From Amycolatopsis bartoniae (GTDB taxonomy: Bacteria > Actinomycetota > Actinomycetes > Mycobacteriales > Pseudonocardiaceae), in contig NZ_JACHWH010000002.1 of assembly GCF_014191255.1 (NCBI RefSeq), forward strand, positions 682,001 to 746,000: 64,000 bases of DNA. The letters are read 5' to 3'. The notes under the pieces are model-generated. The model had not been told where the DNA came from and did not search any database. It saw only the letters and a program-made list of their open reading frames with translations. Below are positions 1 through 64,000 of this stretch, piece by piece. A program made the translations under genes and the position numbers. How positions within the stretch are numbered: the first letter of the stretch is position 1; each line of letters starts with the position of its first letter.

Positions 1-947
1 GTGTGGCCCGGCACGCCCGCCTTGCGGGAGATGGCGTGGTTGAGCAGCCTGCCCTGCGGCTTGAGCAGGTCGTACAGCGTCTTCGCGTACGTCGGCAGCA
101 TCGACTGGCCCACGTGCTCCGCCATGCCGATGCTGGAGATCGCGTCGAACGGGCCGTCGTGCACGTCCCGGTAGTCCTGGACCCGGATCTCCACCAGGTC
201 CGACAGGCCCTCCTCCGCCACGCGCTTGCGGGCGAAGTCGGCCTGCGCCTGCGACAGCGTGATACCGACCGCGTGGGCGCCGTACTCCCGCGCGGCGTGG
301 ATGACGAACGTGCCCCAGCCGCAGCCGACGTCGAGGACCCGCATGCCCTGGTGCAGCCCGAGCTTGCGGGCCACGAGGTCGACCTTCGCCGTCTGGGCGT
401 CTTCCAGCGTCTTCGCGTTGTCGTCCCAGACCGCGCACGAGTAGGTCATCGACGGGCCCAGCACGAGCGCGTAGAAGTCGTTGCCGACGTCGTAGTGGTG
501 GCTGATCGCCTCCGCGTCACGGCGCTTCGAGTGCAGCCGCCCGGCCAGCCTGATCTCCTCGGCCGGGGGCTTGGGCGGCAGGCCGAACGCCCGCAGCCGC
601 AGCCCGGTCTTGATGACGTCGCGCTTGACCGCGCCGTCCACGGCCAGCGTGCCGGACTGCGCGCCGACGACGCGTTCGAGGTGGGAAAGGCTTTCGAAGA
701 AATCGGACTCGACGTCGAGATCCCCCGACACGAAACACCGGGCGATACCGAGCTCGTTCGGCGCCCACAGCAGCCTGCGCAACGCCCGGCGGCGCCTCAG
801 CACCAGCCGCACCGGAGCGTCCGGCGGACCGGCCTCGCTCCCGTCCCAGCAGCGGATACGGAGCGGGATTGCGCTGCCCAGCACCGCACGGATCAGACCG
901 TAGACGGATTCAGCGGCAGCGTTGCGCGAGGTGACCACGTACCTCAT
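1..947 (-). CDS. Cyclopropane-fatty-acyl-phospholipid synthase family methyltransferase (3' end missing)
   Basis: SAM-dependent methyltransferase expected to add a methylene group to unsaturated acyl chains of membrane phospholipids. The ATG at 947 opens a frame that runs off the window start, giving 315 residues of a protein usually about 400-430 long. It carries the family's HHYDVGNDFY segment, a SAM-binding stretch VLDVGCGWGTF and the later SSIGMAEHVG segment, in family order. The N-terminal part (about 1-110) is the less conserved lipid-interacting region. It lies downstream of pyc on the same strand but is cut off from it by a strong terminator hairpin, so it probably has its own promoter in 948-1014. 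The family is clear; whether it is a true CFA synthase or a relative with another acyl substrate cannot be read. Confidence 0.9.
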   Translation of the reverse strand, partial: MRYVVTSRNAAAESVYGLIRAVLGSAIPLRIRCWDGSEAGPPDAPVRLVLRRRRALRRLLWAPNELGIARCFVSGDLDVESDFFESLSHLERVVGAQSGTLAVDGAVKRDVIKTGLRLRAFGLPPKPPAEEIRLAGRLHSKRRDAEAISHHYDVGNDFYALVLGPSMTYSCAVWDDNAKTLEDAQTAKVDLVARKLGLHQGMRVLDVGCGWGTFVIHAAREYGAHAVGITLSQAQADFARKRVAEEGLSDLVEIRVQDYRDVHDGPFDAISSIGMAEHVGQSMLPTYAKTLYDLLKPQGRLLNHAISRKAGVPGH

Positions 948-1014
948 TCAAGCACTTACCGGGACTTCACGCCCATACCCGCGAGGCTGATTCGCCCGAA
1001 CTGCCGGAATCGGA

Positions 1015-1059
1015 GGCCGTGTACTTTCCCACAGGAAATCCGCGGGAAAGTACACGGCC
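1015..1059 (-). terminator. pyc transcription terminator hairpin
   Basis: Perfect 16-bp inverted repeat (arms 1015-1030 and 1044-1059) around a 13-nt loop, starting 7 bp after the pyc stop codon. There is no clear T-run on either side, as is common for actinobacterial terminators. It separates pyc from the CFA-synthase gene on the same strand. Confidence 0.8.
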
Positions 1060-1065
1060 GTTCTG

Positions 1066-4000
1066 CTACTCCAGCACCAGGAGGAGGTCGCCGCCCTCGA
1101 CCTGCTGGACCGAGTTGATGGCGAGCCTGCCCACCTTGCCGCCCGTCGCGGCGGTGATCGACGCCTCCATCTTCATCGCCTCGATCGTGGCCACCGTGGC
1201 GCCCGCGGCCACCTCGTCACCCTCCCGCACGGACAGCGTGACGACCCCGGCGAACGGCGCGGCGACGTGCTTCGGGTTGCCCTTGTCGGCCTTCTCCGCC
1301 GCCGGCAGGTCCGACGCCACCGAGCGGTCGCGCACCTGGATCGGCCGCAGCTGTCCGTTGAGGCTGGACATCACCGTGCGCATGCCGCGCTCGTCGGCCT
1401 CGCCGATGGCCTCCAGCTCGATGAGCAGCCGTACGCCCGGTTCGAGGTCCACCTGGTACTCCTCCCCCGGGCGCAGCCCGTAGAAGAAGTCCTTGCTCGG
1501 CAGCACGCTCGTGTCGCCGTACGCCTCGCGGTGCGCCTCGAACTCCTTCGTCGGCGCCGGGAACAGCAGCCGGTTGAGCGTCCGGCGCCGGTCGTTCGCC
1601 AGCCCTTCGCGGTCCTCGGCGGACAGCTCGGTCTCCGGCTTCGGCTCGGCGCGGCCTTCGAGCGCCTTGGTGCGGAACGGCTCCGGCCAGCCGCCGGGCG
1701 GGTCGCCCAGCTCGCCGCGCAGGAAGCCGATCACCGAGTCCGGAATGTCGTACTTGTTCGGCTCCGCCTCGAACTTCTCCGGCGACACCCCGGCGCCGAC
1801 GAGGTGCAGCGCGAGGTCACCGACCACCTTGGACGAAGGCGTGACCTTCACCAGGTGGCCGAGGATCCGGTCGGCGGCTGCGTACATCGCCTCGATGTCC
1901 TCGAACCGGTCGCCGAGGCCGAGCGCGCGGGCCTGCGTGCGCAGGTTGGACAGCTGCCCGCCGGGGATCTCGTGGTCGTACACGCGGCCGGTCGGCGAGG
2001 CGAGCCCCGCCTCGAACGGCGCGTAGATCTTGCGCACGATCTCCCAGTACGGCTCCAGGTTCCCGACTGCCCGCAGGCTCAGGCCCGTCGGCCGCTCGGA
2101 GTGGTCGGTCGCCGCGACGATCGCCGACAGCGACGGCTGCGACGTGGTGCCCGCCATCGACGCCACCGCACCGTCCACCGCGTCCGCACCCGCGCCGATC
2201 GCCGCGAGGTACGTGCCCAGCTGGCCGCCTGCGGTGTCGTGGGTGTGGATGTGCACCGGCAGGTCGAACTCCTTGCGCAGCGCGGAAACCAGCTTCGCCG
2301 CGGCGGGTGCGCGCAGCAGGCCCGCCATGTCCTTGATGGCGAGCACGTGCGCCCCGGCGCCGACGATCTGCTCGGCGAGCTTCAGGTAGTAGTCCAATGT
2401 GTACAGCTTCTCGGCCGGGTCCGAGAGGTCCGAGGTGTAGCAGAGGGCGACCTCGGCGACGGCCTTGCCGGTCTCGCGCACCGCCTCGATGGCGGGCCGC
2501 ATCTGCTCGACGTCGTTGAGGGCGTCGAAGATGCGGAAGATGTCGATGCCGGTGTTGGTGGCCTCTTCGACGAAGGCGTTGGTCACCTCCGTCGGGTACG
2601 GCGTGTAGCCGACGGTGTTACGCCCGCGCAGCAGCATCTGCAGGCAGATGTTCGGCACGGCCTCACGCAGCCGCGCGAGCCGCTCCCACGGGTCCTCGGC
2701 GAGGAACCGCAGCGCGACGTCGTAGGTCGCGCCGCCCCAGCACTCCAGCGACAGCAGCTGCGGCAGGGTGTGCGCGACGGCCGGGGCCACGGCGAGCAGA
2801 TCCTTCGTGCGCACGCGCGTGGCGAGCAGGGACTGGTGCGCGTCGCGGAACGTCGTGTCGGTGACGCCGACCGTCGGGGACTCCCGCATCCAGCGTGCGA
2901 AGCCCTCCGGGCCCAGCTCGGTGAGCTTCTGCTTCGACCCGGCGGCGGGCTCGCCGTTCGGCACCTCCGGCAGCTTGCTCGCCGGGTCGACGAGCCGCGG
3001 GCGGTCGCCGTGCGGCTTGTTGACCGTGACGTCCGCGAGGTACGTCAGCAGGCGCGTGCCGCGGTCGGCGGAGTGCCGCGCGGTGAGCAGGTGCGGGCGC
3101 TCCTCGATGAACGACGTGGTGACACGGCCGTTGCGGAAGTCCTCGTCGTCCAGCACCGCCTGCAGGAACGGGATGTTCGTGGCGACCCCGCGGATGCGGA
3201 ACTCCGCCAGCGCCCGGCGGGCGCGGTTCGCCGCGGTCTTGAAGTCCCGCCCGCGGCAGGTGAGCTTGACGAGCATCGAGTCGAAGTGGGCGCTGATCTC
3301 CGTGCCCGCGAAGGCGGTACCGCCGTCGAGCCGGATGCCGGAACCACCGGGCGAGCGGTAGGCGCTGATCATCCCGGTGTCCGGGCGGAACCCGTTCGCC
3401 GGGTCCTCGGTGGTGATGCGGCACTGCATCGCCGCGCCACGCAGGTAGACCTTGTCCTGCGACAGGCCGAGGTCCGCCAGCGTCTCGCCGGACGCGATGC
3501 GCATCTGCGACTGCACGAGGTCGACGTCGGTGACCTCCTCGGTGACCGTGTGCTCGACCTGGATGCGCGGGTTCATCTCGATGAAGTGGTGCTGCCCCTG
3601 CTTGTCGAGCAGGAACTCCACGGTGCCCGCGTTGCGGTAGCCGATCTTGCGGGCGAACGCGACGGCGTCGTTGCAGATCCGTTCGCGCAGCTCCGGGTCG
3701 AGGTTCGGCGCCGGGGCCAGCTCGATGACCTTCTGGTGGCGCCGCTGCACGGAGCAGTCGCGCTCGAAGAGGTGAATGACGTTGCCCTCGCCATCCGCGA
3801 GGATCTGCACCTCGATGTGCCGCGGGTCGACGACGGCCTTCTCCAGGAACACCGTCGGGTCGCCGAACGCGGACTCGGCCTCGCGCGCGGCGGCTTCGAT
3901 CGACTCGCGCAGGTTCGCCGGGTCGTCGACGCGCCGCATCCCGCGGCCACCGCCACCGGCGACGGCCTTGACGAAGACCGGGAAGCCGATCTCGTCGGCG

Positions 4001-4440
4001 GCGGCCACGAGGGCGTCCACATCGGTCGACGGCTGGGACGAGCCGAGCACGGGCACGCCGGCGTCGCGGGCGGCGGCCACGGCGCGGGCCTTGTTGCCGG
4101 TCAGTTCGAGGATCTGCGCGCTGGGGCCGATGAAGGTGATCCCGGCCTGTTCACAGGCCAGCGCGAGATCGGGGTTCTCGGACAGGAAACCGTAACCGGG
4201 GTAGATGGCGTCGGCCCCGGCCTTCCTCGCCGCGCCGACGATCTCGTCGACCGACAGGTAGGCACGCACCGGGTGGCCCTCGACGCCGATTTCGTAGGCT
4301 TCGTCGGCCTTCAGCCGGTGCAGTGAGTTGCGATCCTCGTACGGGAACACCGCCACCGTGCCCGCGCCCAGCTCATAGCCGGCGCGGAAGGCACGGATGG
4401 CGATCTCACCACGGTTGGCGACGAGTACCTTCCGGAACAT
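1066..4440 (-). CDS. pyc: Pyruvate carboxylase
   Basis: Biotin-dependent carboxylation of pyruvate to oxaloacetate, refilling the TCA cycle in the cytoplasm. The 1124-residue length is normal for the single-chain alpha4 enzyme. Order of domains: biotin carboxylase/ATP-grasp (about 1-460, starting MFRKVLVANRGEIA, with glycine-rich loop GGGGRGMR and FIEMNPRIQVEHTVTE), DmpG/HMGL-like carboxyltransferase (about 530-800, with TFRDAHQSLLATR and IHTHDTAGG), the PYC/OADA conserved domain, and a C-terminal biotinyl domain with EAMKMEAS, where Lys1090 is the expected biotinylation site. The start ATG at 4440 fits the family's N-terminus. It matches pca in the mycobacterial block upstream of recG. A strong hairpin follows the stop. 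Confidence 0.98.
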   Translation of the reverse strand: MFRKVLVANRGEIAIRAFRAGYELGAGTVAVFPYEDRNSLHRLKADEAYEIGVEGHPVRAYLSVDEIVGAARKAGADAIYPGYGFLSENPDLALACEQAGITFIGPSAQILELTGNKARAVAAARDAGVPVLGSSQPSTDVDALVAAADEIGFPVFVKAVAGGGGRGMRRVDDPANLRESIEAAAREAESAFGDPTVFLEKAVVDPRHIEVQILADGEGNVIHLFERDCSVQRRHQKVIELAPAPNLDPELRERICNDAVAFARKIGYRNAGTVEFLLDKQGQHHFIEMNPRIQVEHTVTEEVTDVDLVQSQMRIASGETLADLGLSQDKVYLRGAAMQCRITTEDPANGFRPDTGMISAYRSPGGSGIRLDGGTAFAGTEISAHFDSMLVKLTCRGRDFKTAANRARRALAEFRIRGVATNIPFLQAVLDDEDFRNGRVTTSFIEERPHLLTARHSADRGTRLLTYLADVTVNKPHGDRPRLVDPASKLPEVPNGEPAAGSKQKLTELGPEGFARWMRESPTVGVTDTTFRDAHQSLLATRVRTKDLLAVAPAVAHTLPQLLSLECWGGATYDVALRFLAEDPWERLARLREAVPNICLQMLLRGRNTVGYTPYPTEVTNAFVEEATNTGIDIFRIFDALNDVEQMRPAIEAVRETGKAVAEVALCYTSDLSDPAEKLYTLDYYLKLAEQIVGAGAHVLAIKDMAGLLRAPAAAKLVSALRKEFDLPVHIHTHDTAGGQLGTYLAAIGAGADAVDGAVASMAGTTSQPSLSAIVAATDHSERPTGLSLRAVGNLEPYWEIVRKIYAPFEAGLASPTGRVYDHEIPGGQLSNLRTQARALGLGDRFEDIEAMYAAADRILGHLVKVTPSSKVVGDLALHLVGAGVSPEKFEAEPNKYDIPDSVIGFLRGELGDPPGGWPEPFRTKALEGRAEPKPETELSAEDREGLANDRRRTLNRLLFPAPTKEFEAHREAYGDTSVLPSKDFFYGLRPGEEYQVDLEPGVRLLIELEAIGEADERGMRTVMSSLNGQLRPIQVRDRSVASDLPAAEKADKGNPKHVAAPFAGVVTLSVREGDEVAAGATVATIEAMKMEASITAATGGKVGRLAINSVQQVEGGDLLLVLE

Positions 4441-4532
4441 GCCCGGTCCTTCCTCTGGCGTACGGATCGGTGGAGGGCTGACGTTACCTTGCCGATCCCG
4501 TCACGCGGGAGTTCAGTCCCGGGTGATGGACG

Positions 4533-5471
4533 TCATTGAGCTTCGGAAACGTTCTCGGAAACGGTGCAGAGAAGCCGGTTCGGGGTGCCCTGCGGGACGC
4601 CCGTCAGGACGTTCGCCGTGGCGTTCCTGACGAGCGCCGCGGTGACCTCCGCTGGGGTTGCGGACGGGTGCTCGGCGCGGTAGAGGGCTGCCGCGCCCGC
4701 GACGAACGCCGCCGCCATCGAGGTGCCCGACGTGTTCACCGGGCCGGACGGCGAGCTCGACGGGATGTCCACCCCGGGCGCGTACAGGTCGAGGCCCGCG
4801 CCGAAGTTCGACTTCGGCGACACCGCGCCGCTGGAGTCCATCGCGCCCACCGTCAGCACGTCCGGCACGCGGCCGGGCGACGTCGTCGAGACGTCCGCGG
4901 CGTTCCAGCCCGCGGGCACCACCACCGGCATCGCCGCGGCCAGTGTCTGCACCGCCTTGTCGAGCTGGTCGTTCGCGGGGCCGCCGATGCCGAGCACGGC
5001 CACCGCGGGCTGCTTCGCGTTCTGCGCGACCCACCCGATTCCCGAGATGATGTTCAGCAGGTTGCCGTTCCCGCTGTTGTCGAGCACCTTCACCGGAACG
5101 ATGCGCACGCCCTTCGCGACGCCGTACGTCTGCCCGCCGAGGATGCTCGCCAGCCGCGTGCCGTCGCCGTTGCCGTCGGTGGTGTCGGTGTTGCCGTCGA
5201 CGAAGTTCTGCCCCGCTTCGACCCGGGCGCCGAACTCCGCCTGCGTCCCGTCGACACCCGTGTCGATGACGTACACCGTCACCTGGTCGGCCGTCGTGTC
5301 GTAGCGGTAGAGGTGGTCGGTGGCCCCGTCGCGCTGGTCGATGCGATCCAGGCCCCAGCTCGGCGGGTTGTCCTGCCTGCCGGATTCGGCCAGTGCGGGA
5401 GCGGCCGCCGTCAGCGTGGCGGCGACGGTCAGGAGCAACGAGATCGCGGTACGCGCCGGAAACCTGTTCAC
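4533..5471 (-). CDS. Subtilase (S8)-fold secreted protein with catalytic His replaced
   Basis: S8 peptidase-fold protein of 312 residues with a Sec signal peptide (1-28, cleavage after ALA). The Asp motif is intact (VIDTGVDG, Asp70) and so is the Ser motif (NTSGTSMAAAF, Ser251). The His motif, normally NGHGTHVAG, reads NGDGTRLAS, so Asp103 stands where the catalytic His should be and Arg106 replaces the second His. The oxyanion-hole Asn region (usually AAGN) reads PAGWN. On family knowledge the triad is broken, so this is probably a non-proteolytic pseudo-enzyme, perhaps a binding or regulatory protein; an unusual active site cannot be excluded. The start is GTG at 5471. No inhibitor I9 propeptide is obvious, although residues 30-60 could be a short one. 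Confidence 0.88.
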   Translation of the reverse strand: MNRFPARTAISLLLTVAATLTAAAPALAESGRQDNPPSWGLDRIDQRDGATDHLYRYDTTADQVTVYVIDTGVDGTQAEFGARVEAGQNFVDGNTDTTDGNGDGTRLASILGGQTYGVAKGVRIVPVKVLDNSGNGNLLNIISGIGWVAQNAKQPAVAVLGIGGPANDQLDKAVQTLAAAMPVVVPAGWNAADVSTTSPGRVPDVLTVGAMDSSGAVSPKSNFGAGLDLYAPGVDIPSSSPSGPVNTSGTSMAAAFVAGAAALYRAEHPSATPAEVTAALVRNATANVLTGVPQGTPNRLLCTVSENVSEAQ

Positions 5472-5528
5472 ATCCGCAGGGTGACCCGCTCACCCACAAG
5501 GCACAAACGCTGTCCCACTATCGGGCGG

Positions 5529-7682
5529 TCAGGACTTCTCCAGGTACTCCGCCCGCTCGCCGTCGACCACCGCCGCCACCAGGTCCGCCAGCCCGGGGTG
5601 GTCCGTCAGCGCCGGGTCCTCCGCCACGATCTCCTGCGCCCGCAGGCGCGCCTCGGCGATCGTCTCCTCGTCCCGCAGCAGCGACAGCAGCTTGAGGCTC
5701 GACCGCTTGCCCGACTGGGCGGCGCCGAGGATGTCGCCTTCCCGGCGCAGTTCCAGGTCCAGGCGCGAAAGCTCGAAGCCGTCGGTGGTGGACTCGACCG
5801 CGTTCAGCCGCTCCCGAGTGAACGTGCCGTCGAGCGCCTCGGTGACCAGCAGGCACAGCCCGGCCACGCTGCCCCGCCCGACGCGGCCGCGCAGCTGGTG
5901 CAGCTGGCTCACGCCGAACCGGTCCGCGTCCATGATCACCATCGCGGTCGCGTTGGGCACGTTGACACCGACCTCGATCACCGTGGTGGCCACCAGCACG
6001 TCGAGCTTCCCGGCGGCGAAGGCGCGCATCACCGCGTCCTTCTCGTCGGCGGCGAGCCGGCCGTGCAGGATCCCGATCCGCAGCCCCGCGAGCGGCCCGG
6101 CCTCCAGCTCGGCCGCCACGTCGAGCACCGCGAGCGGCGGGCGCTTGTCGCTCTTGTCCGACGGCGGCTCGTCACCGATCCGCGGGCACACCACGTACGC
6201 CTGGTGCCCCTTCGCGACCTCCTCGCGCACCCGCTGCCACACCCTGTCCAGCCACGCGGGCTTCTCGGCGACGGGCACGACGGTGGTGGAGATCGGCGAG
6301 CGGCCGACCGGCATCACGCGCAGCGCCGACGTCTCCAGGTCGCCGTACACGGTCATCGCGACCGTGCGGGGAATCGGCGTCGCGGTCATCACCAGCACGT
6401 GCGGGCTCGTGTCGTTCGCACCCCGCGTACGCAGCGCGTCCCGCTGCTCGACGCCGAAGCGGTGCTGCTCGTCGACCACCACGAACCCGAGGTCGGCGAA
6501 GGACACCGTGTCCTGGATCAGCGCGTGCGTGCCGACCACGATGCCCGCCGCGCCGCTCGCCGCGTCCAGCAGCGCCTGCTTGCGCTCCTTCGCGGGCATC
6601 GAACCGGTGAGCAGGGTGATCTTCGTGGCCTGCTCCGCCGCGCCCAGCTCGCCCGCCTGGCCGAGCTCGCCCAGCATCTCCCGCAGCGAGCGCGCGTGCT
6701 GCGCGGCGAGGACCTCGGTGGGCGCGAGCATCGCGGCCTGGCGCCCGGAGTCGACGACCTGGAGCATCGCCCGCAGCGCGACGACGGTCTTGCCGCTGCC
6801 GACCTCGCCCTGCAGCAGCCGGTTCATCGGGTGCTCGCGCTCCAGATCCGCCGCGATGTGGTCGCCCACCTCGCGCTGCCCGCTGGTCAGCTCGAACGGC
6901 AACCGCTGGTCGAACGCTTCGAGGAGACCGCCCGGCTTCGGCGGGCACGCGGGCGCGGGCCGCGACACCGTGGAGAACCGGCGCTGCGCGAAGATCAGCT
7001 GGATCGCCATCGCCTCGTCCCACTTGAGCCGCTCGCGCGCGGCGTCGAGGGCGCGCTGGTCCTGCGGGCGGTGGATGGCGTGCAGCGCGTCGAACAGTTC
7101 GAGGAAGCCGTAGCGCTTGCGCAGCGCCTGCGGCATCGGGTCCTCCTCGCGCTCCAGCGTGTCCAGCACCTGCCGGACGCACCGCGCGATGGACCACGAC
7201 GGCACGCCCGACGCCGCCGGGTAGACGGGGATGATCGCGCCGACGAAGTCGTCCATGGCGCTCTCGTTGTTCTCGTCGAGCATCTGGTACTCGGGGTTCG
7301 CGAGCTGCAGCTTGTTGCGGAACGCGGTGACCTTGCCCGCGAACAGGCCCGTCTTGCCCAGCTGCAGCTCCCGCTCGCGCTGGTGGGCATTGCCGAAGAA
7401 CGCGCACTCCAGCCTGCGCTGCCCGTCGGTGATGGTCATTTCGAGGATCCAGCCGGGCTTGTTGCGCATCCGGCGCTTGTTGACCTTCTCGATGCGCGCC
7501 ATGACGGTGGCGTGCTCGCCGATCTCCAGGCCCGCGATGTTCGTCAGCTCGCCGCGCTCGGCGTAGCGGCGCGGGTAGTGGCGCAGCAGGTCGGCGACGG
7601 TCACGATGCCCAGCGCCTCGTCCAGCGCCGTCGCCGTCTTCTTGCCCAGCAACGAGGTCAGCTTGTCGCCAAGGACTGTCAT
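5529..7682 (-). CDS. recG: ATP-dependent DNA helicase RecG
   Basis: Superfamily 2 helicase that remodels stalled replication forks and branch-migrates Holliday junctions. The 717-residue protein has the N-terminal OB-fold wedge domain (about 50-145), the helicase core with Walker A GEVGSGKT (292-299), motif Ia PTEVLAAQH, the DEQH box (404-407, the RecG form of DEAH), motif III TATPIPRT and motif VI QLRGRVGR, then the C-terminal RecG extension. The DAK2 gene upstream ends only 3 bp before this ATG, so the two are almost certainly co-transcribed, as in mycobacteria. RecG is intact by length and motifs. Confidence 0.97.
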   Translation of the reverse strand: MTVLGDKLTSLLGKKTATALDEALGIVTVADLLRHYPRRYAERGELTNIAGLEIGEHATVMARIEKVNKRRMRNKPGWILEMTITDGQRRLECAFFGNAHQRERELQLGKTGLFAGKVTAFRNKLQLANPEYQMLDENNESAMDDFVGAIIPVYPAASGVPSWSIARCVRQVLDTLEREEDPMPQALRKRYGFLELFDALHAIHRPQDQRALDAARERLKWDEAMAIQLIFAQRRFSTVSRPAPACPPKPGGLLEAFDQRLPFELTSGQREVGDHIAADLEREHPMNRLLQGEVGSGKTVVALRAMLQVVDSGRQAAMLAPTEVLAAQHARSLREMLGELGQAGELGAAEQATKITLLTGSMPAKERKQALLDAASGAAGIVVGTHALIQDTVSFADLGFVVVDEQHRFGVEQRDALRTRGANDTSPHVLVMTATPIPRTVAMTVYGDLETSALRVMPVGRSPISTTVVPVAEKPAWLDRVWQRVREEVAKGHQAYVVCPRIGDEPPSDKSDKRPPLAVLDVAAELEAGPLAGLRIGILHGRLAADEKDAVMRAFAAGKLDVLVATTVIEVGVNVPNATAMVIMDADRFGVSQLHQLRGRVGRGSVAGLCLLVTEALDGTFTRERLNAVESTTDGFELSRLDLELRREGDILGAAQSGKRSSLKLLSLLRDEETIAEARLRAQEIVAEDPALTDHPGLADLVAAVVDGERAEYLEKS

Positions 7683-7685
7683 TTC

Positions 7686-9263
7686 CTACTCCACGCCGAT
7701 CAGCAGCACCGCTTCGGTCTGGCCGCCGGGATAGCTCACGAACTCGACCTCCGGCCGTTCCTCGCACAGCAGGTCCGCCAGCTCCCCCGCCACCCCTTCG
7801 GGCGCCGCGGCACCGGTCAGCACGGTGACCAGCTCGCCGCCGACCGCGAGCATCCGCCGCAGCACGGTCATCGCCGCGGTGACCAGGTTCTCCTCCGTCG
7901 ACGGCTCCACCAGCACGACCTCGCCGTCGACGAAGCCGATGAGGTCGCCGGGGTGCGCCGGCCCCACCCAGGTTAACGACTCCTCCTGCGCGACCACGAG
8001 CTCGCCACGCCGCGTCGCCGCGGCCGCCTCGGCCATCGCCACCACGTCGTCGTTCACCCGGCGCGCCGGGTCGTGCACGGCGAGCGCGGCCAGCACCTGC
8101 ACCGGGGAAGCACACGGGATCACGACCACCTCGCGGTCGCCGATCATGGCGTGCCCGGCCGTCGCGTCGGCGGCTTCGGTGAGGTCCATGCCGCCGGGGA
8201 GGATCGTGACGTGCCCGACCGCGCGCTCGGTGACGAGGCCCAGCATCTCCTCGACGCTGGGCTTCGCGTCCTGAGGGGCCGCGAGGACCGCGACGCCCTC
8301 TTCGCGCAGCAGTTCGGCCAGCTCGTCGCCGCGCACGACGGCGACGACAGCGCGGTCCGGCCCCGCCGGGGCCTCGATCGGGACGGGCGTGATCAGCGGC
8401 TCGACGCGGATCCGCCGGGGACGGCCGAGGGCGAGGCCCGCTTCGATGGCGGCGCCGATGTCGGCGCAGTGCACGTGGACGGCGTACGCGCCCGAGCCGT
8501 CTCCCGCGACGGTGACGCTGTCACCGAGGCCGCTCAACGTGTGCCGCAACCCGGGCAGGTCGGCTTCCGCGGCGTCTTCGAGCAGGTACATGACCTCCCA
8601 CGCGTACGGCGCGGGCTCGGCGTCCTCGGACTCCGAGTGCGCTTCGCACGAGTGGACCGGCTCGGTGGCCGTCCCCAGGACGACCCCGGCGAGCGCGTCG
8701 AGAACGGCGACGAGCCCGCGCGCGCCCGCGTCGACGACACCGGCGGAGGCGAGAACGGGCAGCTGCTGCGGAGTCTGTTCGAGAGCGGCCGAGGCGGCCT
8801 TCGCGGCTGTCGTGACGACGTCGTGGAGGTCGGTGCTCTCGACGGTGGTGGCCACGGCGTGCAGGACGGTGAGCATCGTGCCCGCGACCGGCCGGGCGAC
8901 CGCATCGGTGGCGACGCGGTCGGCGTGCACCAGTGCGTCGGCGAGCGCGGGGCCGTCCAGCTCGGGCTTGCCGCCGGCGGCTTCGGCCAGGCCGCGCAGG
9001 ACCTGCGAGAGGATGACGCCGGAGTTGCCGCGGGCGCTGCGCACCGCGCCGCGGGCGAGCTGGGCCAGTGCCTCGGACGCGCTCTCGGGTGCGGGGGTCA
9101 GCGCGTTGCGGGCGCCGGTCATCGTGTGGAGGAGGTTGGAGCCGGTGTCGGAGTCGGCCACCGGGTAGACGTTGATGCCGTTGATGGCCGGGCGCAGCAC
9201 GTCGAGGCTGTGCACACACGCCGACGCCCAGGCCACCACCGCAGCCCCGTCCAACGCCCGCAC
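7686..9263 (-). CDS. DAK2 (DhaL-type) domain protein, fatty-acid-kinase-like (YloV/FakA family)
   Basis: Protein of 525 residues. The N-terminal DhaL-like nucleotide-binding domain (about 1-200) carries the metal/ATP motif NVYPVADSDTGSNLLHT and the ARGNSGVILSQ segment. The C-terminal part (about 210-525) matches the DUF1949/FakA-type domain with VTILPGG and the final EVVSYPGGQ-like segment. In Firmicutes FakA phosphorylates FakB-bound fatty acids; in actinobacteria the homologue sits next to recG but its substrate is not established. The gene is followed 3 bp later by recG. It is divergent from rpmB, with 132 bp between starts. Confidence 0.9.
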   Translation of the reverse strand: MRALDGAAVVAWASACVHSLDVLRPAINGINVYPVADSDTGSNLLHTMTGARNALTPAPESASEALAQLARGAVRSARGNSGVILSQVLRGLAEAAGGKPELDGPALADALVHADRVATDAVARPVAGTMLTVLHAVATTVESTDLHDVVTTAAKAASAALEQTPQQLPVLASAGVVDAGARGLVAVLDALAGVVLGTATEPVHSCEAHSESEDAEPAPYAWEVMYLLEDAAEADLPGLRHTLSGLGDSVTVAGDGSGAYAVHVHCADIGAAIEAGLALGRPRRIRVEPLITPVPIEAPAGPDRAVVAVVRGDELAELLREEGVAVLAAPQDAKPSVEEMLGLVTERAVGHVTILPGGMDLTEAADATAGHAMIGDREVVVIPCASPVQVLAALAVHDPARRVNDDVVAMAEAAAATRRGELVVAQEESLTWVGPAHPGDLIGFVDGEVVLVEPSTEENLVTAAMTVLRRMLAVGGELVTVLTGAAAPEGVAGELADLLCEERPEVEFVSYPGGQTEAVLLIGVE

Positions 9264-9327
9264 GTCCGCCTCCCTCCCGTTCCCGGCAGCGTATCGACCC
9301 GGGCGCGGAAGGCATCAACGCACTAGT

Positions 9328-9333
9328 TACTAT
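9328..9333 (+). promoter_or_regulatory. Possible -10 element of rpmB
   Basis: TACTAT hexamer in an otherwise GC-rich 132-bp divergent spacer, about 63 bp upstream of the rpmB start. A convincing -35 is not visible, so the call rests on AT content and position only. Confidence 0.35.
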
Positions 9334-9395
9334 GGTCGAGTTGCCCGGCCCCGCTGGGCGTGGTTTGTCTTCCCTGATCGTCAAAGGAGTTCGAC

Positions 9396-9587
9396 GTGGC
9401 TGCCGTGTGCGACGTCTGTGGCAAGGGACCGGGCTTCGGCAAGTCCGTCTCGCACTCCCACCGGCGTACCAACCGCCGCTGGAACCCGAACATCCAGACC
9501 GTCCATGCCAAGGTCGGTGTGTCCCAGCGCAAGCGCCTGAACGTGTGCACCTCGTGCCTCAAGGCCGGCAAGGTCGTGCGGGGCTGA
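9396..9587 (+). CDS. rpmB: 50S ribosomal protein L28, zinc-ribbon form
   Basis: Small basic ribosomal protein of 63 residues. It has two CxxC pairs (Cys5/Cys8 and Cys51/Cys54), so it is the zinc-binding C+ paralogue used when zinc is sufficient. Core segments [20 protein letters not shown] and the [13 protein letters not shown] tail are typical. The start is GTG at 9396 with AAAGGAG 6 bp upstream, which decides the start. Actinobacteria often carry a second, Cys-free L28 under Zur control elsewhere; none is seen here. A classical terminator follows. Confidence 0.97.
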
Positions 9588-9601
9588 TCCCCTGGCTTCC
9601 G

Positions 9602-9634
9602 GGCCCGGGCGGACTGCGGTCCCCCGGGCCTTTT
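9602..9634 (+). terminator. Intrinsic terminator after rpmB
   Basis: GC-rich hairpin with arms GGCCCGGG (9602-9609) and CCCGGGCC (9623-9630), a 13-nt loop and a TTTT run. It lies between convergent rpmB and ung and could work in both directions, though only the plus strand has the T-run. Confidence 0.85.
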
Positions 9635-9646
9635 GCCGTGCCCGGG

Positions 9647-10324
9647 TTACGGCAGCTTCCAGTCGATGGGTTCGCCGCCCTGCTGGACGAGCAGTTCGTT
9701 GACCCTGCTGAAGGGGCGCGAGCCGAAGAAGCCGTTGTGCGCCGAGAGCGGGCTCGGATGCACCGACTCGATGCACGGCACTCCCTTGAGCAGCGGTTTC
9801 AGGCTCCGCGCCTGCGAACCCCACAGGATCGCGACCAGCGGGCCACCCCGGGCGGCCAGCGCGCGGATCGCCTGCTCGGTGATCTCCTCCCAGCCCTTGC
9901 CCTTGTGGGAGTTCGGCGAACCCGGGCGCACGGTCAGCGCCCTGTTGAGCAGCAGCACGCCCTGCTCGGTCCACGGCGTCAGGTCCCCGTTGGACGGCAG
10001 CGGATGACCGAGGTCGTCGCAGTACTCCTGGTAGATGTTGACCAGGCTCTTGGGCAGCGGCCGCACGTCGGGCGCCACCGCGAAGCACAGGCCGATCGGG
10101 TGACCCGGCGTCGGGTACGGGTCCTGCCCGACGATGAGCACCCGCACGTCCGCGAAGGGCTGCTGGAACGCCCGCAGCACGTTCTCCCCCGACGGCAGGT
10201 AACGCCGTCCCGCCGCGATCTCGGCACGCAGGAAGTCCCCCATCGCCGCGATGCGGTCGGCGACCGGGGCGAGGGCCTCGGCCCAGCCCGCTTCCACGAT
10301 CTCTGCCAACGGTTTTGCAGCCAC
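9647..10324 (-). CDS. ung: Uracil-DNA glycosylase, family 1
   Basis: Removes uracil from DNA to start base-excision repair. The water-activating loop is [11 protein letters not shown] (family GQDPYHGPGQ, Asp conserved), followed by GLCFAV and the uracil-recognition segment [21 protein letters not shown]. The minor-groove intercalation loop [21 protein letters not shown] holds the catalytic His. The frame stays open far upstream, but only from GTG 10324 ([18 protein letters not shown]) does it match the family N-terminus, giving 225 residues, the normal size. The order rpmB-ung-thiL follows the conserved actinobacterial block. Confidence 0.95.
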
Positions 10325-10354
10325 GGCCCGCGACTCTAGCGCTATAACGGACTG

Positions 10355-11122
10355 ATGGCTGACGTGCGGGTCGAGGTCGAGGGCACCACCACGACGATCT
10401 GGCTGGACCGCCCGGACCGGCGCAACGCCGTCGACCGGGGGATGGCGGCCGAACTCCGCGCCGCGTTCGAGGATTTCGAGGCCGATCCGGGGCAGCGGGT
10501 CGCGGTGCTGGCCGGGTCCGGTGGGACTTTCTGCGCCGGCGCCGACCTGACCGCGGTGAACGATCCCTTGCGCCGCAACGAACTCGACGCGGACGGCGCG
10601 GGCCCCATGGGTCCGACCAGGATGGCGTTGGGCAAACCGCTCGTCGCGGCGATCGCGGGGCACGCGGTGGCGGGCGGGCTGGAACTGGCCCTGCTCGCTG
10701 ACCTGCGGATCGTGGAGCGCGACGCGGTGCTCGGGGTGTTCTGCCGCCGCTGGGGAGTGCCGCTGATCGACGGCGGAACCGTGCGGCTGCCCAGGATCGT
10801 CGGGCTGGGGCGGGCGCTGGACCTGATCCTCACCGGACGTCCGGTGGCGGCCGAGGAGGCACTGGCGATGGGGCTGGCGAACCGCGTGTGCGAACCCGGG
10901 CAGGCGGTCGCCACGGCCCAGGCGCTGGCGGCGGAGATCGCGGGATTTCCGTTCGACTGCGTGCTGACCGACCGCGCCTCGGCCTACGCCGGGCTGGACC
11001 TGCCACTCGCGGAGGCGCTGCGCGCCGAGGGCGCGGCAGGCAACCCGATCGTGGCACGCGAAGGTGCCGCCGGAGCCGCCCGCTTCACCTCCGGCGCCGG
11101 GCGGCACGGGGCCTTCGACTAG
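10355..11122 (+). CDS. Enoyl-CoA hydratase/isomerase (crotonase) family protein
   Basis: Crotonase-fold protein of 255 residues. Both oxyanion-hole segments are present ([12 protein letters not shown] and [12 protein letters not shown]). In place of the two-glutamate hydratase pattern the second site reads [20 protein letters not shown], so the exact reaction (hydration, isomerization or another acyl-CoA step) is uncertain. It is divergent from ung with 30 bp between starts and ends 4 bp inside the convergent carbonic-anhydrase-like gene. It looks like a single-gene unit. Confidence 0.9.
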
Positions 11123-11649
11123 TCCAGCCGCCTGAGGTTGGCGCGGAACGCCTTCGCCCGCTCGACGTAGCCGTCCACCACGCGCTTGATCTGTTCCGGG
11201 CCGAAGGACGTGTTCGGGCGCGTCTTGGCCGGTACGCCGAGCGCGATGTGGCCCGACGGCACGTGCGAGCGGTACGACAGCACCGCGCCGGCGCCGACCA
11301 TGGCGCCGTCCTCGACGACGCTTCCGTTGAGCACCACCGAACCCGACGCGATCAGGCAACCGCTCCCGATGCGGGCGCCTTCGACGTGCACGGCGTGCCC
11401 GATCGCCGACGACGGGCCGAGGATCGTCGGCTCCGCCGCCGTGCAGTGGACGACACAACCGTCCTGGATGTTCGACCGCTCCCCCACCTCGATGTACCCG
11501 TGGTCACCCCGCAGCACGGTCTGCGGCCAGACCGACGCGCCCGCCGCGATCCGCACGTCGCCGATCACCGTGGCGTCGGGGTGGACGTAGGCGTCCGGGT
11601 GGATGGAGGGCACGAGGTCGCCGAGCGCGTAGATCGCCATGCGCCCCAT
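11119..11649 (-). CDS. Gamma-carbonic anhydrase-like hexapeptide-repeat protein
   Basis: Left-handed beta-helix protein of 176 residues with repeated I/V-G-x-x hexapeptides ([39 protein letters not shown]). The gamma-CA signature [11 protein letters not shown] supplies the first zinc His, and IGHAVHVEG carries two more His, though their spacing is tighter than in the archetypal IGHGAILHG. Trimeric zinc proteins of this family include active carbonic anhydrases and PaaY-type thioesterases, so activity is unproven. A start at 11640 (second ATG) is equally possible. The gene is divergent from a zinc-finger gene across a palindromic operator. Confidence 0.88.
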
Positions 11650-11664
11650 TGCACCACGCGGTGC

Positions 11665-11685
11665 TTGTCAGGAATATCCTGACAA
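11665..11685. promoter_or_regulatory. 21-bp palindromic operator candidate
   Basis: Arms TTGTCAGGA and TCCTGACAA around ATA form a perfect 9+3+9 palindrome in the 70-bp divergent spacer between the carbonic-anhydrase-like gene and the zinc-finger gene. An extra half-site TCCTGACA recurs at 11698-11705, two helical turns away and just before the AAGGAG ribosome-binding site. This looks like a dimer operator plus a third half-site. The regulator is not identified; the adjacent zinc-finger/HTH protein is a candidate for autoregulation. Confidence 0.65.
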
Positions 11686-11719
11686 CTGTAAGGTCCGTCC
11701 TGACACCAAGGAGAACGCC

Positions 11720-12073
11720 ATGACCACTGCGATCGCGCACTGCTCTTTCTGCCGGAAGCCCAGCACCGAGGTCCGCAAACTGGTGGCAGGGCCCGGAGTC
11801 TTCATCTGCGACGGCTGCGTCACGCTCGCGGCGGAGGTGGTTACGGGCGACCCCGGACCGGATTCCCCTGTCCTGCCATGGGATCTGGACCTACCGCTCG
11901 ACGCCGTGCTGGCGAACCTCACCACCGTCGCCGCCGCGGGGGCGCAGGCCGAGCGCAACCTCCGGCTCTGGGTGGGCAAAGCACGCGCACTCGGCGGCAC
12001 CTGGACGCAGATCGGCGAAGCGCTCGGGATGACGCGTCAGTCGGCGTGGGAGCGGTTCTCCGGGGAGGACTGA
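11720..12073 (+). CDS. ClpX-type C4 zinc-finger protein with C-terminal helix-turn-helix-like segment
   Basis: 117-residue protein. The N-terminal treble-clef zinc finger has Cys pairs HCSFCRKP and FICDGCVTL, the arrangement found in the N-domain of ClpX, but there is no AAA+ domain. The C-terminal half ends [20 protein letters not shown], which resembles a short helix-turn-helix. The start is ATG 11720 with AAGGAG 6 bp before it. Small ClpX-finger proteins of this kind are common in actinobacteria with unknown function. The palindrome and extra half-site upstream suggest repressor control, perhaps by the protein itself. The last 37 bp overlap the convergent GNAT gene. Confidence 0.8.
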
Positions 12074-12540
12074 AGCTCCTTGGCGAAACACCGGCTCGTC
12101 TCGTGGTCGCGGTAGTAGCCGAACTTGGGGATCTCCACATACCCCGACGAGCGGTACAACGCGATCGCCTCCGGCTGTTTCAGGCCCGTCTCCAGGACCA
12201 TCCGCCGGTGGCCCGCCGCGGCCGCCGTGCGTTCCAGCTCCGCGAGCACCGTCCGGGCGAAACCGTTGCCCCGCGCGGATTCCACCACGTACATCCGCTT
12301 GATCTCGGCGTCTCCCGCCCGCAGCCCCGGCGGCGGCACGGGGTGCGAACGCCAGCCACCGCACGCGACCGGTGTGCCTTCCGAATACCCGACGAGGAAC
12401 AGGCCCTGCGGCGGCGTGAACTCCGTCGCGTCGATCGAAGAGAGGTCGCGGTCGCCGTAGCGCACGACGTACTCCTCCTGGACCTCCTCGGTCAGCTTGA
12501 CGGCGTCCGGGTCGTCGAAAGGGAGCACGCGAAGGTCCAC
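12037..12540 (-). CDS. GNAT-family N-acetyltransferase
   Basis: Acetyl-CoA-dependent acyltransferase of 167 residues. The coenzyme-A pyrophosphate loop is [22 protein letters not shown] (motif A, Q/RxxGxG/A form) and the later motif is [16 protein letters not shown]. The substrate cannot be read. The start is GTG at 12540, 17 bp after the thiL stop, so it is probably the second gene of a thiL-led transcript. Its 3' end overlaps the convergent zinc-finger gene by 37 bp. Confidence 0.85.
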
Positions 12541-12557
12541 ACCACCACATTATGGTG

Positions 12558-13526
12558 TCAGCGCCAGTGCTCCCAACCGCTTTCCTCGGCGTAGACCTCG
12601 CCGTCCACCGTGACGCCCGAGCCCGTCTTCGTGACCATGCCGATCCCCCGCCACCCCTCGGGCAGCCTCACCGACGGCGGGAAGGTCGCCGCCAGCGCGT
12701 GGTCCTCGCCGCCGGTCAGCACCCACCGCAGCGGGTCGTTGCCCAGCGCGGTACCGACCTCGACCAGGCGGGGGTGCACCTCCAGCAGCCCGGTGCGCAC
12801 GTCGATCCCGACGTCCGAAGCCTCCGCGACGTGCCCGAGATCGGCCAGCAGCCCGTCGGAGACGTCGATCATCGCCGTGGCACCGGCGTCGGCCGCGGCC
12901 GGACCGGCGGCGTACACCGGTTCCGGATACCGCTGTGCGTTCGCGACCGTCACCGGCGAGCGGAACCCGCGGTGCAGCACCGCCAGTCCGGCGGCTGCCC
13001 AGCCGAGACGCCCGCACACCGCGACGACGTCACCGGGTCGCGCACCGGAACGGGTGACCGGCGTTCGCCCGCCCAGGTCACCCAGCGCCGTGATGCTCAC
13101 CACGAGCTGGCCTGCCTGCACCATGTCCCCGCCGACGACCCCCGCGCCCGCGCCGGACGCCTCGGCCCACATGCCGTCGGTGAGCCCCTTCACCACCTCG
13201 GCCGGCGTGTCGGCGGGGCACGCGAGCCCGACGAGGACCGACGTCGGCACCGCGCCCATCGCCGCGATGTCGGCGAGGTTCACCGCCACCGCCTTGCGCC
13301 CCACCTGTTCCGGTGTGGACCAGTCGAGCCGGAAGTGCACGCCCTGCACCAGCACGTCGGTGCTCGCCACCACCCGCCCGTCGGGCTGCGCGACCACGGC
13401 CGCGTCGTCACCGGGACCCAGCAGAGTGCTCTCGGGCTGTGTTCGGCCCGCCGTCACCACCCGGATGAGACCGAACTCACCCAGTTCGGCGACGGTGCCG
13501 CCAGCAGACACGTCGTGTGACGACAC
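12558..13526 (-). CDS. thiL: Thiamine-monophosphate kinase
   Basis: Phosphorylates thiamine monophosphate to thiamine diphosphate, the last step of cofactor synthesis. The 322-residue protein has the PurM/AIRS-like fold with GPGDDAAVV near residue 41, the STDVLVQGVHFRLDW and VNLADIAAMGA motifs, VGGDMVQ, AMIDVSDGLLADLGH and GGEDHALAATF, all diagnostic for ThiL. Length and motifs are complete. Its place beside ung and the DUF3515 gene follows the conserved actinobacterial order. It is divergent from the small Lrp-like gene. Confidence 0.96.
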   Translation of the reverse strand: MSSHDVSAGGTVAELGEFGLIRVVTAGRTQPESTLLGPGDDAAVVAQPDGRVVASTDVLVQGVHFRLDWSTPEQVGRKAVAVNLADIAAMGAVPTSVLVGLACPADTPAEVVKGLTDGMWAEASGAGAGVVGGDMVQAGQLVVSITALGDLGGRTPVTRSGARPGDVVAVCGRLGWAAAGLAVLHRGFRSPVTVANAQRYPEPVYAAGPAAADAGATAMIDVSDGLLADLGHVAEASDVGIDVRTGLLEVHPRLVEVGTALGNDPLRWVLTGGEDHALAATFPPSVRLPEGWRGIGMVTKTGSGVTVDGEVYAEESGWEHWR

Positions 13527-13642
13527 TTCCTCACTCCGTCCCTCTTAAGTCGGAAAGTCGGATGACCTATGGTCTCTCGGTTGGGGTAGGTTCTTCTCAC
13601 GTTCCTACCGTGAGTCGGACGCAGAAGACGAAGGGGCGCGCC

Positions 13643-13876
13643 GTGGTTCACGCATACATCCTCATCCAGACCGAAGTCGGCAAGGCCGCGGCGGTGGCGG
13701 CGGAGATCTCGGGCATTCCCGGAGTCACGACGTCGGAGGACGTGACGGGTCCCTACGACGTGATCGTCCGCGCCGAGGCCGACACCGTGGACCAGCTGGG
13801 ACAGCTGGTGGTCGCGAAGGTGCAGGGTGTCGAGGGCATCACCCGCACCCTCACGTGCCCGGTGGTACACCTCTAG
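13643..13876 (+). CDS. Stand-alone Lrp/AsnC ligand-binding (RAM) domain protein
   Basis: A 77-residue protein consisting only of the alpha-beta RAM domain (VHAYILIQTEVGKAAAVAAEI...VTGPYDVIVRAEADTVDQLGQLVV), with no DNA-binding helix-turn-helix. Such proteins form oligomers that bind small ligands and may modulate full-length Lrp proteins. The frame is open further upstream, but GTG 13643 has AAGGGG 7 bp before it and matches the family N-terminus. The DUF3515 gene begins 3 bp after its stop, so the two form an operon. Confidence 0.9.
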   Translation: MVHAYILIQTEVGKAAAVAAEISGIPGVTTSEDVTGPYDVIVRAEADTVDQLGQLVVAKVQGVEGITRTLTCPVVHL

Positions 13877-13879
13877 ACC

Positions 13880-14419
13880 GTGCCCGAAGAACAGACCGGC
13901 GCCCCGCCGCGGCGGATGATCGTCCTCGCGGCGGTGCTCGCCGTCGCGCTGGCGGCCGCGGTCGCCGTGCTCAGCCTCGTCAACCGCTCCGCGCAGGACC
14001 AGCCGGACAACGGCCCGCTCGCGCTCGTCACGGTGCCGGCGCCGCAGGCGGACTCCCCGGAGTGCGCGACGCTGGTCCCCGCGCTGCCCGCGCAGCTGAC
14101 GTCCAACGGCAAGACGCTGGACCACCGGGAGATCGCCGAGCCCGCGCCGCCCGCCACCGTCGCGTGGGGCGCGCCGGACGCGATCGTGCTGCGGTGCGGG
14201 ATCGACCGCCCCGCGGAGCTGACGCCGACGGCGCAGCTGCGCGTGGTGTCGGGCGTGCAGTGGCTGCCGGTGGAGGGCGACGGCACGTCGACGTGGTACG
14301 TCGTCGACCGCAACGTCTACGTCGGGCTCACCGTGCCGGACTCCGCGGGCACCGGCCCGCTGCAGACGATCTCGGACGTCGTCGCCGCGAAGCTGCCCGC
14401 GGTACCGCTGAGGTTCTGA
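13880..14419 (+). CDS. DUF3515 family membrane-anchored protein
   Basis: Actinobacterial DUF3515 protein of 179 residues: short cytoplasmic N-terminus, one transmembrane helix (about 13-36) and an extracellular domain with two Cys (in SPECATLV and VLRCGID) that probably form a disulfide. The central pattern ALPAQLTSNGK...VAWGAPDAIVLRCGI is typical of the family. Function is unknown. In Mycobacterium the homologue (Rv2980) sits beside ddlA and gpsA; here the ddl gene is absent and three unrelated genes follow. Confidence 0.85.
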   Translation: MPEEQTGAPPRRMIVLAAVLAVALAAAVAVLSLVNRSAQDQPDNGPLALVTVPAPQADSPECATLVPALPAQLTSNGKTLDHREIAEPAPPATVAWGAPDAIVLRCGIDRPAELTPTAQLRVVSGVQWLPVEGDGTSTWYVVDRNVYVGLTVPDSAGTGPLQTISDVVAAKLPAVPLRF

Positions 14420-14444
14420 CCCAGCAAGCGTCCACTGTGGACAT

Positions 14445-15815
14445 TCAATGCAACAGGTCCACCAGTAGGTGCAGCGCGTCCCGCAACGCCTCACGCGAAC
14501 AGCCCGCGTAGCCGATCGCCGCACCGAACGCGGTGGGAGTGCCGGCGAAGTGCCGGGCCAGGCCGTCCAGCCGGATGTTCCGGCGTTCGGCCGCCCGCAG
14601 CCGGTCGTGTTCCTCCTCCGCCGAGGCGAACGGCACCACCAGGTGCGCGCCCGCCTCGTCGCCGACCACCGGCACGCCCCCCGCCCGCAGGGCGGCCACC
14701 AGCAGCATCCGCCGCTCGGACAGCTCCCGCCGCAGTTTCCGCAGGTGGCGCCCCAGGTCGCCGTGCCGCGCCAGCTCGATCAGCACCCGCTGCCCCGCGG
14801 GCGACGGGCGCGTGCCGGTGCGGTCGCGGTAGGCCAGCACGGCCGAGGTCACCGCGGGCGGCGCGACCATCCAGCCCGCGCCCAGCGTCGGCGTGAGGAT
14901 CTTGCTCGTGGTGCCCAGGTGCGCGACGACGTCCGGGGCGAGCGCGGCCAGCAGCGGCAGCGGCGCGACGTCGAAACGCAGCTCGCCGTCGTAGTCGTCC
15001 TCGATGACCAGCATGTTCTCCCGGCGGGCGCGCTCCACGAGGTCCACGCGGCGGCCCGCGCTCATCCGGCTGCCCATCGGGTACTGGTGCGCGGGCGAGC
15101 AGTAGACCGCGCGGACGCCGGCGGGGATCGCGTCCGGGCGCAGTCCCTCCTCGTCCACCGGAACGCCCACCACGGTCAGCCCCGCGGCCCGCAGCGCGTG
15201 CACCGCGCGCTGGTAGCCCGGCTCCTCGACCGCGATCACGTCGCCCGCCGAGAACACCGCCCCGGCGAGCTCGACGACCGCCCCCGTCGTGCCGCCGGTC
15301 GCGAGCACGAAGTCCGTGCCGACGGCGAGCCCGCGGTGGCGCAGCAGGTGTTCCGCGATCGCCGCCCGGTAGTCCGGCAGGCCGGCACGATGGGCCCGCG
15401 ACAACGGCGGCGCGTCCGCGGCGGCCCGCCAGGCGCGGCGCCACGCGGCCCGGTCAAGGCCCGCCGCCCACGGCGTGCCCGGGGTGAGGTCGAGGAACGA
15501 GTCCGGTTCCTGCAGCTCACCGGGTACGGTGCGGTGGACGGGCCGGTCGCTGGGCGGGGACGTCGTGACGTAGGTGCCCGAGCCGTGCCGCCCGGCGATC
15601 CAGCCCTCGGCGTGCAGCTGCTCGTACGCCGCGGACGTCACGGTCCGGCTCACGCCGAGCCGCTCGGCCAGCGCACGCGTGGACGGCAGCCGGTCGCCGC
15701 CACGCAGGTGGCCGTTCGACGCGGACTCGCGCAGCGCGTCGGCCAGCTGCACCGCCAGGGGCACCGGGGACTCCCGGTCGAGCGTCACGGGCAGGGCGGT
15801 GCCGGAGTGCGTCAC
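14445..15815 (-). CDS. MocR/PdxR-type regulator (GntR HTH fused to aminotransferase domain)
   Basis: Fusion regulator. The N-terminal GntR winged helix (about 10-75) includes GDRLPSTRALAERLGVSRTVTSAAYEQL; the rest is a fold-type I aminotransferase domain with the PLP lysine in GTTSKILTPTLGAGWM. Such proteins sense PLP or an amino compound and usually control a divergent gene. The frame extends to a TTG at 15842, but that would bury the operator half-sites inside the gene, so GTG 15815 (VTHSGTALPVTLDRES, 456 residues) is preferred. The divergent target is the flavin-type oxidase at 15888. The adjacent cysteine dioxygenase may be related in function but has its own leader. Confidence 0.88.
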   Translation of the reverse strand: MTHSGTALPVTLDRESPVPLAVQLADALRESASNGHLRGGDRLPSTRALAERLGVSRTVTSAAYEQLHAEGWIAGRHGSGTYVTTSPPSDRPVHRTVPGELQEPDSFLDLTPGTPWAAGLDRAAWRRAWRAAADAPPLSRAHRAGLPDYRAAIAEHLLRHRGLAVGTDFVLATGGTTGAVVELAGAVFSAGDVIAVEEPGYQRAVHALRAAGLTVVGVPVDEEGLRPDAIPAGVRAVYCSPAHQYPMGSRMSAGRRVDLVERARRENMLVIEDDYDGELRFDVAPLPLLAALAPDVVAHLGTTSKILTPTLGAGWMVAPPAVTSAVLAYRDRTGTRPSPAGQRVLIELARHGDLGRHLRKLRRELSERRMLLVAALRAGGVPVVGDEAGAHLVVPFASAEEEHDRLRAAERRNIRLDGLARHFAGTPTAFGAAIGYAGCSREALRDALHLLVDLLH

Positions 15816-15819
15816 GAGA

Positions 15820-15866
15820 AGTGGACCTTTCAAACGTGCCAATAGTGGCTATTCTACGATGCCACT
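15820..15866. promoter_or_regulatory. MocR operator candidate: three AGTGG half-sites
   Basis: Half-sites AGTGGACC (15820-15827, plus), AGTGGCTA (15844-15851, plus) and ATGCCACT (15859-15866, the reverse complement of AGTGGCAT) lie between the regulator and its divergent target. A mixture of direct and inverted half-sites is typical of MocR/PdxR operators. The site spans the likely promoters of both genes. Confidence 0.6.
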
Positions 15867-15887
15867 TGCTCCGGCACGCTGAGGAGC

Positions 15888-16544
15888 ATGACCACGCTTT
15901 CGCCGACTCCCCGCAGCACGCTGACCCGCAAGAAGGACCGGGGCGCCACCGACCGCCAGGCCCTCTACGACGTGCTCGACGAGGCCCTGATCTGCCACCT
16001 CGGCCTGGTGCTCGACGGGTCCCCGGTCGTGCTGCCCACCGGGTACGGGCGCGACGGCGACACGCTGTACCTGCACGGATCGACCGGCGCGGGCAACCTC
16101 CGCGCCGCCGCGAAGGGCATCGACGTCTGCGTCACCGTGACCCTGCTCGACGGGCTGGTCTACGCGCGCTCGCTCAACAACCACTCGATGAACTACCGCA
16201 GCGCGGTGGTGCACGGCCGGGCACGGCTCGTGCAGGACGCCGAGGAGAAGATGCACGGGCTGCACGTCGTGACCGAGCACCTGACGCCCGGCTCGTGGGA
16301 TCACGCGCGAGCCGTCAACCCCAAGGAGTTCGCGTCGGTGGCCGTGCTCGCCCTCGGACTGGAGGAGGCGTCGGTGAAGATCCGCGCGGGCGGGCCCGGC
16401 GAGGAGCCGGAGGACGAGGATCGCACCGACATCTGGGCGGGCGTGGTACCGGTCCAGACCACTTTCGGTGCACCCGTGCCCGCGGACTACGTCCCGTCGG
16501 ACATGCGGGTGCCGCCGCACGTCAATCGCGCACGGGCCCGGTGA
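15888..16544 (+). CDS. Pyridoxamine 5'-phosphate oxidase-related flavin-binding protein
   Basis: Split-barrel FMN-binding protein of 218 residues (YDVLDEALICHLGLVLDGSPVVLPTGYGRDGDTLYLHGSTGAGNL). This N-terminal pattern is that of the FMN-binding/PPOX-related family often found under MocR control rather than true PdxH. A GAGGAG ribosome-binding site lies 2 bp from the ATG. Its role may be in vitamin B6 or flavin chemistry, but no substrate can be assigned. The last 23 bp overlap the convergent cysteine dioxygenase gene. Confidence 0.85.
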   Translation: MTTLSPTPRSTLTRKKDRGATDRQALYDVLDEALICHLGLVLDGSPVVLPTGYGRDGDTLYLHGSTGAGNLRAAAKGIDVCVTVTLLDGLVYARSLNNHSMNYRSAVVHGRARLVQDAEEKMHGLHVVTEHLTPGSWDHARAVNPKEFASVAVLALGLEEASVKIRAGGPGEEPEDEDRTDIWAGVVPVQTTFGAPVPADYVPSDMRVPPHVNRARAR

Positions 16545-17001
16545 CCGGGTCGAGGTGGTACGGCCGCATCGCGCGGCCGCCCGCCCGGTAGACGTGGATG
16601 CTGATCGCCGGGTCCGGTCCCTCGTTGCGCACCTGGTGCACGTAGCCGGGGGCGAACACGCGGGACTGCCCGGCGGACAGGTGGTGCAGCTCGGTCACCG
16701 CCCGCCCGTCCGGCGCCCGGCGTGCGACGAGCTCCGACAGCTGCCCGCTCACCACGGTGAACGCGCCGGTGGAGCTCGCGTGGTCGTGCAGGTCGGTGTG
16801 CTGACCGGGCAGCCAGCCCATCAGCCAGACCTCTTCCCGCTCGTCGGCGGCGATGCGGGTGGAGAAGCGCTGGTCGGGGTCGTAGCGGAGCAGGTCGCGC
16901 CAGCGGTCCCGCTCGGCGGCGTACTCCAGGGCGACGCGCACGGGGTGGCGCAGGGAAGACTTCTCGTCGAGCGCGACAGTGTTGTCCGGAACGGCGAACA
17001 T
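16522..17001 (-). CDS. Cysteine dioxygenase type I
   Basis: Cupin enzyme that oxidizes L-cysteine to cysteine sulfinate with a mononuclear iron. The 159-residue protein carries the first metal motif in GQHTDLHDHASSTGAFTV (two His) and the third His in APGYVHQVRN, with Arg and Tyr residues (STRI, HVYRAGG) in the expected places. It begins with ATG at 17001. A short Cys-rich leader ORF ends 54 bp upstream, suggesting cysteine-responsive control. gpsA precedes it on the same strand with a 143-bp gap, enough for an independent promoter. Confidence 0.9.
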   Translation of the reverse strand: MFAVPDNTVALDEKSSLRHPVRVALEYAAERDRWRDLLRYDPDQRFSTRIAADEREEVWLMGWLPGQHTDLHDHASSTGAFTVVSGQLSELVARRAPDGRAVTELHHLSAGQSRVFAPGYVHQVRNEGPDPAISIHVYRAGGRAMRPYHLDPVTGPVRD

Positions 17002-17055
17002 GGCTGCTGGTGTCCTTGGAAAAGAGGGATGGGAAGGGTCGGCCGCTGGGATGGG

Positions 17056-17088
17056 TCAGCGACAGCGACAAGGACACAGCGCGAACAT
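17056..17088 (-). CDS. Cys-rich leader peptide upstream of cysteine dioxygenase (MFALCPCRCR)
   Basis: Ten-codon ORF, ATG at 17088 and TGA at 17056-17058, encoding MFALCPCRCR: three Cys codons (all TGT, a rare codon in such GC-rich DNA) among the last six residues. It sits 54 bp before the cysteine dioxygenase start. A small inverted repeat (arms 17044-17048 and 17057-17061) brackets its stop codon. Cysteine-rich short leaders control sulfur genes by ribosome-dependent attenuation in mycobacteria. Here a plausible reading is that translation of the TGT codons reports charged tRNA-Cys and sets dioxygenase expression. No strong ribosome-binding site is visible, so the leader may be leaderless. 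Confidence 0.6.
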   Translation of the reverse strand: MFALCPCRCR

Positions 17089-17144
17089 GCCGTACAGGAA
17101 ACCAGTGCCGGCCCCGCCCGGCAACCGAATCCCACGAAGTGGAA

Positions 17145-18155
17145 TCAGGACCACTCGTGCTTGTTCTGCCTGCCCAGCAGCTCCGCCCCGGCGCGGCGGG
17201 GGTCGAGCCCCTCGTGGCACACGCGGTGCATCGCGTCGGTGATCGGCATGTCGACCCCACTGGTCTGGGCCAGTTCGCGGATCGACGAGCACGACATGAC
17301 GCCCTCGGCCACCTGGCCGCCCGCCGCGCGCTGCGCCTGTTCGAGCGTCTCGCCGCGGCCGAGGCGTTCGCCGAACGTCCGGTTGCGCGACAGCGGGGAC
17401 GAACACGTCGCCACCAGGTCGCCGACCCCCGCGAGCCCCGCGAACGTCAGCGGGTCGGCGCCGAGTTTCGCGCCCAGCCGGGCGGTTTCGGCCAGTCCGC
17501 GCGTGATGAGCGTGGCCACCGTGTTGGCGCCGTAGCCCATGCCCGCCGCCATGCCGCAGCTGAGCGCGATGACGTTCTTGCACGCGCCGCCCAGCTCGCA
17601 GCCGATGACGTCGGTGTTGGTGTACGGGCGGAAGTACGTGCCGGAACAGGCGCGCTGGATCGCGACCGCGCGCTCGTGGTCGGTGCACGCCAGCACCGCC
17701 GCCGCGGGCTGTTCCTGCGCGATCTCGCGGGCCAGGTTCGGGCCCGACACCACGACGATGTCGTTCTCCGGCGCGCCCGAGATCTCCGCGATCACCTCGC
17801 TCATCCGCTTGAGCGTGCCCAGTTCCACGCCCTTCGCGAGGCTCACGAGGATCGCCCCGGCGGGCAGCAGCTCGCGCCAGCCCGTCAGGTTCGCCCGCAG
17901 GCTCTGGCTCGGCACCGCCAGCACCACGGCTTCGGCGCCGTCCAGCGCCTCCGCCGCGTCGGCGGTCGCGGTCAGGTTGGCGGGCAACCGGATCTCCGGG
18001 AGGTAACCGGCGTTGACGTGCTCGTCGCGGATCTGCGCGGCGACTTCGGGACGGCGCGCCCACATCGTCACGTCGCGGCCCGCGTCGGCGAGCACCTTCG
18101 CGAACGCCGTGCCCCACGAACCCGCCCCGAGCACCGTGATGCGCTGGACGTCCAT
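17145..18155 (-). CDS. gpsA: NAD(P)-dependent glycerol-3-phosphate dehydrogenase
   Basis: Makes sn-glycerol 3-phosphate from dihydroxyacetone phosphate for phospholipid synthesis. The 336-residue protein has the Rossmann motif [19 protein letters not shown], the conserved [17 protein letters not shown] and the substrate lysine region [20 protein letters not shown] 18155 overlaps the plsC-like stop in the sequence TGATG, which supports this start over the GTG one codon earlier. Coupled to a lysophosphatidic-acid acyltransferase gene, it forms a phospholipid-precursor operon. Confidence 0.97.
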
Positions 18156-18862
18156 CACTCGCCGTCCGCCGGCTCCGGCTTCTTCGCCGGTGGCTGCTCG
18201 CCCCGGATTTCGGCCAGCAGGTCGGTGACGCGGTCCATCAGCAGTTCCGTCACCTCGCGCAACACCGCCGCGGTGGGCTCCTGTCCCCGGTAGGCGGACA
18301 GGTCGACGGGCTCGCCGACGCGGTGGGTGATCGTCTTGCGCGGGATGAGGCGGAGCTTCTTGTGGTAGAAGTCCAGGATCTCGTTGGTGCCCCAGCGGGC
18401 GATCGGGATCACCGGCACGTCGCTGCCGAGCGCGAGGCGCGCCACACCGGTGTAGGAGCGCTTGGGCCAGCCGTTGGGGTCCTTGGTGATGGTGCCCTCG
18501 GGGTAGATCACCACGACCTTGCCGTCGCGCAGCGCCTGGTGCGCCGCGCGCAGGCTGTCACCCGCGCTGCTGGAGCCGCGGTAGACGGGGATGCTGCCGG
18601 CGCCGACGAAGATCCGGCCGAAGATCGGCGTGTCCACGAGGCTGCTCTTGCCGAGGAACCGCGGCACCCGCTTCTGCCGGTGCACGAACACCGCGTCGAC
18701 CGCCGGGTCCATGTGGGAGACGTGGTTCATCACCAGCAGGGCCCCGCCTTCGCGGGGAACGCGCTCGCCCCCTTCGTACACACGCCGTGCCAGGTACGTG
18801 ACGGGATAGAACAGGGCGGCGGCGGCTCCGACCCAGAAACCGCCCTTCTCGCGTCCGGACAA
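18155..18862 (-). CDS. 1-acyl-sn-glycerol-3-phosphate acyltransferase
   Basis: PlsC-family acyltransferase that makes phosphatidic acid. The 235-residue protein has a hydrophobic N-terminal segment (about 8-25) for membrane association, the catalytic HX4D box in [12 protein letters not shown], the GSIPVYRG motif II and the YPEGTITKD motif III. The start is TTG at 18862, chosen because AGGAGGAG lies directly before it and the N-terminus matches the family. The Lys/Pro-rich C-terminus is a short tail. It is translationally linked to gpsA by a 1-bp overlap. Confidence 0.93.
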
Positions 18863-18920
18863 GGCTCCTCCTGTGGTGTCTGCTGCTACCGGCTGATCCT
18901 AGGGGGCGGGTTCGGGAAAG

Positions 18921-19556
18921 ATGGGGGCTGTGCCTGTGCCCGTCGATCTGATCGTGCCGCTCAAGCCGCCGCGCCTGGGCAAGTCCCGGCTGCGCGGCGC
19001 TGTCACCGACGCCCGGCACCCGTCGTTGGTGCTGGCACTGGCCGCGGACACGGTCACCGCCGCGGCGAGCGTCGTGCGCCGGGTGCTCGTGGTCGCCACC
19101 GATCCCGCCGCCGTCGCGCCGCTGCGGGACTGCGGGGCCGAGATCGTCTCCGAGCAGGGCGCGGGCGACCTCAACGCCGCGCTGCGCCGGGGCGAGGCAC
19201 TGGTGCGCGCGGACGATCCGCACTCCGTCGTCGGCGCGCTGCAGGCGGACCTGCCAGCGCTGCGCCCGGACGAGCTGGCGGCCGCGCTCGCCGAAGCCGC
19301 GGGACGGCGCGCGTTCACCGCGGACTGGGCGGGCACCGGCACCACACTCCTGCTGTCCGCGCCGGGCGCGGCGCTCGAACCGCGCTTCGGCGCCGGGTCC
19401 GCCGCCGCCCATGCGGGCACCGGCGCCGTCGCGCTCGCGCTGCCCGCGCCGGGGCTGCGCCGGGACGTGGACACCGCTGCGGACCTCGCGCAGGCGGGTG
19501 AGCTCGGTCTCGGTCCGCACACCGGGCGGCTCCTGTGCGAAGGGAGCGCCGCGTGA
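18921..19556 (+). CDS. cofC: Phosphoenolpyruvate guanylyltransferase (CofC/FbiD), F420 biosynthesis
   Basis: Nucleotidyltransferase that activates the three-carbon unit (phosphoenolpyruvate in actinobacteria) for coenzyme F420 synthesis. The 211-residue protein has the GT-A-like N-terminus [16 protein letters not shown], the [12 protein letters not shown] motif and the [12 protein letters not shown] segment typical of the family. Position between gpsA and ppk is the same as Rv2983 in M. tuberculosis. Its TGA overlaps a GTG (19553) in phase with ppk. Confidence 0.92.
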
Positions 19557-19672
19557 ACATCGCGCGTCCACTGGGGCAACTGCTGAAGATCACGCTCCGG
19601 TTCACGGGGACGGTGCTGAATGCGGCGATCGGCGTAGCGGCGAACGCGGCCGAAGTGAGGAACAATGCGGGT

Positions 19673-21856
19673 GTGAGCAGCGACGAGAGCACCTCCCCGG
19701 ACACGACCGCACCCGCTACCGACGACAGCAGGGCCGTGCAGTTCCGCGCCGTGCCCTCAGCGCCGCCCGCCGTGACCGCGCCCGTCGCGGCCGCCGGTGA
19801 GTCACTGCCGGACGACCGCTACTTCAACCGCGAACTGTCCTGGCAGGACTTCAACGCCCGGGTGCTGGCGCTGGCCGAGGACGCGTCCCAGCCCCTGCTG
19901 GAGCGGGCCAAGTTCCTGGCCATCTTCGCGTCCAATTTGGACGAGTTCTACATGGTGCGGGTGGCGGGGCTGAAGCGCCGTGACGAGACGGGCCTGCCGG
20001 TGCGCAGCGCCGACGGGCTGACCCCGCGCGAGCAGTTGGCCTACATCGCCAAGCGCAACCAGGACCTCGTGGAGCGGCACACGCTCGCGTTCGAGGAGCA
20101 CGTCCGGCCCGAGCTGGCCGAGCACGACATCTCCATCGTCGGCTGGGCCGACCTGGATGCGGGCGACCAGCTGCGGCTGTCGAACTACTTCAGCGAGCAG
20201 ATCTTCCCCGTGCTCACCCCGCTGGCCGTCGACCCCGCGCACCCGTTCCCCTACATCTCGGGGCTGTCGCTCAACCTCGCCGTGACGGTGCGCGACCCGG
20301 AGGAGGGCACCGAGCGGTTCGCGCGCGTGAAGGTGCCCAACAACGTGCCGCGGCTGATCAGGGTCGAGCCGAGCCGGGAGAGCCGCGTCGCCACGTTCCT
20401 GCCGTTGGAGGAGCTCATCGCCGCGCACCTCGGCGAGCTGTTCACCGGCATGGAGGTCACCGAGCACCACGTGTTCCGCGTGACCCGCAACGCGGACTTC
20501 GAGGTCGAGGAGGACCGCGACGAGGACCTGCTGCAGGCGCTGGAGCGCGAGCTCGCGCAGCGGCGGTTCGGGCCGCCGGTGCGCCTGGAGGTCGCGCAGG
20601 ACATGAGCGAGCACATGCTCGAACTGCTGCTGCGGGAGCTGGAGGTGGACCCGCACGACGTCGTCGAGGTGCCGGGCCTGCTCGACCTCACCTGCCTGAC
20701 GCAGCTGTCCGGTTTGGATCGCAAGGAGCTCAAGGACCGCCCTTTCGTGCCGGCCACGCACCCGGCGTTCGCGGAGCGGGAGACGCCGAAGAGCGTCTTC
20801 GCCACCCTGCGCGAGGGTGACGTGCTGGTGCACCACCCGTACGACTCGTTCTCCACGAGCGTGCAGCGGTTCATCGAGCAGGCCGCGGCGGACGACAAGG
20901 TGCTGGCGATCAAGCAGACGCTGTACCGCACCTCCGGCGACTCCCCCATCGTCAACGCGCTGATCGACGCGGCGGAGGCGGGCAAGCAGGTCGTCGCGCT
21001 CGTGGAGATCAAGGCGCGCTTCGACGAGGAGGCCAACATCTCGTGGGCCCGGACGCTGGAGCGGGCGGGCGTGCACGTGGTCTACGGGCTCGTGGGGCTC
21101 AAGACGCACTGCAAGGTCTCGATGGTGGTGCGGCAGGAGGGCGCGACGCTGCGCCGCTACTGCCACATCGGCACGGGCAACTACAACCCGAAGACCGCCC
21201 GGCTGTACGAGGACCTGGGGTTGCTGACGGCCGACCCGGCGATCGGCGCGGACCTGACGGACCTGTTCAACGTCCTCACCGGGTACTCGCGGCAGGAGAC
21301 GTACCGCAACATCCTCACCTCCCCCAACGGGATCCGCCGCGGCATCATCCGGCTCATCGGCGAGGAGATCGAGCACGCGCACGCCGGCAAGCAGGCCGGT
21401 ATCCGCATCAAGTGCAACTCGCTCGTCGACGAGCAGGTCATCGACGCGCTGTACCGCGCTTCGCAGCAGGGCGTGCCGGTGGACATCGTGGTGCGCGGGA
21501 TCTGCGCGCTGAAGCCGGGGGTGCCGGGGCTGAGCGACAACATCCGCGTGCGCTCGATCCTCGGCCGGTTCCTGGAGCACTCCCGGATCTTCCACTTCCG
21601 GGCGGGCGGCACGCACTGGATCGGCAGCGCGGACATGATGCACCGCAACCTCGACCGCCGGATCGAGGCGCTGGTGTGCGTGCAGGACCCGAAGCTGACG
21701 GCGCAGCTGGAGGACGTCCTCGACTCGGCGCTCGACCCGACGACGCGGTGCTGGGTGCTGACGGCCACCGGCGAGTGGTCACCGTCGCCCGCCGAGGGCT
21801 CGAAGGTGCGGGACCACCAGGTGGAGCTGCTCGCCCGGCACAAGGCACAGGGGTGA
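19673..21856 (+). CDS. ppk: Polyphosphate kinase 1
   Basis: Reversible polymerization of ATP gamma-phosphate into inorganic polyphosphate at the membrane. From GTG 19673 the protein has 727 residues. The N domain begins [21 protein letters not shown], the head domain follows, and the C1/C2 catalytic domains carry [12 protein letters not shown] and [13 protein letters not shown], the latter holding the autophosphorylated His. The frame is open to GTG 19553, which overlaps the cofC stop and would add 40 residues; the shorter start is preferred because it matches family N-termini. The stop overlaps the mutT1 start as GTGA, so the two are coupled. Confidence 0.95.
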
Positions 21857-22773
21857 TCCAGGCCGCGGGGGCGGTGCTCTGGCGGGATTCGGGCCGGGGC
21901 ACCGAGGTGGCGGTCGTGCACCGGCCGCGGTACGACGACTGGTCGCTGCCCAAGGGGAAACTCGATCCCGGGGAGACGTTCCCGGACGCGGCGGTGCGGG
22001 AGCTCGCGGAGGAGACGGGGTTCCGCGCCGTGCTGGGGCGGCGGCTGCGGACGGTCCGATATCCGGTGCGGGGCGAGGAGAAGGTCGTCGAGTACTGGAG
22101 CGCGCGGGCCGGTGCGGGGGAGTTCTCGCCGGACGACGAGGTCGACGCCCTGCGGTGGGTTCCGGTGGCGGAGGCCCCCGGCGCGTTGACGTACCGGATG
22201 GACGTGGAGGTGCTGTCGGCGTTCACCGCGTTGCCGCCGGCGTTGACCACGTTGTTGCTGGTGCGCCACGCCAAGGCGGGCAAGCGCAGCGAGTGGACGG
22301 GCGACGACGACCTGCGGCCGCTGTCCCCGGCGGGGCAGCGGCAGGCGGACGCCCTGCGGCGGTTGTTGCCGTTGTTCGGAGTGGACCGGTTGTTCTCCGC
22401 GCCGCGGCTGCGGTGTGTGCAGACGGTGCACGGCGTGGCGGAGGACCTGGGGGTGGAGGTCGTGCAGGAGCCGTTGCTGTCGGAGGAGGAGTACTGGAGC
22501 GACCCGGCGCGCGGGCTCGGCCGGTTGCTCGCGATCGCCGCCGGTGGCGGGACTCCCGCGGTGTGCAGCCAGGGCGGGGTGATCCCGGACGTCGTGGCGG
22601 CGCTGGCGGAGCGGGCGGGTCTGGACGTGTCCGCGGGCGACGGAGTGCCGAGTAAGAAGGGTTCGGTGTGGGTGCTGTCCTTCCGCCCGCCGGAGTCCGA
22701 CGGAACCCCCCACCTCGCGGCGGCGGACTACTATCCGACCGCACTCCCGCACCCCACCCCGGCGCGGTTCTGA
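21853..22773 (+). CDS. mutT1: Nudix hydrolase fused to histidine phosphatase (MutT1 type)
   Basis: Two-domain 306-residue protein: Nudix domain (about 1-135) with a full Nudix box [23 protein letters not shown], then a histidine-phosphatase domain beginning [15 protein letters not shown]. In mycobacteria this fusion hydrolyses 8-oxo-dGTP/8-oxo-GTP stepwise to the monophosphate, preventing mutation. It follows ppk with a 4-bp GTGA overlap, the same order as Rv2984-Rv2985. Both catalytic motifs are intact. Confidence 0.93.
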
Positions 22774-23629
22774 TTCCCGTATTGTTGCGGAGGCTCACAA
22801 TTCTTTGACGCCTTTCGAACGGGGTCCGGGGCCCGTTCGGGCAGGGAATCGTGACTTCGCGGGCGCACTGGGTGGGGCTTCTGCCGTCTCGCGTGGGGCG
22901 GTTGGGGCTCGTGTTGGGGCTGAGATGCCGTGCAGGGGACCGGAAGCGGCTGGGGTGTCCGTCCGGGTCCGGAAGTCCGCTCGCGGGCTGGAGAAGGCCG
23001 CTGGGAAGCCAAGCCGGGGCTTCACTTCGGTATCGGGAACCATCACCGGGTGCCGCAGAAGGCCGCCGTGGGGCCAGCCCGGGGATCTCGCGTCCGACGA
23101 CCGGGAACCACCGGCAGGCGGCGGAGAACGCCGCTGTGGCGCGGGCTGGGAATCCTCGCGCCGGACGACCGGAACCATCGCCACGGACCGGAGAAGCCGC
23201 CGGAGCCGGGTCCAGGGACCCTCGCCCCCCGACAACCGGAACTACCGCGAAGCGCTGGAGAAAGCCGCCGGAGCGCCGGCCTGGGGCTCGCACACGAACC
23301 TTCGCCAGCGCGGGATGGCCGCCGTGGTGCCGTTCCGGGAGGAATCCCCCGCCCGCCGTCCCATCCCGTCGTGAGTGCGGCTGGGACAGCGCGGCGTGGC
23401 GGCCTCGCCGACTGGCCACTTCCGCTGAGCGGCCGCTTCTCCCCGGAAACGCCGCAGGGCCGCCGTTCGTGGGGGCCAGCGGCTTCACCAGGGGGGGCGA
23501 GCATGGCCGGGAACCGTTGCGAGAACAGCCCACCAGCCGTCCCATCCCATCGCGAGTACGGCCGGGACAGTCCCGGAACGGCCGAACCCTTCCACTGACC
23601 GGTTGTCGCCGCCGCACTCCGGAAACGCC
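22774..23629. other. Gene-free spacer of about 860 bp between mutT1 and hupB, largely degenerate repeats
   Basis: No reading frame here has family-like sequence, a ribosome-binding site or consistent coding character. Several overlapping frames are open on both strands only because stop codons are rare at this GC content. The stretch is made of two kinds of repeats listed separately: about five copies of a 67-bp unit (22,992-23,325), then a pair of longer direct repeats (about 23,345-23,642). The first 200 bp (22,774-22,990) show no structure beyond short G/C-rich motifs. Confidence 0.7.
22992..23325. repeat. Degenerate 65-68-bp tandem repeat, about five copies
   Basis: Units begin with an AGAA(n)GCCGC anchor at 22992, 23057, 23125, 23192 and 23259, giving periods of 65, 68, 67 and 67 bp; a weaker sixth anchor is near 23319. 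Each unit carries a second conserved core of the type GACCGGAACCA about 42-50 bp after the anchor. Because the period is not a multiple of three, the repeat cannot encode a repeated peptide. Copies differ by substitutions and small indels, so the array is old. Function unknown. Confidence 0.75.
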
Positions 23630-23642
23630 GCAGGGCCCCCGC
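23345..23642. repeat. Pair of diverged direct repeats (about 110 bp each) before hupB terminator
   Basis: The segment around 23,350-23,465 and that around 23,525-23,642 share blocks in the same order: GCCGTCCCATCCC, GAGTNCGGCNGGGACAG, CTTCC(A/G)CTGA, then CCGGAAACGCCGCAGGGCC. The second copy runs into the hupB terminator stem. A 60-bp insert (about 23,465-23,525) separates them. Non-coding by the same reasoning as the neighbouring array. Confidence 0.65.
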
Positions 23643-23664
23643 GATCCGATCGCGAGGGCCCTGC
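23630..23664 (-). terminator. hupB transcription terminator hairpin
   Basis: 16-bp stem with one mismatch (arms 23630-23645 and 23649-23664) and a 3-nt loop, located 30 bp beyond the hupB stop. No T-run follows. The left arm coincides with the end of the second direct repeat of the spacer. Confidence 0.75.
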
Positions 23665-23694
23665 CGGGACGCCGTTCGAGTGAACGGGCTACTA

Positions 23695-24339
23695 CTACTT
23701 CTTCTTCGCGCGCGAAGTGGTGGCCTTCTTCGCCGCCGCCGAGGTCTTGCTCGCGGTGGTCTTCGCCGCGGCCTTCGGCGCCGCCTTGGCGGTGGAGGCC
23801 TTCTTCGCCGTCGTCGTGGACTTGGCCGCCGTCGCCTTCGGCGCCGCAGCGGTCTTCGTGGCAGCGGCGGCGGTCCGCGTGCCGCGCGTGGTGGTGCTGC
23901 GCGTGGCGGTGGGCCGGGTCGCCGTGGTGCTGCGGCTCGTGGTGGCGCGGGTGCCGGTGGTGGAACGCGTGCCGGCGGCGGCGCGCGTGCCCGTGGTGCC
24001 GGTGCTGCGCGTGGCGGTGGTGCCGGTGGCGCGCTTGACGGCGGTGGCCTTCGGCAGCTTCTTCGCGCCGCTGATGACGTCCTTGAACGTGGTTCCGGCG
24101 CGGAAGGCCGGCACGTTGGTCTTCTTCACCTTCACGGTCTCACCGGTGCGCGGGTTGCGAGCGGTGCGGGCGGCGCGGGCGCGCTTCTCGAACACCCCGA
24201 AGCCGGTGATGTTGACCTTCTCGCCCTTGTTGACCGTCCGGATGATGATGTCGACGAGACCGTCGACGGCCTCGGACGCAACCTTCTTGTCGCCCAAACG
24301 CTCGGAGAGCGCCTCGATCAGCTGGGCCTTGTTGGCCAT
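23695..24339 (-). CDS. hupB: Histone-like DNA-binding protein HU with long basic Thr/Arg-Ala/Lys tail
   Basis: Nucleoid protein of 214 residues. The N-terminal HU fold (1-90) is canonical: [16 protein letters not shown], the [10 protein letters not shown](x)RAAR segment and the DNA-binding arm [22 protein letters not shown]. The tail (about 100-214) is lysine/alanine rich only at its end; the middle (about 105-160) is a low-complexity run of Thr, Arg and Ser such as [16 protein letters not shown], unlike the PAKK/KAAK repeats of mycobacterial HupB. Start ATG 24339 has GGAGG 6 bp before it. Position beside leuCD is conserved. Strong hairpin downstream. Confidence 0.95.
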
Positions 24340-24527
24340 TCCAGTCCTCCATGAAGAACTACTTGTCACACGGCCACTTCGGCCGACTTGCGCACACGGT
24401 ATTACCAATCGGCCGGAAATTCCAAACGGCGCGCGGAATTTTTTCCGGCTCGGAGCCTGCTTTCCGTCCTCCGAGCGACCCTCCAGGGGCCTTCCGCGCG
24501 CCGTTCGGCGTGGTGTCAGCGGTCCTC

Positions 24528-24551
24528 GATTCCCTTGCTGAGCAGGGAATC
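24528..24551 (-). terminator. Hairpin after leuD
   Basis: Arms GATTCCCT (24528-24535) and AGGGAATC (24544-24551) with an 8-nt loop, 9 bp past the leuD stop. No T-run. The remaining spacer to hupB (24340-24527) shows no ORF with support; it should hold the hupB promoter. Confidence 0.6.
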
Positions 24552-24559
24552 TGTGCCGG

Positions 24560-25159
24560 TCAGGCCCCCTGCGGGAGGGTCACCGGCTTCCAGTTGGGAC
24601 GCTGCGACTCGAACTCGTCGATCTCGTCGGCGTGGCGGAGGGTGAGAGCGATGTCATCGAGCCCCTCCAGCAGCCGCCAGCGGGTGTAGTCGTCGATCGC
24701 GAAGGTCGCGACGAAGTCCTTGGCCCGCACGGTCTTCTCCTCGAGGTCCACCGTGACCTCCGTGCCGGGGTCGTTCTCGAGGATCTTCCACAGCTGCTCG
24801 ACGTCCTGCTGCTCGCACTGGGCGGCCACCAGACCGCCCTTGCCGGCGTTGCCACGGAAGATGTCCGCGAACCGGGCGGAGATGACGACCCGGAACCCGT
24901 AGTCCTGCAATGCCCAGACAGCGTGTTCGCGCGAAGAGCCGGTGCCGAAGTCCGGTCCGGCGACCAGCACGCTGCCGGACTTGAACGGCTCCTGGTTGAG
25001 GATGAACGTCTCGTCGGCGCGCCAGGCCGCGAACAGCCCGTCCTCGAAGCCGGTGCGGGTCACCCGCTTCAGGTAGACGGCCGGGATGATCTGGTCAGTG
25101 TCCACGTTGGACCGGCGCAGGGGCACCCCGACACCGGTGTGAATCTTGAACGGCTCCAT
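24560..25159 (-). CDS. leuD: 3-isopropylmalate dehydratase, small subunit
   Basis: Swivelling domain of isopropylmalate isomerase, which works with LeuC in leucine synthesis. The 199-residue protein has the family signatures [16 protein letters not shown], the substrate-loop region [17 protein letters not shown] and [15 protein letters not shown]. Start ATG 25159 has GAAGGAG 9 bp before it. leuC ends 20 bp upstream on the same strand, so leuC-leuD form an operon. Confidence 0.97.
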
Positions 25160-25179
25160 GGTGGCGGTCTCCTTCGGGG

Positions 25180-26592
25180 TCAGAGGTCCTCGGGGCTGGA
25201 CAGGGTGCCGCGGACGGCCGTGGCGGCCGCGACGAGCGGCGAGACGAGGTGGGTGCGGCCCCCCTTGCCCTGCCTGCCCTCGAAGTTGCGGTTGGAGGTG
25301 GAGGCGCTGCGCTCACCCGGCTTCAGCTGGTCCGGGTTCATGCCCAGGCACATCGAGCAGCCCGCCTGGCGCCACTCGGCACCGGCGTCGACGAACACCT
25401 TGTCCAGCCCTTCGGCCTCGGCCGCCTGCCGCACGCGCATCGAGCCCGGCACGACGAGCATCCGCACGCCCTCGGCCACCTTGCGGCCCTGCAGCACGCC
25501 CGCCGCGGCCCGCAGGTCCTCGATCCGGCCGTTGGTGCACGAACCGAGGAAGACCGTGTCGACGCTGATCTCACGCAGCGGGGTGCCCGGCTTCAGGTCC
25601 ATATAGGACAGGGCCTTCTCGGCCGCGGAGCGCTCGTTCTCGTCCGCGATGGCCTCCGGGTCGGGAACGCTTTCACCCAGCGGAAGACCCTGGCCCGGGT
25701 TGGTGCCCCACGTGACGAACGGGGTCAGGCTGTCGGCGTCGAGGTGCACCTCGGCGTCGAACTCCGCGCCCTCGTCGGTGCGCAGCTCGTTCCAGTTCGC
25801 CACCGCGGCGTCCCAGTCCGCGCCCTTGGGGGCGTGCGGCCGGTCCTTGAGGTAGGCGTAGGTGGTCTCGTCGGGCGCGATCATCCCGGCGCGGGCGCCC
25901 GCCTCGATGGACATGTTGCAGATGGTCATGCGGGCTTCCATCGACAGCGAGCGGATCGCGCTGCCGCGGTACTCCAGCACGTAGCCCTGTCCGCCGCCGG
26001 TGCCGATCTTCGCGATGACGGCGAGGATGATGTCCTTCGCCGTGACGCCGGGCCGCAGCTCCCCATCCACGTTGATGGCCATGGTCTTGAAGGGCTTCAG
26101 CGGCAGGGTCTGCGTGGCGAGCACGTGCTCCACCTCGGAGGTGCCGATGCCGAACGCCATCGCGCCGAACGCGCCGTGCGTGGAGGTGTGGCTGTCGCCG
26201 CACACCACGGTCATGCCGGGCTGCGTCAGGCCGAGCTGCGGGCCGATGACGTGCACGATGCCCTGCTCGGCGTCGCCCATCGGGTGCAGCCGGATGCCGA
26301 ACTCCTTGCAGTTGCGGCGAAGGGTGTCGACCTGGGTGCGGGACACCGGGTCGGCGATCGGCAGCTCGATGTCGACCGTGGGGACGTTGTGGTCCTCGGT
26401 CGCGATGGTGAGGTCGGGCCTGCGCACCGGGCGCCCGGCCAGCCGCAGGCCGTCGAACGCCTGCGGGCTGGTGACCTCGTGCACCAGGTGCAGGTCGATG
26501 TAGAGCAGGTCGGGCTCCGCGCCTTCGCCCTTGCGCACGACGTGCGCATCCCAGACCTTCTCGGCCAGCGTGCGGGGCCGTGTGTCGGTCAT
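25180..26592 (-). CDS. leuC: 3-isopropylmalate dehydratase, large subunit
   Basis: Aconitase-family [4Fe-4S] enzyme converting 2-isopropylmalate to 3-isopropylmalate. 470 residues with N-terminal [29 protein letters not shown], the cluster cysteines in [12 protein letters not shown] and [12 protein letters not shown], all present. The frame is open upstream, but ATG 26592 ([12 protein letters not shown]) has a GGGAGGAG ribosome-binding site 7 bp away. It is divergent from an IclR regulator with two putative operator sites between them. Confidence 0.97.
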
Positions 26593-26680
26593 CTGCGCTC
26601 CTCCCAAGAGGTTGGTTGGGAGCAAAGGAACTCGATCTCCGGCCGCCGAGCCGCGCGCCGGGCAGCAGCTCGAGTCCGAT

Positions 26681-26717
26681 GTTTCCCAGATTGTGGACTT
26701 CCCATGATCCGGGAAGT
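26681..26717. promoter_or_regulatory. Paired operator sites between leuC and the IclR-type regulator
   Basis: Two adjacent sites: an imperfect one (TTTCCCA...TGTGGA, about 26682-26697) and a perfect inverted repeat ACTTCCC-N7-GGGAAGT (26697-26717). They lie 13-49 bp before the regulator start and about 90 bp before leuC. NdgR/AreB-type IclR regulators are known to bind upstream of leuCD in Streptomyces and mycobacteria, so this is the probable binding region. Confidence 0.6.
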
Positions 26718-26729
26718 TAGTATCGCTTC

Positions 26730-27449
26730 GTGGGACAGCATAGCCCTTCAAACCAGCAGAGCGGTATCGGTGTGCTCGACAAGGCGGTGGCCGTACTGCA
26801 GGCCGTCGCCGAAGAACCGTGCGGGCTCGCGGAACTCTGCGGCAGAACGGGCCTGCCGCGCGCCACCGCGCATCGCCTCGCCGTCGGCCTCGAAGTCCAC
26901 CGGCTCCTGCGGCGCGGCCCCGACGGGCGCTGGCGCCCGGGCACCGCGCTGGCGGAACTCGCCGGTGGCACCACGGATCCGCTGCTCGACGCGGCGGGCA
27001 CCGTCCTGCCGAAGCTGCGCGACATCACGGGCGAGAGCGTGCAGCTCTACCGCCGTGACGGCGTGCAGCGGGTGTGCGTCTCGACTTCCGAGCCGGCGAG
27101 CGGGCTGCGCGACACGGTGCCCATTGGTTCGAGGCTGCCGATGACGGCCGGTTCGGGCGCGAAAGTCCTCGCGGCGTGGGCGGATCCGCACACACAGCGG
27201 GCGATCCTGGCGGACGCGGTGTTCGGCGAGCGGACGCTGTTGGAGGTGCGCCGCCGCGGCTGGGCACAAAGCGTCGCCGAACGCGAGCCGGGCGTAGCGA
27301 GCGTTTCGGCGCCGGTGCGGGACTCCTCGGGCACGGTCATCGCGGCGGTCTCGGTGTCCGGCCCGGTGGAACGGATCGGCCGCAAACCGGGCGCCCGCTG
27401 GGCGGCGGACCTCCTCGCGGCGGCGGAGGCACTGCAGGAACGGCTTTGA
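26730..27449 (+). CDS. IclR-family transcriptional regulator (NdgR/LtbR-like)
   Basis: 239-residue regulator: N-terminal winged helix (about 10-70; [45 protein letters not shown]) and C-terminal IclR effector domain with [16 protein letters not shown] and [20 protein letters not shown]. Divergent from leuC, as NdgR of Streptomyces and Rv2989 of M. tuberculosis are, so it most likely controls leucine synthesis and itself. The start is GTG 26730. A strong intrinsic terminator follows. Confidence 0.92.
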
Positions 27450-27456
27450 GTTCAGA

Positions 27457-27495
27457 CGGGCGCGACGGCCGGGGATGGCTGTCGCGCCCGTTTTT
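27457..27495 (+). terminator. Intrinsic terminator after the IclR regulator
   Basis: 10-bp perfect stem (CGGGCGCGAC at 27457-27466, GTCGCGCCCG at 27481-27490), 14-nt loop with an inner GCC/GGC pair, followed by TTTTT. It lies between convergent genes. Confidence 0.9.
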
Positions 27496-27524
27496 CATGC
27501 CTCGGTGACCGAGCGGAACGGTTG

Positions 27525-28952
27525 TCAGTTCACGCAGTTCACTCCACCCGCCGTGATGGGCGCCGCCGCCGGGGTCGGTGTCGCGGGGGTCGTCGGGGCA
27601 GCGCCCGGGCCGCTGTAGTCCGTGCCGAGGTACACGCGCACGTGCCCGGCGTGCAGCGCCGGGTCCGCGACGATCCGCACCCCGCCGAGGAACTGCGCCA
27701 CCTGCTCCGCCTCCGTCTGCTCCCCCGCCGCGTAGTCGACCACCGTGGTGTGCCGCGACGACACGCTCGACACCGCCCCCACCGCATACCCGAGCCCGGA
27801 CAGGTCCTGCGAAACCCGCGCGGCGAGGTTGTCGACGCCGCTCGCGTTCTCCACGTCCACCACCGCCTCACCGGTTGCGGTGGCACTGGGCACGGTCGGG
27901 ACCACAGTGGACTGCGAACCACCGATGGCCTGCTGGATGAACGCCTTGACCTGCGCGGGGTCGACCTGCACGGAGTCCCCGTCCGACGTCTTCAGGTCGA
28001 CGTTCCCGACGGGGATGGTCTCGAACCGGATCTTCCCCCCGGCGAGACCCTGCAGCTGCTGCGCGAATGAGAACACGTCCCAGCCCTGGTCGATGGTGAC
28101 CGTCTTCTGCACCGCGCCGATCAGGTTCCCCAGCTTCGCCGGATCGGTCAACGTGCCCGCGGACAACACCGTGTGCGCCATGCTCGCCATGAACGCCTGC
28201 TGCCGCCGGATCCGGTCCAGGTCCCCGTTCGGCAGCCCGTGCCGCTGCCGCACGAACGCGAGCGCCTGCGCGCCCGAGATCGTCTGCTCCCCCGCGGGGA
28301 AGTTCGCCCCGGAGTAGGAGTCGTGCACGGCCGTGTTGAGGCACACCGGAACGCCGCCGACGGCCTCGCTCACGTCGTAGAAGCCGACCAGGTTCACCGA
28401 CGCGAAGTGGTTCACCGTCAGGCCGGTCAGCTGCTCCACGGTCTGGATCGCGTTCTTCGCCCCCGCCTGCGCGGCCTGCACGTTCAGCTGCGCTCCGCTC
28501 ACTCCCTGAGCACGCAACGAGTTCTCGGCGGCCACCTGTGCGTAGGTGTACGCCGAGTTGATCTTGTGCTTGCCGTAGCCGCCCGCGATCTGGACGTAGG
28601 AGTCGCGCGGGATCGAGAAGGCGACGGCGTTCCCGCCGCCCGCCGGGATGTGGATGAGGATCATCGTGTCGGTGTTGTCGCCGCCATCACTCGAATCACC
28701 GGCGTGCAGCTGGTCGAGCAGGTCCGCGGGCAGCGGGTTCCCCTGCGCGTCGGTGCGGGTGTCCAGGCCGACGAGCAGGATGTTCTGCTCCCCCGTGCTC
28801 GCGGCACCGGGGTCGAGGACGTCGGCTGTGGACAGTCCGGTGGTCAGCCGGTGGACCTGGGACCAGCCCAGCCCCGTGATGCCGAACACCAGCAGGGACA
28901 CCAGCGCGACCACGGTCCGGCCCGTGAGCCTCGCCGAACGGGACTCGCTCAT
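27525..28952 (-). CDS. LCP (LytR-CpsA-Psr) family cell-wall glycopolymer transferase
   Basis: Membrane-anchored enzyme expected to attach polyisoprenyl-linked glycopolymers such as arabinogalactan to peptidoglycan. 475 residues: cytoplasmic N-terminus, one transmembrane helix (about 12-32), LCP domain (about 55-300) with NILLVGLDTRTD, DTMILIHIPAGG, FSIPRDSYVQIAG, KINSAYTYA and the Arg-rich ALAFVRQRHGLPNGDLDRIRRQQAFM, and a C-terminal LytR_C domain (about 350-440, VDVENASGVDNLAARV). A Pro/Thr/Ala tail follows. Start ATG 28952 fits the topology; the frame is open further upstream without support. Divergent from rtcB. Confidence 0.93.
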   Translation of the reverse strand: MSESRSARLTGRTVVALVSLLVFGITGLGWSQVHRLTTGLSTADVLDPGAASTGEQNILLVGLDTRTDAQGNPLPADLLDQLHAGDSSDGGDNTDTMILIHIPAGGGNAVAFSIPRDSYVQIAGGYGKHKINSAYTYAQVAAENSLRAQGVSGAQLNVQAAQAGAKNAIQTVEQLTGLTVNHFASVNLVGFYDVSEAVGGVPVCLNTAVHDSYSGANFPAGEQTISGAQALAFVRQRHGLPNGDLDRIRRQQAFMASMAHTVLSAGTLTDPAKLGNLIGAVQKTVTIDQGWDVFSFAQQLQGLAGGKIRFETIPVGNVDLKTSDGDSVQVDPAQVKAFIQQAIGGSQSTVVPTVPSATATGEAVVDVENASGVDNLAARVSQDLSGLGYAVGAVSSVSSRHTTVVDYAAGEQTEAEQVAQFLGGVRIVADPALHAGHVRVYLGTDYSGPGAAPTTPATPTPAAAPITAGGVNCVN

Positions 28953-29085
28953 TCCGGGGAGCAAATCACCCCGCGTATGCGGACAGCGTGAAGAACTCCG
29001 CTGTGGACGATGCGGTAATGCGGTTGCCGGATCGGGGGTACCCGGGGAATTCTCGTCCCGAGCCGAACGAGAGAGGAAGGACGAC

Positions 29086-30276
29086 ATGCACGCCGCACTG
29101 GAGGGGGCGCGGGTACCGATCCGGATATGGGCCGACCCGGCGTCGGTCGAGGAGGCCGCGATGCGCCAGCTGCGCAACGTGGCGAACCTGCCGTGGGTGC
29201 ACGGTCTCGCGGTGATGCCGGACGTGCACTACGGCAAGGGCGCGACGGTCGGCAGCGTCATCGCGATGCGCGACGCGGTGTCGCCGGCAGCGGTCGGCGT
29301 GGACATCGGGTGCGGGATGAGCGCGGTCCGCACGTCACTGACGGCGAGCGACCTGCCCGACGACCTCGGCAGGCTGCGGCGGCGCATCGAATCCGCCGTG
29401 CCGGTCGGGTTTTCGATGCACAAGACACCGGTGGACCCGGCACGCGTGCCCGGTTCCGGTGGCTGGGACCGGTTCTGGTCGGCGTTCGGTGCGCTGCACC
29501 CGGGTGTGCAGAACCTGCGGGACCGCGCGCGGGCGCAGGTCGGCAGCCTCGGCGGGGGCAACCACTTCATCGAGGTGTGCCTGGAACAGGGCGGCGCCGA
29601 CGAGGGACGCGTGTGGCTGATGTTGCACTCGGGTTCGCGGGGGATCGGGAACGAACTGGCGAAGCGGCACATCGACGTCGCGCGTTCGCTGCCGCACAAC
29701 GCCGATCTGCCGGACCGTGACCTGGCGGTGTTCGTCGCGGGCACGCCGGAGATGGCCGCGTACCGGCGGGACCTGTTCTGGGCGCAGGACTACGCGGCCC
29801 GCAACCGGGCCACGATGGTCGCGCTCGTGCAGCGCGCGCTGGCGGACGAGGTGCCGGGCGTACGGTTCGACGAGCCGATTTCGTGCCACCACAACTACGT
29901 CGCGGAGGAGACCTACGACGGCGTGGACGTGCTGGTGACGCGGAAGGGCGCGATCCGGGCGGGGTCGGGAGATCTGGGCATCATCCCGGGCAGCATGGGC
30001 ACCGGCTCGTACATCGTGCGGGGACTGGGGAACGAGTCGTCGTTCCTGTCGGCGTCCCACGGCGCCGGCCGGCGGATGTCGAGGACGAAGGCACGCAAGA
30101 CCTTCACGGCGGCGGACCTGGCCGCTCAGACGAGCGGCGTGGAATGCCGCAAGGACGACGGTGTGGTGGACGAAATCCCCGCGGCGTACAAGGACATCGA
30201 CTCGGTGATCGCGGCGCAGACGGATCTGGTGGAGGTGGTGGCGCACCTGAAGCAGGTGGTGTGCGTGAAGGGCTGA
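29086..30276 (+). CDS. rtcB: RNA-splicing ligase RtcB
   Basis: GTP- and Mn-dependent ligase that joins 2',3'-cyclic-phosphate and 5'-OH RNA ends in RNA repair. 396 residues. Metal and GMP sites are intact: GVDIGCGM (Asp73, Cys76), GGGNHF (His160), HSGSRGIG (His181), SCHHNY (His268/269), PGSMGTGSYIV and the guanylylated His325 in SASHGAGRRMSR. The start ATG 29086 has GAGAGGAAGG before it. No archease or rtcA gene is adjacent, so this is a stand-alone form. It is convergent with tetR, 7 bp apart. Confidence 0.95.
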   Translation: MHAALEGARVPIRIWADPASVEEAAMRQLRNVANLPWVHGLAVMPDVHYGKGATVGSVIAMRDAVSPAAVGVDIGCGMSAVRTSLTASDLPDDLGRLRRRIESAVPVGFSMHKTPVDPARVPGSGGWDRFWSAFGALHPGVQNLRDRARAQVGSLGGGNHFIEVCLEQGGADEGRVWLMLHSGSRGIGNELAKRHIDVARSLPHNADLPDRDLAVFVAGTPEMAAYRRDLFWAQDYAARNRATMVALVQRALADEVPGVRFDEPISCHHNYVAEETYDGVDVLVTRKGAIRAGSGDLGIIPGSMGTGSYIVRGLGNESSFLSASHGAGRRMSRTKARKTFTAADLAAQTSGVECRKDDGVVDEIPAAYKDIDSVIAAQTDLVEVVAHLKQVVCVKG

Positions 30277-30283
30277 GCAGCAC

Positions 30284-30856
30284 TCAGCCCAGCAACTCCA
30301 CCGCTGCGCGCAGTTCCTCCAGCGCCTGCCGCGCCAGCGCCGGGAACGACTCCTCGTTCTCCGGCTCGATCCAGCGCGCGAAGGCTCGCGAAAACGCGTG
30401 CGCGCCGAGTTCGGCGGCGAGGCTTGCCGCCGGATCCGGCACGCCGCGCTTTTCGAGCGCCTCCGTCATCGCCGCGGCGAGGCCAGCGTGCTTGAACGCC
30501 GACCGCTCCCGCAGCTCGCTGTGCGCCGTCACGACCGCTATCAGCCGGGGGCCGAACTCGCGCTGGACGGGTGTGAAGCTGGCGGCGACGGCGTCCAGTC
30601 CGGCGGCGACCGCCTCCAGCGGAGTGGCCGATTCCGCGCACTCCGCGATTCCGTCCGCGAGCAACCGCGAATGCATTTCCTGACCGGCGAACAGCACCTC
30701 CCGTTTGTCGGGGAAATGCCGGAAGAACGTGGTCTTCGTCAGCCCGGCCCGCTGCGCGATCTCGCTGACCGTCGTGTTGTCGTACCCCTGCTCCGCGAAC
30801 AGGTCGACCGCGGCGTGCACCAGCCGCTCCCGCGCGTTCGGCTCCCATCGACCCAT
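30284..30856 (-). CDS. TetR-family transcriptional regulator
   Basis: 190-residue repressor. The N-terminal HTH (about 8-55) reads RERLVHAAVDLFAEQGYDNTTVSEIAQRAGLTKTTFFRHFPDKREVLF, a textbook TetR pattern. The C-terminal ligand domain is divergent. It is transcribed away from an NAD(P)-binding oxidoreductase; the 86-bp spacer contains a 60-bp near-perfect inverted structure that is almost certainly its operator. It probably represses itself and the oxidoreductase. Confidence 0.93.
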   Translation of the reverse strand: MGRWEPNARERLVHAAVDLFAEQGYDNTTVSEIAQRAGLTKTTFFRHFPDKREVLFAGQEMHSRLLADGIAECAESATPLEAVAAGLDAVAASFTPVQREFGPRLIAVVTAHSELRERSAFKHAGLAAAMTEALEKRGVPDPAASLAAELGAHAFSRAFARWIEPENEESFPALARQALEELRAAVELLG

Positions 30857-30868
30857 GAGCCCCAGCTT

Positions 30869-30928
30869 AGGTGATGTGACTGAGTACCGTCACTCCTGCT
30901 ACAGTGACGGTACTCAGTCACATCACCT
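30869..30928. promoter_or_regulatory. Long perfect inverted repeat: double TetR operator
   Basis: Two 26-bp arms (30869-30894 and 30903-30928) are perfect reverse complements around an 8-nt loop. Each arm contains an imperfect palindrome of the form TGACNGNNNNCNGTCA, the usual length of a TetR-dimer site. The array therefore offers two identical operators in mirror image, one per divergent gene, ending 4 bp before the oxidoreductase ribosome-binding site. Confidence 0.8.
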
Positions 30929-30942
30929 CGTCAGGAGAGTTC

Positions 30943-31824
30943 ATGCGCGTCTTCGTCACCGGCGCCAGCGGCCACATCGGCTCGGCTGTCGTCACCGAGC
31001 TCGTCCAGGCCGGGCACGACGTCGTCGGCCTCGCCCGCTCGGAAACGTCCGCCACCACCGTCAAGTCCCTGGGCGCCGAGGTGCGCCGCGGCGAGCTGGG
31101 CGACCTCGACGGCCTTCGCGAAGCCGCGTCCGACGCGGACGCGGTGATCCACCTCGCCTTCGACCACGGCGCCCTGGACCCGCAGGGTTTCGTCGCCGCC
31201 GCCAACGTTGACCTGGCCGTCGTGCGGGCGTTCGCCGACGCGCTCGACGGCACCGGCAAGACCTTCATCGGTATCGGCCTCGGCAACAGCGGCGACGAGG
31301 AGATTGACAAGGCCGTCAACGCCAACCCCCGGTCCGCCGTGGCGAACGAGGTCGCCGGCTTCACCGACCGCGGCATCCGTGCCCTGCTCGTCGGCATCCC
31401 GCCGGTCGTGCACAGCACGTACGACAAGCACGGTTTCATCCCCATGATGATCGGGATCGCCCGCGCCAAGGGCGTGTCCGGTTACATCGGCGACGGGGGC
31501 AACCGCTGGCCCGCCGTGCACACGCTCGACCTGGCCCACCTTTACCGGCTGGCGCTGGAAAAGGCGCCGTCCGGGGCACGCCTGCCCGCCGCGGCCGAAG
31601 ACGGCATCGCCGTGCGGGAAATCGCCGAGGTGATCGGCCGCCAACTGGGGATTCCGGTCGAGAGCGTCGCGCCCGAGCGGGCCGCGGAGCACTTCGGGGC
31701 ATTCGGCGCCTTCATGACACTCGGCCTGCCGCCGCTCGCCTCGCAGACCCGTGAACTGCTGGGCTGGGAACCGGTTCACCCCGGTCTGATCGCCGACCTC
31801 GAAGAAGGCCACTACTTCAACTAG
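30943..31824 (+). CDS. SDR-family NAD(P)-dependent oxidoreductase (atypical/extended type)
   Basis: 293-residue Rossmann protein. The cofactor loop VFVTGASGHIGSAVV is intact; DADAVIHLAFDHG and the later TLDLAHLYRLALEKAPSG are typical of the NAD-dependent epimerase/NmrA-like group. The YxxxK catalytic motif is not evident at the usual spacing, so it may be a sensor-like or reductase variant. ATG 30943 has AGGAGA before it. It is divergent from and probably repressed by the TetR at 30284. Confidence 0.88.
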   Translation: MRVFVTGASGHIGSAVVTELVQAGHDVVGLARSETSATTVKSLGAEVRRGELGDLDGLREAASDADAVIHLAFDHGALDPQGFVAAANVDLAVVRAFADALDGTGKTFIGIGLGNSGDEEIDKAVNANPRSAVANEVAGFTDRGIRALLVGIPPVVHSTYDKHGFIPMMIGIARAKGVSGYIGDGGNRWPAVHTLDLAHLYRLALEKAPSGARLPAAAEDGIAVREIAEVIGRQLGIPVESVAPERAAEHFGAFGAFMTLGLPPLASQTRELLGWEPVHPGLIADLEEGHYFN

Positions 31825-31837
31825 AACAAGTGTTCGA
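31822..31837. promoter_or_regulatory. LexA/SOS box upstream of alkB
   Basis: Reads TAGAACAAGTGTTCGA, one mismatch from the actinobacterial LexA consensus TCGAAC-N4-GTTCGA. It overlaps the expected -35 position; a -10 like TAGACT (31846-31851) lies 8 bp later and 6 bp before the alkB ATG, suggesting a leaderless transcript repressed by LexA. Confidence 0.65.
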
Positions 31838-31857
31838 AGAGCGGGTAGACTGCGGGC

Positions 31858-32484
31858 ATGACCGTGGGACTACAGGGCTCGCTGTTCGGGCAGACCGACG
31901 AGGTCGCGCTCCGGCCGCTGTCGGCCGCCCGGCGCACGACGCTGGGCGACGGCGCCTGGATCGACGTCCTGCCGTACTGGCTCGGCGGGGCCGACAGGCT
32001 CTTCGAACGGCTGGTGGAGCACGTGCCGTGGCACGCCGAACGACGCCGGATGTACGACCGCGTCGTCGACGTGCCGCGGCTGCTCTGCTTCTACGGCGAG
32101 AGCGACGAACTGCCGCACCCGGTGCTCGACGAGGCCCGCTCGGCGCTGAGCGCGCACTACGCGCAGGAGCTCGGCGAGCCGTTCCGCACGGCGGGGCTCT
32201 GCCTCTACCGGGACGGCCGCGACAGTGTGGCGTGGCACGGGGACACGATCGGCCGCGGCTCGCGCGAGGACACCATGGTGGCGATCCTGTCCGTGGGCGC
32301 GCCGCGCAGCCTGCTGCTGCGGCCGCGCGGCGGCGGGCAGACGGTGCGCCAGGCGCTGGGGCCGGGCGACCTCATCGTGATGGGCGGTTCGTGCCAGCGC
32401 ACGTGGGAGCACGCGATTCCCAAGACCGGCAAGCCGGTCGGGCCACGCATCAGCATCCAGTTCCGGCCCCGCGGCGTCCGGTGA
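31858..32484 (+). CDS. alkB: Alkylated DNA repair dioxygenase, AlkB family
   Basis: 2-oxoglutarate/Fe(II) dioxygenase that oxidatively removes methyl groups from 1-meA and 3-meC in DNA. 208 residues with the metal triad His127-x-Asp129 (WHGD) and His185 (RTWEHAIPKT), and the two 2-oxoglutarate arginines in GPRISIQFRPR (Arg197, Arg203). CLYRDGRDSVAWHGD is typical of the ALKBH2/3-like bacterial branch. It begins about 6 bp after a -10 element, so is probably leaderless, and lies behind a LexA box. Convergent with the following membrane gene, 4 bp apart. Confidence 0.94.
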   Translation: MTVGLQGSLFGQTDEVALRPLSAARRTTLGDGAWIDVLPYWLGGADRLFERLVEHVPWHAERRRMYDRVVDVPRLLCFYGESDELPHPVLDEARSALSAHYAQELGEPFRTAGLCLYRDGRDSVAWHGDTIGRGSREDTMVAILSVGAPRSLLLRPRGGGQTVRQALGPGDLIVMGGSCQRTWEHAIPKTGKPVGPRISIQFRPRGVR

Positions 32485-32488
32485 AGCC

Positions 32489-33097
32489 TCAGGAGCGGGC
32501 CCAGCGTTCCCCGGCGTGCAGCCATTCACGGTCCCAGCGCACGGCGCGGCGGCGGTCCAGCACCAGCCGGACGCTCCAGTACACCGCGGTCAGCCCCAGC
32601 GCGACCACCAGCCACGAGAAGATCCCGGCGAGGACGCTCGTCGTCACGGCGTCCGAGGACGTCATCGGCGCGGGCACCGGGTCACCGGCGTTCGACAGCC
32701 AGACGGGCACCTCGCTGCCCGCGGTGGTGCCGGGATCGGCGGCGATGGTGCCGATCCGCTCGGCGCCGCCCGCGACGGTCCAGCGGGCGTGCACCCCGGT
32801 CGAGCCGCCGTCGGCGCTGAGGTAGGCGCCGTCCGTGGCGGGCACGGGCGTCGGGGCGTCTTCGATGAGGGTGGCGGTGGCGAGGTGACGCGAAGCCTGC
32901 TGCTCGGCCGAAACGGCGAGCTGCCCCCGGTAGGTGGTGGAGCCGACGAGCACGGCGAGCGGAAGTGCGACGAGCAACCCCAGTACGACGACGAGCAGCA
33001 GCGCGGCCTCGACGCGGTCGGAGCGTCTGGCCAGTGGATTGCGACCAAGGTGGATACGGCGCCAGAATCGGGCTGTACGCCCGAATGGTCCGTTCAC
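32489..33097 (-). CDS. Rv1733c-family two-helix membrane protein
   Basis: 202-residue protein with two transmembrane helices (about 28-52 and 150-175) enclosing an extracytoplasmic domain of about 100 residues, and a basic N-terminus (RRIHLGRNPLARRSDRVEAALLL). This LGRNPLxRxxDRxE pattern is the mark of the Rv1733c-like family of actinobacteria, whose function is unknown (Rv1733c is a dormancy-induced antigen). GTG 33097 is chosen because the conserved part begins there; an open frame continues upstream without support. Confidence 0.85.
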   Translation of the reverse strand: MNGPFGRTARFWRRIHLGRNPLARRSDRVEAALLLVVVLGLLVALPLAVLVGSTTYRGQLAVSAEQQASRHLATATLIEDAPTPVPATDGAYLSADGGSTGVHARWTVAGGAERIGTIAADPGTTAGSEVPVWLSNAGDPVPAPMTSSDAVTTSVLAGIFSWLVVALGLTAVYWSVRLVLDRRRAVRWDREWLHAGERWARS

Positions 33098-33480
33098 GGT
33101 CCCCAGTCCCCCTTTCCCAGCAACGTGATGAACAACTGTGGCAATACCCACTTTGCCGCACCGGTACGCCAAAGGCTCGGAAACGAGACCAACACCGCTT
33201 TGAGCGGCCGGTCACAACCGGAGGTTTTGCCGCCCCCGCACGGGAAAGCTCACTGCGGTGCTCCCTCCACCAGTAACCGAAAGTGACCGCATCGCATTCT
33301 GTTCGAATAGGAATTCATTTGTCCATTCGGGACAGGTGACCCCTTCGACCTCGACAAACGGACCGAGCACCACTCCGGCGGGGTTTCCGCGGGCTTTTGG
33401 GGTGATCACCCGAAAGAGTCGTGGTCTGGGCCAATCCGCTGCGGCGCGTAGGCGGGCGGATCGTGCTTGACTGGGTCGCG
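33098..33480. other. Gene-free divergent spacer
   Basis: 383 bp between the Rv1733c-like gene and a coiled-coil gene, locally richer in A+T (about 33270-33330) than its surroundings. A 12-bp perfect palindrome GGGTGATCACCC (33400-33411) lies about 70 bp before the coiled-coil gene and could be a regulator site. No frame has coding support. Confidence 0.55.
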
Positions 33481-34353
33481 ATGGACTTCGAGGTGGTGTC
33501 GGACGAGCTGTTCGCCGCGAAGCGGGAGGACTTCACCGCGCTGCGGGACGAGCGGGTGAAGCAGGCGCGGCCGGACCGCGCGCTGGCGGACCGGATCGCC
33601 GGCCTGCGCAAGCCGACGGTCGCGGCGTGGCTGGTCAACCAGGTGAGCCGTAACTGCCCGGAGGAGGTCGACCGGCTCGCCGAGTTGGGCGTTTCCCTGC
33701 GGAGGGCGCACGAGCAGTTGGCGGGCGCGGACCTGCGGGCGTTGTCGCGGGAGCGGCACGAGGTGCTCGGGTTGCTGAACAAGCGGGCACAGTGGCTGGC
33801 CCGCAAGGCGGGTTACGCGTTCAGCGACGCCACGAGCAGGCAGGTGGACGACACGTTCGAGGCCGCGGTGTCCGACGAGCAGGCCCTGGAGGCGGTGCGG
33901 GCCGCCCGCCTGAGCGCGGCGCTCGCGCCGGGCTCCCCGGAACAGTGGCTCACGGCGGCGGTGGTTCCGGCGCGGGCTCCGGACCGGAAGGCGCAGCCGC
34001 GGAAGACCGCACCGGAACGGAAGCCCCCGACGCGGAAGCAGCCGGACCGGAAGGCGCCGGACCGCAAGACGGAACGCGAGGCGGAGCGAAAGCGCCGAGA
34101 CCGCGAGCGGGCGGCCCGCGAGGAGGTCGCCGCGGCCATCGAGGCGCGGGACGAGGCAGCACAAGCGCTCTCCGACGCCGAACACCGCGCCGCCGAAGCC
34201 GCCGACACGGTGGCGGAACTACGCGCCCGCCTGGAGGAAGCGACAAAGACCGAGCGCGAACGGAAAGCCGAAGTCACGGCGGCGAAGAAGGCCCTCACAG
34301 CAGCGAAGCGCGCTGCGGACGCCGCGGAGAAGCGCTTAGCCGACCTGGACTGA
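33481..34353 (+). CDS. Conserved hypothetical protein with long basic coiled coil
   Basis: 290 residues. The N-terminal half (1-165) is a helical domain with MDFEVVSDELFAAKREDFTALRDERVKQAR and GLRKPTVAAWLVNQVSR; I recognise this as a conserved actinobacterial hypothetical but know no function. A Lys/Arg/Pro-rich linker (about 165-215, repeated APDRK/PERK motifs) leads to a C-terminal coiled coil (about 215-290) made of A/E/K/R heptads. It is reminiscent of nucleoid- or cell-wall-associated proteins but no domain assignment is safe. Start ATG 33481 agrees with the conserved N-terminus; the frame is open 60 bp further upstream. Confidence 0.75.
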   Translation: MDFEVVSDELFAAKREDFTALRDERVKQARPDRALADRIAGLRKPTVAAWLVNQVSRNCPEEVDRLAELGVSLRRAHEQLAGADLRALSRERHEVLGLLNKRAQWLARKAGYAFSDATSRQVDDTFEAAVSDEQALEAVRAARLSAALAPGSPEQWLTAAVVPARAPDRKAQPRKTAPERKPPTRKQPDRKAPDRKTEREAERKRRDRERAAREEVAAAIEARDEAAQALSDAEHRAAEAADTVAELRARLEEATKTERERKAEVTAAKKALTAAKRAADAAEKRLADLD

Positions 34354-34947
34354 GGCCAGTGCCCGGCCCGCCGCCCGCGAACCGCACCCGACGCGCGGGC
34401 AAGCACCAGGCGGAACCGGACTCAGGCCAGAACTCCCACCGTCCAGTAGCCGCAACCAACCTGCCACACCGCCGCCGACCTCGCGGAAACGCCTGGCGAA
34501 CCCGAATCGCCAAGCCCCCAGCCGTGTGAGCGCCGCCCCCAACCCCGGCCCGCAGCCCGCCGGGAAGGTGCCCCACGAACCCGGTTCACGCCCCAGTCAC
34601 CTGATGGCCGAGCCACCCCGCCACCGGCCACGTGCAGCCCCCCCAACCCCACCCCAGTCGCTCAGCCACCACCCAACCCCGGCCCGCAGCCCGCCGCGGA
34701 AGGCGGCGCCGAACCCAGCCACCGCCCCCAACCCACCTGGCGGCCAAAGCCAACCCCACCGCCGACCACGTGCAGCCACGCCAAACCCCACCCCAGTCGC
34801 TCAGACCCAACCCCCGCCCACAGCCCGCCGCGGAAGGCGCCCCACGAACCCAGCCCCCAACCACCTGGGCGGCCGAAGCCAACCCGCCGCCGCCCACGCC
34901 CAACCCCGCCGAAGTCACCACCGCCGCTCCAACCCCAACCCCCACCA
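34354..34947. other. Gene-free Pro-codon-like C-rich spacer of about 590 bp
   Basis: No supported gene. The plus strand is extremely C-rich (runs of CCCC with AACC), producing long open frames rich in Pro/Ala/Arg on one strand and Gly/Val on the other that lack any family likeness or ribosome-binding site. Most of it (34539-34940) is a 134-bp tandem repeat. The preceding segment (34354-34538) may be a more diverged fourth copy. Confidence 0.7.
34539..34940. repeat. 134-bp tandem repeat, three copies
   Basis: Copies start at 34539, 34673 and 34807, each with the opening CCAACCCC(G/C)GCCC(G/A)CAGCCCGCCG. Shared internal blocks are GGCGGCCAAAGCCAACC-like, CCGACCACGTGCAGCC and CCCCAGTCGCTCAG (the last two only in copies 1-2). 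The period is 134 bp exactly between all anchors, while individual positions differ. 134 is not a multiple of three, so no repeated peptide results. The array ends 7 bp before the 3' end of the PadR gene. Confidence 0.85.
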
Positions 34948-35529
34948 TCACCCCGAAAGCTTCTTCACCAGCTCCAGCCCCCGCTCGGCCCAGGCGATCT
35001 CCGTCCGGGCGCGCTCCGCCATTCCCTGGTAGACGTGCACCTTGTACGCCACGATCGCCTCGTGGTCGGCCTCCGGGGCGTGGGCCAGGCGCCGCTGGAG
35101 CAGCTCCGTCTCGTGTGCCCGCAGCTGCGCCACGTGCCGTTCCCACCGCTGCAGCTGCTCCTGGTGGTGCGCCCGGTGCAGCTCGAACTGCCGCCGCACC
35201 ACGTCCGGTTCCGCGTACTCGAAATAGGTCGCCTTCAGGTACACCGCATCGCGAACCGCAGCAGGCGCCTCGACTTCCGACACCCAGCGGCGCAGCTCCC
35301 CCTCCCCCGCCGGCGTCAGCCGGTACGCGCGCTTGACCGCCTTCGTGCCCCGCGGCTGCTCGTCCGCCGCCACCAGCTCCTCGCCCTCCAGCTTCCGCAG
35401 CTCCGTGTAGATCTGCGGATGCGGCGCGTGCCAGACCCGGTCGGCGGACTGGTCGAACTGCTTGGCCAGCTCGTACCCCGTCATCGGCCCGGCTTCGAGC
35501 AGGGCGAGCAGCGCGTGGCGCAGGGACAT
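34948..35529 (-). CDS. PadR-family transcriptional regulator
   Basis: 193-residue regulator: N-terminal PadR winged helix (MSLRHALLALLEAGPMTGYELAKQFDQSADRVWHAPHPQIYTELRKLEGEELVA) and C-terminal helical Vir_act_alpha_C dimerization domain. ATG 35529 is chosen for its GGGAGGC ribosome-binding site and family N-terminus. It is divergent from an MFS transporter with a palindromic site between, and PadR proteins commonly repress an adjacent efflux or phenolic-acid gene. Confidence 0.92.
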   Translation of the reverse strand: MSLRHALLALLEAGPMTGYELAKQFDQSADRVWHAPHPQIYTELRKLEGEELVAADEQPRGTKAVKRAYRLTPAGEGELRRWVSEVEAPAAVRDAVYLKATYFEYAEPDVVRRQFELHRAHHQEQLQRWERHVAQLRAHETELLQRRLAHAPEADHEAIVAYKVHVYQGMAERARTEIAWAERGLELVKKLSG

Positions 35530-35542
35530 CCGAGCCTCCCAA

Positions 35543-35556
35543 TATGTAACTACATA
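35543..35556. promoter_or_regulatory. PadR operator candidate
   Basis: TATGTA-AC-TACATA, a perfect 14-bp palindrome, 14 bp upstream of padR and 76 bp before the transporter. It contains the ATGT/ACAT half-sites typical of PadR operators, though with shorter spacing (4 nt) than the classical 8 nt. Confidence 0.6.
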
Positions 35557-35631
35557 CGTAAACGTTGACATACTTTGGCACGCGCGGTTAGCGTACGCCC
35601 AGCTCGATCATCGACGATCGGAGTTCCTCCC

Positions 35632-37041
35632 ATGAGCACACCCGGCAACGGCCGTGCGGCCGTCGTCACGCTGACCTACCTCGGCTTCGCCCTCCAGCTC
35701 GTGCAGGTCGGCCTGCTGCCCCTGCTGCCCGCGATCGGCAAGGCGCTGCACACGTCCGCCGCGGGCACGGCGTGGATCCTCACGTCGGGCCTGCTGTCCG
35801 GTGCGGTCTTCCTCGCCGTGCTCACCCGCCTCGCGGACCTGATCGGCAAGAAGCCGGTGATCCTCCTCGCGATGGGCCTGGTGCTGGCGGGCTGCCTGAT
35901 CGACAGCTTCGCCACGAACCTTCCGCTCGTTCTCGCCGGCCGCGTGCTGATCGGCGCCCAGCTGCCGATGCTCGCGCTGCCCGAGGCGATCGCGAGCGAC
36001 ACCCTGCCGCCGAAACGCGCGCACACCGCGATCAGCGCGATTCACGTCGGCACCGGGCTCGGCATCGCCGCGGGCCTGCTGCTCGGCGCGGTCGTCGGCA
36101 TCCACCCGCAGAACTGGCACCTGTTCTTCGTGTGCGGCGCGGTCGCGAGCCTGCTCGGGCTCGCCGCGACGACGGTGTTCGTGCGCGACTCACCGGAACG
36201 CGCCCACGGCGGGCTCGACGTGCCCGGCGCCGTCCTGCTCACCCTCGCGCTCGTCGCGCTGCTGCTCGGCCTGAGCCAGGGCCCCTCCTGGGGGTGGGGC
36301 TCCGGCCAGGTGCTCGGGCTGCTGATCGGCGGCGTCGCGCTCGGCGGCCTGTGGTGGTGGCGGGAACGCGCCGCGCGCCACCCGCTGATCGACGTCTCCT
36401 ACCTGCTGCGGCCGCAGGTCGCCCTCCCCTACGCGATGACCTTCCTGATCGCGTTCGGCATCTACGGCTCGCTGTCCGCGGTGACGCGGCTCGCGCAGAC
36501 GCCGGTCTCGTCCGGTTTCGGCTACGGCTGGAGCAGCCTCGGCGCGGGCTGGTTCGCGGTGCCGCAGGCGGTGGGCAGCGTGCTCGGCATCGTCGTGCTG
36601 CGCGCGATGCGGCCTCGCGGCCTCGTGCTGACGTCCGCGATCGCGTTCGTCTCGATCACGATCGGCTTCGCCGGGTTCGCGCTCGGCCACGCCGTGCCGC
36701 TCGTCGAGCTGATCTCGCTCGGCTTCGACTCGATGGGCCTCGCGGTCGCGCTCGCCGCGACGCAACTGCTCGTGCTGCGTGCCGTTCCCGCCGCCGAGTC
36801 CGGAATCGCGCTCGGGCTTTCGGTGGTGATGTACGCGGTGGGCAACTCGGTCGGTAGCGCGGTCGCCGGGGTGCTGTTCGCGAGCCTCACCACGCCCGCC
36901 GGCACTCCGGCGCTGAGCTCGTACCTCGCCGGGTTCGCCGCGTGCGGGCTGTGCGCGGTGGTCGCGCTGCTGCTGTGCGTGCCGCTGGCCCGGCACCGGT
37001 CCAGGACCACCACCGCCAACCTCGAAGGAGTTCCCGCATGA
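35632..37041 (+). CDS. MFS transporter (drug/aromatic-compound exporter-like)
   Basis: 469-residue polytopic membrane protein with about 12-14 hydrophobic helices. MFS signature A-like RLADLIGKKPVILLA follows helix 2, and GRVLIGAQLPMLALPEAI marks helix 4. Likely a proton-driven exporter or importer of a small molecule. ATG 35632 has GGAGTTCC upstream. The stop overlaps the next gene's start as ATGA, making a three-gene operon with the decarboxylase-like protein and class II aldolase. Expected to be PadR-controlled. Confidence 0.9.
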   Translation: MSTPGNGRAAVVTLTYLGFALQLVQVGLLPLLPAIGKALHTSAAGTAWILTSGLLSGAVFLAVLTRLADLIGKKPVILLAMGLVLAGCLIDSFATNLPLVLAGRVLIGAQLPMLALPEAIASDTLPPKRAHTAISAIHVGTGLGIAAGLLLGAVVGIHPQNWHLFFVCGAVASLLGLAATTVFVRDSPERAHGGLDVPGAVLLTLALVALLLGLSQGPSWGWGSGQVLGLLIGGVALGGLWWWRERAARHPLIDVSYLLRPQVALPYAMTFLIAFGIYGSLSAVTRLAQTPVSSGFGYGWSSLGAGWFAVPQAVGSVLGIVVLRAMRPRGLVLTSAIAFVSITIGFAGFALGHAVPLVELISLGFDSMGLAVALAATQLLVLRAVPAAESGIALGLSVVMYAVGNSVGSAVAGVLFASLTTPAGTPALSSYLAGFAACGLCAVVALLLCVPLARHRSRTTTANLEGVPA

Positions 37042-38027
37042 CCCGCCTTTCGCTGTCCTTCGCCTGCTGGGACTACGACCGGATGCGTGCGCTGCAGGAC
37101 GGGCGCGTGCGACCGGAGGGCATCGACCTGAACTTCCTCTCGCTACCGGTCGAGGAGACGTTCTACCGGCAGCTGCGGCACCAGGAGTTCGACGTCAGCG
37201 AGATGAGCCTGTCGTCGTACCTGCTGACGCTCGACCGCGAGGACCCGCCTTTCGTTGCGCTGCCGGTGTTCCCGTCGCGGGTGTTCCGGCACCAGTCGAT
37301 CTACGTCAGCACCCGCAGCGGGATCACGGAGCCGAAGGACCTCGTCGGCAAGCGCGTCGGCACGCCGGAGTACCAGCTGACGGCCGGGGTGTGGCAGCGC
37401 GGCATCCTCGCCGAGGAGCACGGCGTGCCGGTGGACTCGGTGCAGTACTTCACCGGCGGCATCGAGGAACCCGGGCGGCACGAGAAGATCCGGTTGAACC
37501 TGCCGGACTCCATCAGCGTCACGCCGATCGGTCCGGACCAGACGCTGTCGGCGATGCTGGCCGAAGGCGAGCTCGACGCGATCTACAGCGCCTCGCAGCC
37601 GTCGTGCTTCGGGCGTGTGCCGCACGTGCGGCACCTGTTCGAGGACTTCGTGGCGGCGGAGAAGGACTACTACCGGCGGACGCGGATCTTCCCGATCATG
37701 CACACCGTCGTGCTGCGGCGCGAGCTGCACGAACGGCACCCGTGGATCGCGCGCTCGCTCACCAAGGCGTTCACCGAGTCGTTGGCGGTGGCGTACGAGG
37801 ATCTCAAGCACCGCAACGCTTTCAAGGTGATGCTGCCGTGGTTGCAGCAGCACCTGGAGGAGACTGTGGACGCGCTGGGGCCGGGCTACTGGGACTACGG
37901 GCTCGAACGCAACCGGCACGTGCTGGAGACGTTCGCCCGCTACTCGCACAAGCAGGGGCTGGCGGCGCGGGTGCGGACCGCGGAGGAGATCGTGCTGGCG
38001 TCCGCTTCGGACTCGTTCAAACTCTGA
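37038..38027 (+). CDS. 4,5-dihydroxyphthalate decarboxylase-like (NMT1/periplasmic-binding fold) protein
   Basis: 329-residue protein of the Pht5-related family: begins LSLSFACWDYDRMRALQDGRVRPEGIDLNFLSL, with FDVSEMSLSSYL, VGTPEYQLTAGVWQRGIL and DAIYSASQPSCF. The fold is that of type II solute-binding proteins, but there is no signal peptide or lipobox, so it is cytoplasmic and probably an enzyme. Pht5 decarboxylates 4,5-dihydroxyphthalate; the actual substrate here is unknown. Coupled (ATGA) to the transporter and followed 7 bp later by a class II aldolase-type gene. Confidence 0.85.
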   Translation: MTRLSLSFACWDYDRMRALQDGRVRPEGIDLNFLSLPVEETFYRQLRHQEFDVSEMSLSSYLLTLDREDPPFVALPVFPSRVFRHQSIYVSTRSGITEPKDLVGKRVGTPEYQLTAGVWQRGILAEEHGVPVDSVQYFTGGIEEPGRHEKIRLNLPDSISVTPIGPDQTLSAMLAEGELDAIYSASQPSCFGRVPHVRHLFEDFVAAEKDYYRRTRIFPIMHTVVLRRELHERHPWIARSLTKAFTESLAVAYEDLKHRNAFKVMLPWLQQHLEETVDALGPGYWDYGLERNRHVLETFARYSHKQGLAARVRTAEEIVLASASDSFKL

Positions 38028-38034
38028 AGCTCTT

Positions 38035-38739
38035 GTGGACAGTCTGAAGCAGACGGTGTCGGACGCGTGCCGGGTCCTGGCCGAACGAGGTGTGGTCGAC
38101 GGGATCCTCGGGCACGTCAGCGTCCGGGTGGATGCCGAGCACCTGCTCGTGCGGACGCGGGGGCCGTACGAACAGGGTTTGCGCCACACGGTGCCGGACG
38201 ACGTTCGCCAGGTCGACCTCGAAGGCGAGGGCGAGCTCGGTGACTGGCGGGTGCCGAACGAGCTGCCGATCCACACGGAGGTGCTGCGGGCCAGGCCGGA
38301 CGTGGGCGCCGTCGTGCACGCGCACCCGCCCGCGTTGCTCCTTTGTGGACTGGCGGAGCTGTCGCTGCGCCCGGTGTACGGGGCGTTCGACATCCCGGGG
38401 ATGCGGCTCGCGGCCGAGGGTGTGCCGGTGTACCCGAGGTCGGTGCTGATCCGGCGGCGGGACCTGGCGCAGGAGATGCTGGCGGCGATGGGTGACCGGC
38501 CGGTGTGCCTGCTGCGCGGGCACGGCGTGACGGTGACGGGCGCGAGCGTCGAGGAGGCCGTGGTGCGGACGATCGCGCTGGAGACGCTGGCCCGCGTGAC
38601 GCTGGAGCTGCACCGCGTGGGCGCGGAGGACGTGCCGCCCGTGAGCGACGCCGACCTCGCGGAGCTGCCCGACCTCGGGGCGGGGTTCAACACGGGGGCC
38701 CAGTGGCGCGCACTGCTGGCCGACCTGCCGGAACGTTGA
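38035..38739 (+). CDS. Class II aldolase/adducin family protein
   Basis: 234-residue zinc enzyme of the fuculose-aldolase fold: GHVSVRVD, ELPIHTEVLRARPDVGAVVHAHPPA (two zinc His) and LLRGHGVTVTG (third His). Family members split sugar phosphates or decarboxylate aromatic acids (actinobacterial 3,4-dihydroxyphthalate decarboxylase PhtC belongs here). With the Pht5-like neighbour and transporter it suggests processing of an aromatic or enol-acid compound. The start is GTG 38035. Confidence 0.9.
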   Translation: MDSLKQTVSDACRVLAERGVVDGILGHVSVRVDAEHLLVRTRGPYEQGLRHTVPDDVRQVDLEGEGELGDWRVPNELPIHTEVLRARPDVGAVVHAHPPALLLCGLAELSLRPVYGAFDIPGMRLAAEGVPVYPRSVLIRRRDLAQEMLAAMGDRPVCLLRGHGVTVTGASVEEAVVRTIALETLARVTLELHRVGAEDVPPVSDADLAELPDLGAGFNTGAQWRALLADLPER

Positions 38740-38747
38740 CACGCGCC

Positions 38748-38812
38748 TTGTCCACGTGTCGGATTGCCGGATCGGCCGAATGTCGATCGCCGGATTAGCG
38801 GATTGTCAACAA
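38748..38812. repeat. Solitary palindromic element related to the 42-kb array
   Basis: A 65-bp segment just after the aldolase stop, beginning TTGTCCACGTGTC and ending GGATTGTCAACAA. The 13-bp end is identical to the right end of unit 2 of the array at 42,235. The interior is made of short GCCGGAT-like repeats. It looks like a diverged, isolated member of the same small element family. Confidence 0.5.
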
Positions 38813-38843
38813 GTTTCCGCCGAACCCAGCACCCCCACAATCC

Positions 38844-38880
38844 TTGACCGGCACTTTACTCCGCGTTATGGTCCAGACCA
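38844..38880 (+). promoter_or_regulatory. Promoter with DasR-like (dre) operator upstream of LPMO
   Basis: -35 TTGACC (38844-38849), 16-bp spacer, -10 TTATGG (38866-38871) and an overlapping palindromic site TGGTCCAGACCA (38869-38880). The site differs by one base from the DasR/dre consensus TGGTCTAGACCA and matches the form TGGTCCAGACC found before Streptomyces chitinase genes, so N-acetylglucosamine-responsive control is likely. Confidence 0.7.
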
Positions 38881-38930
38881 CAAGGTTCAGACAACTCCGT
38901 CCCACAGCCAGTGGAAGAGGAGACTCGACC

Positions 38931-39455
38931 ATGAACGGAAAACGCCGCACCCACCTCAAGTCCGTCGCCGCGGGGGCCGTTCTCGCCCCGGTCGTCGCGC
39001 TCGCCCTACCCGCCGGAGTGGCCAGCGCGCACGGTTACATCAACTCCCCGCCCAGCCGCCAGGCCCAGTGCGCCCAGGGCATCGTCGCGTGCGGGGACAT
39101 CAAGTACGAGCCGCAGAGCGTGGAAGGGCCCAAGGGGCTGTACAGCTGCAGCGGCGGCAACACCCGCTTCGCCGAACTGGACGACGACACCAAGGGCTGG
39201 CGGGTCACCTCCGTCGGCCGCACGGTCACCATCACCTGGACGATGACGGCTGCGCACCGCACCAGCAACTGGCAGTACTACATCGGCAACACGCTGGTCG
39301 ACCAGAAGGACGGCGGGAACGCCCAGCCGCCGTCGACCGTGTCGCACTCCATCACCCTCGGCAACTTCACGGGCAGGCAGAAGCTCCTCGCCGTGTGGAA
39401 CATCGCCGACACCGCCAACGCCTTCTACTCCTGCGTGGACCTGCAGATCAACTGA
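38931..39455 (+). CDS. AA10 lytic polysaccharide monooxygenase (chitin/cellulose-active), secreted
   Basis: Copper enzyme that oxidatively cleaves crystalline polysaccharide. A signal peptide (1-33, ending ASA) leaves His34 as the new N-terminus, and with His109 (in TAAHRTSNW) it forms the histidine brace. The domain HGYINSPPSRQAQCAQGI...VTITWTMTAAHRTSNWQYYI...LLAVWNIADTANAFYSCVDLQI is a full single-domain AA10 without a carbohydrate-binding module. GAGGAG lies before ATG 38931. The dre-like site upstream suggests chitin as substrate. Confidence 0.95.
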   Translation: MNGKRRTHLKSVAAGAVLAPVVALALPAGVASAHGYINSPPSRQAQCAQGIVACGDIKYEPQSVEGPKGLYSCSGGNTRFAELDDDTKGWRVTSVGRTVTITWTMTAAHRTSNWQYYIGNTLVDQKDGGNAQPPSTVSHSITLGNFTGRQKLLAVWNIADTANAFYSCVDLQIN

Positions 39456-39457
39456 CG

Positions 39458-40189
39458 TCAGCCCCGGTACGACGCCACCACGTCGTCACCCTCCGGCTGC
39501 CGCTCCACCACCGTCGTCGCCACGTCCACCAGGCGGCGGCGGTGGCTGCGGGCGTACAGCCGCAGCACGACGAACGCCTGCTCCACCCCGATGCCCAGCC
39601 GCTCCGCCAGCACACCCTTGGCCTGTTCGATGGTGATCCGGCTGGTCAGCGCGGTCTGCAGCTGCTCGACCAGCACCTCGTGCTGCCGCAGCGTCCGCTC
39701 GTGCAGGATCCCGATCGTCGCGATGTCCGCCAGGGCCTGGCCGACACCCAGCCGGTCCTCACCGAACTCGCCCGCCGCCTCGGCGAACAGGTTCACCGCG
39801 CCCACGATGTTCTCCCGCAGCCGCATCGGCACCGCCGCCACCGCGGCGAACCCCGCCTCCCGCGCGGCCGGCGCGAACACCGGCCACTGCGCCGCCGAAC
39901 GCAGGTCGGGGCACTGGATCGGCCGCCCCTGCCGGTAGCAGTCGATCGCCGCGCCCTCCTGGTTCTGCAGCTGCAGCAGCTCCAGCAACCGCGCCTGCTC
40001 CCCGGAGGCACCCACCACGTTGAGCACGCCGTGCGTGTTCGCCAGCAGCAGCCCGGCGGCGTCGACCCCGAGCAGCTCGACGCAGCGCAAGGCCAGCCCG
40101 TGCAGGAAGTCGATCAGGTCGAAGTCGGCTACCAGGGTGTCCGCGAGCTCGACGAACGCCCGCGTCACCCGCGTGTCGGGCACACTCAT
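39458..40189 (-). CDS. GAF-ANTAR RNA-binding antiterminator protein (second of a pair)
   Basis: 243 residues: GAF sensor domain (about 20-155) with VDAAGLLLANTHGVLNVVGASGEQARLLELLQLQNQEGA and C-terminal ANTAR domain (about 165-225) with LTSRITIEQAKGVLAERLGIGVEQAFVVLRLYARSHRRRL. ANTAR binds dual-hairpin RNA to prevent termination. The start overlaps the stop of the upstream GAF-ANTAR gene (ATGA), so both are translated together. The GAF ligand is unknown. Confidence 0.92.
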   Translation of the reverse strand: MSVPDTRVTRAFVELADTLVADFDLIDFLHGLALRCVELLGVDAAGLLLANTHGVLNVVGASGEQARLLELLQLQNQEGAAIDCYRQGRPIQCPDLRSAAQWPVFAPAAREAGFAAVAAVPMRLRENIVGAVNLFAEAAGEFGEDRLGVGQALADIATIGILHERTLRQHEVLVEQLQTALTSRITIEQAKGVLAERLGIGVEQAFVVLRLYARSHRRRLVDVATTVVERQPEGDDVVASYRG

Positions 40190-40908
40190 CGGTGCTCCCC
40201 TCCGGACTCGTCGCTGGGGGCGAACCGGAGCCGGCGCTGCACCACTGCCTTCGCCACCTCCCCCAGTCGCTCACCGCGAGCGTATGCGTGTGCGCGCAGT
40301 CGCACCATGGCCTCTCCCACCGGCACGTCCAACTGCACCGACACCATGCCCGCGGCCTGGTGCAACTCGGCCCCGTAGTTGAAGAAGCCTCCGCCACCGC
40401 CGTCACCGTTCGCACCGGCCCGGTCGTCGAGGACGATCGCCAGCGCGGCATCCGCGTACACCATCACGTCCGCCAGTTCATCCGGTCCGAGCGCCCCGGT
40501 GCGCCTGCGGTGGAGGTCCAGCGCGCCCACCCGCACCGCACCGAGGCGCAGCGGGACCGAGAACTGCGCCCGCGCGCCCGTCCGCAACGCGTCCGGCACG
40601 TAGGCCGGCCAGCGGTCGCGCCGGGCGGCGAGGTCCGGCACGAGCACCGGCCCGAGTCCCGCGGCGGCTGCCAGCGCAGGGCCTTCTCCCGATGTGGTCT
40701 GCAGCTCTACCAGCTCCTCGCCGAGTGGTGCGGTGGCGTACACCAGGTGCCCGGCCTGCAGACTACTGGTCAGCAGGAGCACGGCGGCATCGGCCGAAAC
40801 AGCCTCCGCACAGCTCTGGCACGCGTGGCGCACGGAGACGGGAGCGGATTCACGGCGCGCGCACTCGGCGATGGACGACCACACCCTGGCCGCCCTGTCC
40901 TCGTTCAT
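40186..40908 (-). CDS. GAF-ANTAR RNA-binding antiterminator protein (first of a pair)
   Basis: 240 residues: GAF domain (about 20-155; SADAAVLLLTSSLQAGHLVYATAPLGEELVELQTTSGEGPAL) and a shortened ANTAR domain (about 185-235) with AAGMVSVQLDVPVGEAMVRLRAHAYARGERL. A Gly/Asp-rich linker joins them. ATG 40908 is preferred over a longer open frame because it begins the alignable part. It leads an operon of two antiterminators facing the LPMO gene. A target hairpin pair was not identified nearby. Confidence 0.88.
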   Translation of the reverse strand: MNEDRAARVWSSIAECARRESAPVSVRHACQSCAEAVSADAAVLLLTSSLQAGHLVYATAPLGEELVELQTTSGEGPALAAAAGLGPVLVPDLAARRDRWPAYVPDALRTGARAQFSVPLRLGAVRVGALDLHRRRTGALGPDELADVMVYADAALAIVLDDRAGANGDGGGGGFFNYGAELHQAAGMVSVQLDVPVGEAMVRLRAHAYARGERLGEVAKAVVQRRLRFAPSDESGGEHR

Positions 40909-41120
40909 CTCGCGCAAACCGCCTCGGTGTCCTCCGCCAGGGGTGGCTGAACAATACCCAGGGTTCACCGCCGAGTCTGCGCACAGGAGCGGCCGCCGCG
41001 GCAGGGTCCTTCGACCCTTGTCCGGCGCGAATACGGCAATCGGCGCAGCGCAACCGGACGAAAGGAGTATTTGTCACCCGATCGGGTTTTCCGCTCCGGT
41101 GGGGGAGGAATTTCTCCGGT

Positions 41121-41414
41121 ATGACCAGGACACGAACTTACTCCGGCCGCGCCTCCGCCGCCAGGATCGTCACCGGCGTCGGGGCTCTGTTCGCCCTCAT
41201 CGAAGTCGTCTACATCCTGCTGATCCTGCTGGGCGCCAACGCGGGGAACGCGTTCACGCGCTTCATCCGCTCGATCGCCGAGCCGTTGGCACTGTTCTTC
41301 CCGGGCCTGTTCCCGATCGACAACGCCCAGCTCGCCGTGCTGGTGAACTACGGACTCGCCGCGATCTTCTGGGTCGTCGTCACCGGCCTCATCGCCCGCC
41401 TGTTCTTCCGCTGA
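41121..41414 (+). CDS. Small membrane protein (three helices), unknown function
   Basis: 97 residues with hydrophobic helices at about 15-38, 50-65 (IAEPLALFFPGLFPI) and 70-94. No enzymatic motif. It resembles YggT-like small actinobacterial membrane proteins without matching closely. GGGAGGAA lies 11 bp before the ATG. Divergent from the GAF-ANTAR operon. Confidence 0.7.
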   Translation: MTRTRTYSGRASAARIVTGVGALFALIEVVYILLILLGANAGNAFTRFIRSIAEPLALFFPGLFPIDNAQLAVLVNYGLAAIFWVVVTGLIARLFFR

Positions 41415-41525
41415 CACACCGGTCCCGGGACGCTCTTCCGTCCCTAGTGGACGGTCGTGCCGCAGCTGCGCGAATGTTGACGCTGCGGTGAACATCACGA
41501 TCGACCGGCGTCCCGATCGGGCATC

Positions 41526-42017
41526 ATGACCGGCGTGAGCACTCTTCCCAGCACCGCGGACCTGGTGGACGAGCACGGCGAGAAGCTCCAGGTGTGCGAC
41601 ACGCAGTTCCGCCAGTTCGGCGCGCACCGGGTGTTCAGCGGCCCGGTGCGCACGATCACCTGCTACCACGACAACGGGCTCGTGCGCGAGCTGCTCCGCA
41701 CTCCCGGCGAGGGCGCCGTCCTCGTCGTCGACGGTCGCGGCTCGCTGCACAGCGCACTGACCGGCGACCTCATCGCGAAGTCCGCGGTGGACAACGGCTG
41801 GGCCGGGTTGGTGATCAACGGTGCGGTCCGCGACAGCGCCGTGCTCGCGGACCTGCCCATCGGCATCAAGGCCCTCGGCACGAACCCACGCAAGAGCAGC
41901 AAGGCGGGCGCCGGAGCGGTGGACGTGCCGGTCGGCTTCGGCGGGATCACCTTCCACCCCGGCGATCTGCTCTACGCCGACGACGACGGCGTGGTGCTCC
42001 TGCCTGCTGGTTCGTGA
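41526..42017 (+). CDS. RraA-like protein (4-hydroxy-4-methyl-2-oxoglutarate aldolase / RNase E inhibitor family)
   Basis: 163-residue swivelling-beta/beta/alpha-fold protein with the RraA pattern [94 protein letters not shown] and [14 protein letters not shown]. The metal/pyruvate residues (GDLIA, NGAVRD) support aldolase activity; the RNase E role is shown only for E. coli RraA. Stands alone. A hairpin directly follows the stop. Confidence 0.9.
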
Positions 42018-42018
42018 G

Positions 42019-42041
42019 GACAATCGGCTCGTCGGATTGTC
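42019..42041 (+). terminator. Hairpin after the RraA-like gene
   Basis: Arms GACAATC (42019-42025) and GATTGTC (42035-42041) with a 9-nt loop, starting 2 bp after the stop. The arm sequence equals the ends of the adjacent palindromic elements, so it may be a short member of that family used as a terminator. Confidence 0.55.
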
Positions 42042-42060
42042 GGCTTGATGTGTTTGAGGC

Positions 42061-42463
42061 TTGTTGACAATCCTGCGGTCCTACAAGCGGACAGGGCTAC
42101 AGGGGCATTGTCGACCCTCCGGCGGCAGGACGGGCGTGCCGAGCCAACCGGACGCGGGTGCCACCCCAACGCCTACCCCGCCGGGGCCGGGTCCCTGGCC
42201 GACCTGTCCACAATCGTCTCGAACAAACCGTCGCTTGTTGACAATCCGGCTCGGCTACAGGTGGATGCGCCTACACACGGATTGTCAACAACCTCCTGCG
42301 GAAACAGCCGTACTGACTCAACCGGCGCGGGAGCTGCCCAAACACCTCCCAGGCGTGGGCTAGTTCGCCCGCCGAGTGTTCACAATCGGCACAACGGAAG
42401 TGCCGCTTGTTGACAATCCGACCCGGCTACAAGCAGAGGCGCCTACACGAGCATTGTCGACAA
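42061..42463. repeat. Tandem array (about 173 bp period) of three 56-57-bp palindromic elements
   Basis: Elements at 42061-42116, 42235-42291 and 42407-42463. Each begins TTGTTGACAATCC and ends (G)CATTGTCGAC or GGATTGTCAACAA, the reverse complement of the start, so each can form a hairpin. Two internal blocks, (T/G)GCTACA and CGCCTACAC, are shared by elements 2 and 3. Spacers of about 117 bp between them also align (ending ...CACAATCG...), so the whole 173-bp unit is duplicated. The array fills most of the gene-free 551 bp between the RraA-like gene and the STAND gene. Confidence 0.8.
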
Positions 42464-42505
42464 CCCGACGACGCAGGCAGCCGACAGCAGCCCACACCAG
42501 CCGAC

Positions 42506-42544
42506 AGAAGCAGCCGCCAGAAGCAGCCGCCAGAAGCAGCCGAC
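42506..42544. repeat. 13-bp microsatellite, three copies
   Basis: AGAAGCAGCCGCC at 42506-42518 and 42519-42531 and AGAAGCAGCCGAC at 42532-42544, just outside the 3' end of the STAND gene. Probably a slippage product; copy number may vary among strains. Confidence 0.85.
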
Positions 42545-42568
42545 GCCAGCCAACGACCAACCGACCGC

Positions 42569-44947
42569 CTACCGAGCCCGGGCCAGCTCGTCCGCCAGCC
42601 GGTCCGCGGCCGGAGTCCCTACCTGTCCACAGAGGACAATGGCCTCCCGCCGGTGATTCCGCGCCGACTCGGTGTCTCCGGTCAGCGCCAGCACCGAAGC
42701 CAGCTCGGCGAGCGCCTGCGCGCGCTGCCAGCGGGTGAACGGCTCGGTGAACTCCGCCAGCGCCGCCCGCAGGCAGTCCACCGCCCGCTCGTACTCCCCT
42801 GCCTCCCGCCACGCCTGGCCCTCGCGCAGGGCGGCGTCCGCGGCCTCTAGCGGGTTGTCGACCTCGTCGAACAGCGAGCGTTCCGTCCGGTAGGCCCGCG
42901 CGGCTTCCGGCCAGTCGCCCATCTTCGCCAGCGCGCTGCCCATGAAGCGGAAGACGAGCGAGCGCATGAGCTGGTAGGTCTGCGGGTTCGCCTCGGCGCG
43001 CTGCAGCTCGCAGTCGGCGAGCACCGCGCGGTGCACCGCGAGCGCCTCCTCCGGCCTGCCGACCGCCGACAGGACCTGCCCCAGCACGTTCCGCAGCGGC
43101 GCCTGCCCCGCCCAGAAGCTCAGGCTGTTCGCGACCGCCGCGACGCGGATCTGCTCCAGCGCCTCGTCGGCCTGGCCGAGCCGCATCAGCACCGCGGCCA
43201 GGTACGTCCGCGCCCACATCTCCTCGCCGGTGTCGCCGATTTCCCGCGCCAGCGCCAGCGCCTCCCGGTGCGCCTCGAACCCGCCCTCGTCGTCCTGCCG
43301 GCACAGGTACCGCGCCCAGCCGACGAAGTTCAGCAGCTTCGCCTCCGAGTGCCGCTCCCCCAGCTCGCGCGCGGCGGCGAGGCCCAGCTCGAACACCTGG
43401 TCCCACGGGTAGTGCTGCTGCCGGACGTCGGAGTACCAGTGCATGGCCTCCGCGAGCCCCACCACGCGCCGGTGGTCCCCGTCGCGTGCGGCGATGCGCT
43501 GGGCGGCGAGCCAGTTCGCGGACTCGTAGTCCAGCCACCGCGCCGCCGCCTCCCGGGAGCCGAACCGCGGGCCGCCCGTCACCGCCTCCGGGTGGAACCA
43601 CGCGGCCGCGAGGACGGCGGTGTCCAGCAGGTGGCTGACCACGGCGGCGCGCACCTTCGCGACGTCGTCCGGGTCCTCCTCGGCCTCCAGCCGCTCGCGG
43701 GCGAACAACCGGATCAGGTCGTGGTAGGAGTAGCGGCCGTCCCGCGCGGACGCCTGCAGCAGGTTGGCGTCCACCAGCTCGTCGATGTACGGCCGCACCT
43801 CGGCCTCGGGCAGCCCGGTCGCGACGGCGGCCAGCTCCACGCCGAACGCCGGCCCCGGGATCAACGCCAGCCGCTGGAACACCAGCCGCGCCGCCCCCGT
43901 CAGCCGCCGGTGTGACATCGCGAACGCCGAACGCACCCGCAGGTCGCCCGCCGACAACGCGGCCAGCCGTGTGCCCTCGTCACGCAACAGCCGCACCAGG
44001 TGCTCGATCGACCAGTGCGGGCGGCTGGCCAGGCGGTTTCCCGCGATGCGGACGGCCAGCGGGAGGTTGCCGCACAGCTCGGCCAGCTCCGCGACCGCCT
44101 CCGGCTCCGCCCGCACCCGATCCGGCCCGATGATCGTGCCGACGAGCGCCGCGGCGTCCTCCCGGCTGAGCGCGCCGAGCCAGATCCAGCGGCCGGACTC
44201 CAGCCCCACCAGCGCGCGGCGGCACGTGATCACCATGAGGCAGCCGGTGGTGCGGGCCAGCAGCGGGCGCAGCTGGGTCTCGTCGGCGGCGTTGTCGAGC
44301 AGGATCATGGTGCGCCGACCGGCCAGCAACGACCGGAACAGCGTGGTCTGCTCCTCGACGGTGAGCGGGATCTGCTCGGCCGGGACGCCCAGCGCGCGCA
44401 GCAGGATGTCGAGCGCTACGCGGGGCGTGACGGGCTGGTCGTCCATCCCGCGCAGGTCGACGGAGAAGCAGCCGTCGGGGAACTCGTCTCGCAGCTCGTA
44501 CGCGGCCGTCGCGGCCAGCGCCGTCTTGCCGACGCCGGGGTGCCCGACCACCGACACCACCACCCCGCCCGGCGCCTCGGCGGCCTCGCGCGCGGCGGCG
44601 CGCAGCCGGGCCAGCTCGTCGGCGCGGCCCACCAGGTCCGGCACCGCGCTGGGCAGCGGCGCGACGACGCCGGTCAGCGGGGCCGGGCGGGTACCGCGCT
44701 GGCGACCCTGGCGGGCCAGCTCCAGGAAGCGGAAGCGCTCGACACCGGCCAGGCCGAGCGCATCGGCCAGCGCCTCGGTCGAACGCCGTTGCGCGGCTCT
44801 GGCACGGCCGCGTTCCAGGTCGGAGAGGGCGCGGACGCTCACCCCGGAGGCTTCGGCAAGGTCGGCCTGAGTCAGCCCGGCGGCCCGGCGCAGCCGCAGG
44901 AGCAGCTCGCCGAAGCCCGGCTCGTCGGCAGCGGAAGTCTCGTTCAC
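42569..44947 (-). CDS. XRE-NB-ARC-TPR STAND-type regulator
   Basis: 792-residue STAND ATPase. N-terminal XRE HTH (about 10-70, FGELLLRLRRAAGLTQADLAEASGVSVRALSDLERGRARAAQRRST), NB-ARC domain with Walker A GHPGVGKTAL (135-142), Walker B MILLDNA (214-220) and LCGNLPLAVRIAGNRLA, a winged-helix arm, and C-terminal TPR repeats (about 480-780). Such AfsR-like proteins switch on by nucleotide exchange and oligomerization and control secondary metabolism or stress. It is divergent from a LuxR regulator. The 3' end borders the repeat array. Confidence 0.92.
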   Translation of the reverse strand: MNETSAADEPGFGELLLRLRRAAGLTQADLAEASGVSVRALSDLERGRARAAQRRSTEALADALGLAGVERFRFLELARQGRQRGTRPAPLTGVVAPLPSAVPDLVGRADELARLRAAAREAAEAPGGVVVSVVGHPGVGKTALAATAAYELRDEFPDGCFSVDLRGMDDQPVTPRVALDILLRALGVPAEQIPLTVEEQTTLFRSLLAGRRTMILLDNAADETQLRPLLARTTGCLMVITCRRALVGLESGRWIWLGALSREDAAALVGTIIGPDRVRAEPEAVAELAELCGNLPLAVRIAGNRLASRPHWSIEHLVRLLRDEGTRLAALSAGDLRVRSAFAMSHRRLTGAARLVFQRLALIPGPAFGVELAAVATGLPEAEVRPYIDELVDANLLQASARDGRYSYHDLIRLFARERLEAEEDPDDVAKVRAAVVSHLLDTAVLAAAWFHPEAVTGGPRFGSREAAARWLDYESANWLAAQRIAARDGDHRRVVGLAEAMHWYSDVRQQHYPWDQVFELGLAAARELGERHSEAKLLNFVGWARYLCRQDDEGGFEAHREALALAREIGDTGEEMWARTYLAAVLMRLGQADEALEQIRVAAVANSLSFWAGQAPLRNVLGQVLSAVGRPEEALAVHRAVLADCELQRAEANPQTYQLMRSLVFRFMGSALAKMGDWPEAARAYRTERSLFDEVDNPLEAADAALREGQAWREAGEYERAVDCLRAALAEFTEPFTRWQRAQALAELASVLALTGDTESARNHRREAIVLCGQVGTPAADRLADELARAR

Positions 44948-45040
44948 CGCCGACCATTAAACCGGCAGAAGTAGCCGAGGTGAAAAACTGCTGGTCGTTC
45001 TTCCTGGCCCCGGTTGCTGTTTTCGCGGTTTCCTGGCGCC

Positions 45041-45712
45041 ATGTCAATCAGTATCGCCCGTATGGAGGACACGGGCTCTCCACTGACCCGGCTCGGCCAG
45101 GGCCCGGCGATCACCGTCGGCGTGCTCGCGACCGATCCGCTGCTGCGGGCCGGTCTCGCCGGCGTGCTGCGCGCCCATCCCGGGTTCGAGGTCGTCGAGC
45201 ACGAGCCGCGCCAGGCGGGGGTCCTCGTGGCCGTCACCGACGACCTGCGGACCCTGCCGTACCTGGTCGGCGAGACCTCGGCCCACACGCGGCTCGTCCT
45301 CGTCGCCGACCCGCCGCGCCCGGCGGAGCTGTGGACGGCGATCGAGAGCGGGCTCGTCGTGCTGGTGCCGCGCGAGGACGCCAGCCCGGAACGGCTGCGC
45401 AAGGCGGTCGCCGCGGCCGCGCGCGGGTTCGGGCACCTCCCGCCCGAGCAGCTGGGCCAGGTGCTGCAGGGCATGGCGCGGCTGCACCGCGAGGTCCTCG
45501 TGCCCCACGACCTGACGCCCACCGGACTGTCCACACGGGAGACCACGGTGCTGCGGCTGCTCGCCGAGGGACAGGACACCGCGGAGATCGCCGCGGAGAT
45601 GGCCTATTCGGAACGGACCGTGAAGAACATCCTCCACAAGCTCACCACCAGGCTCGGGCTGCGCAACCGGACACACGCCGTGTCCTACGCACTACGCCAC
45701 GGATTGATCTAG
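45041..45712 (+). CDS. LuxR/NarL-type regulator with atypical receiver domain
   Basis: 223 residues. The C-terminal LuxR HTH is canonical (LSTRETTVLRLLAEGQDTAEIAAEMAYSERTVKNILHKLTTRLGLRNRTHAVSYALRHGLI). The N-terminal domain has receiver-like order (VGVLATDPLLRAGLAGVLRAHPGFEVV) but the phosphorylation region, usually VVLLDLRMP, reads GVLVAVTDDL, so the acceptor Asp is not at its usual place; it is probably an atypical receiver not controlled by a kinase. Starts at 45014, 45041 and 45062 are possible; 45041 is a compromise. Divergent from the STAND gene, with which it may act. Confidence 0.85.
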   Translation: MSISIARMEDTGSPLTRLGQGPAITVGVLATDPLLRAGLAGVLRAHPGFEVVEHEPRQAGVLVAVTDDLRTLPYLVGETSAHTRLVLVADPPRPAELWTAIESGLVVLVPREDASPERLRKAVAAAARGFGHLPPEQLGQVLQGMARLHREVLVPHDLTPTGLSTRETTVLRLLAEGQDTAEIAAEMAYSERTVKNILHKLTTRLGLRNRTHAVSYALRHGLI

Positions 45713-45817
45713 CGCTGGGCTGAAAGAGGGTACGAGGGGCGGCCCCTTGGAGGACCGTGACGTGGCGCACTACTCTCGGTGCGTTCAGCCGTCACCAACC
45801 GTCCCAGCGAGGCAGTC

Positions 45818-46672
45818 ATGACCGGTGCACCGCCCACCACCTCACCGAGCCAGGTCCCCGTCGGAGTGGACCCGAACAGGCCCAGCATCGCCCGCATCTA
45901 CGACGGGTTCCTCGGGGGGAAGGACCACTACGAGGTCGACCGGGCGGTGATGCACAAGATCAACGAGGCGGTGCCGGAGGCGGTGGACATCGCCAAGGGC
46001 AACCGGGGGTTCCTCAACCGCGCGTGCCGGTTCCTCGCCGGCCAATCGTCGATCGAGCAGTACCTCGACTGCGGCTCGGGGCTGCCGACGGCCGAGAACA
46101 CGCACCAAATCGTGCAGCGGAGCAACCCCGACGCACGCGTGGTCTACGTGGACAACGACCCGGTGGTGCTCGCCCATGGGCGCGCGCTGCTGGAAGAGAA
46201 CGAGAACGTCCACATGGTCGAAGCGGACATCTTCACGCCGTCCGCGGTGCTGACCAACGAGACCGTCCGGCGGCACATCGACTTCTCGCAGCCCCTGGTG
46301 CTGCTGCACGTCGGCACCCTGCACCACTTCGAGGGCGACGGCGGCCCCGACGTGATGCGGGAGTACATCGACGCGCTCGCGCCGGGTTCGTACGTCGTGT
46401 TCTCGCACTTCTACGACCCACAGGTGCCGGAGCTGACCGCGCTGGCCAAGCGGATCGAGGAGATTCTCGTGCACGGGCCGATGGGTGCCGGCCGGTTCCG
46501 CACCAAGGACGAGATCCTGGCGATGCTGCCGGGACTGGAGATCGTCAAGCCCAACGCGACGACGGGCCCGGACCTGGTCGCGTGCGACGAGTGGTGGCCC
46601 GACGGCCCCCGCCTGACGCCGCTGAGCAAGGCGGCCCGCTGCATCGCGGGGATCGTGGCCCGCAAGCCGTGA
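45818..46672 (+). CDS. SAM-dependent methyltransferase, DUF574 (PF04672) family
   Basis: 284-residue class I methyltransferase. Its signature is RIYDGFLGGKDHYEVDRA near the N-terminus and the SAM loop YLDCGSGLPTAENTHQIV, then VVYVDNDPVVLAHG and VLLHVGTLHHFEGD. This family is greatly expanded in Streptomyces and relatives and often sits next to XRE/DUF397 regulators; substrates are unknown. ATG 45818 fits the conserved N-terminus. A second paralogue lies at 52732. Confidence 0.9.
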   Translation: MTGAPPTTSPSQVPVGVDPNRPSIARIYDGFLGGKDHYEVDRAVMHKINEAVPEAVDIAKGNRGFLNRACRFLAGQSSIEQYLDCGSGLPTAENTHQIVQRSNPDARVVYVDNDPVVLAHGRALLEENENVHMVEADIFTPSAVLTNETVRRHIDFSQPLVLLHVGTLHHFEGDGGPDVMREYIDALAPGSYVVFSHFYDPQVPELTALAKRIEEILVHGPMGAGRFRTKDEILAMLPGLEIVKPNATTGPDLVACDEWWPDGPRLTPLSKAARCIAGIVARKP

Positions 46673-46677
46673 TCCCC

Positions 46678-46708
46678 CACCGCCCCCGGCGTTCTGCCGG
46701 GGGCGGTG
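46678..46708 (+). terminator. Terminator after DUF574 methyltransferase
   Basis: Perfect 13-bp stem (46678-46690 / 46696-46708) with a 5-nt loop, 5 bp after the stop; no T-run. Confidence 0.75.
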
Positions 46709-46735
46709 CTCACCGGGGACCATAGGCTGGTTCGC

Positions 46736-47239
46736 ATGGCGCTGAAGTCCGACTACACCGGACAGGAGTGCTCCATCGCACGCACGCTGGAGGTCGTCGG
46801 CGAGCGGTGGACGTTCCTGATCCTGCGGGACCTGTTCTTCGGCCTGCGGCGGTTCACCGACCTGTACCGGCACCTGGCCATCCCCAAGGCGGTACTGACC
46901 GTCCGCCTGGAACGCCTCGTCGCCGCGGGGGTGCTCGCGCGGACGGAGTCCCAGTACCGGCTCACCGCGAAAGGTCTGGACCTCTGGCCCGCGCTGCACG
47001 CGCTCAACGACTGGGGCAACACGCACCTCGCGCCGCACGGCCCGCGCGCGCTGTTCCTGCACGTGGACTGCGGAAGTGTCCTGGTCAGCGGCGGTTTCTG
47101 CGCCGGCTGCGGGCGGATCCCGGCGGTGACGGAGGTCGAGTACCGGCCGGGCCCCGGCCAGCCACCCGACCCGGCGGACCCGGTGGATCAGGCACTACGA
47201 CCGGCCCACCGGCTGCTGGAACCGCTGCTGCTGGGGTGA
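46736..47239 (+). CDS. HxlR-family regulator with C-terminal CxxC
   Basis: 167 residues. HxlR winged helix (about 10-95): ECSIARTLEVVGERWTFLILRDLFFGLRRFTDLYRHLAIPKAVLTVRLERLVAAGVL. The C-terminal extension (about 105-130) contains DCGSVLVSGGFCAGCGRIP, three cysteines, suggesting metal or redox sensing. The start is ATG 46736. Target genes unknown; the next gene is an unrelated membrane protein. Confidence 0.9.
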   Translation: MALKSDYTGQECSIARTLEVVGERWTFLILRDLFFGLRRFTDLYRHLAIPKAVLTVRLERLVAAGVLARTESQYRLTAKGLDLWPALHALNDWGNTHLAPHGPRALFLHVDCGSVLVSGGFCAGCGRIPAVTEVEYRPGPGQPPDPADPVDQALRPAHRLLEPLLLG

Positions 47240-47273
47240 GCCCGAGCACGCCCGTTTCCGGCATACTGCCCCG

Positions 47274-47933
47274 GTGACGCGCACCGGCTGGCTCGACCTC
47301 GGGATCGTGCTCGCGAGCTTCGTCGCAGGCGGCCTGATCAACTGGCTGGTGCGGCCGGCGAAACTGGGCAACAAGATCCTGATCATGTTGGTGTGCATCG
47401 CCGTCGCTGTCGTCCTGGTGTTGACGGTACTGAAAGACACGCCGAACGACGAGGGACACGACATCGCACTTGTTTCGTGCCCGCGCTTGTTCGACGAGGC
47501 ACATGATCTGCTGGGAAAGCAGTCCGGACTAGACCCGCCACCCCTGGCGGGCTTCGCCTTCACTCCCAGCCAGGACGTCCCCGGCAGGGTCGACCTCACG
47601 CTGACCTGGATCAACGAGGTACCCGTCGCGCAGAGTGCCGTCGCGGTTCAAGGTGTCTACGGCCAGGCCGACCCCGCGGACAATTTCATCGATCACGAAC
47701 AGCCCGCGGCGGCGTCGGGCGAGTGCTGGAACTGGTACCACTTCGGACCTCGCGACGATGCGCAGCCGAAGACGGTACGGCTTCGCGTCGGCGCATTGTG
47801 GCCGCAGCAACAGTACTGCTTCTACACCGCTTTCCGGACCGATGCCGGCTACTCGAAACCGACCGGAATCCGCTGCGCGACGGCGACCTGGAAACCGGAA
47901 TGGGGTGCACCGGCGCCGGTGCCGCAGAAGTGA
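47274..47933 (+). CDS. Hypothetical membrane-anchored protein
   Basis: 219 residues, not recognised. Two N-terminal transmembrane helices (about 8-25 and 33-53) precede an extracytoplasmic domain rich in Trp, Pro and four Cys (VSCPRLF, GECWNWYHFGP, QYCFYTAF, IRCATATW), likely disulfide-bonded, with a fibronectin-III-like pattern (VDLTLTWINEV...VGALWPQQQYCFYTAFRTDAG). Codon use is slightly less GC-rich than neighbours, with several TTG and AT-rich codons near the start. GTG 47274 start. Confidence 0.7.
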   Translation: MTRTGWLDLGIVLASFVAGGLINWLVRPAKLGNKILIMLVCIAVAVVLVLTVLKDTPNDEGHDIALVSCPRLFDEAHDLLGKQSGLDPPPLAGFAFTPSQDVPGRVDLTLTWINEVPVAQSAVAVQGVYGQADPADNFIDHEQPAAASGECWNWYHFGPRDDAQPKTVRLRVGALWPQQQYCFYTAFRTDAGYSKPTGIRCATATWKPEWGAPAPVPQK

Positions 47934-47946
47934 CGCCCGAAGCCCT

Positions 47947-48888
47947 TCAGCACTCCAGCCGCACGACGAAACCCTCCTCGTCGGCGTACATGCAGACGTG
48001 GCGGCAGATCTGGTGGGCCATCCACAGCCCCACCCCGGCGGACCGGGTTTCCTTCGCCGCCACCAGACCGGTGAACGGGTCCACCGGTCCGGCGCCGCCA
48101 TCGGTCACCGTCACCACCGCGCGGCCCGGGCCGCTCCAGATCCGCACCCGCAGCGGTGGCCTGCCGTGCACGAACGCGTTCGTCACGGCCTCGCTCACCG
48201 CCATCACGAAGTCCTCGGTCCGGTCCCGCCCGATCCCCGACGGCCCCAGCGCCGCCCGCAGCTCGCGGCGCGCCTCGGCCGCCGTCGGGTCCCTCAGGTC
48301 CGTTACCGGCGGCTCGGCCTCGGGCAGCGGCCGCGGCGCCTCCCGCCACGGCGACAGGAACCGCGCCGGGACCTCGTACCCGTCGTTGTGCACGTGCCGA
48401 CCGTCGACGGTCGCCAGCCGCGGGTGCGTCCGCACCACGTCGTCCAGCACGTGCTCCGGCGTGATCCTCGTGTCGTACGGGCACAGCCCCCACAACGGGA
48501 AGTCGTCGAAGACGCGGTTGACCACCGACTCGTACCGCGCCCACCAGTCCCACGGCTGCCCGGCCCCGGGGTGCGGCACGTCCCCCACCACCCGCACCTG
48601 CGCCGCCCCGTCCGCGACGCACCGCGCGAACAGCTCGCGGTACCGGCGGATCGCGACGGCGGGCCGCAGGTACTGCTCGTCGCCCGGGATCACGGTCACC
48701 TTCGCCAGGTCGAAGGCCGTGCCCAGCAGCCGCTCGTTCACGGGGCCGAACGCCACCAGCACCGGCTCCCCGGCGGCCACGCCCTCCTCCAGGAACGGCA
48801 CGACGACGTCGAGCAGCTCCTGGTCGGAGGCGTAGAACGCGGCCTCGTGGAAGTACCCTTCGTGTCCCTCCGCGGCACCGGTCCTCAT
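47947..48888 (-). CDS. MEDS-domain protein with HATPase (anti-sigma/RsbW-like) domain
   Basis: 313 residues. The N-terminal MEDS sensory domain (about 10-180; HEAAFYASDQELLDVVVPFLEEGVAAGEPVLVAFGP) is followed by a GHKL ATPase (about 195-313) with N-box FVMAVSEAVTNAFVHG, G1 TDGGAGPVDP and G2 SAGVGLWM. This is the serine-kinase/anti-sigma type rather than a histidine kinase. It starts 4 bp inside the MEDS-STAS gene (ATGA overlap), a pair predicted to work as kinase and antagonist. Confidence 0.9.
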   Translation of the reverse strand: MRTGAAEGHEGYFHEAAFYASDQELLDVVVPFLEEGVAAGEPVLVAFGPVNERLLGTAFDLAKVTVIPGDEQYLRPAVAIRRYRELFARCVADGAAQVRVVGDVPHPGAGQPWDWWARYESVVNRVFDDFPLWGLCPYDTRITPEHVLDDVVRTHPRLATVDGRHVHNDGYEVPARFLSPWREAPRPLPEAEPPVTDLRDPTAAEARRELRAALGPSGIGRDRTEDFVMAVSEAVTNAFVHGRPPLRVRIWSGPGRAVVTVTDGGAGPVDPFTGLVAAKETRSAGVGLWMAHQICRHVCMYADEEGFVVRLEC

Positions 48889-49730
48889 GCGGTGCGCTCC
48901 ACCGTCACCCGCGGCACGTCGAGCAGCCCGAGCAGCCGCTCGACACCCGGGTGGCCGGTGCGCAGGACCACGGTCGCGTCCCGGCGGGCCGCCGCGTCCG
49001 CCAGCGCCCAGAGGCTGCGGTGGTCGACGAACTCCAGGTCGTGCCCGTCGATCACCACCCGCCCACCGGGCAGCCCGGCCCGTTCGAGGACCAGCGGGAA
49101 CGTCTCGGCGCTGCTGAAGTCAAGCTCGCCGGCGAGGGTCAGGGTGCCGTCGGACCCGGCGTGCAGCCGGAACGGCGTGGCGTCCGGACTCGCCGCCGGG
49201 TGCAGGCCGGCCAGCTGCGCCACCGCCGACGGGTCGAGCTCGTCCCGCCGGTACGCGCACAACGCCGAGAACGGGTGGGTGACCATGTAGCGGTCCACGC
49301 GGTGCTCGTACCGGGTGAACTGCTCCAGCTGCCGCGGCGTGCGCACCAGCGCGGTCGCCTCGGCCGCCACCCGGTAACCGCGGAACCCCTGCGCGAGCGC
49401 GGCCTCGGTGGCCGCCGCGTAGGCCGCGACCTGCGTCTCCGGATCCACCACTTCGTCGGGGCCGTACACGCCGTCGAGTGATTCGACCGTCAGTGCGCCG
49501 TCGGCCAGTGCCCGCGCCAGCGGCTCGGCCCGGCTCAGCTGCGCCCGCAGCTCGTCCGCCGCTCCCGGGGCGACGAACGCCGTCCGCAACCCCAGGTGGA
49601 GCCCTTCGGTGAGGAACTCGACGGCGCGTGCCAGGAAGTCGGCGTGGTCGTCGTAGGACCAGCAGACGTGGTCGTGGACGCCGAACCCCCGCCCCGAGGT
49701 CGAGACTCCGGAAGTCCGCATGGTCGACAT
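48885..49730 (-). CDS. MEDS-domain protein with STAS (anti-anti-sigma) domain
   Basis: 281 residues. The N-terminal MEDS domain (about 18-180; HDHVCWSYDDHADFLARAVEFLTEGLHLGLRTAFVAPG) precedes a STAS domain (about 195-278; LTLAGELDFSSAETFPLVLERAGL...VVIDGHDLEFVDHRSLWALADAA). In classical STAS proteins the phosphoacceptor is in DSSG; here it reads DHRS, so phosphorylation may use another residue or be absent. Coupled to the MEDS-HATPase gene. A GTG/ATG cluster leaves start 49721 as an option. Confidence 0.9.
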   Translation of the reverse strand: MSTMRTSGVSTSGRGFGVHDHVCWSYDDHADFLARAVEFLTEGLHLGLRTAFVAPGAADELRAQLSRAEPLARALADGALTVESLDGVYGPDEVVDPETQVAAYAAATEAALAQGFRGYRVAAEATALVRTPRQLEQFTRYEHRVDRYMVTHPFSALCAYRRDELDPSAVAQLAGLHPAASPDATPFRLHAGSDGTLTLAGELDFSSAETFPLVLERAGLPGGRVVIDGHDLEFVDHRSLWALADAAARRDATVVLRTGHPGVERLLGLLDVPRVTVERTA

Positions 49731-49808
49731 CGTATCTGCTCGAAAGAGCGATTCGATCGCCGAATCGGGGGTACCCCATCAGTGGGAACCAAAGGAAGCG
49801 AGGGAATC

Positions 49809-50246
49809 GTGGACATCTACGGTTGGGACGCTGCCGAATCGGCCCTGCAGGGCTACGTCTCCGCGGTGGCGGAAGCGCTCGGAGTGCCGCCGGAATCCAC
49901 CTGTGCCATGACCGGCCGGCCCGCCAGCGCCTACATCGCGCTCGAGGAGCGCCTGCCGAACTTCCCCGACCGCGATCTCGCCCTGCTCTGGGAGGACACC
50001 CAGGGCTGGGCCGCCGCGATCGAGACGCACAGCGGTGAGGACGTCATCGTGGTCGCCTACCTCGGCGGCGAGGTCGTGCCGCCGGCGCGGGAGGTGGTGG
50101 CCTTCCTGCGCGACCTGCTCGCCGACAGGCATCCGGGCCAGCTCGAACCGCCGAACTTCGACCGCTGCCCGGACCTCGTCGAGCGCCTCGCGCGCCACGG
50201 CCACCGCGGCCCGTCACGGTCGATGGTCAGCGGCTCGCCGTCGTAG
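49809..50246 (+). CDS. DUF6292 family hypothetical protein
   Basis: 145-residue protein beginning MDIYGWDAAESALQGYVSAVAEALGVPPESTCAMTGRPASAYIALEERLPNFPDRDLALLWEDTQGWAAAIETHSGEDVIVVAYLGG. I recognise it as the DUF6292 type found in Amycolatopsis and relatives; no function is known. The fold looks compact alpha/beta with conserved Trp residues. GTG 49809 has AGGAAG upstream. Divergent from the MEDS pair, so may share its control region. Confidence 0.75.
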   Translation: MDIYGWDAAESALQGYVSAVAEALGVPPESTCAMTGRPASAYIALEERLPNFPDRDLALLWEDTQGWAAAIETHSGEDVIVVAYLGGEVVPPAREVVAFLRDLLADRHPGQLEPPNFDRCPDLVERLARHGHRGPSRSMVSGSPS

Positions 50247-50258
50247 CCCCCGCACCCG

Positions 50259-50291
50259 GGCCCGTCCTCCACGCACTTCGGGGGGCGGGCC
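50259..50291 (+). terminator. Terminator between convergent genes
   Basis: 12-bp stem (50259-50270 / 50280-50291) with a few G-T pairs and a 9-nt loop, followed by TTGTCG. It lies between DUF6292 and the kinase-like gene and may serve both. Confidence 0.65.
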
Positions 50292-50308
50292 TTGTCGTGT
50301 GCGGGGTC

Positions 50309-51676
50309 CTACACCGGCACCTCCCAGTCGATGACGACCCGGTCGCCCTCGTGGTGGACGCGTCCGCCGCTACCGCGCGCCCGCTCCTCCAGCGCCCGCA
50401 ACGCCTCCGGCTCCCCCGGCTCGGGTCCGGTGATCCACAGGCGCACGCAACCTTCCGTCCGCGCCAGCTCGATCCCCACCGGCCCGGCGCTCCCGGGCCC
50501 CAGCAGCGCGCCCGTCGCCTCTTCCAGCACCCCGAGCACCTCGGCGACCAACTCGTCGGGCAGCTCGTGGTCCAGGTCCCCGGTCAGCACGAGCTCCGGC
50601 ACCACCCCGACCTCGGCCTCCAGCTCGCTGACCAGCGTCTGCACCGCGAGCCCCAGTGACTGCCGCGCCGGGGCGGGCAGGTGCCCGTACAGCGCCGAGC
50701 GCAGCTGGTTGACGGCCTGGTCGAGGTCGGCGATGGCGCGCCGGAACACCGGTTGCGCCGCCGGATACCGGGCGATCGCCGACTGGAGGGTCAGGCCGAT
50801 CCCGAACAGGTTCTTGATCACCGTGTCGCCCAGCTCGCGCGCGATCCGGTCGGTCTCCTCCAGCCGCACGACCTGGTCCGCCGCCTCCGAGGCCCGGCCC
50901 ACCTCCCCGATGATGCGCACCCGCATGCTCTCCACCGCGCGCCCCACCTCGGCGACCTCCTGCGGCCCGTCCGCGTCGACCCGCCGTTCGAGGTCGCCGT
51001 CGGCGACCCACCGCACCTGGGTGAGCAGCCGCCGCAGCGGCGCGTCCAGCGAGCGGCGCAGCAGCAGCACGGTGACGAGCCCGATCAGGAGCGCGAACAC
51101 GGCACAGCCGATGGTCACCGAGTTCGCCGTCCGCTGGGCGCTCGTGCTCTGCTGCAGCCCGGCGGCGGTCAGCTCGTCGATGTGGGCCTGCAGGTCCGCC
51201 AGCCGCGCCCGCACTACGTCGAACGCCTGCTTGCCCTGCAACGCGTTCGGCATCGACGTCCCGGAGCGGACGGCGGCGATGCTCGGCGTGATCGACGCGT
51301 CGAGCCAGTCGCCGCGCGCGGCGTCGACCGCGAGCAGCAGGCGCAGGGACGGCGCGTCGAACGCGAGTAGTTGCCGCAGGTTCGCCTCGCGCCGGGACAC
51401 GTCGGCCTGCCCGGACTCGAACGGCGCGAGGAACTGGTCGTCGCCGGTGAGCAGGAAACCCCGCACCCCGGTCTCCATGTCGACGTAGTCCTTGCTCAAC
51501 GCGGCCGCCGCCTGCTGCGCGGGGCGCAGCGTGCCGCGGACGTGGTTGCCGACGGAGGTGTCGTAGAGCCGGGACGCGGTGGTGGCGGCAGCGGTGACGA
51601 GGAGGAGGAACAGAAGACCACCGACGAGTGCGTACACCCGCCAGCGCAGTGTCTGCGGCCAGGCCCGGGTGAGCAC
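50309..51676 (-). CDS. CHASE3-HAMP histidine-kinase-like protein lacking the phosphorylatable His
   Basis: 455 residues: TM1 (about 13-33), extracytoplasmic CHASE3-type four-helix sensor (about 40-180, DYVDMETGVRGFLLTGDDQFLAPFE), TM2 (about 187-207), HAMP (208-260), a HisKA_3-like dimerization helix and a degenerate ATPase domain. The phosphoacceptor motif, normally RxxRELHD, reads TDRIARELGDTVIKNLFGIGLTLQ, with Gly283 in place of His. The ATPase part lacks a clear N-box and G-boxes. Probably a signalling pseudokinase or partner in a two-subunit sensor. No response regulator is adjacent. Start ATG 51676. Confidence 0.88.
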   Translation of the reverse strand: MLTRAWPQTLRWRVYALVGGLLFLLLVTAAATTASRLYDTSVGNHVRGTLRPAQQAAAALSKDYVDMETGVRGFLLTGDDQFLAPFESGQADVSRREANLRQLLAFDAPSLRLLLAVDAARGDWLDASITPSIAAVRSGTSMPNALQGKQAFDVVRARLADLQAHIDELTAAGLQQSTSAQRTANSVTIGCAVFALLIGLVTVLLLRRSLDAPLRRLLTQVRWVADGDLERRVDADGPQEVAEVGRAVESMRVRIIGEVGRASEAADQVVRLEETDRIARELGDTVIKNLFGIGLTLQSAIARYPAAQPVFRRAIADLDQAVNQLRSALYGHLPAPARQSLGLAVQTLVSELEAEVGVVPELVLTGDLDHELPDELVAEVLGVLEEATGALLGPGSAGPVGIELARTEGCVRLWITGPEPGEPEALRALEERARGSGGRVHHEGDRVVIDWEVPV

Positions 51677-51837
51677 GGTTGATGGTACCGCCTGAATGGC
51701 GGCCGGCGGTTCAATGCCGCGGCGGTGGCCGAATCCGCATCGGGGGCGAGTTCGGCCAACTCGAATGGCCGATGGATTGGCACGGTGACAACTGCCTACA
51801 ATTCGATTCCCCGCCGCCCCTGATCGAAAGAACCCGC

Positions 51838-52728
51838 GTGACAGTTCCCGCCGTGGCCCGGACCCCGACCGGGCGCCGGTTCCAGCTCGCCGCGCTGCTG
51901 CGGCACCTGCGTGAGCAGTGCGGGCTCACGCAGGAGGAGGTCGGCGCGATGATCTGGCCGGGAACGAGCGCGCGCAGCGTGCAGAACAAGATCACGCGGC
52001 TGGAGAACGGCGACGGCGGCATCAGCGAAAACGATCTACTGCAACTGCTCAAGGCCTACGGCGCCACCGCCGACGTCACGCTCGACCTGGCGTTGCACCT
52101 GAACAACGGCACCTCGCAGCGCGGCCGGTGGCGCGGCGCGCGGGCGGTGCACCCGGAGTACTTCCGGCAGTACATCGACCTCGAGGAAGACGCCGATCTC
52201 ATTCGGATGGTCGCCATCGAGCGGATTCCGCCGTTATTGCAGAGCGAATCGTACGTGCGCGCCGACCGGCCCACGCCGGAATCGGTGACCGCCATTCTGG
52301 ACCGGCAGCGAGTGCTGTCCCGTCCGGAACCGCCGGAAGTCTACGCGTTGCTCAGCGAATCCTGTGTGCGCAGAATCCGCGGGAATTCCGCGGTGATGGC
52401 CGAGCAGCTGGACCGGTTGCTAACGCTGTCGCAGCAGCCGAACATCACGCTGCAGCTCCTGCCGTTCGCGCCCCGGCCCGGGCTCGCGGTGGACATGGCG
52501 CTGGAACGGTTCGCGCTGCTGCGCCTGCCCGCGCCCGGCGTGATCGGGAAGTTCCGGCAGCACCTGGACTTCGCGTACACGACGATGGGCGGGCGGCTCG
52601 TGCCCGACGACAACGTCCAGCCGTACGAACGGTTGTGGCTCATGGCGACGCGCGCGGCACTGAGCCCCGAAGCGACCCGGCGGTTCCTTCGCGACGTGCG
52701 TGGCGAACTCCGCGAGAGCAAGGAGTGA
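51838..52728 (+). CDS. XRE-family regulator with DUF5753 domain
   Basis: 296 residues. N-terminal XRE HTH (about 10-70; FQLAALLRHLREQCGLTQEEVGAMIWPGTSARSVQNKITRLENGD) and DUF5753 C-terminal domain (about 100-290; HPEYFRQYIDLEEDADLIRMVAIERIPPLLQSESYVRA...LSQQPNITLQLLPFAPRPGLAVDMALERFALL). Typical Streptomyces-type regulator, many of which couple to a small DUF397 protein; here a DUF574 methyltransferase follows instead, 3 bp later. GTG 51838 preferred; an open frame continues upstream. Confidence 0.9.
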   Translation: MTVPAVARTPTGRRFQLAALLRHLREQCGLTQEEVGAMIWPGTSARSVQNKITRLENGDGGISENDLLQLLKAYGATADVTLDLALHLNNGTSQRGRWRGARAVHPEYFRQYIDLEEDADLIRMVAIERIPPLLQSESYVRADRPTPESVTAILDRQRVLSRPEPPEVYALLSESCVRRIRGNSAVMAEQLDRLLTLSQQPNITLQLLPFAPRPGLAVDMALERFALLRLPAPGVIGKFRQHLDFAYTTMGGRLVPDDNVQPYERLWLMATRAALSPEATRRFLRDVRGELRESKE

Positions 52729-52731
52729 GCG

Positions 52732-53547
52732 ATGTCCGAACCGGCCGAGCCCACGGTCGCCGCGGCGGCCCGGGTGTACGACTACATGCTGGGCGGCACC
52801 CACAACTACGCCGTGGACCGGGCGGCCGCCGCGCAGACCGCGCGGTCGTTCCCGCTCGCCGCCGTCGGAGCCCGCTACAACCGGGAGTTCCTCGGCCGGG
52901 TGGTGCGCTTCCTGACCGGGGCGGGCATCCGGCAGTTCCTCGACCTCGGCTCCGGCATCCCGACGGCGGGCAACGTGCACGAGATCGCGCAGGCGGAGGA
53001 TCCGGCCGCGCGCGTGGTGTACGTCGACTACGAGCGCGAAGCCGTGGAGCTCGGGCAGCGCATCCTCGGTGGCAACCCGAACGCGACGGCCATCCGGGCG
53101 GACCTGCGGGAGCCCGAGGACGTGCTGTCGCGCGCCGGGCTGCTGGACTTCGGCGAGCCGGTGGCCGTGCTGATGATCTCGGTGCTGCACTTCATCACCG
53201 ACGACGAGCAGGCGCGCGACGTCGTTCGGAAGTACGTGGGGCGGCTCGTGCCCGGCAGCTACTTGGCGCTCAGCCACCTCACGTGGGCCGGTGGCCGCGC
53301 GGGCACGCTGCAGCGGGAGACGAGCCACGTCTACAACAACACCGTCGCGGAGAGCCTCGCGATCCGCGACGTCGAGCAGGTGGCGTCGTTCTTCACCGGG
53401 CTCGAACTGGTCGAGCCCGGGCTCGTACCCCTGCCGGACTGGCGCCCCGACGACCCGGACTACGTGCCGGACGAGGACGACGTGCCGCGCCAGGTGGGCG
53501 TTGGCGGGGTGGGCCGGACGCGCCTGGACGTTTCGTCCGATCTCTAG
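52732..53547 (+). CDS. SAM-dependent methyltransferase, DUF574 (PF04672) family
   Basis: 271 residues. Family signatures RVYDYMLGGTHNYAVDRAAA and FLDLGSGIPTAGNVHEIA, then VVYVDYEREAVELGQ and VLMISVLHFITDD. Paralogue of the gene at 45818 (same motif order, limited identity). It follows an XRE regulator with a 3-bp gap and so is probably co-transcribed and controlled by it. Substrate unknown. Confidence 0.9.
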   Translation: MSEPAEPTVAAAARVYDYMLGGTHNYAVDRAAAAQTARSFPLAAVGARYNREFLGRVVRFLTGAGIRQFLDLGSGIPTAGNVHEIAQAEDPAARVVYVDYEREAVELGQRILGGNPNATAIRADLREPEDVLSRAGLLDFGEPVAVLMISVLHFITDDEQARDVVRKYVGRLVPGSYLALSHLTWAGGRAGTLQRETSHVYNNTVAESLAIRDVEQVASFFTGLELVEPGLVPLPDWRPDDPDYVPDEDDVPRQVGVGGVGRTRLDVSSDL

Positions 53548-53556
53548 ACTGACCGG

Positions 53557-54213
53557 GTGGGAACGGCGGACGCGATCCTCGACGCGCTCAAGGAGCTGGT
53601 GCCCGGGCTGGCCGCGACGTTCGGCCGCTCGTGCGAGGTGGTGCTGCACGACTACCGGCTCGGCGACCGGTCGGTGGTCGCCGTCGCGGGCGAGGTGACC
53701 GGGCGGCACGTGGGCGGTGCGACGAGCGAGATCGGCCTGCGGATGCTGGCGCGGGGCGACGGCGCGGAGCCGGAGCTCAACTACGTCACGCGGACGGAGT
53801 CGGGCCGCATCGTGAAGTCGTCGACGCTGCCGCTGAAGGACGACGAGGGACACGTGTTCGGCGCGCTGTGCGTGAACCTGGACGTGACGGCGCTGCGCCA
53901 GGTCGGCGATCTGCTGTCCGACCTGGCCGGGCTCGCCCCGGCGGCCGTGCCGGCCACGACGTTCACCGACGACTTCGACGAGGTGGTCGACTCGGTGGTG
54001 CGCGCGGAGGAGCTGGCCCTGGCGAAGCCGGTGGACAGCCTGAGCCGGCGGGAACGGCTCCGGCTGCTCAAGGCGCTGGACGAGCGCGGCGTGTTCGCCG
54101 TCCGCGGCGCGGCGCCCCGCATCGCCTCGCGGCTGGGCATCTCGCGCGCGTCGCTGTACACCGACCTCGCGGAGTGCCGCCGTCAGTCCTCCGGCAGCAC
54201 GTCCGCCCCGTAG
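53557..54213 (+). CDS. YheO/DauR-type PAS-HTH transcriptional regulator
   Basis: 218 residues: N-terminal YheO-like PAS domain (about 10-120; LKELVPGLAATFGRSCEVVLHDYRLGDRSVVAVAGEVTGRHVGGATSEIGL and GALCVNLDVTAL) and C-terminal HTH_22 (about 160-208; RRERLRLLKALDERGVFAVRGAAPRIASRLGISRASLYTDLAE). In Pseudomonas DauR controls D-arginine use; here the ligand is unknown. Its 3' end overlaps the LysR gene by 31 bp. The gabTD genes beyond LysR may be its pathway partners, but this is inference. Confidence 0.9.
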   Translation: MGTADAILDALKELVPGLAATFGRSCEVVLHDYRLGDRSVVAVAGEVTGRHVGGATSEIGLRMLARGDGAEPELNYVTRTESGRIVKSSTLPLKDDEGHVFGALCVNLDVTALRQVGDLLSDLAGLAPAAVPATTFTDDFDEVVDSVVRAEELALAKPVDSLSRRERLRLLKALDERGVFAVRGAAPRIASRLGISRASLYTDLAECRRQSSGSTSAP

Positions 54214-55067
54214 CGCTCCGACGCGAACGTCCGCAGCCGCTGTGCGAGGTCCGCCAGCGCGGCGGCCGCGTGGTGGCCCCGGTCCCACGCCGCGAACAAC
54301 GACAGCCGCAGCGGGCCGTCTCGGCCGTTGATGCGCAAGGGGTGCAACCCGAACCGCGGGTCGTCCGACACCACCGCCACGCCCCGGCCCGCCGCCGCAA
54401 GCGCTTGCGCCACTTGGGCATTGCCGCATTCGACGAGTTCGGGCGTCGCGAGACCGGCGGCGGTGAGCGCCTCCTGCAGGATCTGCCGCGGCCGGAACGA
54501 CGGGTCCAGCACGACGAGCCGTTCCCCCGCCAGCTCCGCCAGGCCGACGCCGGACCGGCCCGCCCAGCGGTGCCCGGACGGCACGTAGGCGAACAACGGC
54601 ATCCGCGCGAGCGGCAGGCCGCCCCACGACCGGTGCGGCGGCTGGGTCACGATCGCCAGGTCGGCGCCGCGCCGCAGGGCCGTCGTGCCACTGGTCCCGA
54701 CCACCGTGGGCAGCGGGTCGGCGGGGCCGAAGGTCGCCAGGAACGGGGCGATCAGGTCGGTGAGCGTGGTGGTCGGCGCGCCGATCGTCAGGCGCACCAG
54801 GCGTCCGGCGGCGAACGACTCCGCGGCGGACAACGCGTCGTCCGCCCGCCGCAGGACGTCCCGCGCCACAGGCAGGAACTGCGTGCCCGCCGCCGTGAGC
54901 GCGAGCCGGTTGCCGTGCCGTTCGAACAGCTCCAGCCGCAGCTCGCGCTCCAGCTGCCGGACCTGCCGCGACAGCGCCGGCTGGGTCACGTGCACGGCCT
55001 GCGCCGCGGCACTCACCGAACCGTGTTCGGCGACCGCGACGAAGTACCGGAGGGTCCGTAGCTCCAC
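54183..55067 (-). CDS. LysR-family regulator, probable activator of gabTD
   Basis: 294 residues. LysR winged helix (1-60; MELRTLRYFVAVAEHGSVSAAAQAVHVTQPALSRQVRQLERELRLELFERHGNRLALTAAGTQFL) and a type II periplasmic-binding-fold effector domain (90-290). It is divergent from gabT with a perfect LysR-type operator 10 bp before its GTG start, so autoregulation and activation of gabT-gabD are likely. Effector may be GABA or a GABA precursor. Confidence 0.92.
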   Translation of the reverse strand: MELRTLRYFVAVAEHGSVSAAAQAVHVTQPALSRQVRQLERELRLELFERHGNRLALTAAGTQFLPVARDVLRRADDALSAAESFAAGRLVRLTIGAPTTTLTDLIAPFLATFGPADPLPTVVGTSGTTALRRGADLAIVTQPPHRSWGGLPLARMPLFAYVPSGHRWAGRSGVGLAELAGERLVVLDPSFRPRQILQEALTAAGLATPELVECGNAQVAQALAAAGRGVAVVSDDPRFGLHPLRINGRDGPLRLSLFAAWDRGHHAAAALADLAQRLRTFASERYGADVLPED

Positions 55068-55076
55068 GGCTTCCAG

Positions 55077-55093
55077 TATGCCTCACAGGCATA
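55077..55093. promoter_or_regulatory. LysR operator between lysR and gabT
   Basis: TATGCCT-CAC-AGGCATA, a perfect 17-bp palindrome with the T-N11-A core of LysR-type binding sites, 10 bp upstream of lysR and 57 bp before gabT. Confidence 0.75.
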
Positions 55094-55149
55094 ACGAGAT
55101 GAGAAAACAAGCAGTGGACGGCATGGCCACGAGCTTCGAGGATGGCGGC

Positions 55150-56457
55150 ATGACGCTCACCACGGGGCTGCCGCAGGCCCGCCACCTCGCCACCGAGATC
55201 CCCGGCCCACGCTCGCGGGAACTGTTGTCCCGCAAGGAAAGTGCCGTCGCCCGCGGGGTGGGCATGACGATGCCGGTGTTCGCGGTGCGCGCGGGCGGCG
55301 GAGTCGTCGAGGACGTGGACGGCAACGTGCTGATCGACCTCGGCTCCGGCATCGCCGTGACGACCGTCGGCGTGAGCGCGCCACGTGTGGTGACGGCGGT
55401 GCGCGAGCAGGCCGAGGCGTTCACGCACACGTGCTTCATGGTCACGCCGTACGAGGGTTACGTCGCGGTGGCCGAGCAGCTGAACCGCCTGACGCCCGGC
55501 ACGCACGAGAAGCGGTCGGTGCTGTTCAACTCCGGCGCGGAGGCCGTCGAGAACGCGGTCAAGATCGCCCGTGCCTACACGGGCAGGCAGGCGGTCGTCG
55601 CGTTCGACCACGCCTACCACGGCCGCACCAACCTCACGATGGCGCTCACCGCGAAGAACATGCCGTACAAGCAGGGTTTCGGCCCGTTCGCGCCCGAGAT
55701 CCACCGCGCCCCGCTGTCGTACCCGTTCCGCGACGGGCTCGACGGCCCGGCCGCCGCCCGGCGCGCGCTCGACACGATCGACAAGCAGGTCGGCAAGCCG
55801 GCCGCGGTGGTGATCGAACCCATCCAGGGCGAAGGCGGTTTCATCGTGCCCGCGCCCGGATTCCTGCCCGCCATCGCGCAGTGGTGCCGGGACAACGACG
55901 TCGTGTTCGTCGCCGACGAGGTCCAGACCGGTTTCGCCCGCACCGGCGCGCTGTTCGCCAGCGAGCACGAGGGGATCGTGCCGGACCTGCTCGTCAGCGC
56001 GAAGGGCATCGCCGGCGGGCTGCCGCTGTCGGCCGTGACCGGGCGCGCGGAGATCATGGACGCCGCGCACGCGGGCGGTCTCGGCGGTACTTACGGCGGC
56101 AACCCGATCGCGTGCGCCGCCGCGCTGGCGACCATCGAGACGATCGAGGCCGAGCACCTCGTCGAGCGCGCCCGCGAGATCGAACGGCTGATGAAGGACC
56201 GGCTGTCCCGGCTCCGCGACGACCGGATCGGCGACATCCGGGGCCGCGGCGCGATGATCGCCGTGGAGCTGGTGCGCCCCGGCACCACCGAGCCCGATCC
56301 GGAACTGGCCCGCGCGGTGGCCGCCGCCGCGCACGCCCGCGGCGTGATCGTGCTCACCTGCGGCACCTACGGCAACGTGCTGCGATTCCTGCCCCCACTG
56401 TCCATTTCGGACGCGTTGCTCGACGATGCGCTCGACGTACTTTCGGAGTGTCTGTGA
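55150..56457 (+). CDS. gabT: 4-aminobutyrate aminotransferase
   Basis: PLP enzyme converting GABA and 2-oxoglutarate to succinate semialdehyde and glutamate. 435 residues of class III aminotransferase: VLFNSGAEAVENAVKIAR, VAFDHAYHGRTNLTMALTAK, VIEPIQGEGGF, VFVADEVQTGFARTGALFA and the PLP Lys285 in SAKGIAGGLPLSAV. The 4-bp overlap GTGA with gabD and the LysR neighbour support the GABA role. ATG 55123 nine codons upstream is an alternative start. Confidence 0.93.
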   Translation: MTLTTGLPQARHLATEIPGPRSRELLSRKESAVARGVGMTMPVFAVRAGGGVVEDVDGNVLIDLGSGIAVTTVGVSAPRVVTAVREQAEAFTHTCFMVTPYEGYVAVAEQLNRLTPGTHEKRSVLFNSGAEAVENAVKIARAYTGRQAVVAFDHAYHGRTNLTMALTAKNMPYKQGFGPFAPEIHRAPLSYPFRDGLDGPAAARRALDTIDKQVGKPAAVVIEPIQGEGGFIVPAPGFLPAIAQWCRDNDVVFVADEVQTGFARTGALFASEHEGIVPDLLVSAKGIAGGLPLSAVTGRAEIMDAAHAGGLGGTYGGNPIACAAALATIETIEAEHLVERAREIERLMKDRLSRLRDDRIGDIRGRGAMIAVELVRPGTTEPDPELARAVAAAAHARGVIVLTCGTYGNVLRFLPPLSISDALLDDALDVLSECL

Positions 56458-57821
56458 AGTTCATTGTTGACAATCCAGCAACCGGACAACCCATCGCGAC
56501 AGTTGTCGACAATGGTCCCGCCGAAGCGACCGCCGCGGTCGACGCCGCCTCAGCCGCCGCGCGTGGCTGGGCCCGCACACCCGCCCGCACGCGGTCGGAG
56601 GTGCTGCACCGGACTTTCGAGCTGATGCTGCGCGACCGCGAGGAACTGGCCGCGCTCATCGTGTCGGAGAACGGCAAGTCGCTCGCCGACGCGCGCGGCG
56701 AGGTGACCTACGCGGCGGAGTTCTTCCGTTGGTACGGCGAGGAAGCCGTGCGCACCGACGGCAGCTACGGCCCCTCCCCCGCGGGTGGCACGCGCACGCT
56801 GGTGACACGCAAGCCGGTGGGCGTCGCCGCGCTCGTCACGCCGTGGAACTTCCCGGCCGCGATGGCCACCCGCAAGATCGGCCCGGCGTTGGCGGCGGGC
56901 TGCACCGTGGTGCTCAAGCCGGCGGCCGAGACGCCGTTGACCGCGCTCGCGATCGCACGCCTGCTCACCGAGGCCGGGCTGCCCGACGGCGTGGTGAACG
57001 TCGTGACCACCACGGACGCCGCGGCGGTCGTGACGACGTGGCTCGAAGACCCGCGCGTCCGCAAGATCTCCTTCACCGGCTCGACGCGCGTGGGGCAGTT
57101 GTTGTTGCGCCAGGCCGCCGACCGGGTGGTGAACGCCTCGATGGAACTGGGCGGCAACGCGCCTTTCGTGGTGACCGCCGACGCCGATCTGGACGCGGCG
57201 GTCGAGGGCGCGATGATCGCGAAGTTCCGCAACGGCGGCCAGGCGTGCACGGCGGCGAACCGGTTCTACGTGCACGCCGACGTCGCCGAGGAGTTCACGG
57301 CGCGCCTGGCCCGCCGCGTCGAGGCGCTGGAGCCCGGCGAGCTGGGCCCGTTGATCAGTGCGAAGGCCGTGGAAGGCGTGACGAAGCTGGTCGAGTCCGC
57401 GCTCGCGGCCGGGGCGCGCGTGGTCGCCCGCGCGGAGATTCCCGGTGACGGCAAGGGTTACTTCTTCCCGCCGACCGTGCTGGCCGACGTGCCCGCGGAC
57501 GCGGAGATCGTGCGGCAGGAGATCTTCGGCCCGGTGGCGCCGATCGTGGTGTGGCGTGCGGAGGAGGAGATGCTGGAGCTGGTGAACGCCTCCGAGCTGG
57601 GCCTTGCGGCCTACGTCTACGCCGGGGAGCTGCAGCACGCGCTCCGGCTGGGCGAGGCGATCGACGCGGGCATGGTCGGCATCAACCGCGGGCTGGTGTC
57701 GGACCCGGCGGCCCCGTTCGGCGGGATGAAGCAGAGCGGCCTCGGCCGCGAAGGCGCCCGCGAGGGCCTGCACGAGTTCACCGAGATCCAGTACCTGAGC
57801 GTCGACTGGCCGGAGGTCTGA
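56454..57821 (+). CDS. gabD: Succinate-semialdehyde dehydrogenase (NAD(P)+)
   Basis: Oxidizes succinate semialdehyde to succinate, completing the GABA shunt. 455 residues of the aldehyde dehydrogenase superfamily: VTPWNFPAAMATRKIGPALAAGCTVVLKPAAETPLTA, SFTGSTRVGQLL, ELGGNAPF (general base Glu231), GGQACTAANRFYV (nucleophile Cys265) and the C-terminal PFGGMKQSGLGREGAREGLHEFTEIQYLS. GTG 56454 overlaps the gabT stop, making a two-gene operon. Confidence 0.95.
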   Translation: MKFIVDNPATGQPIATVVDNGPAEATAAVDAASAAARGWARTPARTRSEVLHRTFELMLRDREELAALIVSENGKSLADARGEVTYAAEFFRWYGEEAVRTDGSYGPSPAGGTRTLVTRKPVGVAALVTPWNFPAAMATRKIGPALAAGCTVVLKPAAETPLTALAIARLLTEAGLPDGVVNVVTTTDAAAVVTTWLEDPRVRKISFTGSTRVGQLLLRQAADRVVNASMELGGNAPFVVTADADLDAAVEGAMIAKFRNGGQACTAANRFYVHADVAEEFTARLARRVEALEPGELGPLISAKAVEGVTKLVESALAAGARVVARAEIPGDGKGYFFPPTVLADVPADAEIVRQEIFGPVAPIVVWRAEEEMLELVNASELGLAAYVYAGELQHALRLGEAIDAGMVGINRGLVSDPAAPFGGMKQSGLGREGAREGLHEFTEIQYLSVDWPEV

Positions 57822-57878
57822 GCGGGCGGTTCGCGGTGTTCACCGGGCCCGGCTGAGGAGGTCGCGGCCGACATCGCC

Positions 57879-58250
57879 TCAGGCGTCGCGCGCGTCGTAG
57901 TCGGCGCGGGAACGCTCGATGCCGACGTGGTTCTGCTCCGCCCACCCGGCCAGCTCCCGCGCGACAGCGAGGAAGCTCAGCCCGCGGGGCGTGAGCGCGT
58001 ACTCCACGCGGGGCGGCACGGTGGGGTGCAGGGTGCGGGTCACGAGCCCGTCCCGTTCGAGGGCACGCAGCGTGGTGCTGAGCATGCGCTGGTTGATGGG
58101 CAGGCAGGCGCGGCGCAGCTCGTTGAACCGCCGCGTCCGCCCCGCGAGCGCACAGACGACGATCACGGCCCACTTGTCGCCGACCCGGTCGAGCACACTG
58201 CGGACGAGCGCGAGCCCCTCCTCGGGGCGGCGCGTTTCGAGGTCGCTCAC
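57879..58250 (-). CDS. HxlR-family regulator
   Basis: 123 residues forming one winged helix: LALVRSVLDRVGDKWAVIVVCALAGRTRRFNELRRACLPINQRMLSTTLRALERDGLVTRTLHPTVPPRVEYALTPRGLSFL. HxlR proteins sense reactive aldehydes or oxidants. The frame is open about 330 bp further upstream, but GTG 58250 has GGAGGG before it and matches the family. A palindromic site lies 20 bp upstream. Convergent with gabD. Confidence 0.9.
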   Translation of the reverse strand: MSDLETRRPEEGLALVRSVLDRVGDKWAVIVVCALAGRTRRFNELRRACLPINQRMLSTTLRALERDGLVTRTLHPTVPPRVEYALTPRGLSFLAVARELAGWAEQNHVGIERSRADYDARDA

Positions 58251-58269
58251 GTTCCCTCCGGCGGTCAAC

Positions 58270-58290
58270 CGTTGCACAAGTGTTGCAACG
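58270..58290. promoter_or_regulatory. HxlR operator candidate
   Basis: CGTTGCA-N7-TGCAACG, a perfect 7+7+7 inverted repeat, 20 bp before the HxlR start. The rest of 58251-58575 is gene-free or the possible extended N-terminus of the STAND gene and shows no other clear signal. Confidence 0.6.
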
Positions 58291-58575
58291 TTTTCCGAGG
58301 ATACGTCGGCGCCCGCGGCCCCGCAGAGCGACATGAGTTGACTCCCGCCCCGGCGCAGGGGGACGCTCGGCCTCCCCATTCCGAAGCCCGAGCTGGGAGG
58401 CGCCCACTCGACTGCCGCACCCTGCAGCGGTAAACCGCGATCTATGGTTTCATTGAGTGAGATTCCCCTACCGGACAGGCCCAGCAACGGCGGCCGGACG
58501 AGTGTCGGCCTGGTCACGAACAGTGAGAGGCGCAGGCCCGCAGCGGCGGCGCCGGAGACCATTCCAGGGACAGCC

Positions 58576-60663
58576 ATGTGGGTTCAGCGCCTCGTCACCG
58601 GTTTCCTGCGCCTTCTCGGCCGCGAGCGGGAGCAGCGGCGTACCTCCGGTTCGACGGACTTCGAGTTGCAGGAGGGCTGGCCCGTCCGCCTCCCCGAAGC
58701 CCAGGGTCCGCTGATCGGGCGTGGCGAACCCCTGCGGGTGCTCGACGAGCTCCTCACCCGCTCCGGGATCGTGGTGCTCGAAGGCGAGGCCGGGATCGGC
58801 AAGACGCACCTGATGCTGTGGTGGGCGAACCGGGTGTGCGGGCAGTTCCCCGACGGCTGCCTCTTCGCCGACCTCAACGGGGTGGTCTCGGAAAGCCAGA
58901 CCGAGGCGGTGCTGACCGGGTTCCTGGAGGAGCTCGGCGTCTCCCCCAGCGCGGCCGAGCGGCCGGAGGAGCTTCCCGCGTTGTTCCGCTCGGTCACCGC
59001 CGGCAAGCGGCTCCTCGTCGTGCTGGACAACGCCGCACTGGCCGCCCAGGTCGCCGCCCTGCTGCCCGCGGGCGAGTTCGCCGTGGTGGTGACGAGCCGC
59101 AAGCCTCTCGCGGACCTCGCCCGCACCCGGGGCGCGACCAGGATCCCGCTGAGCAAGCTCGGCATCCCGGAGTCGAAGGACGTGCTGCGGCAGATCGGCG
59201 GGGCGGCGCGCGTCGACGACGACCCGGTGGCCACCGCCGCGGTGATCGAACGGTGCCACCGCCTGCCGCTGGCCCTGTGCCTGGCGGCCGAGCAGCTGGC
59301 CGCCCGGCCCGAGCTGAGCATGGCGGAGCTCGCCGAAGAGCTCGAACGCGAGGAGCGGGTCACGACGATGGTCGTGTCGCTCGACACGGGAATCACCTTT
59401 CCCACCGTGCTGGACGCGACCTACCGCAAGCTGCCTCCGGCCGTCGCCAGGACCTACCGGCTGCTGGGCGCGCAGCCGTGCCCGGCCCTGCACCTGTCCG
59501 CGATCGCCGCGCTCACCGGACAGGACCTGGCCGCCGCACGGGACGCCGTGGCCGTCCTGCGGCGCTTCAAGCTGGTCGGACGCACCCGGGACGGCCGGAT
59601 CGCGTTGCAGAACATGCTCCGGGACTTCGCCGCGGGCCGGGCCGGTGCCGAAGAAACCGAGGAAGGGCTGCGCAGGCTGTTGCGCTGGTACGTCGCGACC
59701 GCGTGGCACGCGGGAAACGCGGTGGCACCCGGGTGGGCGGGCCCCGCGTTGACCGCGGGAGCGGACGACATCGACCCGCTGGTGTTCTCCAAGCAGGAGT
59801 ACCAGAAAGCGCTTACCTGGTTCCACACCGAGCGCGAGGCCGTGCTCGCATTGGTCAAGACCATTGGGCACCGGGAAAGCACGGCCTGGAAGGCGCCCGT
59901 TCTGTACCTGCCCCACCTGTTCCTGTCGAGGCCGTGGAGCGACTGCCTGGAGTTCGCGCGGCTGGGGGTCAGGATCGCCCGTGCCGCCGGGGATGACCTC
60001 GGCCTCGCCCGCTGCCTGCACTCGCTGGGCTGGGTCCTGCACGAGCTGCGCCAGGACGACGAGGCGCTGCTCTGCCTGCGGGAAGCCATGGACCTGCACC
60101 GCCGCCTGAAGGACGACCGTGGCAAGGCGTGGACGGCTTACGCGCTCGGCGAAAGCCTCACGGCGACCGGTCACCTGGTGGACGCGCTGCGGTACTTCGA
60201 GCTGGCACTGGCGCACTTCCGGGCGCCGGAGTGGTTGTTCGGCAAGGCGATCGTGCTGGCGAGCATGGCGTTCGCGCTGGACGAGCAGGACGCGCAGCGT
60301 GCGTTCGCCGCCGCGGAGGAAGCGCTGTCGATCTCCAACCGGGTGGGCATCTGCCCGCTGCAGAGCCGCTCGCAGCACCAGCTGGGCCTGCTCCACCACC
60401 TGCACGGCGACCCGCTGCTGGCCATCGAGCACTTCAGCCAGGCGGTCCGCCTGTGGCGTAGAACGGGCGAACGCTGGGGCGAGGCCAACACGCTGCTGAG
60501 CCTCGCGGAGACCTACATCGCGGTGGACAGGATCGACGAGGCGTCGGAAGCACTGACCGCGTCACTGGAGCTCTTCCGGGCCCTGCACGACCCCCGCGCA
60601 CTCGTCGCCCAGGCGACGCTGACGAAGCTGGAGGCCCGCGCCAAGCCGGACCAGCCTTCCTGA
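58576..60663 (+). CDS. NB-ARC-TPR STAND-type ATPase
   Basis: 695 residues from ATG 58576, which has AGGGA 6 bp upstream; an in-frame ATG at 58444 would add 44 residues without a ribosome-binding site. NB-ARC domain with IGRGEPLRVLDELL, Walker A GEAGIGKT (70-77), Walker B LLVVLDNAAL and CHRLPLALCLAAEQL, then winged-helix linker and at least five TPR repeats (about 430-680). Unlike the STAND at 42569 it has no N-terminal DNA-binding domain, only a short amphipathic stretch (MWVQRLVTGFLRLLGRE). Function is probably signal integration; partner unknown. Confidence 0.9.
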   Translation: MWVQRLVTGFLRLLGREREQRRTSGSTDFELQEGWPVRLPEAQGPLIGRGEPLRVLDELLTRSGIVVLEGEAGIGKTHLMLWWANRVCGQFPDGCLFADLNGVVSESQTEAVLTGFLEELGVSPSAAERPEELPALFRSVTAGKRLLVVLDNAALAAQVAALLPAGEFAVVVTSRKPLADLARTRGATRIPLSKLGIPESKDVLRQIGGAARVDDDPVATAAVIERCHRLPLALCLAAEQLAARPELSMAELAEELEREERVTTMVVSLDTGITFPTVLDATYRKLPPAVARTYRLLGAQPCPALHLSAIAALTGQDLAAARDAVAVLRRFKLVGRTRDGRIALQNMLRDFAAGRAGAEETEEGLRRLLRWYVATAWHAGNAVAPGWAGPALTAGADDIDPLVFSKQEYQKALTWFHTEREAVLALVKTIGHRESTAWKAPVLYLPHLFLSRPWSDCLEFARLGVRIARAAGDDLGLARCLHSLGWVLHELRQDDEALLCLREAMDLHRRLKDDRGKAWTAYALGESLTATGHLVDALRYFELALAHFRAPEWLFGKAIVLASMAFALDEQDAQRAFAAAEEALSISNRVGICPLQSRSQHQLGLLHHLHGDPLLAIEHFSQAVRLWRRTGERWGEANTLLSLAETYIAVDRIDEASEALTASLELFRALHDPRALVAQATLTKLEARAKPDQPS

Positions 60664-60737
60664 GGTCACCGGCCTCGGTCTCGTCGCCCGAGACCCGACG
60701 CGGGAAGCACGCCGTCGCCCCGGCTACGGTTTCTTCC

Positions 60738-61994
60738 GTGACGGCAACCGCTCGGGTGCACCGGCGTCTTGGGCCCGCCGCCCTGATGGGCGCTGGGCTC
60801 GCGGTCGTCGGTGTGGCCGGGTACGCCTTTCTCGCCCTCTCGGGGCACACGCTCGGCACCGGGGACGCCGCCGCGGTGGCGTCGCTCTACCTGCTCGTCA
60901 ACATCATCGGGCCCGGGGTCTTCACCGCGCTGGAGCAGGAGACCAGCCGGGCCGTCAGTGCCGGGCTCGCGGTGGGCGCGAGCGTCGCTCCGGTGCGGCG
61001 GCGGGCGCTGCTCGCCGGCGCCGGGCTGCTCGCCGTGGTCGTGCTGGTGTTGCTCGCGGCTTCGCCGGTGCTCGTGGCCAAGGCGTTCGGCGGGCGGTGG
61101 GCGCTGTTCGGCGCGCTGGTACTCGGGTCCGCGACCGCCGCCGCCGTCTACCTCGTGCGCGGGCTGCTCGGCGGGCGCCGCCGCTTCGGCGGGTACGCCG
61201 CCACGCTCGCGGTCGAAGGCTTCGCCCGGTTGCTCCCCTGCGTCGTGCTGGCACTGGCCGGTACTCCCGGCGCCGGGGCCTTCGGCCTGCTGTTCGCCGC
61301 CGGGTCCGCGTTCGGGGTCCTCGCCGGACTGCCCGCGCTGCGCGGAAATCCCGCCGACGGCGACCCCGTCCCCGCGCCTGCCATGGTGCGGCCGATCGCC
61401 GTCCTCGTCGGCTCGACCGTGCTGTCCCAGCTGGTCGCCAACCTCGCACCGGTCGTCGTGTCGGGCAGGCTGACCACCGACACCGCGACGGCCGCCGCGT
61501 TCGCGTCGGCGTTCGTGCTCGTCCGGGTCCCGCTGCTGATGTTCGCCCCGGTGCAGGCGATGCTCCTGCCCACCCTCACCTCCGCCGCCACCCGCGGGGA
61601 CCTCGGCACCGTGCGGCGCGCCCTGCGGCTGATCCTCACCGCCGTGGCGGTCGTCGGGCTGCTCGGCACGCTGCTGTCGTTCGTGCTCGGGCCGTGGGCG
61701 GTGCGGGTCCTCTTCGGCGCGCACGTGACGTTGCCGTCGAGCGTGCTGGGCGTGCTGGGGCTCGGCACCTGCGTGCTGCTGGTCGCCCAGGTGCTGCAGC
61801 CCGCGCTGGTGGCGCTGGGACTGCACCGCGCGGCGACGCTGTCGTGGCTGCTCGGTTCCGCCGTGCTGACCGGACTGCTCTTCCTGCCGGGCGATCCGCT
61901 CGACGCCGCCGTGCTCGCCCAGATCGCCGGATCGGTCCTCGTCGTCGGCGGGATGGTCTGGGCACTCGCGGGCGCATTGCGCAAATCGAAGTGA
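60738..61994 (+). CDS. Polysaccharide flippase-like (Wzx/MOP superfamily) membrane protein
   Basis: 418 residues with about 10-12 transmembrane helices and no soluble domain. Spacing and charge pattern (GGRRRFGGYAATLAVEGFARLLPCVVL, QETSRAVSAG) fit MOP/MATE-like lipid-linked oligosaccharide flippases. It begins the run of sugar-polymer genes. GTG 60738 start. The identity of its lipid-sugar is unknown. Confidence 0.8.
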   Translation: MTATARVHRRLGPAALMGAGLAVVGVAGYAFLALSGHTLGTGDAAAVASLYLLVNIIGPGVFTALEQETSRAVSAGLAVGASVAPVRRRALLAGAGLLAVVVLVLLAASPVLVAKAFGGRWALFGALVLGSATAAAVYLVRGLLGGRRRFGGYAATLAVEGFARLLPCVVLALAGTPGAGAFGLLFAAGSAFGVLAGLPALRGNPADGDPVPAPAMVRPIAVLVGSTVLSQLVANLAPVVVSGRLTTDTATAAAFASAFVLVRVPLLMFAPVQAMLLPTLTSAATRGDLGTVRRALRLILTAVAVVGLLGTLLSFVLGPWAVRVLFGAHVTLPSSVLGVLGLGTCVLLVAQVLQPALVALGLHRAATLSWLLGSAVLTGLLFLPGDPLDAAVLAQIAGSVLVVGGMVWALAGALRKSK

Positions 61995-62009
61995 CCTAGA
62001 CTTCCCCGC

Positions 62010-62768
62010 GTGGGAAGACAACCGCCGGGTGAGCGGGTCCTGATCATCGTCCCCGCCTGGAACGAAGAGCGTTGCGTGGGCGGGACGGTTCGCGAGATCA
62101 GGACGGCGTTGCCCGGCACCGACGTGCTGGTCGTCGACGACGGGTCGACCGACCGCACTGTCGAGACCGCGCGCGAAGCGGGCGCGAAAGTCCTCGAACT
62201 GCCCTACAACCTCGGCGTCGGCGGGGCGATGCGCGCCGGGTTCCGGTACGCGCTGCGCCACGGCTACGACACCGCGGTGCAGGTGGACGCCGACGGGCAG
62301 CACGATCCGCGTGAGGTGCCGCGGCTGCTGGCCGGGCTCACCGACGCCGATGTGGTGATCGGCGCGCGTTTCCACGGCGAGGACGACGAGTACCGCGTCC
62401 GCGGGCCGCGGAGGTGGGCGATGGTCGTGCTCGCGAAGGTGTTGTCGCGGCTGGCGAAGACCCCGCTGACCGACACCACGTCCGGTTTCAAGGCCACCGG
62501 TCCCCGTGCGTTGCCGATTTTCGCGCAGCACTACCCGGTCGAGTACCTCGGTGACACCATCGAGTCACTGGTGATCGCGCTGCGCGCCGGCTGCCGGGTC
62601 GCGCAGGTGCCCGCCCGCATGCGGCCGCGCAGTGACGGCCGGCCGAGTCACCGCCCGCTCAAGGCGAGCGTCTACCTGTTCCGCGCGGGGTTCGCGCTGC
62701 TGCTGGCGCTCGTCCGCCGCTGGGACGTCGTCGCGGACCGGGCCACGCTTTCCCCGGAGGCGCGATGA
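62010..62768 (+). CDS. Family 2 glycosyltransferase (dolichyl/polyprenyl-phosphate mannosyl- or glucosyltransferase-like)
   Basis: 252 residues with GT-A fold: VLIIVPAWNEERCVGGTVREI, the VVDDGSTDRT loop, GVGGAMRAGFRYALRHGYD and the QVDADGQHDP metal site, followed by SGFKATGPRALPIF. This is the DPM1/GtrB-like subfamily that charges a polyprenyl phosphate with a sugar. The stop overlaps the DUF2304 gene as ATGA. GTG 62010 start. Confidence 0.92.
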   Translation: MGRQPPGERVLIIVPAWNEERCVGGTVREIRTALPGTDVLVVDDGSTDRTVETAREAGAKVLELPYNLGVGGAMRAGFRYALRHGYDTAVQVDADGQHDPREVPRLLAGLTDADVVIGARFHGEDDEYRVRGPRRWAMVVLAKVLSRLAKTPLTDTTSGFKATGPRALPIFAQHYPVEYLGDTIESLVIALRAGCRVAQVPARMRPRSDGRPSHRPLKASVYLFRAGFALLLALVRRWDVVADRATLSPEAR

Positions 62769-63127
62769 GTTCCTACGTCGTCGGCCTGGTCGGCAGCCTG
62801 CTCGTCCTGGCCGGGATCTTCGAGCTGCTGCGGCGGCGCCAGCTCAGCGAGAAGTACGCCGTGCTGTGGCTGGTCGTCGGGGTGGTCGTGCTGGTGCTGA
62901 CGATCTTCCCCGGCCTGCTGACCGCGCTGGCCAGGGCCACCGGTGTCGTGCTGCCGGTGAACCTGCTGTTCTTCGTGGCGATCATCTTCCTGGTCTGCGT
63001 GACGCTGCACCTGTCGTGGGAGCTGTCGCGGGTGGAGAACGAAACCCGCAAGCTGGCCGAGGACCTGGCGATCCTGCGGCTGGAACTGGACGAGCACCGG
63101 AGGCAGCAGCGGCATGACCACGGTTGA
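62765..63127 (+). CDS. DUF2304 family membrane protein
   Basis: 120 residues with three transmembrane helices (about 3-20, 33-53 and 68-88) and a charged coiled-coil C-terminus (about 90-118). DUF2304 proteins are nearly always next to polyprenyl-phosphate glycosyltransferases and are thought to be accessory membrane partners, as here. Overlaps both neighbours by a few bases, so is translationally coupled. Confidence 0.88.
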   Translation: MSSYVVGLVGSLLVLAGIFELLRRRQLSEKYAVLWLVVGVVVLVLTIFPGLLTALARATGVVLPVNLLFFVAIIFLVCVTLHLSWELSRVENETRKLAEDLAILRLELDEHRRQQRHDHG

Positions 63128-64000
63128 CATCCTGATGCCGTACTACGGCGACGACGAGCTGATGCGCACCGCGGTGCGCAGCGTGCTCGCGCAGGACGAT
63201 CCGCGCTGGCGGCTCACGGTCGTCGACGACGGGACCGTGCCGGGCGTGCCGGAGTGGTTCGCGGGCCTCGGCGACGAGCGGGTGCGCTACCTGCGCAACG
63301 AACGCAACCTCGGCGTGACGGGCAACTTCAACAAGTGCCTCGGGCTGGCCGAGCACGAGCTGACCGTGCTGATGGGCTCGGACGACCGGATGCTCCCGAA
63401 CTACGTGGGCACGGTCATCGCCGCGCACGAAGCGGTGCCGCAGGCCGCGATCATCCAGCCCGGCGTGCGCCTCATCGACGGCGAAGGGCGCCCCACCCGG
63501 ACGCTCGTCGACGAAGCGAAACGCCGGATCTACGCACCGAAGGTCCGCGGCCGGCTGGTGCTGCGGGGCGAACCGCTCGCGCTGAGCCTCGTGCGCGGGG
63601 ACTGGCTGTACTTCCCGTCGCTGTGCTGGCGCACGGACAGCCTGCGGTCGGTGCGGTTCCGCGAGGACCTGCGGGTGATCCAGGACCTGGCGCTGCTGCT
63701 GGAACTGGTGCAGCGCGGGGAAAGCCTGCTCGTCGACGACACGGTGTGCTTCGAGTACCGCAGGCACGCGGAAAGCGAGTCCTCGGCCACCGCGCAGGCG
63801 GGCTCCCGGTTCGCCGAGGCCGAGAACTTCTTCCTGGAGACCGCGGAAAGCCTGCGCGAGCACGGCTGGACCCGTGCTGCCCGCGCGGCACGGCTGCACC
63901 TGTCCTCCCGGCTCTTCGCACTGACCGTGTTGCCGGGCGCCCTCCGCGGGCCCGACCGCGCCGGAGTGGCAACGTTGGCCCGGCACGCTTTCGGCCGTCG
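63114..64000 (+). CDS. Family 2 glycosyltransferase (3' end outside window)
   Basis: ATG 63114 lies inside the end of the DUF2304 gene (14-bp overlap) and opens a frame to the window end (295 residues so far). It has GT-A motifs VDILMPYYGDDELMRTAVRSVLAQ, LTVVDDGT, RNERNLGVTGNFNKCLGLA and LMGSDDRMLPNYV (the metal DxD equivalent is SDD), then YFPSLCWRT. This resembles rhamnosyl/galactosyl transferases of capsule or O-antigen clusters. The full length and any C-terminal domain are not visible. Confidence 0.9.
   Translation, partial: MTTVDILMPYYGDDELMRTAVRSVLAQDDPRWRLTVVDDGTVPGVPEWFAGLGDERVRYLRNERNLGVTGNFNKCLGLAEHELTVLMGSDDRMLPNYVGTVIAAHEAVPQAAIIQPGVRLIDGEGRPTRTLVDEAKRRIYAPKVRGRLVLRGEPLALSLVRGDWLYFPSLCWRTDSLRSVRFREDLRVIQDLALLLELVQRGESLLVDDTVCFEYRRHAESESSATAQAGSRFAEAENFFLETAESLREHGWTRAARAARLHLSSRLFALTVLPGALRGPDRAGVATLARHAFGR

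Follow-up and report, generated by a model that had tools for sequence, protein, structure and literature searches.

A cysteine-codon leader proposed as a translational attenuator of a putative thiol dioxygenase gene in Amycolatopsis

Organization of the locus

The window analysed here is a stretch of 64,000 nt from Amycolatopsis bartoniae (contig NZ_JACHWH010000002.1, positions 682,001 to 746,000). It holds a gene for a cupin-type thiol dioxygenase, whose neighbours are gpsA and a convergent pyridoxamine-oxidase-like gene (Table 1). An earlier note on this DNA had described a ten-codon, cysteine-rich ORF with three TGT codons and a stop 54 bp from the dioxygenase start, together with a small inverted repeat at that stop. 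The sequence bears out both. The ORF, MFALCPCRCR*, reads ATG TTC GCG CTG TGT CCT TGT CGC TGT CGC TGA, and its stop lies 54 nt before the dioxygenase ATG (17001). The leader and the dioxygenase gene share the start sequence ATGTTCGC, an 8-mer that is also common to both starts in the MFALC.. short-form relatives examined. An Rfam scan of the window gave no family at the gathering score, and a search of a plasmid collection gave no match.

Table 1. Features of the leader and dioxygenase region (positions in the window)
Feature	Position	Strand	Basis
gpsA, NAD(P)H glycerol-3-phosphate dehydrogenase, 5' of the dioxygenase gene; outside the proposed switch	17145..18158	-	annotation
-35-like box TTGCCG (TTGAC in most relatives), 36 nt upstream of the leader ATG	17119..17124	-	spacing across loci
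-10-like hexamer TTTCCT of weak consensus, spaced 17 nt from the -35 box	17096..17101	-	sequence and spacing
Leader ORF MFALCPCRCR*, three TGT Cys codons	17056..17088	-	reading frame and relatives
Predicted anti-Shine-Dalgarno arm GTGTCCTTG, within the Leu-Cys-Pro-Cys codons	17069..17077	-	complementarity, fold
Small inverted repeat around the leader stop, left arm GTCGCTG	17057..17063	-	fold analysis
Small inverted repeat around the leader stop, right arm CAGCGGC	17042..17048	-	fold analysis
Dioxygenase Shine-Dalgarno arm CAAGGACAC	17010..17018	-	complementarity, fold
Controlled gene: cupin thiol dioxygenase (putative substrate), Pfam CDO_I	16522..17001	-	family search, conserved residues, fold match

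Of 80 loci, 78 have a TTGAC box (at most one mismatch) 35-37 nt upstream of a leader start, and in 72 the box is exact, the start having been picked to fit the box spacing. In the null, which counted exact TTGAC only, the box lay 33-41 nt upstream of a random ATG or GTG in 0 of 75 cases. A sigma-70 promoter scan found no promoter. The spacing of the box suggests that transcription starts at or beside the leader ATG and that the leader is translated leaderless.

Conservation of the leader and its cysteine codons

The upstream regions of related dioxygenase genes, where the earlier note had proposed to look, keep the short ORF. An ORF with at least two Cys codons among its last eight, ending 40-90 nt before the dioxygenase gene, is present in 76 of 79 named relatives (80 named loci less L062, which lacks upstream sequence) compared with 11 of 337 other genes from the same records and the window. 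The three exceptions, L112, L113 and L120, have fewer than two Cys codons in that stretch. Seven of the 11 control matches are at one gene position in Lentzea, where a Cys-containing short ORF precedes another gene (L115, L121, L126, L131, L132, L134 (around 806-1822) and L136 (325-1819)); this may be a chance ORF shared by descent. When the bases of the 143-nt intergenic region were shuffled 20,000 times, an ORF of this kind with two or more Cys codons appeared in 250 shuffles, and one with three or more in 26. As judged from the sequences, the leader ORF is more than chance, and the decisive evidence is its conservation.

The peptide itself varies. Long forms have 24-32 codons, e.g. MTTRGLMTRRDLRCGAALCPCCCR, and short forms include MFALCPCR, MFALCPCRCR and, in Lentzea, MSFNALCCTRR and MSFNACCCCTWR. 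The middles differ between relatives, and the Cys cluster and the final Arg are kept. Lentzea leaders end in CCTWR, CCTRR or CCCCTWR. Of 80 leaders, 79, that of the window among them, have Arg as their final residue and one has Gln, the procedure that picked leaders having mildly favoured Arg. The nearest named relative by enzyme, A. sacchari, is 91% identical. The ten-codon leader probably arose by shortening of the 24-32 codon leader of other Amycolatopsis, with the start and the Cys codons retained.

The remark in the earlier note that TGT is disfavoured in such GC-rich genomes, and is notable in the leader, agrees with the counts. In the 48 ORFs of the window 16 of 169 Cys codons are TGT (153 are TGC), whereas in the last eight leader codons of the 79 relatives TGT accounts for 225 of 256 (31 are TGC).

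Pairing of the cysteine codons with the dioxygenase Shine-Dalgarno region

The leader Cys codons GTGTCCTTG are complementary to the Shine-Dalgarno (SD) region of the dioxygenase gene, CAAGGACAC, a point absent from the earlier note. To compare true with swapped pairs we used 23 representatives less than 75% identical. Leaders paired with their own SD had a mean Watson-Crick run of 6.96 against 5.96 for swapped pairs (permutation p ~5e-5), and duplex energies differed likewise (p ~4e-4); effects of relatedness are not fully removed from these permutations. The two strands also change in a coordinated way between clades, with CCTTGCTGTCG:CGACAGCAAGG in L109 and GTGTCCTCG:CGAGGACAC in L059. At least four expected pairs between the Cys tract and the SD region are found in 45 of 80 loci, and between the tract and the start or first codons in 12; the two together account for 50.

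The predicted folding energy of the window RNA is -35.2 kcal/mol (z -3.85), and 0 of 200 shuffles were as good. In three leader groups the Cys codons form the 5' side of a helix, and according to the folds these helices could hold the gene off. Sets of loci were chosen by hand: 18 of the CRCCR type for A2, and 17, mostly of the LCPC type, for A3. In the fold model of the window, TGC in place of the first TGT reduces the SD opening cost from 10.7 to 5.3 kcal/mol, and the same replacement at the other two has little effect (9.7-10.7 kcal/mol). The fold model suggests that TGT is preferred partly because the first TGT contributes to SD pairing.

Effect of a ribosome on the leader

We modelled a ribosome with a 28-nt footprint on RNA folded at equilibrium. 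For the longer RNA of the window, the predicted cost of opening the SD falls from 11.5 kcal/mol in the free RNA to 4.8 with the ribosome at the first Cys codon and 4.4 with it at the stop. For RNA beginning at the ATG, the cost falls from 10.7 to 2.1-3.3 kcal/mol with the A site anywhere from codon 2 to the stop. The ten-codon form would be less selective for cysteine because a ribosome just past initiation already opens the SD; the quantity that depends on cysteine would be the dwell time.

Across the 80 loci, the opening cost drops by at least 2 kcal/mol in 30 with the ribosome at the first Cys codon, in 25 with it at the last and in 25 with it at the stop. It rises by at least 1 kcal/mol in two loci at the first Cys codon and in eight at the stop, nearly all of the CRCCR type, the largest rise at the stop being from 5.5 to 10.3 kcal/mol (L073). 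In the fold model of the window the SD is hidden by a structure that a ribosome on the Cys codons disrupts; such a structure is not found in the CRCCR clade.

Exceptions and wider distribution

In a large Amycolatopsis clade with leaders ending in CRCCR the Cys codons are kept and the SD pairing is absent. In this clade and its neighbours (18 loci) the Cys codons and the stop lie within a nearly invariant hairpin upstream of the SD, which is followed by a C/T-rich tract. The hairpin folds with z -1.65 to -2.57 and, being nearly invariant, offers little covariation. Hairpin and tract may form a terminator or nothing.

Among 30 loci of the class, 16 are Streptomyces-like. A poly-Cys leader is present in 14 of these, many ending in Cys; L153 and L156, which have none, were left out of the analyses of 14 loci that follow. 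The tract has 3.4 to 18.5 expected pairs with the dioxygenase start and first codons, and in 11 of the 14 loci a ribosome at the first Cys codon cuts the opening cost by 2 kcal/mol or more. The complementarity of tract and start is within what codon composition gives: the own mean run is 7.93, compared with a mean of 6.91 (maximum 8.5) for codon-shuffled coding sequences and 7.38 (maximum 8.86) for codon-shuffled tracts.

In family f8, probably Mycobacterium, seven of eight loci have a candidate leader ending near CCR or CCG. A loose pattern applied to 40 further loci of the class gave no candidate leader in 25 and a candidate, in some cases possibly by chance, in 15. In other families of the order a leader of the type.W..RR...FD..C precedes dioxygenase homologues (L049, L051, L052, L054, L057 and L199; that of L057 was read by eye from the DNA).

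A second copy of the dioxygenase gene (L040, before position 5267, own genome C1:1408261; and L043) has an apparent leader of its own, read by eye as FWRDRAVDLLLVASCGC. In L040 the leader codons GCTCCTCG match the SD-like CGAGGAGC over 8 bp. A rhodanese gene comes after the second copy in at least 11 of 15 Streptomyces-like genomes, and this neighbourhood was used to orient the dioxygenase paralogues.

The controlled enzyme

The window enzyme, 159 residues long, matches Pfam CDO_I with 58.7 bits. In an alignment of 17 sequences H72, H74, H122 and H136 are invariant and S134 is nearly so; Tyr138 is replaced by Phe in two (L025 and L027). We take these residues to be the His ligands and the Ser-His-Tyr set of cysteine dioxygenase, and the window enzyme combines them with the CDO_I fold.

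The structure model has a mean pLDDT of 88, with residues 1-16 poor. Its best solved match is, by the PDB titles, the ergothioneine dioxygenase of Thermocatellispora tengchongensis (PDB 8qfl-8qfr; sequence E 1e-9, fold E 3e-11, TM ~0.7, 25-26% identity). The next fold matches are the cysteine dioxygenases of Bacillus and rat and 3-mercaptopropionate dioxygenases. The T. tengchongensis enzyme is the nearest in both sequence and fold, but at ~26% identity the substrate of the window enzyme is putative. Destruction of free cysteine is its presumed function only, the nearest solved relatives being ergothioneine dioxygenases. Oxidative degradation of ergothioneine to sulfur dioxide is reportedly (2024) initiated by ergothioneine dioxygenase. 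A PF10017 gene, which we take to be of the EgtD family, is present in 49 of 61 genomes, that of the window included; this does not establish ergothioneine as the substrate.

Comparison with known leaders

Polycysteine attenuators of mycobacteria, encoded by leaderless short ORFs, were described by Canestrari et al. in 2020 (Mol Microbiol 114:93). They are summarised in passages of PMC13236596, PMC9094748 and PMC9031893. They resemble the window leader in being short ORFs with Cys codons close to the stop (here three TGT in ten codons, putatively leaderless). A further likeness is pairing, here predicted, that masks the ribosome-binding site of the downstream gene and would give way to a ribosome on the Cys codons. 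The window leader differs in its target, a thiol dioxygenase rather than a cysteine-supply gene, in its ten codons, in its genus, Amycolatopsis, and in that its response is predicted from folding.

Seliverstov et al. (2005; PMC1262725) placed Cys leaders before cys operons (Mycobacterium, Propionibacterium) and before cbs (Bifidobacterium). The passages of that paper considered here present short ORFs with Cys runs near the stop and no conserved terminator hairpin, as in the window. The leaders in those passages have biosynthetic targets, unlike the window leader, and SD pairing by Cys codons is not described there. Among the literature matches listed (listings and the beginnings of abstracts), a Cys leader before a cysteine dioxygenase gene was not described.

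The NF042934 model (cis_reg_atten, 'putative leader peptide'; cut-off 27 bits) did not match the 32-residue reading of the window leader. Two of five typed long-form leaders of relatives scored 22.7 and 11.1 bits, and three gave no match. Leaders before the same dioxygenase gene in other genera carry RRGHIDLRRVASALCPCR-like sequences, like those of the model.

An NF042934-type leader (C2:411757-411813) precedes what we take to be a sulfite reductase gene or operon in the same genome (L041, C2:409000-417000). Its DLR-motif codons CCTCCGG are complementary to the SD of that gene, CCGGAGG (L041; L168-L185). Over 18 loci of the genus the match is 7 bp in 14, 6 bp in two and none in two, and in nine of the 14 the motif and the SD have changed in step (CTTCCGG facing CCGGAAG, a Leu-to-Phe change). 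These leaders, unlike that of the window, would pair through their DLR/DFR codons, 19-25 nt before the first TGC Cys codon; no SD pairing was found in their last 36 nt, the DLR/DFR pairing having emerged when the whole leader was searched. The 'peptide motif' of NF042934 may be an RNA pairing strand. A second NF042934 leader over the cut-off (L042, C1:101454-101510) lies in the same genome before a 154-codon ORF resembling a membrane protein.

Discussion

We propose that the leader is a cysteine-codon translational attenuator in which the Cys codons close the dioxygenase SD, a dwelling ribosome opens it and most enzyme is made at low cysteine; we give this reading a probability of about 0.65. 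The mRNA would begin at or beside the leader ATG, as the promoter spacing suggests. With the leader empty of ribosomes, the Leu-Cys-Pro-Cys codons would pair with the SD and close the dioxygenase gene, as indicated by the predicted fold and the coordinated changes between clades. Because the anti-Shine-Dalgarno strand lies inside the Cys codons, a ribosome dwelling there is computed to cover it and would open the dioxygenase ribosome-binding site. Dwell on these codons would lengthen when Cys-tRNA is short, so that expression is predicted to be highest at low cysteine. This would put the enzyme among the genes induced when cysteine runs short, which would suit an enzyme that frees sulfur from a thiol and not one that disposes of surplus cysteine.

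Several results weigh against this reading. Only 30 of the 80 loci show SD opening eased by 2 kcal/mol or more with a ribosome at the first Cys codon, the CRCCR clade lacks the SD pairing, and almost any ribosome position opens the ten-codon site, which weakens its specificity for cysteine. The Streptomyces-like complementarity does not exceed codon composition, and 25 of the 40 further loci gave no candidate leader. It would also be odd for an enzyme that destroys cysteine to be induced by low cysteine.

The earlier note had placed attenuation at this leader with a reversed logic, in which fluent translation at high Cys-tRNA favours expression and surplus cysteine is destroyed. The idea of attenuation gains support from a conserved Cys-codon leader and its likeness to the mycobacterial design, but the fold model points the other way on the sign: in the window it is dwell on the Cys codons that is predicted to open the SD. 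The sign proposed earlier is probably wrong on this model, and we regard the reversed logic as unlikely. It agrees with the textbook role of cysteine dioxygenase, which is to dispose of surplus cysteine. Frequent translation could also keep the gene on, any ribosome on the ten codons opening the SD, and a leader ribosome does raise the opening cost in those few relatives, mostly of the CRCCR type, described above. After a fluent pass, however, the anti-Shine-Dalgarno strand of the window would be free to close the SD, and ribosomes paused at Cys codons would open it longest. Among the window folds examined for the present model, we noticed no structure that ribosome stalling would favour and that would shut the SD. 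Control at the level of transcription, with the leader deciding through Rho or a terminator how far RNA polymerase goes and with SD pairing secondary, is a rather poor prospect. The 54-nt spacer after the leader stop is rich in C (27) and poor in G (8), the CRCCR hairpin is followed by its C/T-rich tract, and passages of PMC1262725 give weak predictions of Rho sites for mycobacterial cys leaders. Against this, a scan of 16450-17300 found no intrinsic terminator on the minus strand, one weak terminator-like site being on the plus strand only, and no GC hairpin with a U-run was found between the leader and the dioxygenase gene.

In the tryptophanase operon the TnaC leader requires specific residues of the nascent chain and free tryptophan, and such arrest peptides generally depend on particular internal residues. 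The window leader, like TnaC, carries codons for an amino acid that its controlled enzyme presumably breaks down, and a nascent ..CPCRCR chain might pause the ribosome at the stop when free cysteine is high and so keep the SD open. The final Arg in 79 of 80 leaders, even with the mild bias of the picker, would fit such an arrest, as would the opening of the window SD by a ribosome at the stop (4.4 against 11.5 kcal/mol in the free RNA). The remaining residues vary, as the Lentzea endings and the many Streptomyces-like leaders ending in Cys show; unlike TnaC, window-type leaders have in common upstream of the stop only the Cys cluster and the final Arg, and we think an arrest peptide very unlikely. 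Least credible, to the point of being highly improbable, is an ordinary leaderless upstream ORF whose Cys bias has no regulatory meaning, or the relic of a once useful leader. The ten-codon form does lack the middle of the longer leaders, and such ORFs arise in ~1% of base shuffles, but conservation in 76 of 79 relatives against 11 of 337 controls, the TGT excess and the coordinated SD changes are at odds with it.

The interest of a cysteine-codon attenuator at this gene lies in the mismatch between its predicted sign and the presumed function of the enzyme. Control through ribosomes that sense cysteine would then reach beyond sulfur supply, to a gene presumed to act in the opposite direction. 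Base pairing may also be part of the reason why rare TGT codons persist in such leaders. With ten codons and one helix, the design is simple enough for full dissection. Either an unseen factor reverses the sign, or the enzyme label is wrong and thiol oxidation recovers sulfur; a sulfur-releasing role could reconcile the predicted sign with the function of the enzyme. Tentatively, and as a possibility we consider well short of even odds, Actinobacteria may use Cys codons as the sequestering strand before a thiol dioxygenase that mobilises sulfur from an internal thiol reserve at low Cys-tRNA, for example from ergothioneine with release of sulfite. The 'cysteine dioxygenase' label would then be wrong for this branch, and the enzyme would belong to the response to low cysteine.
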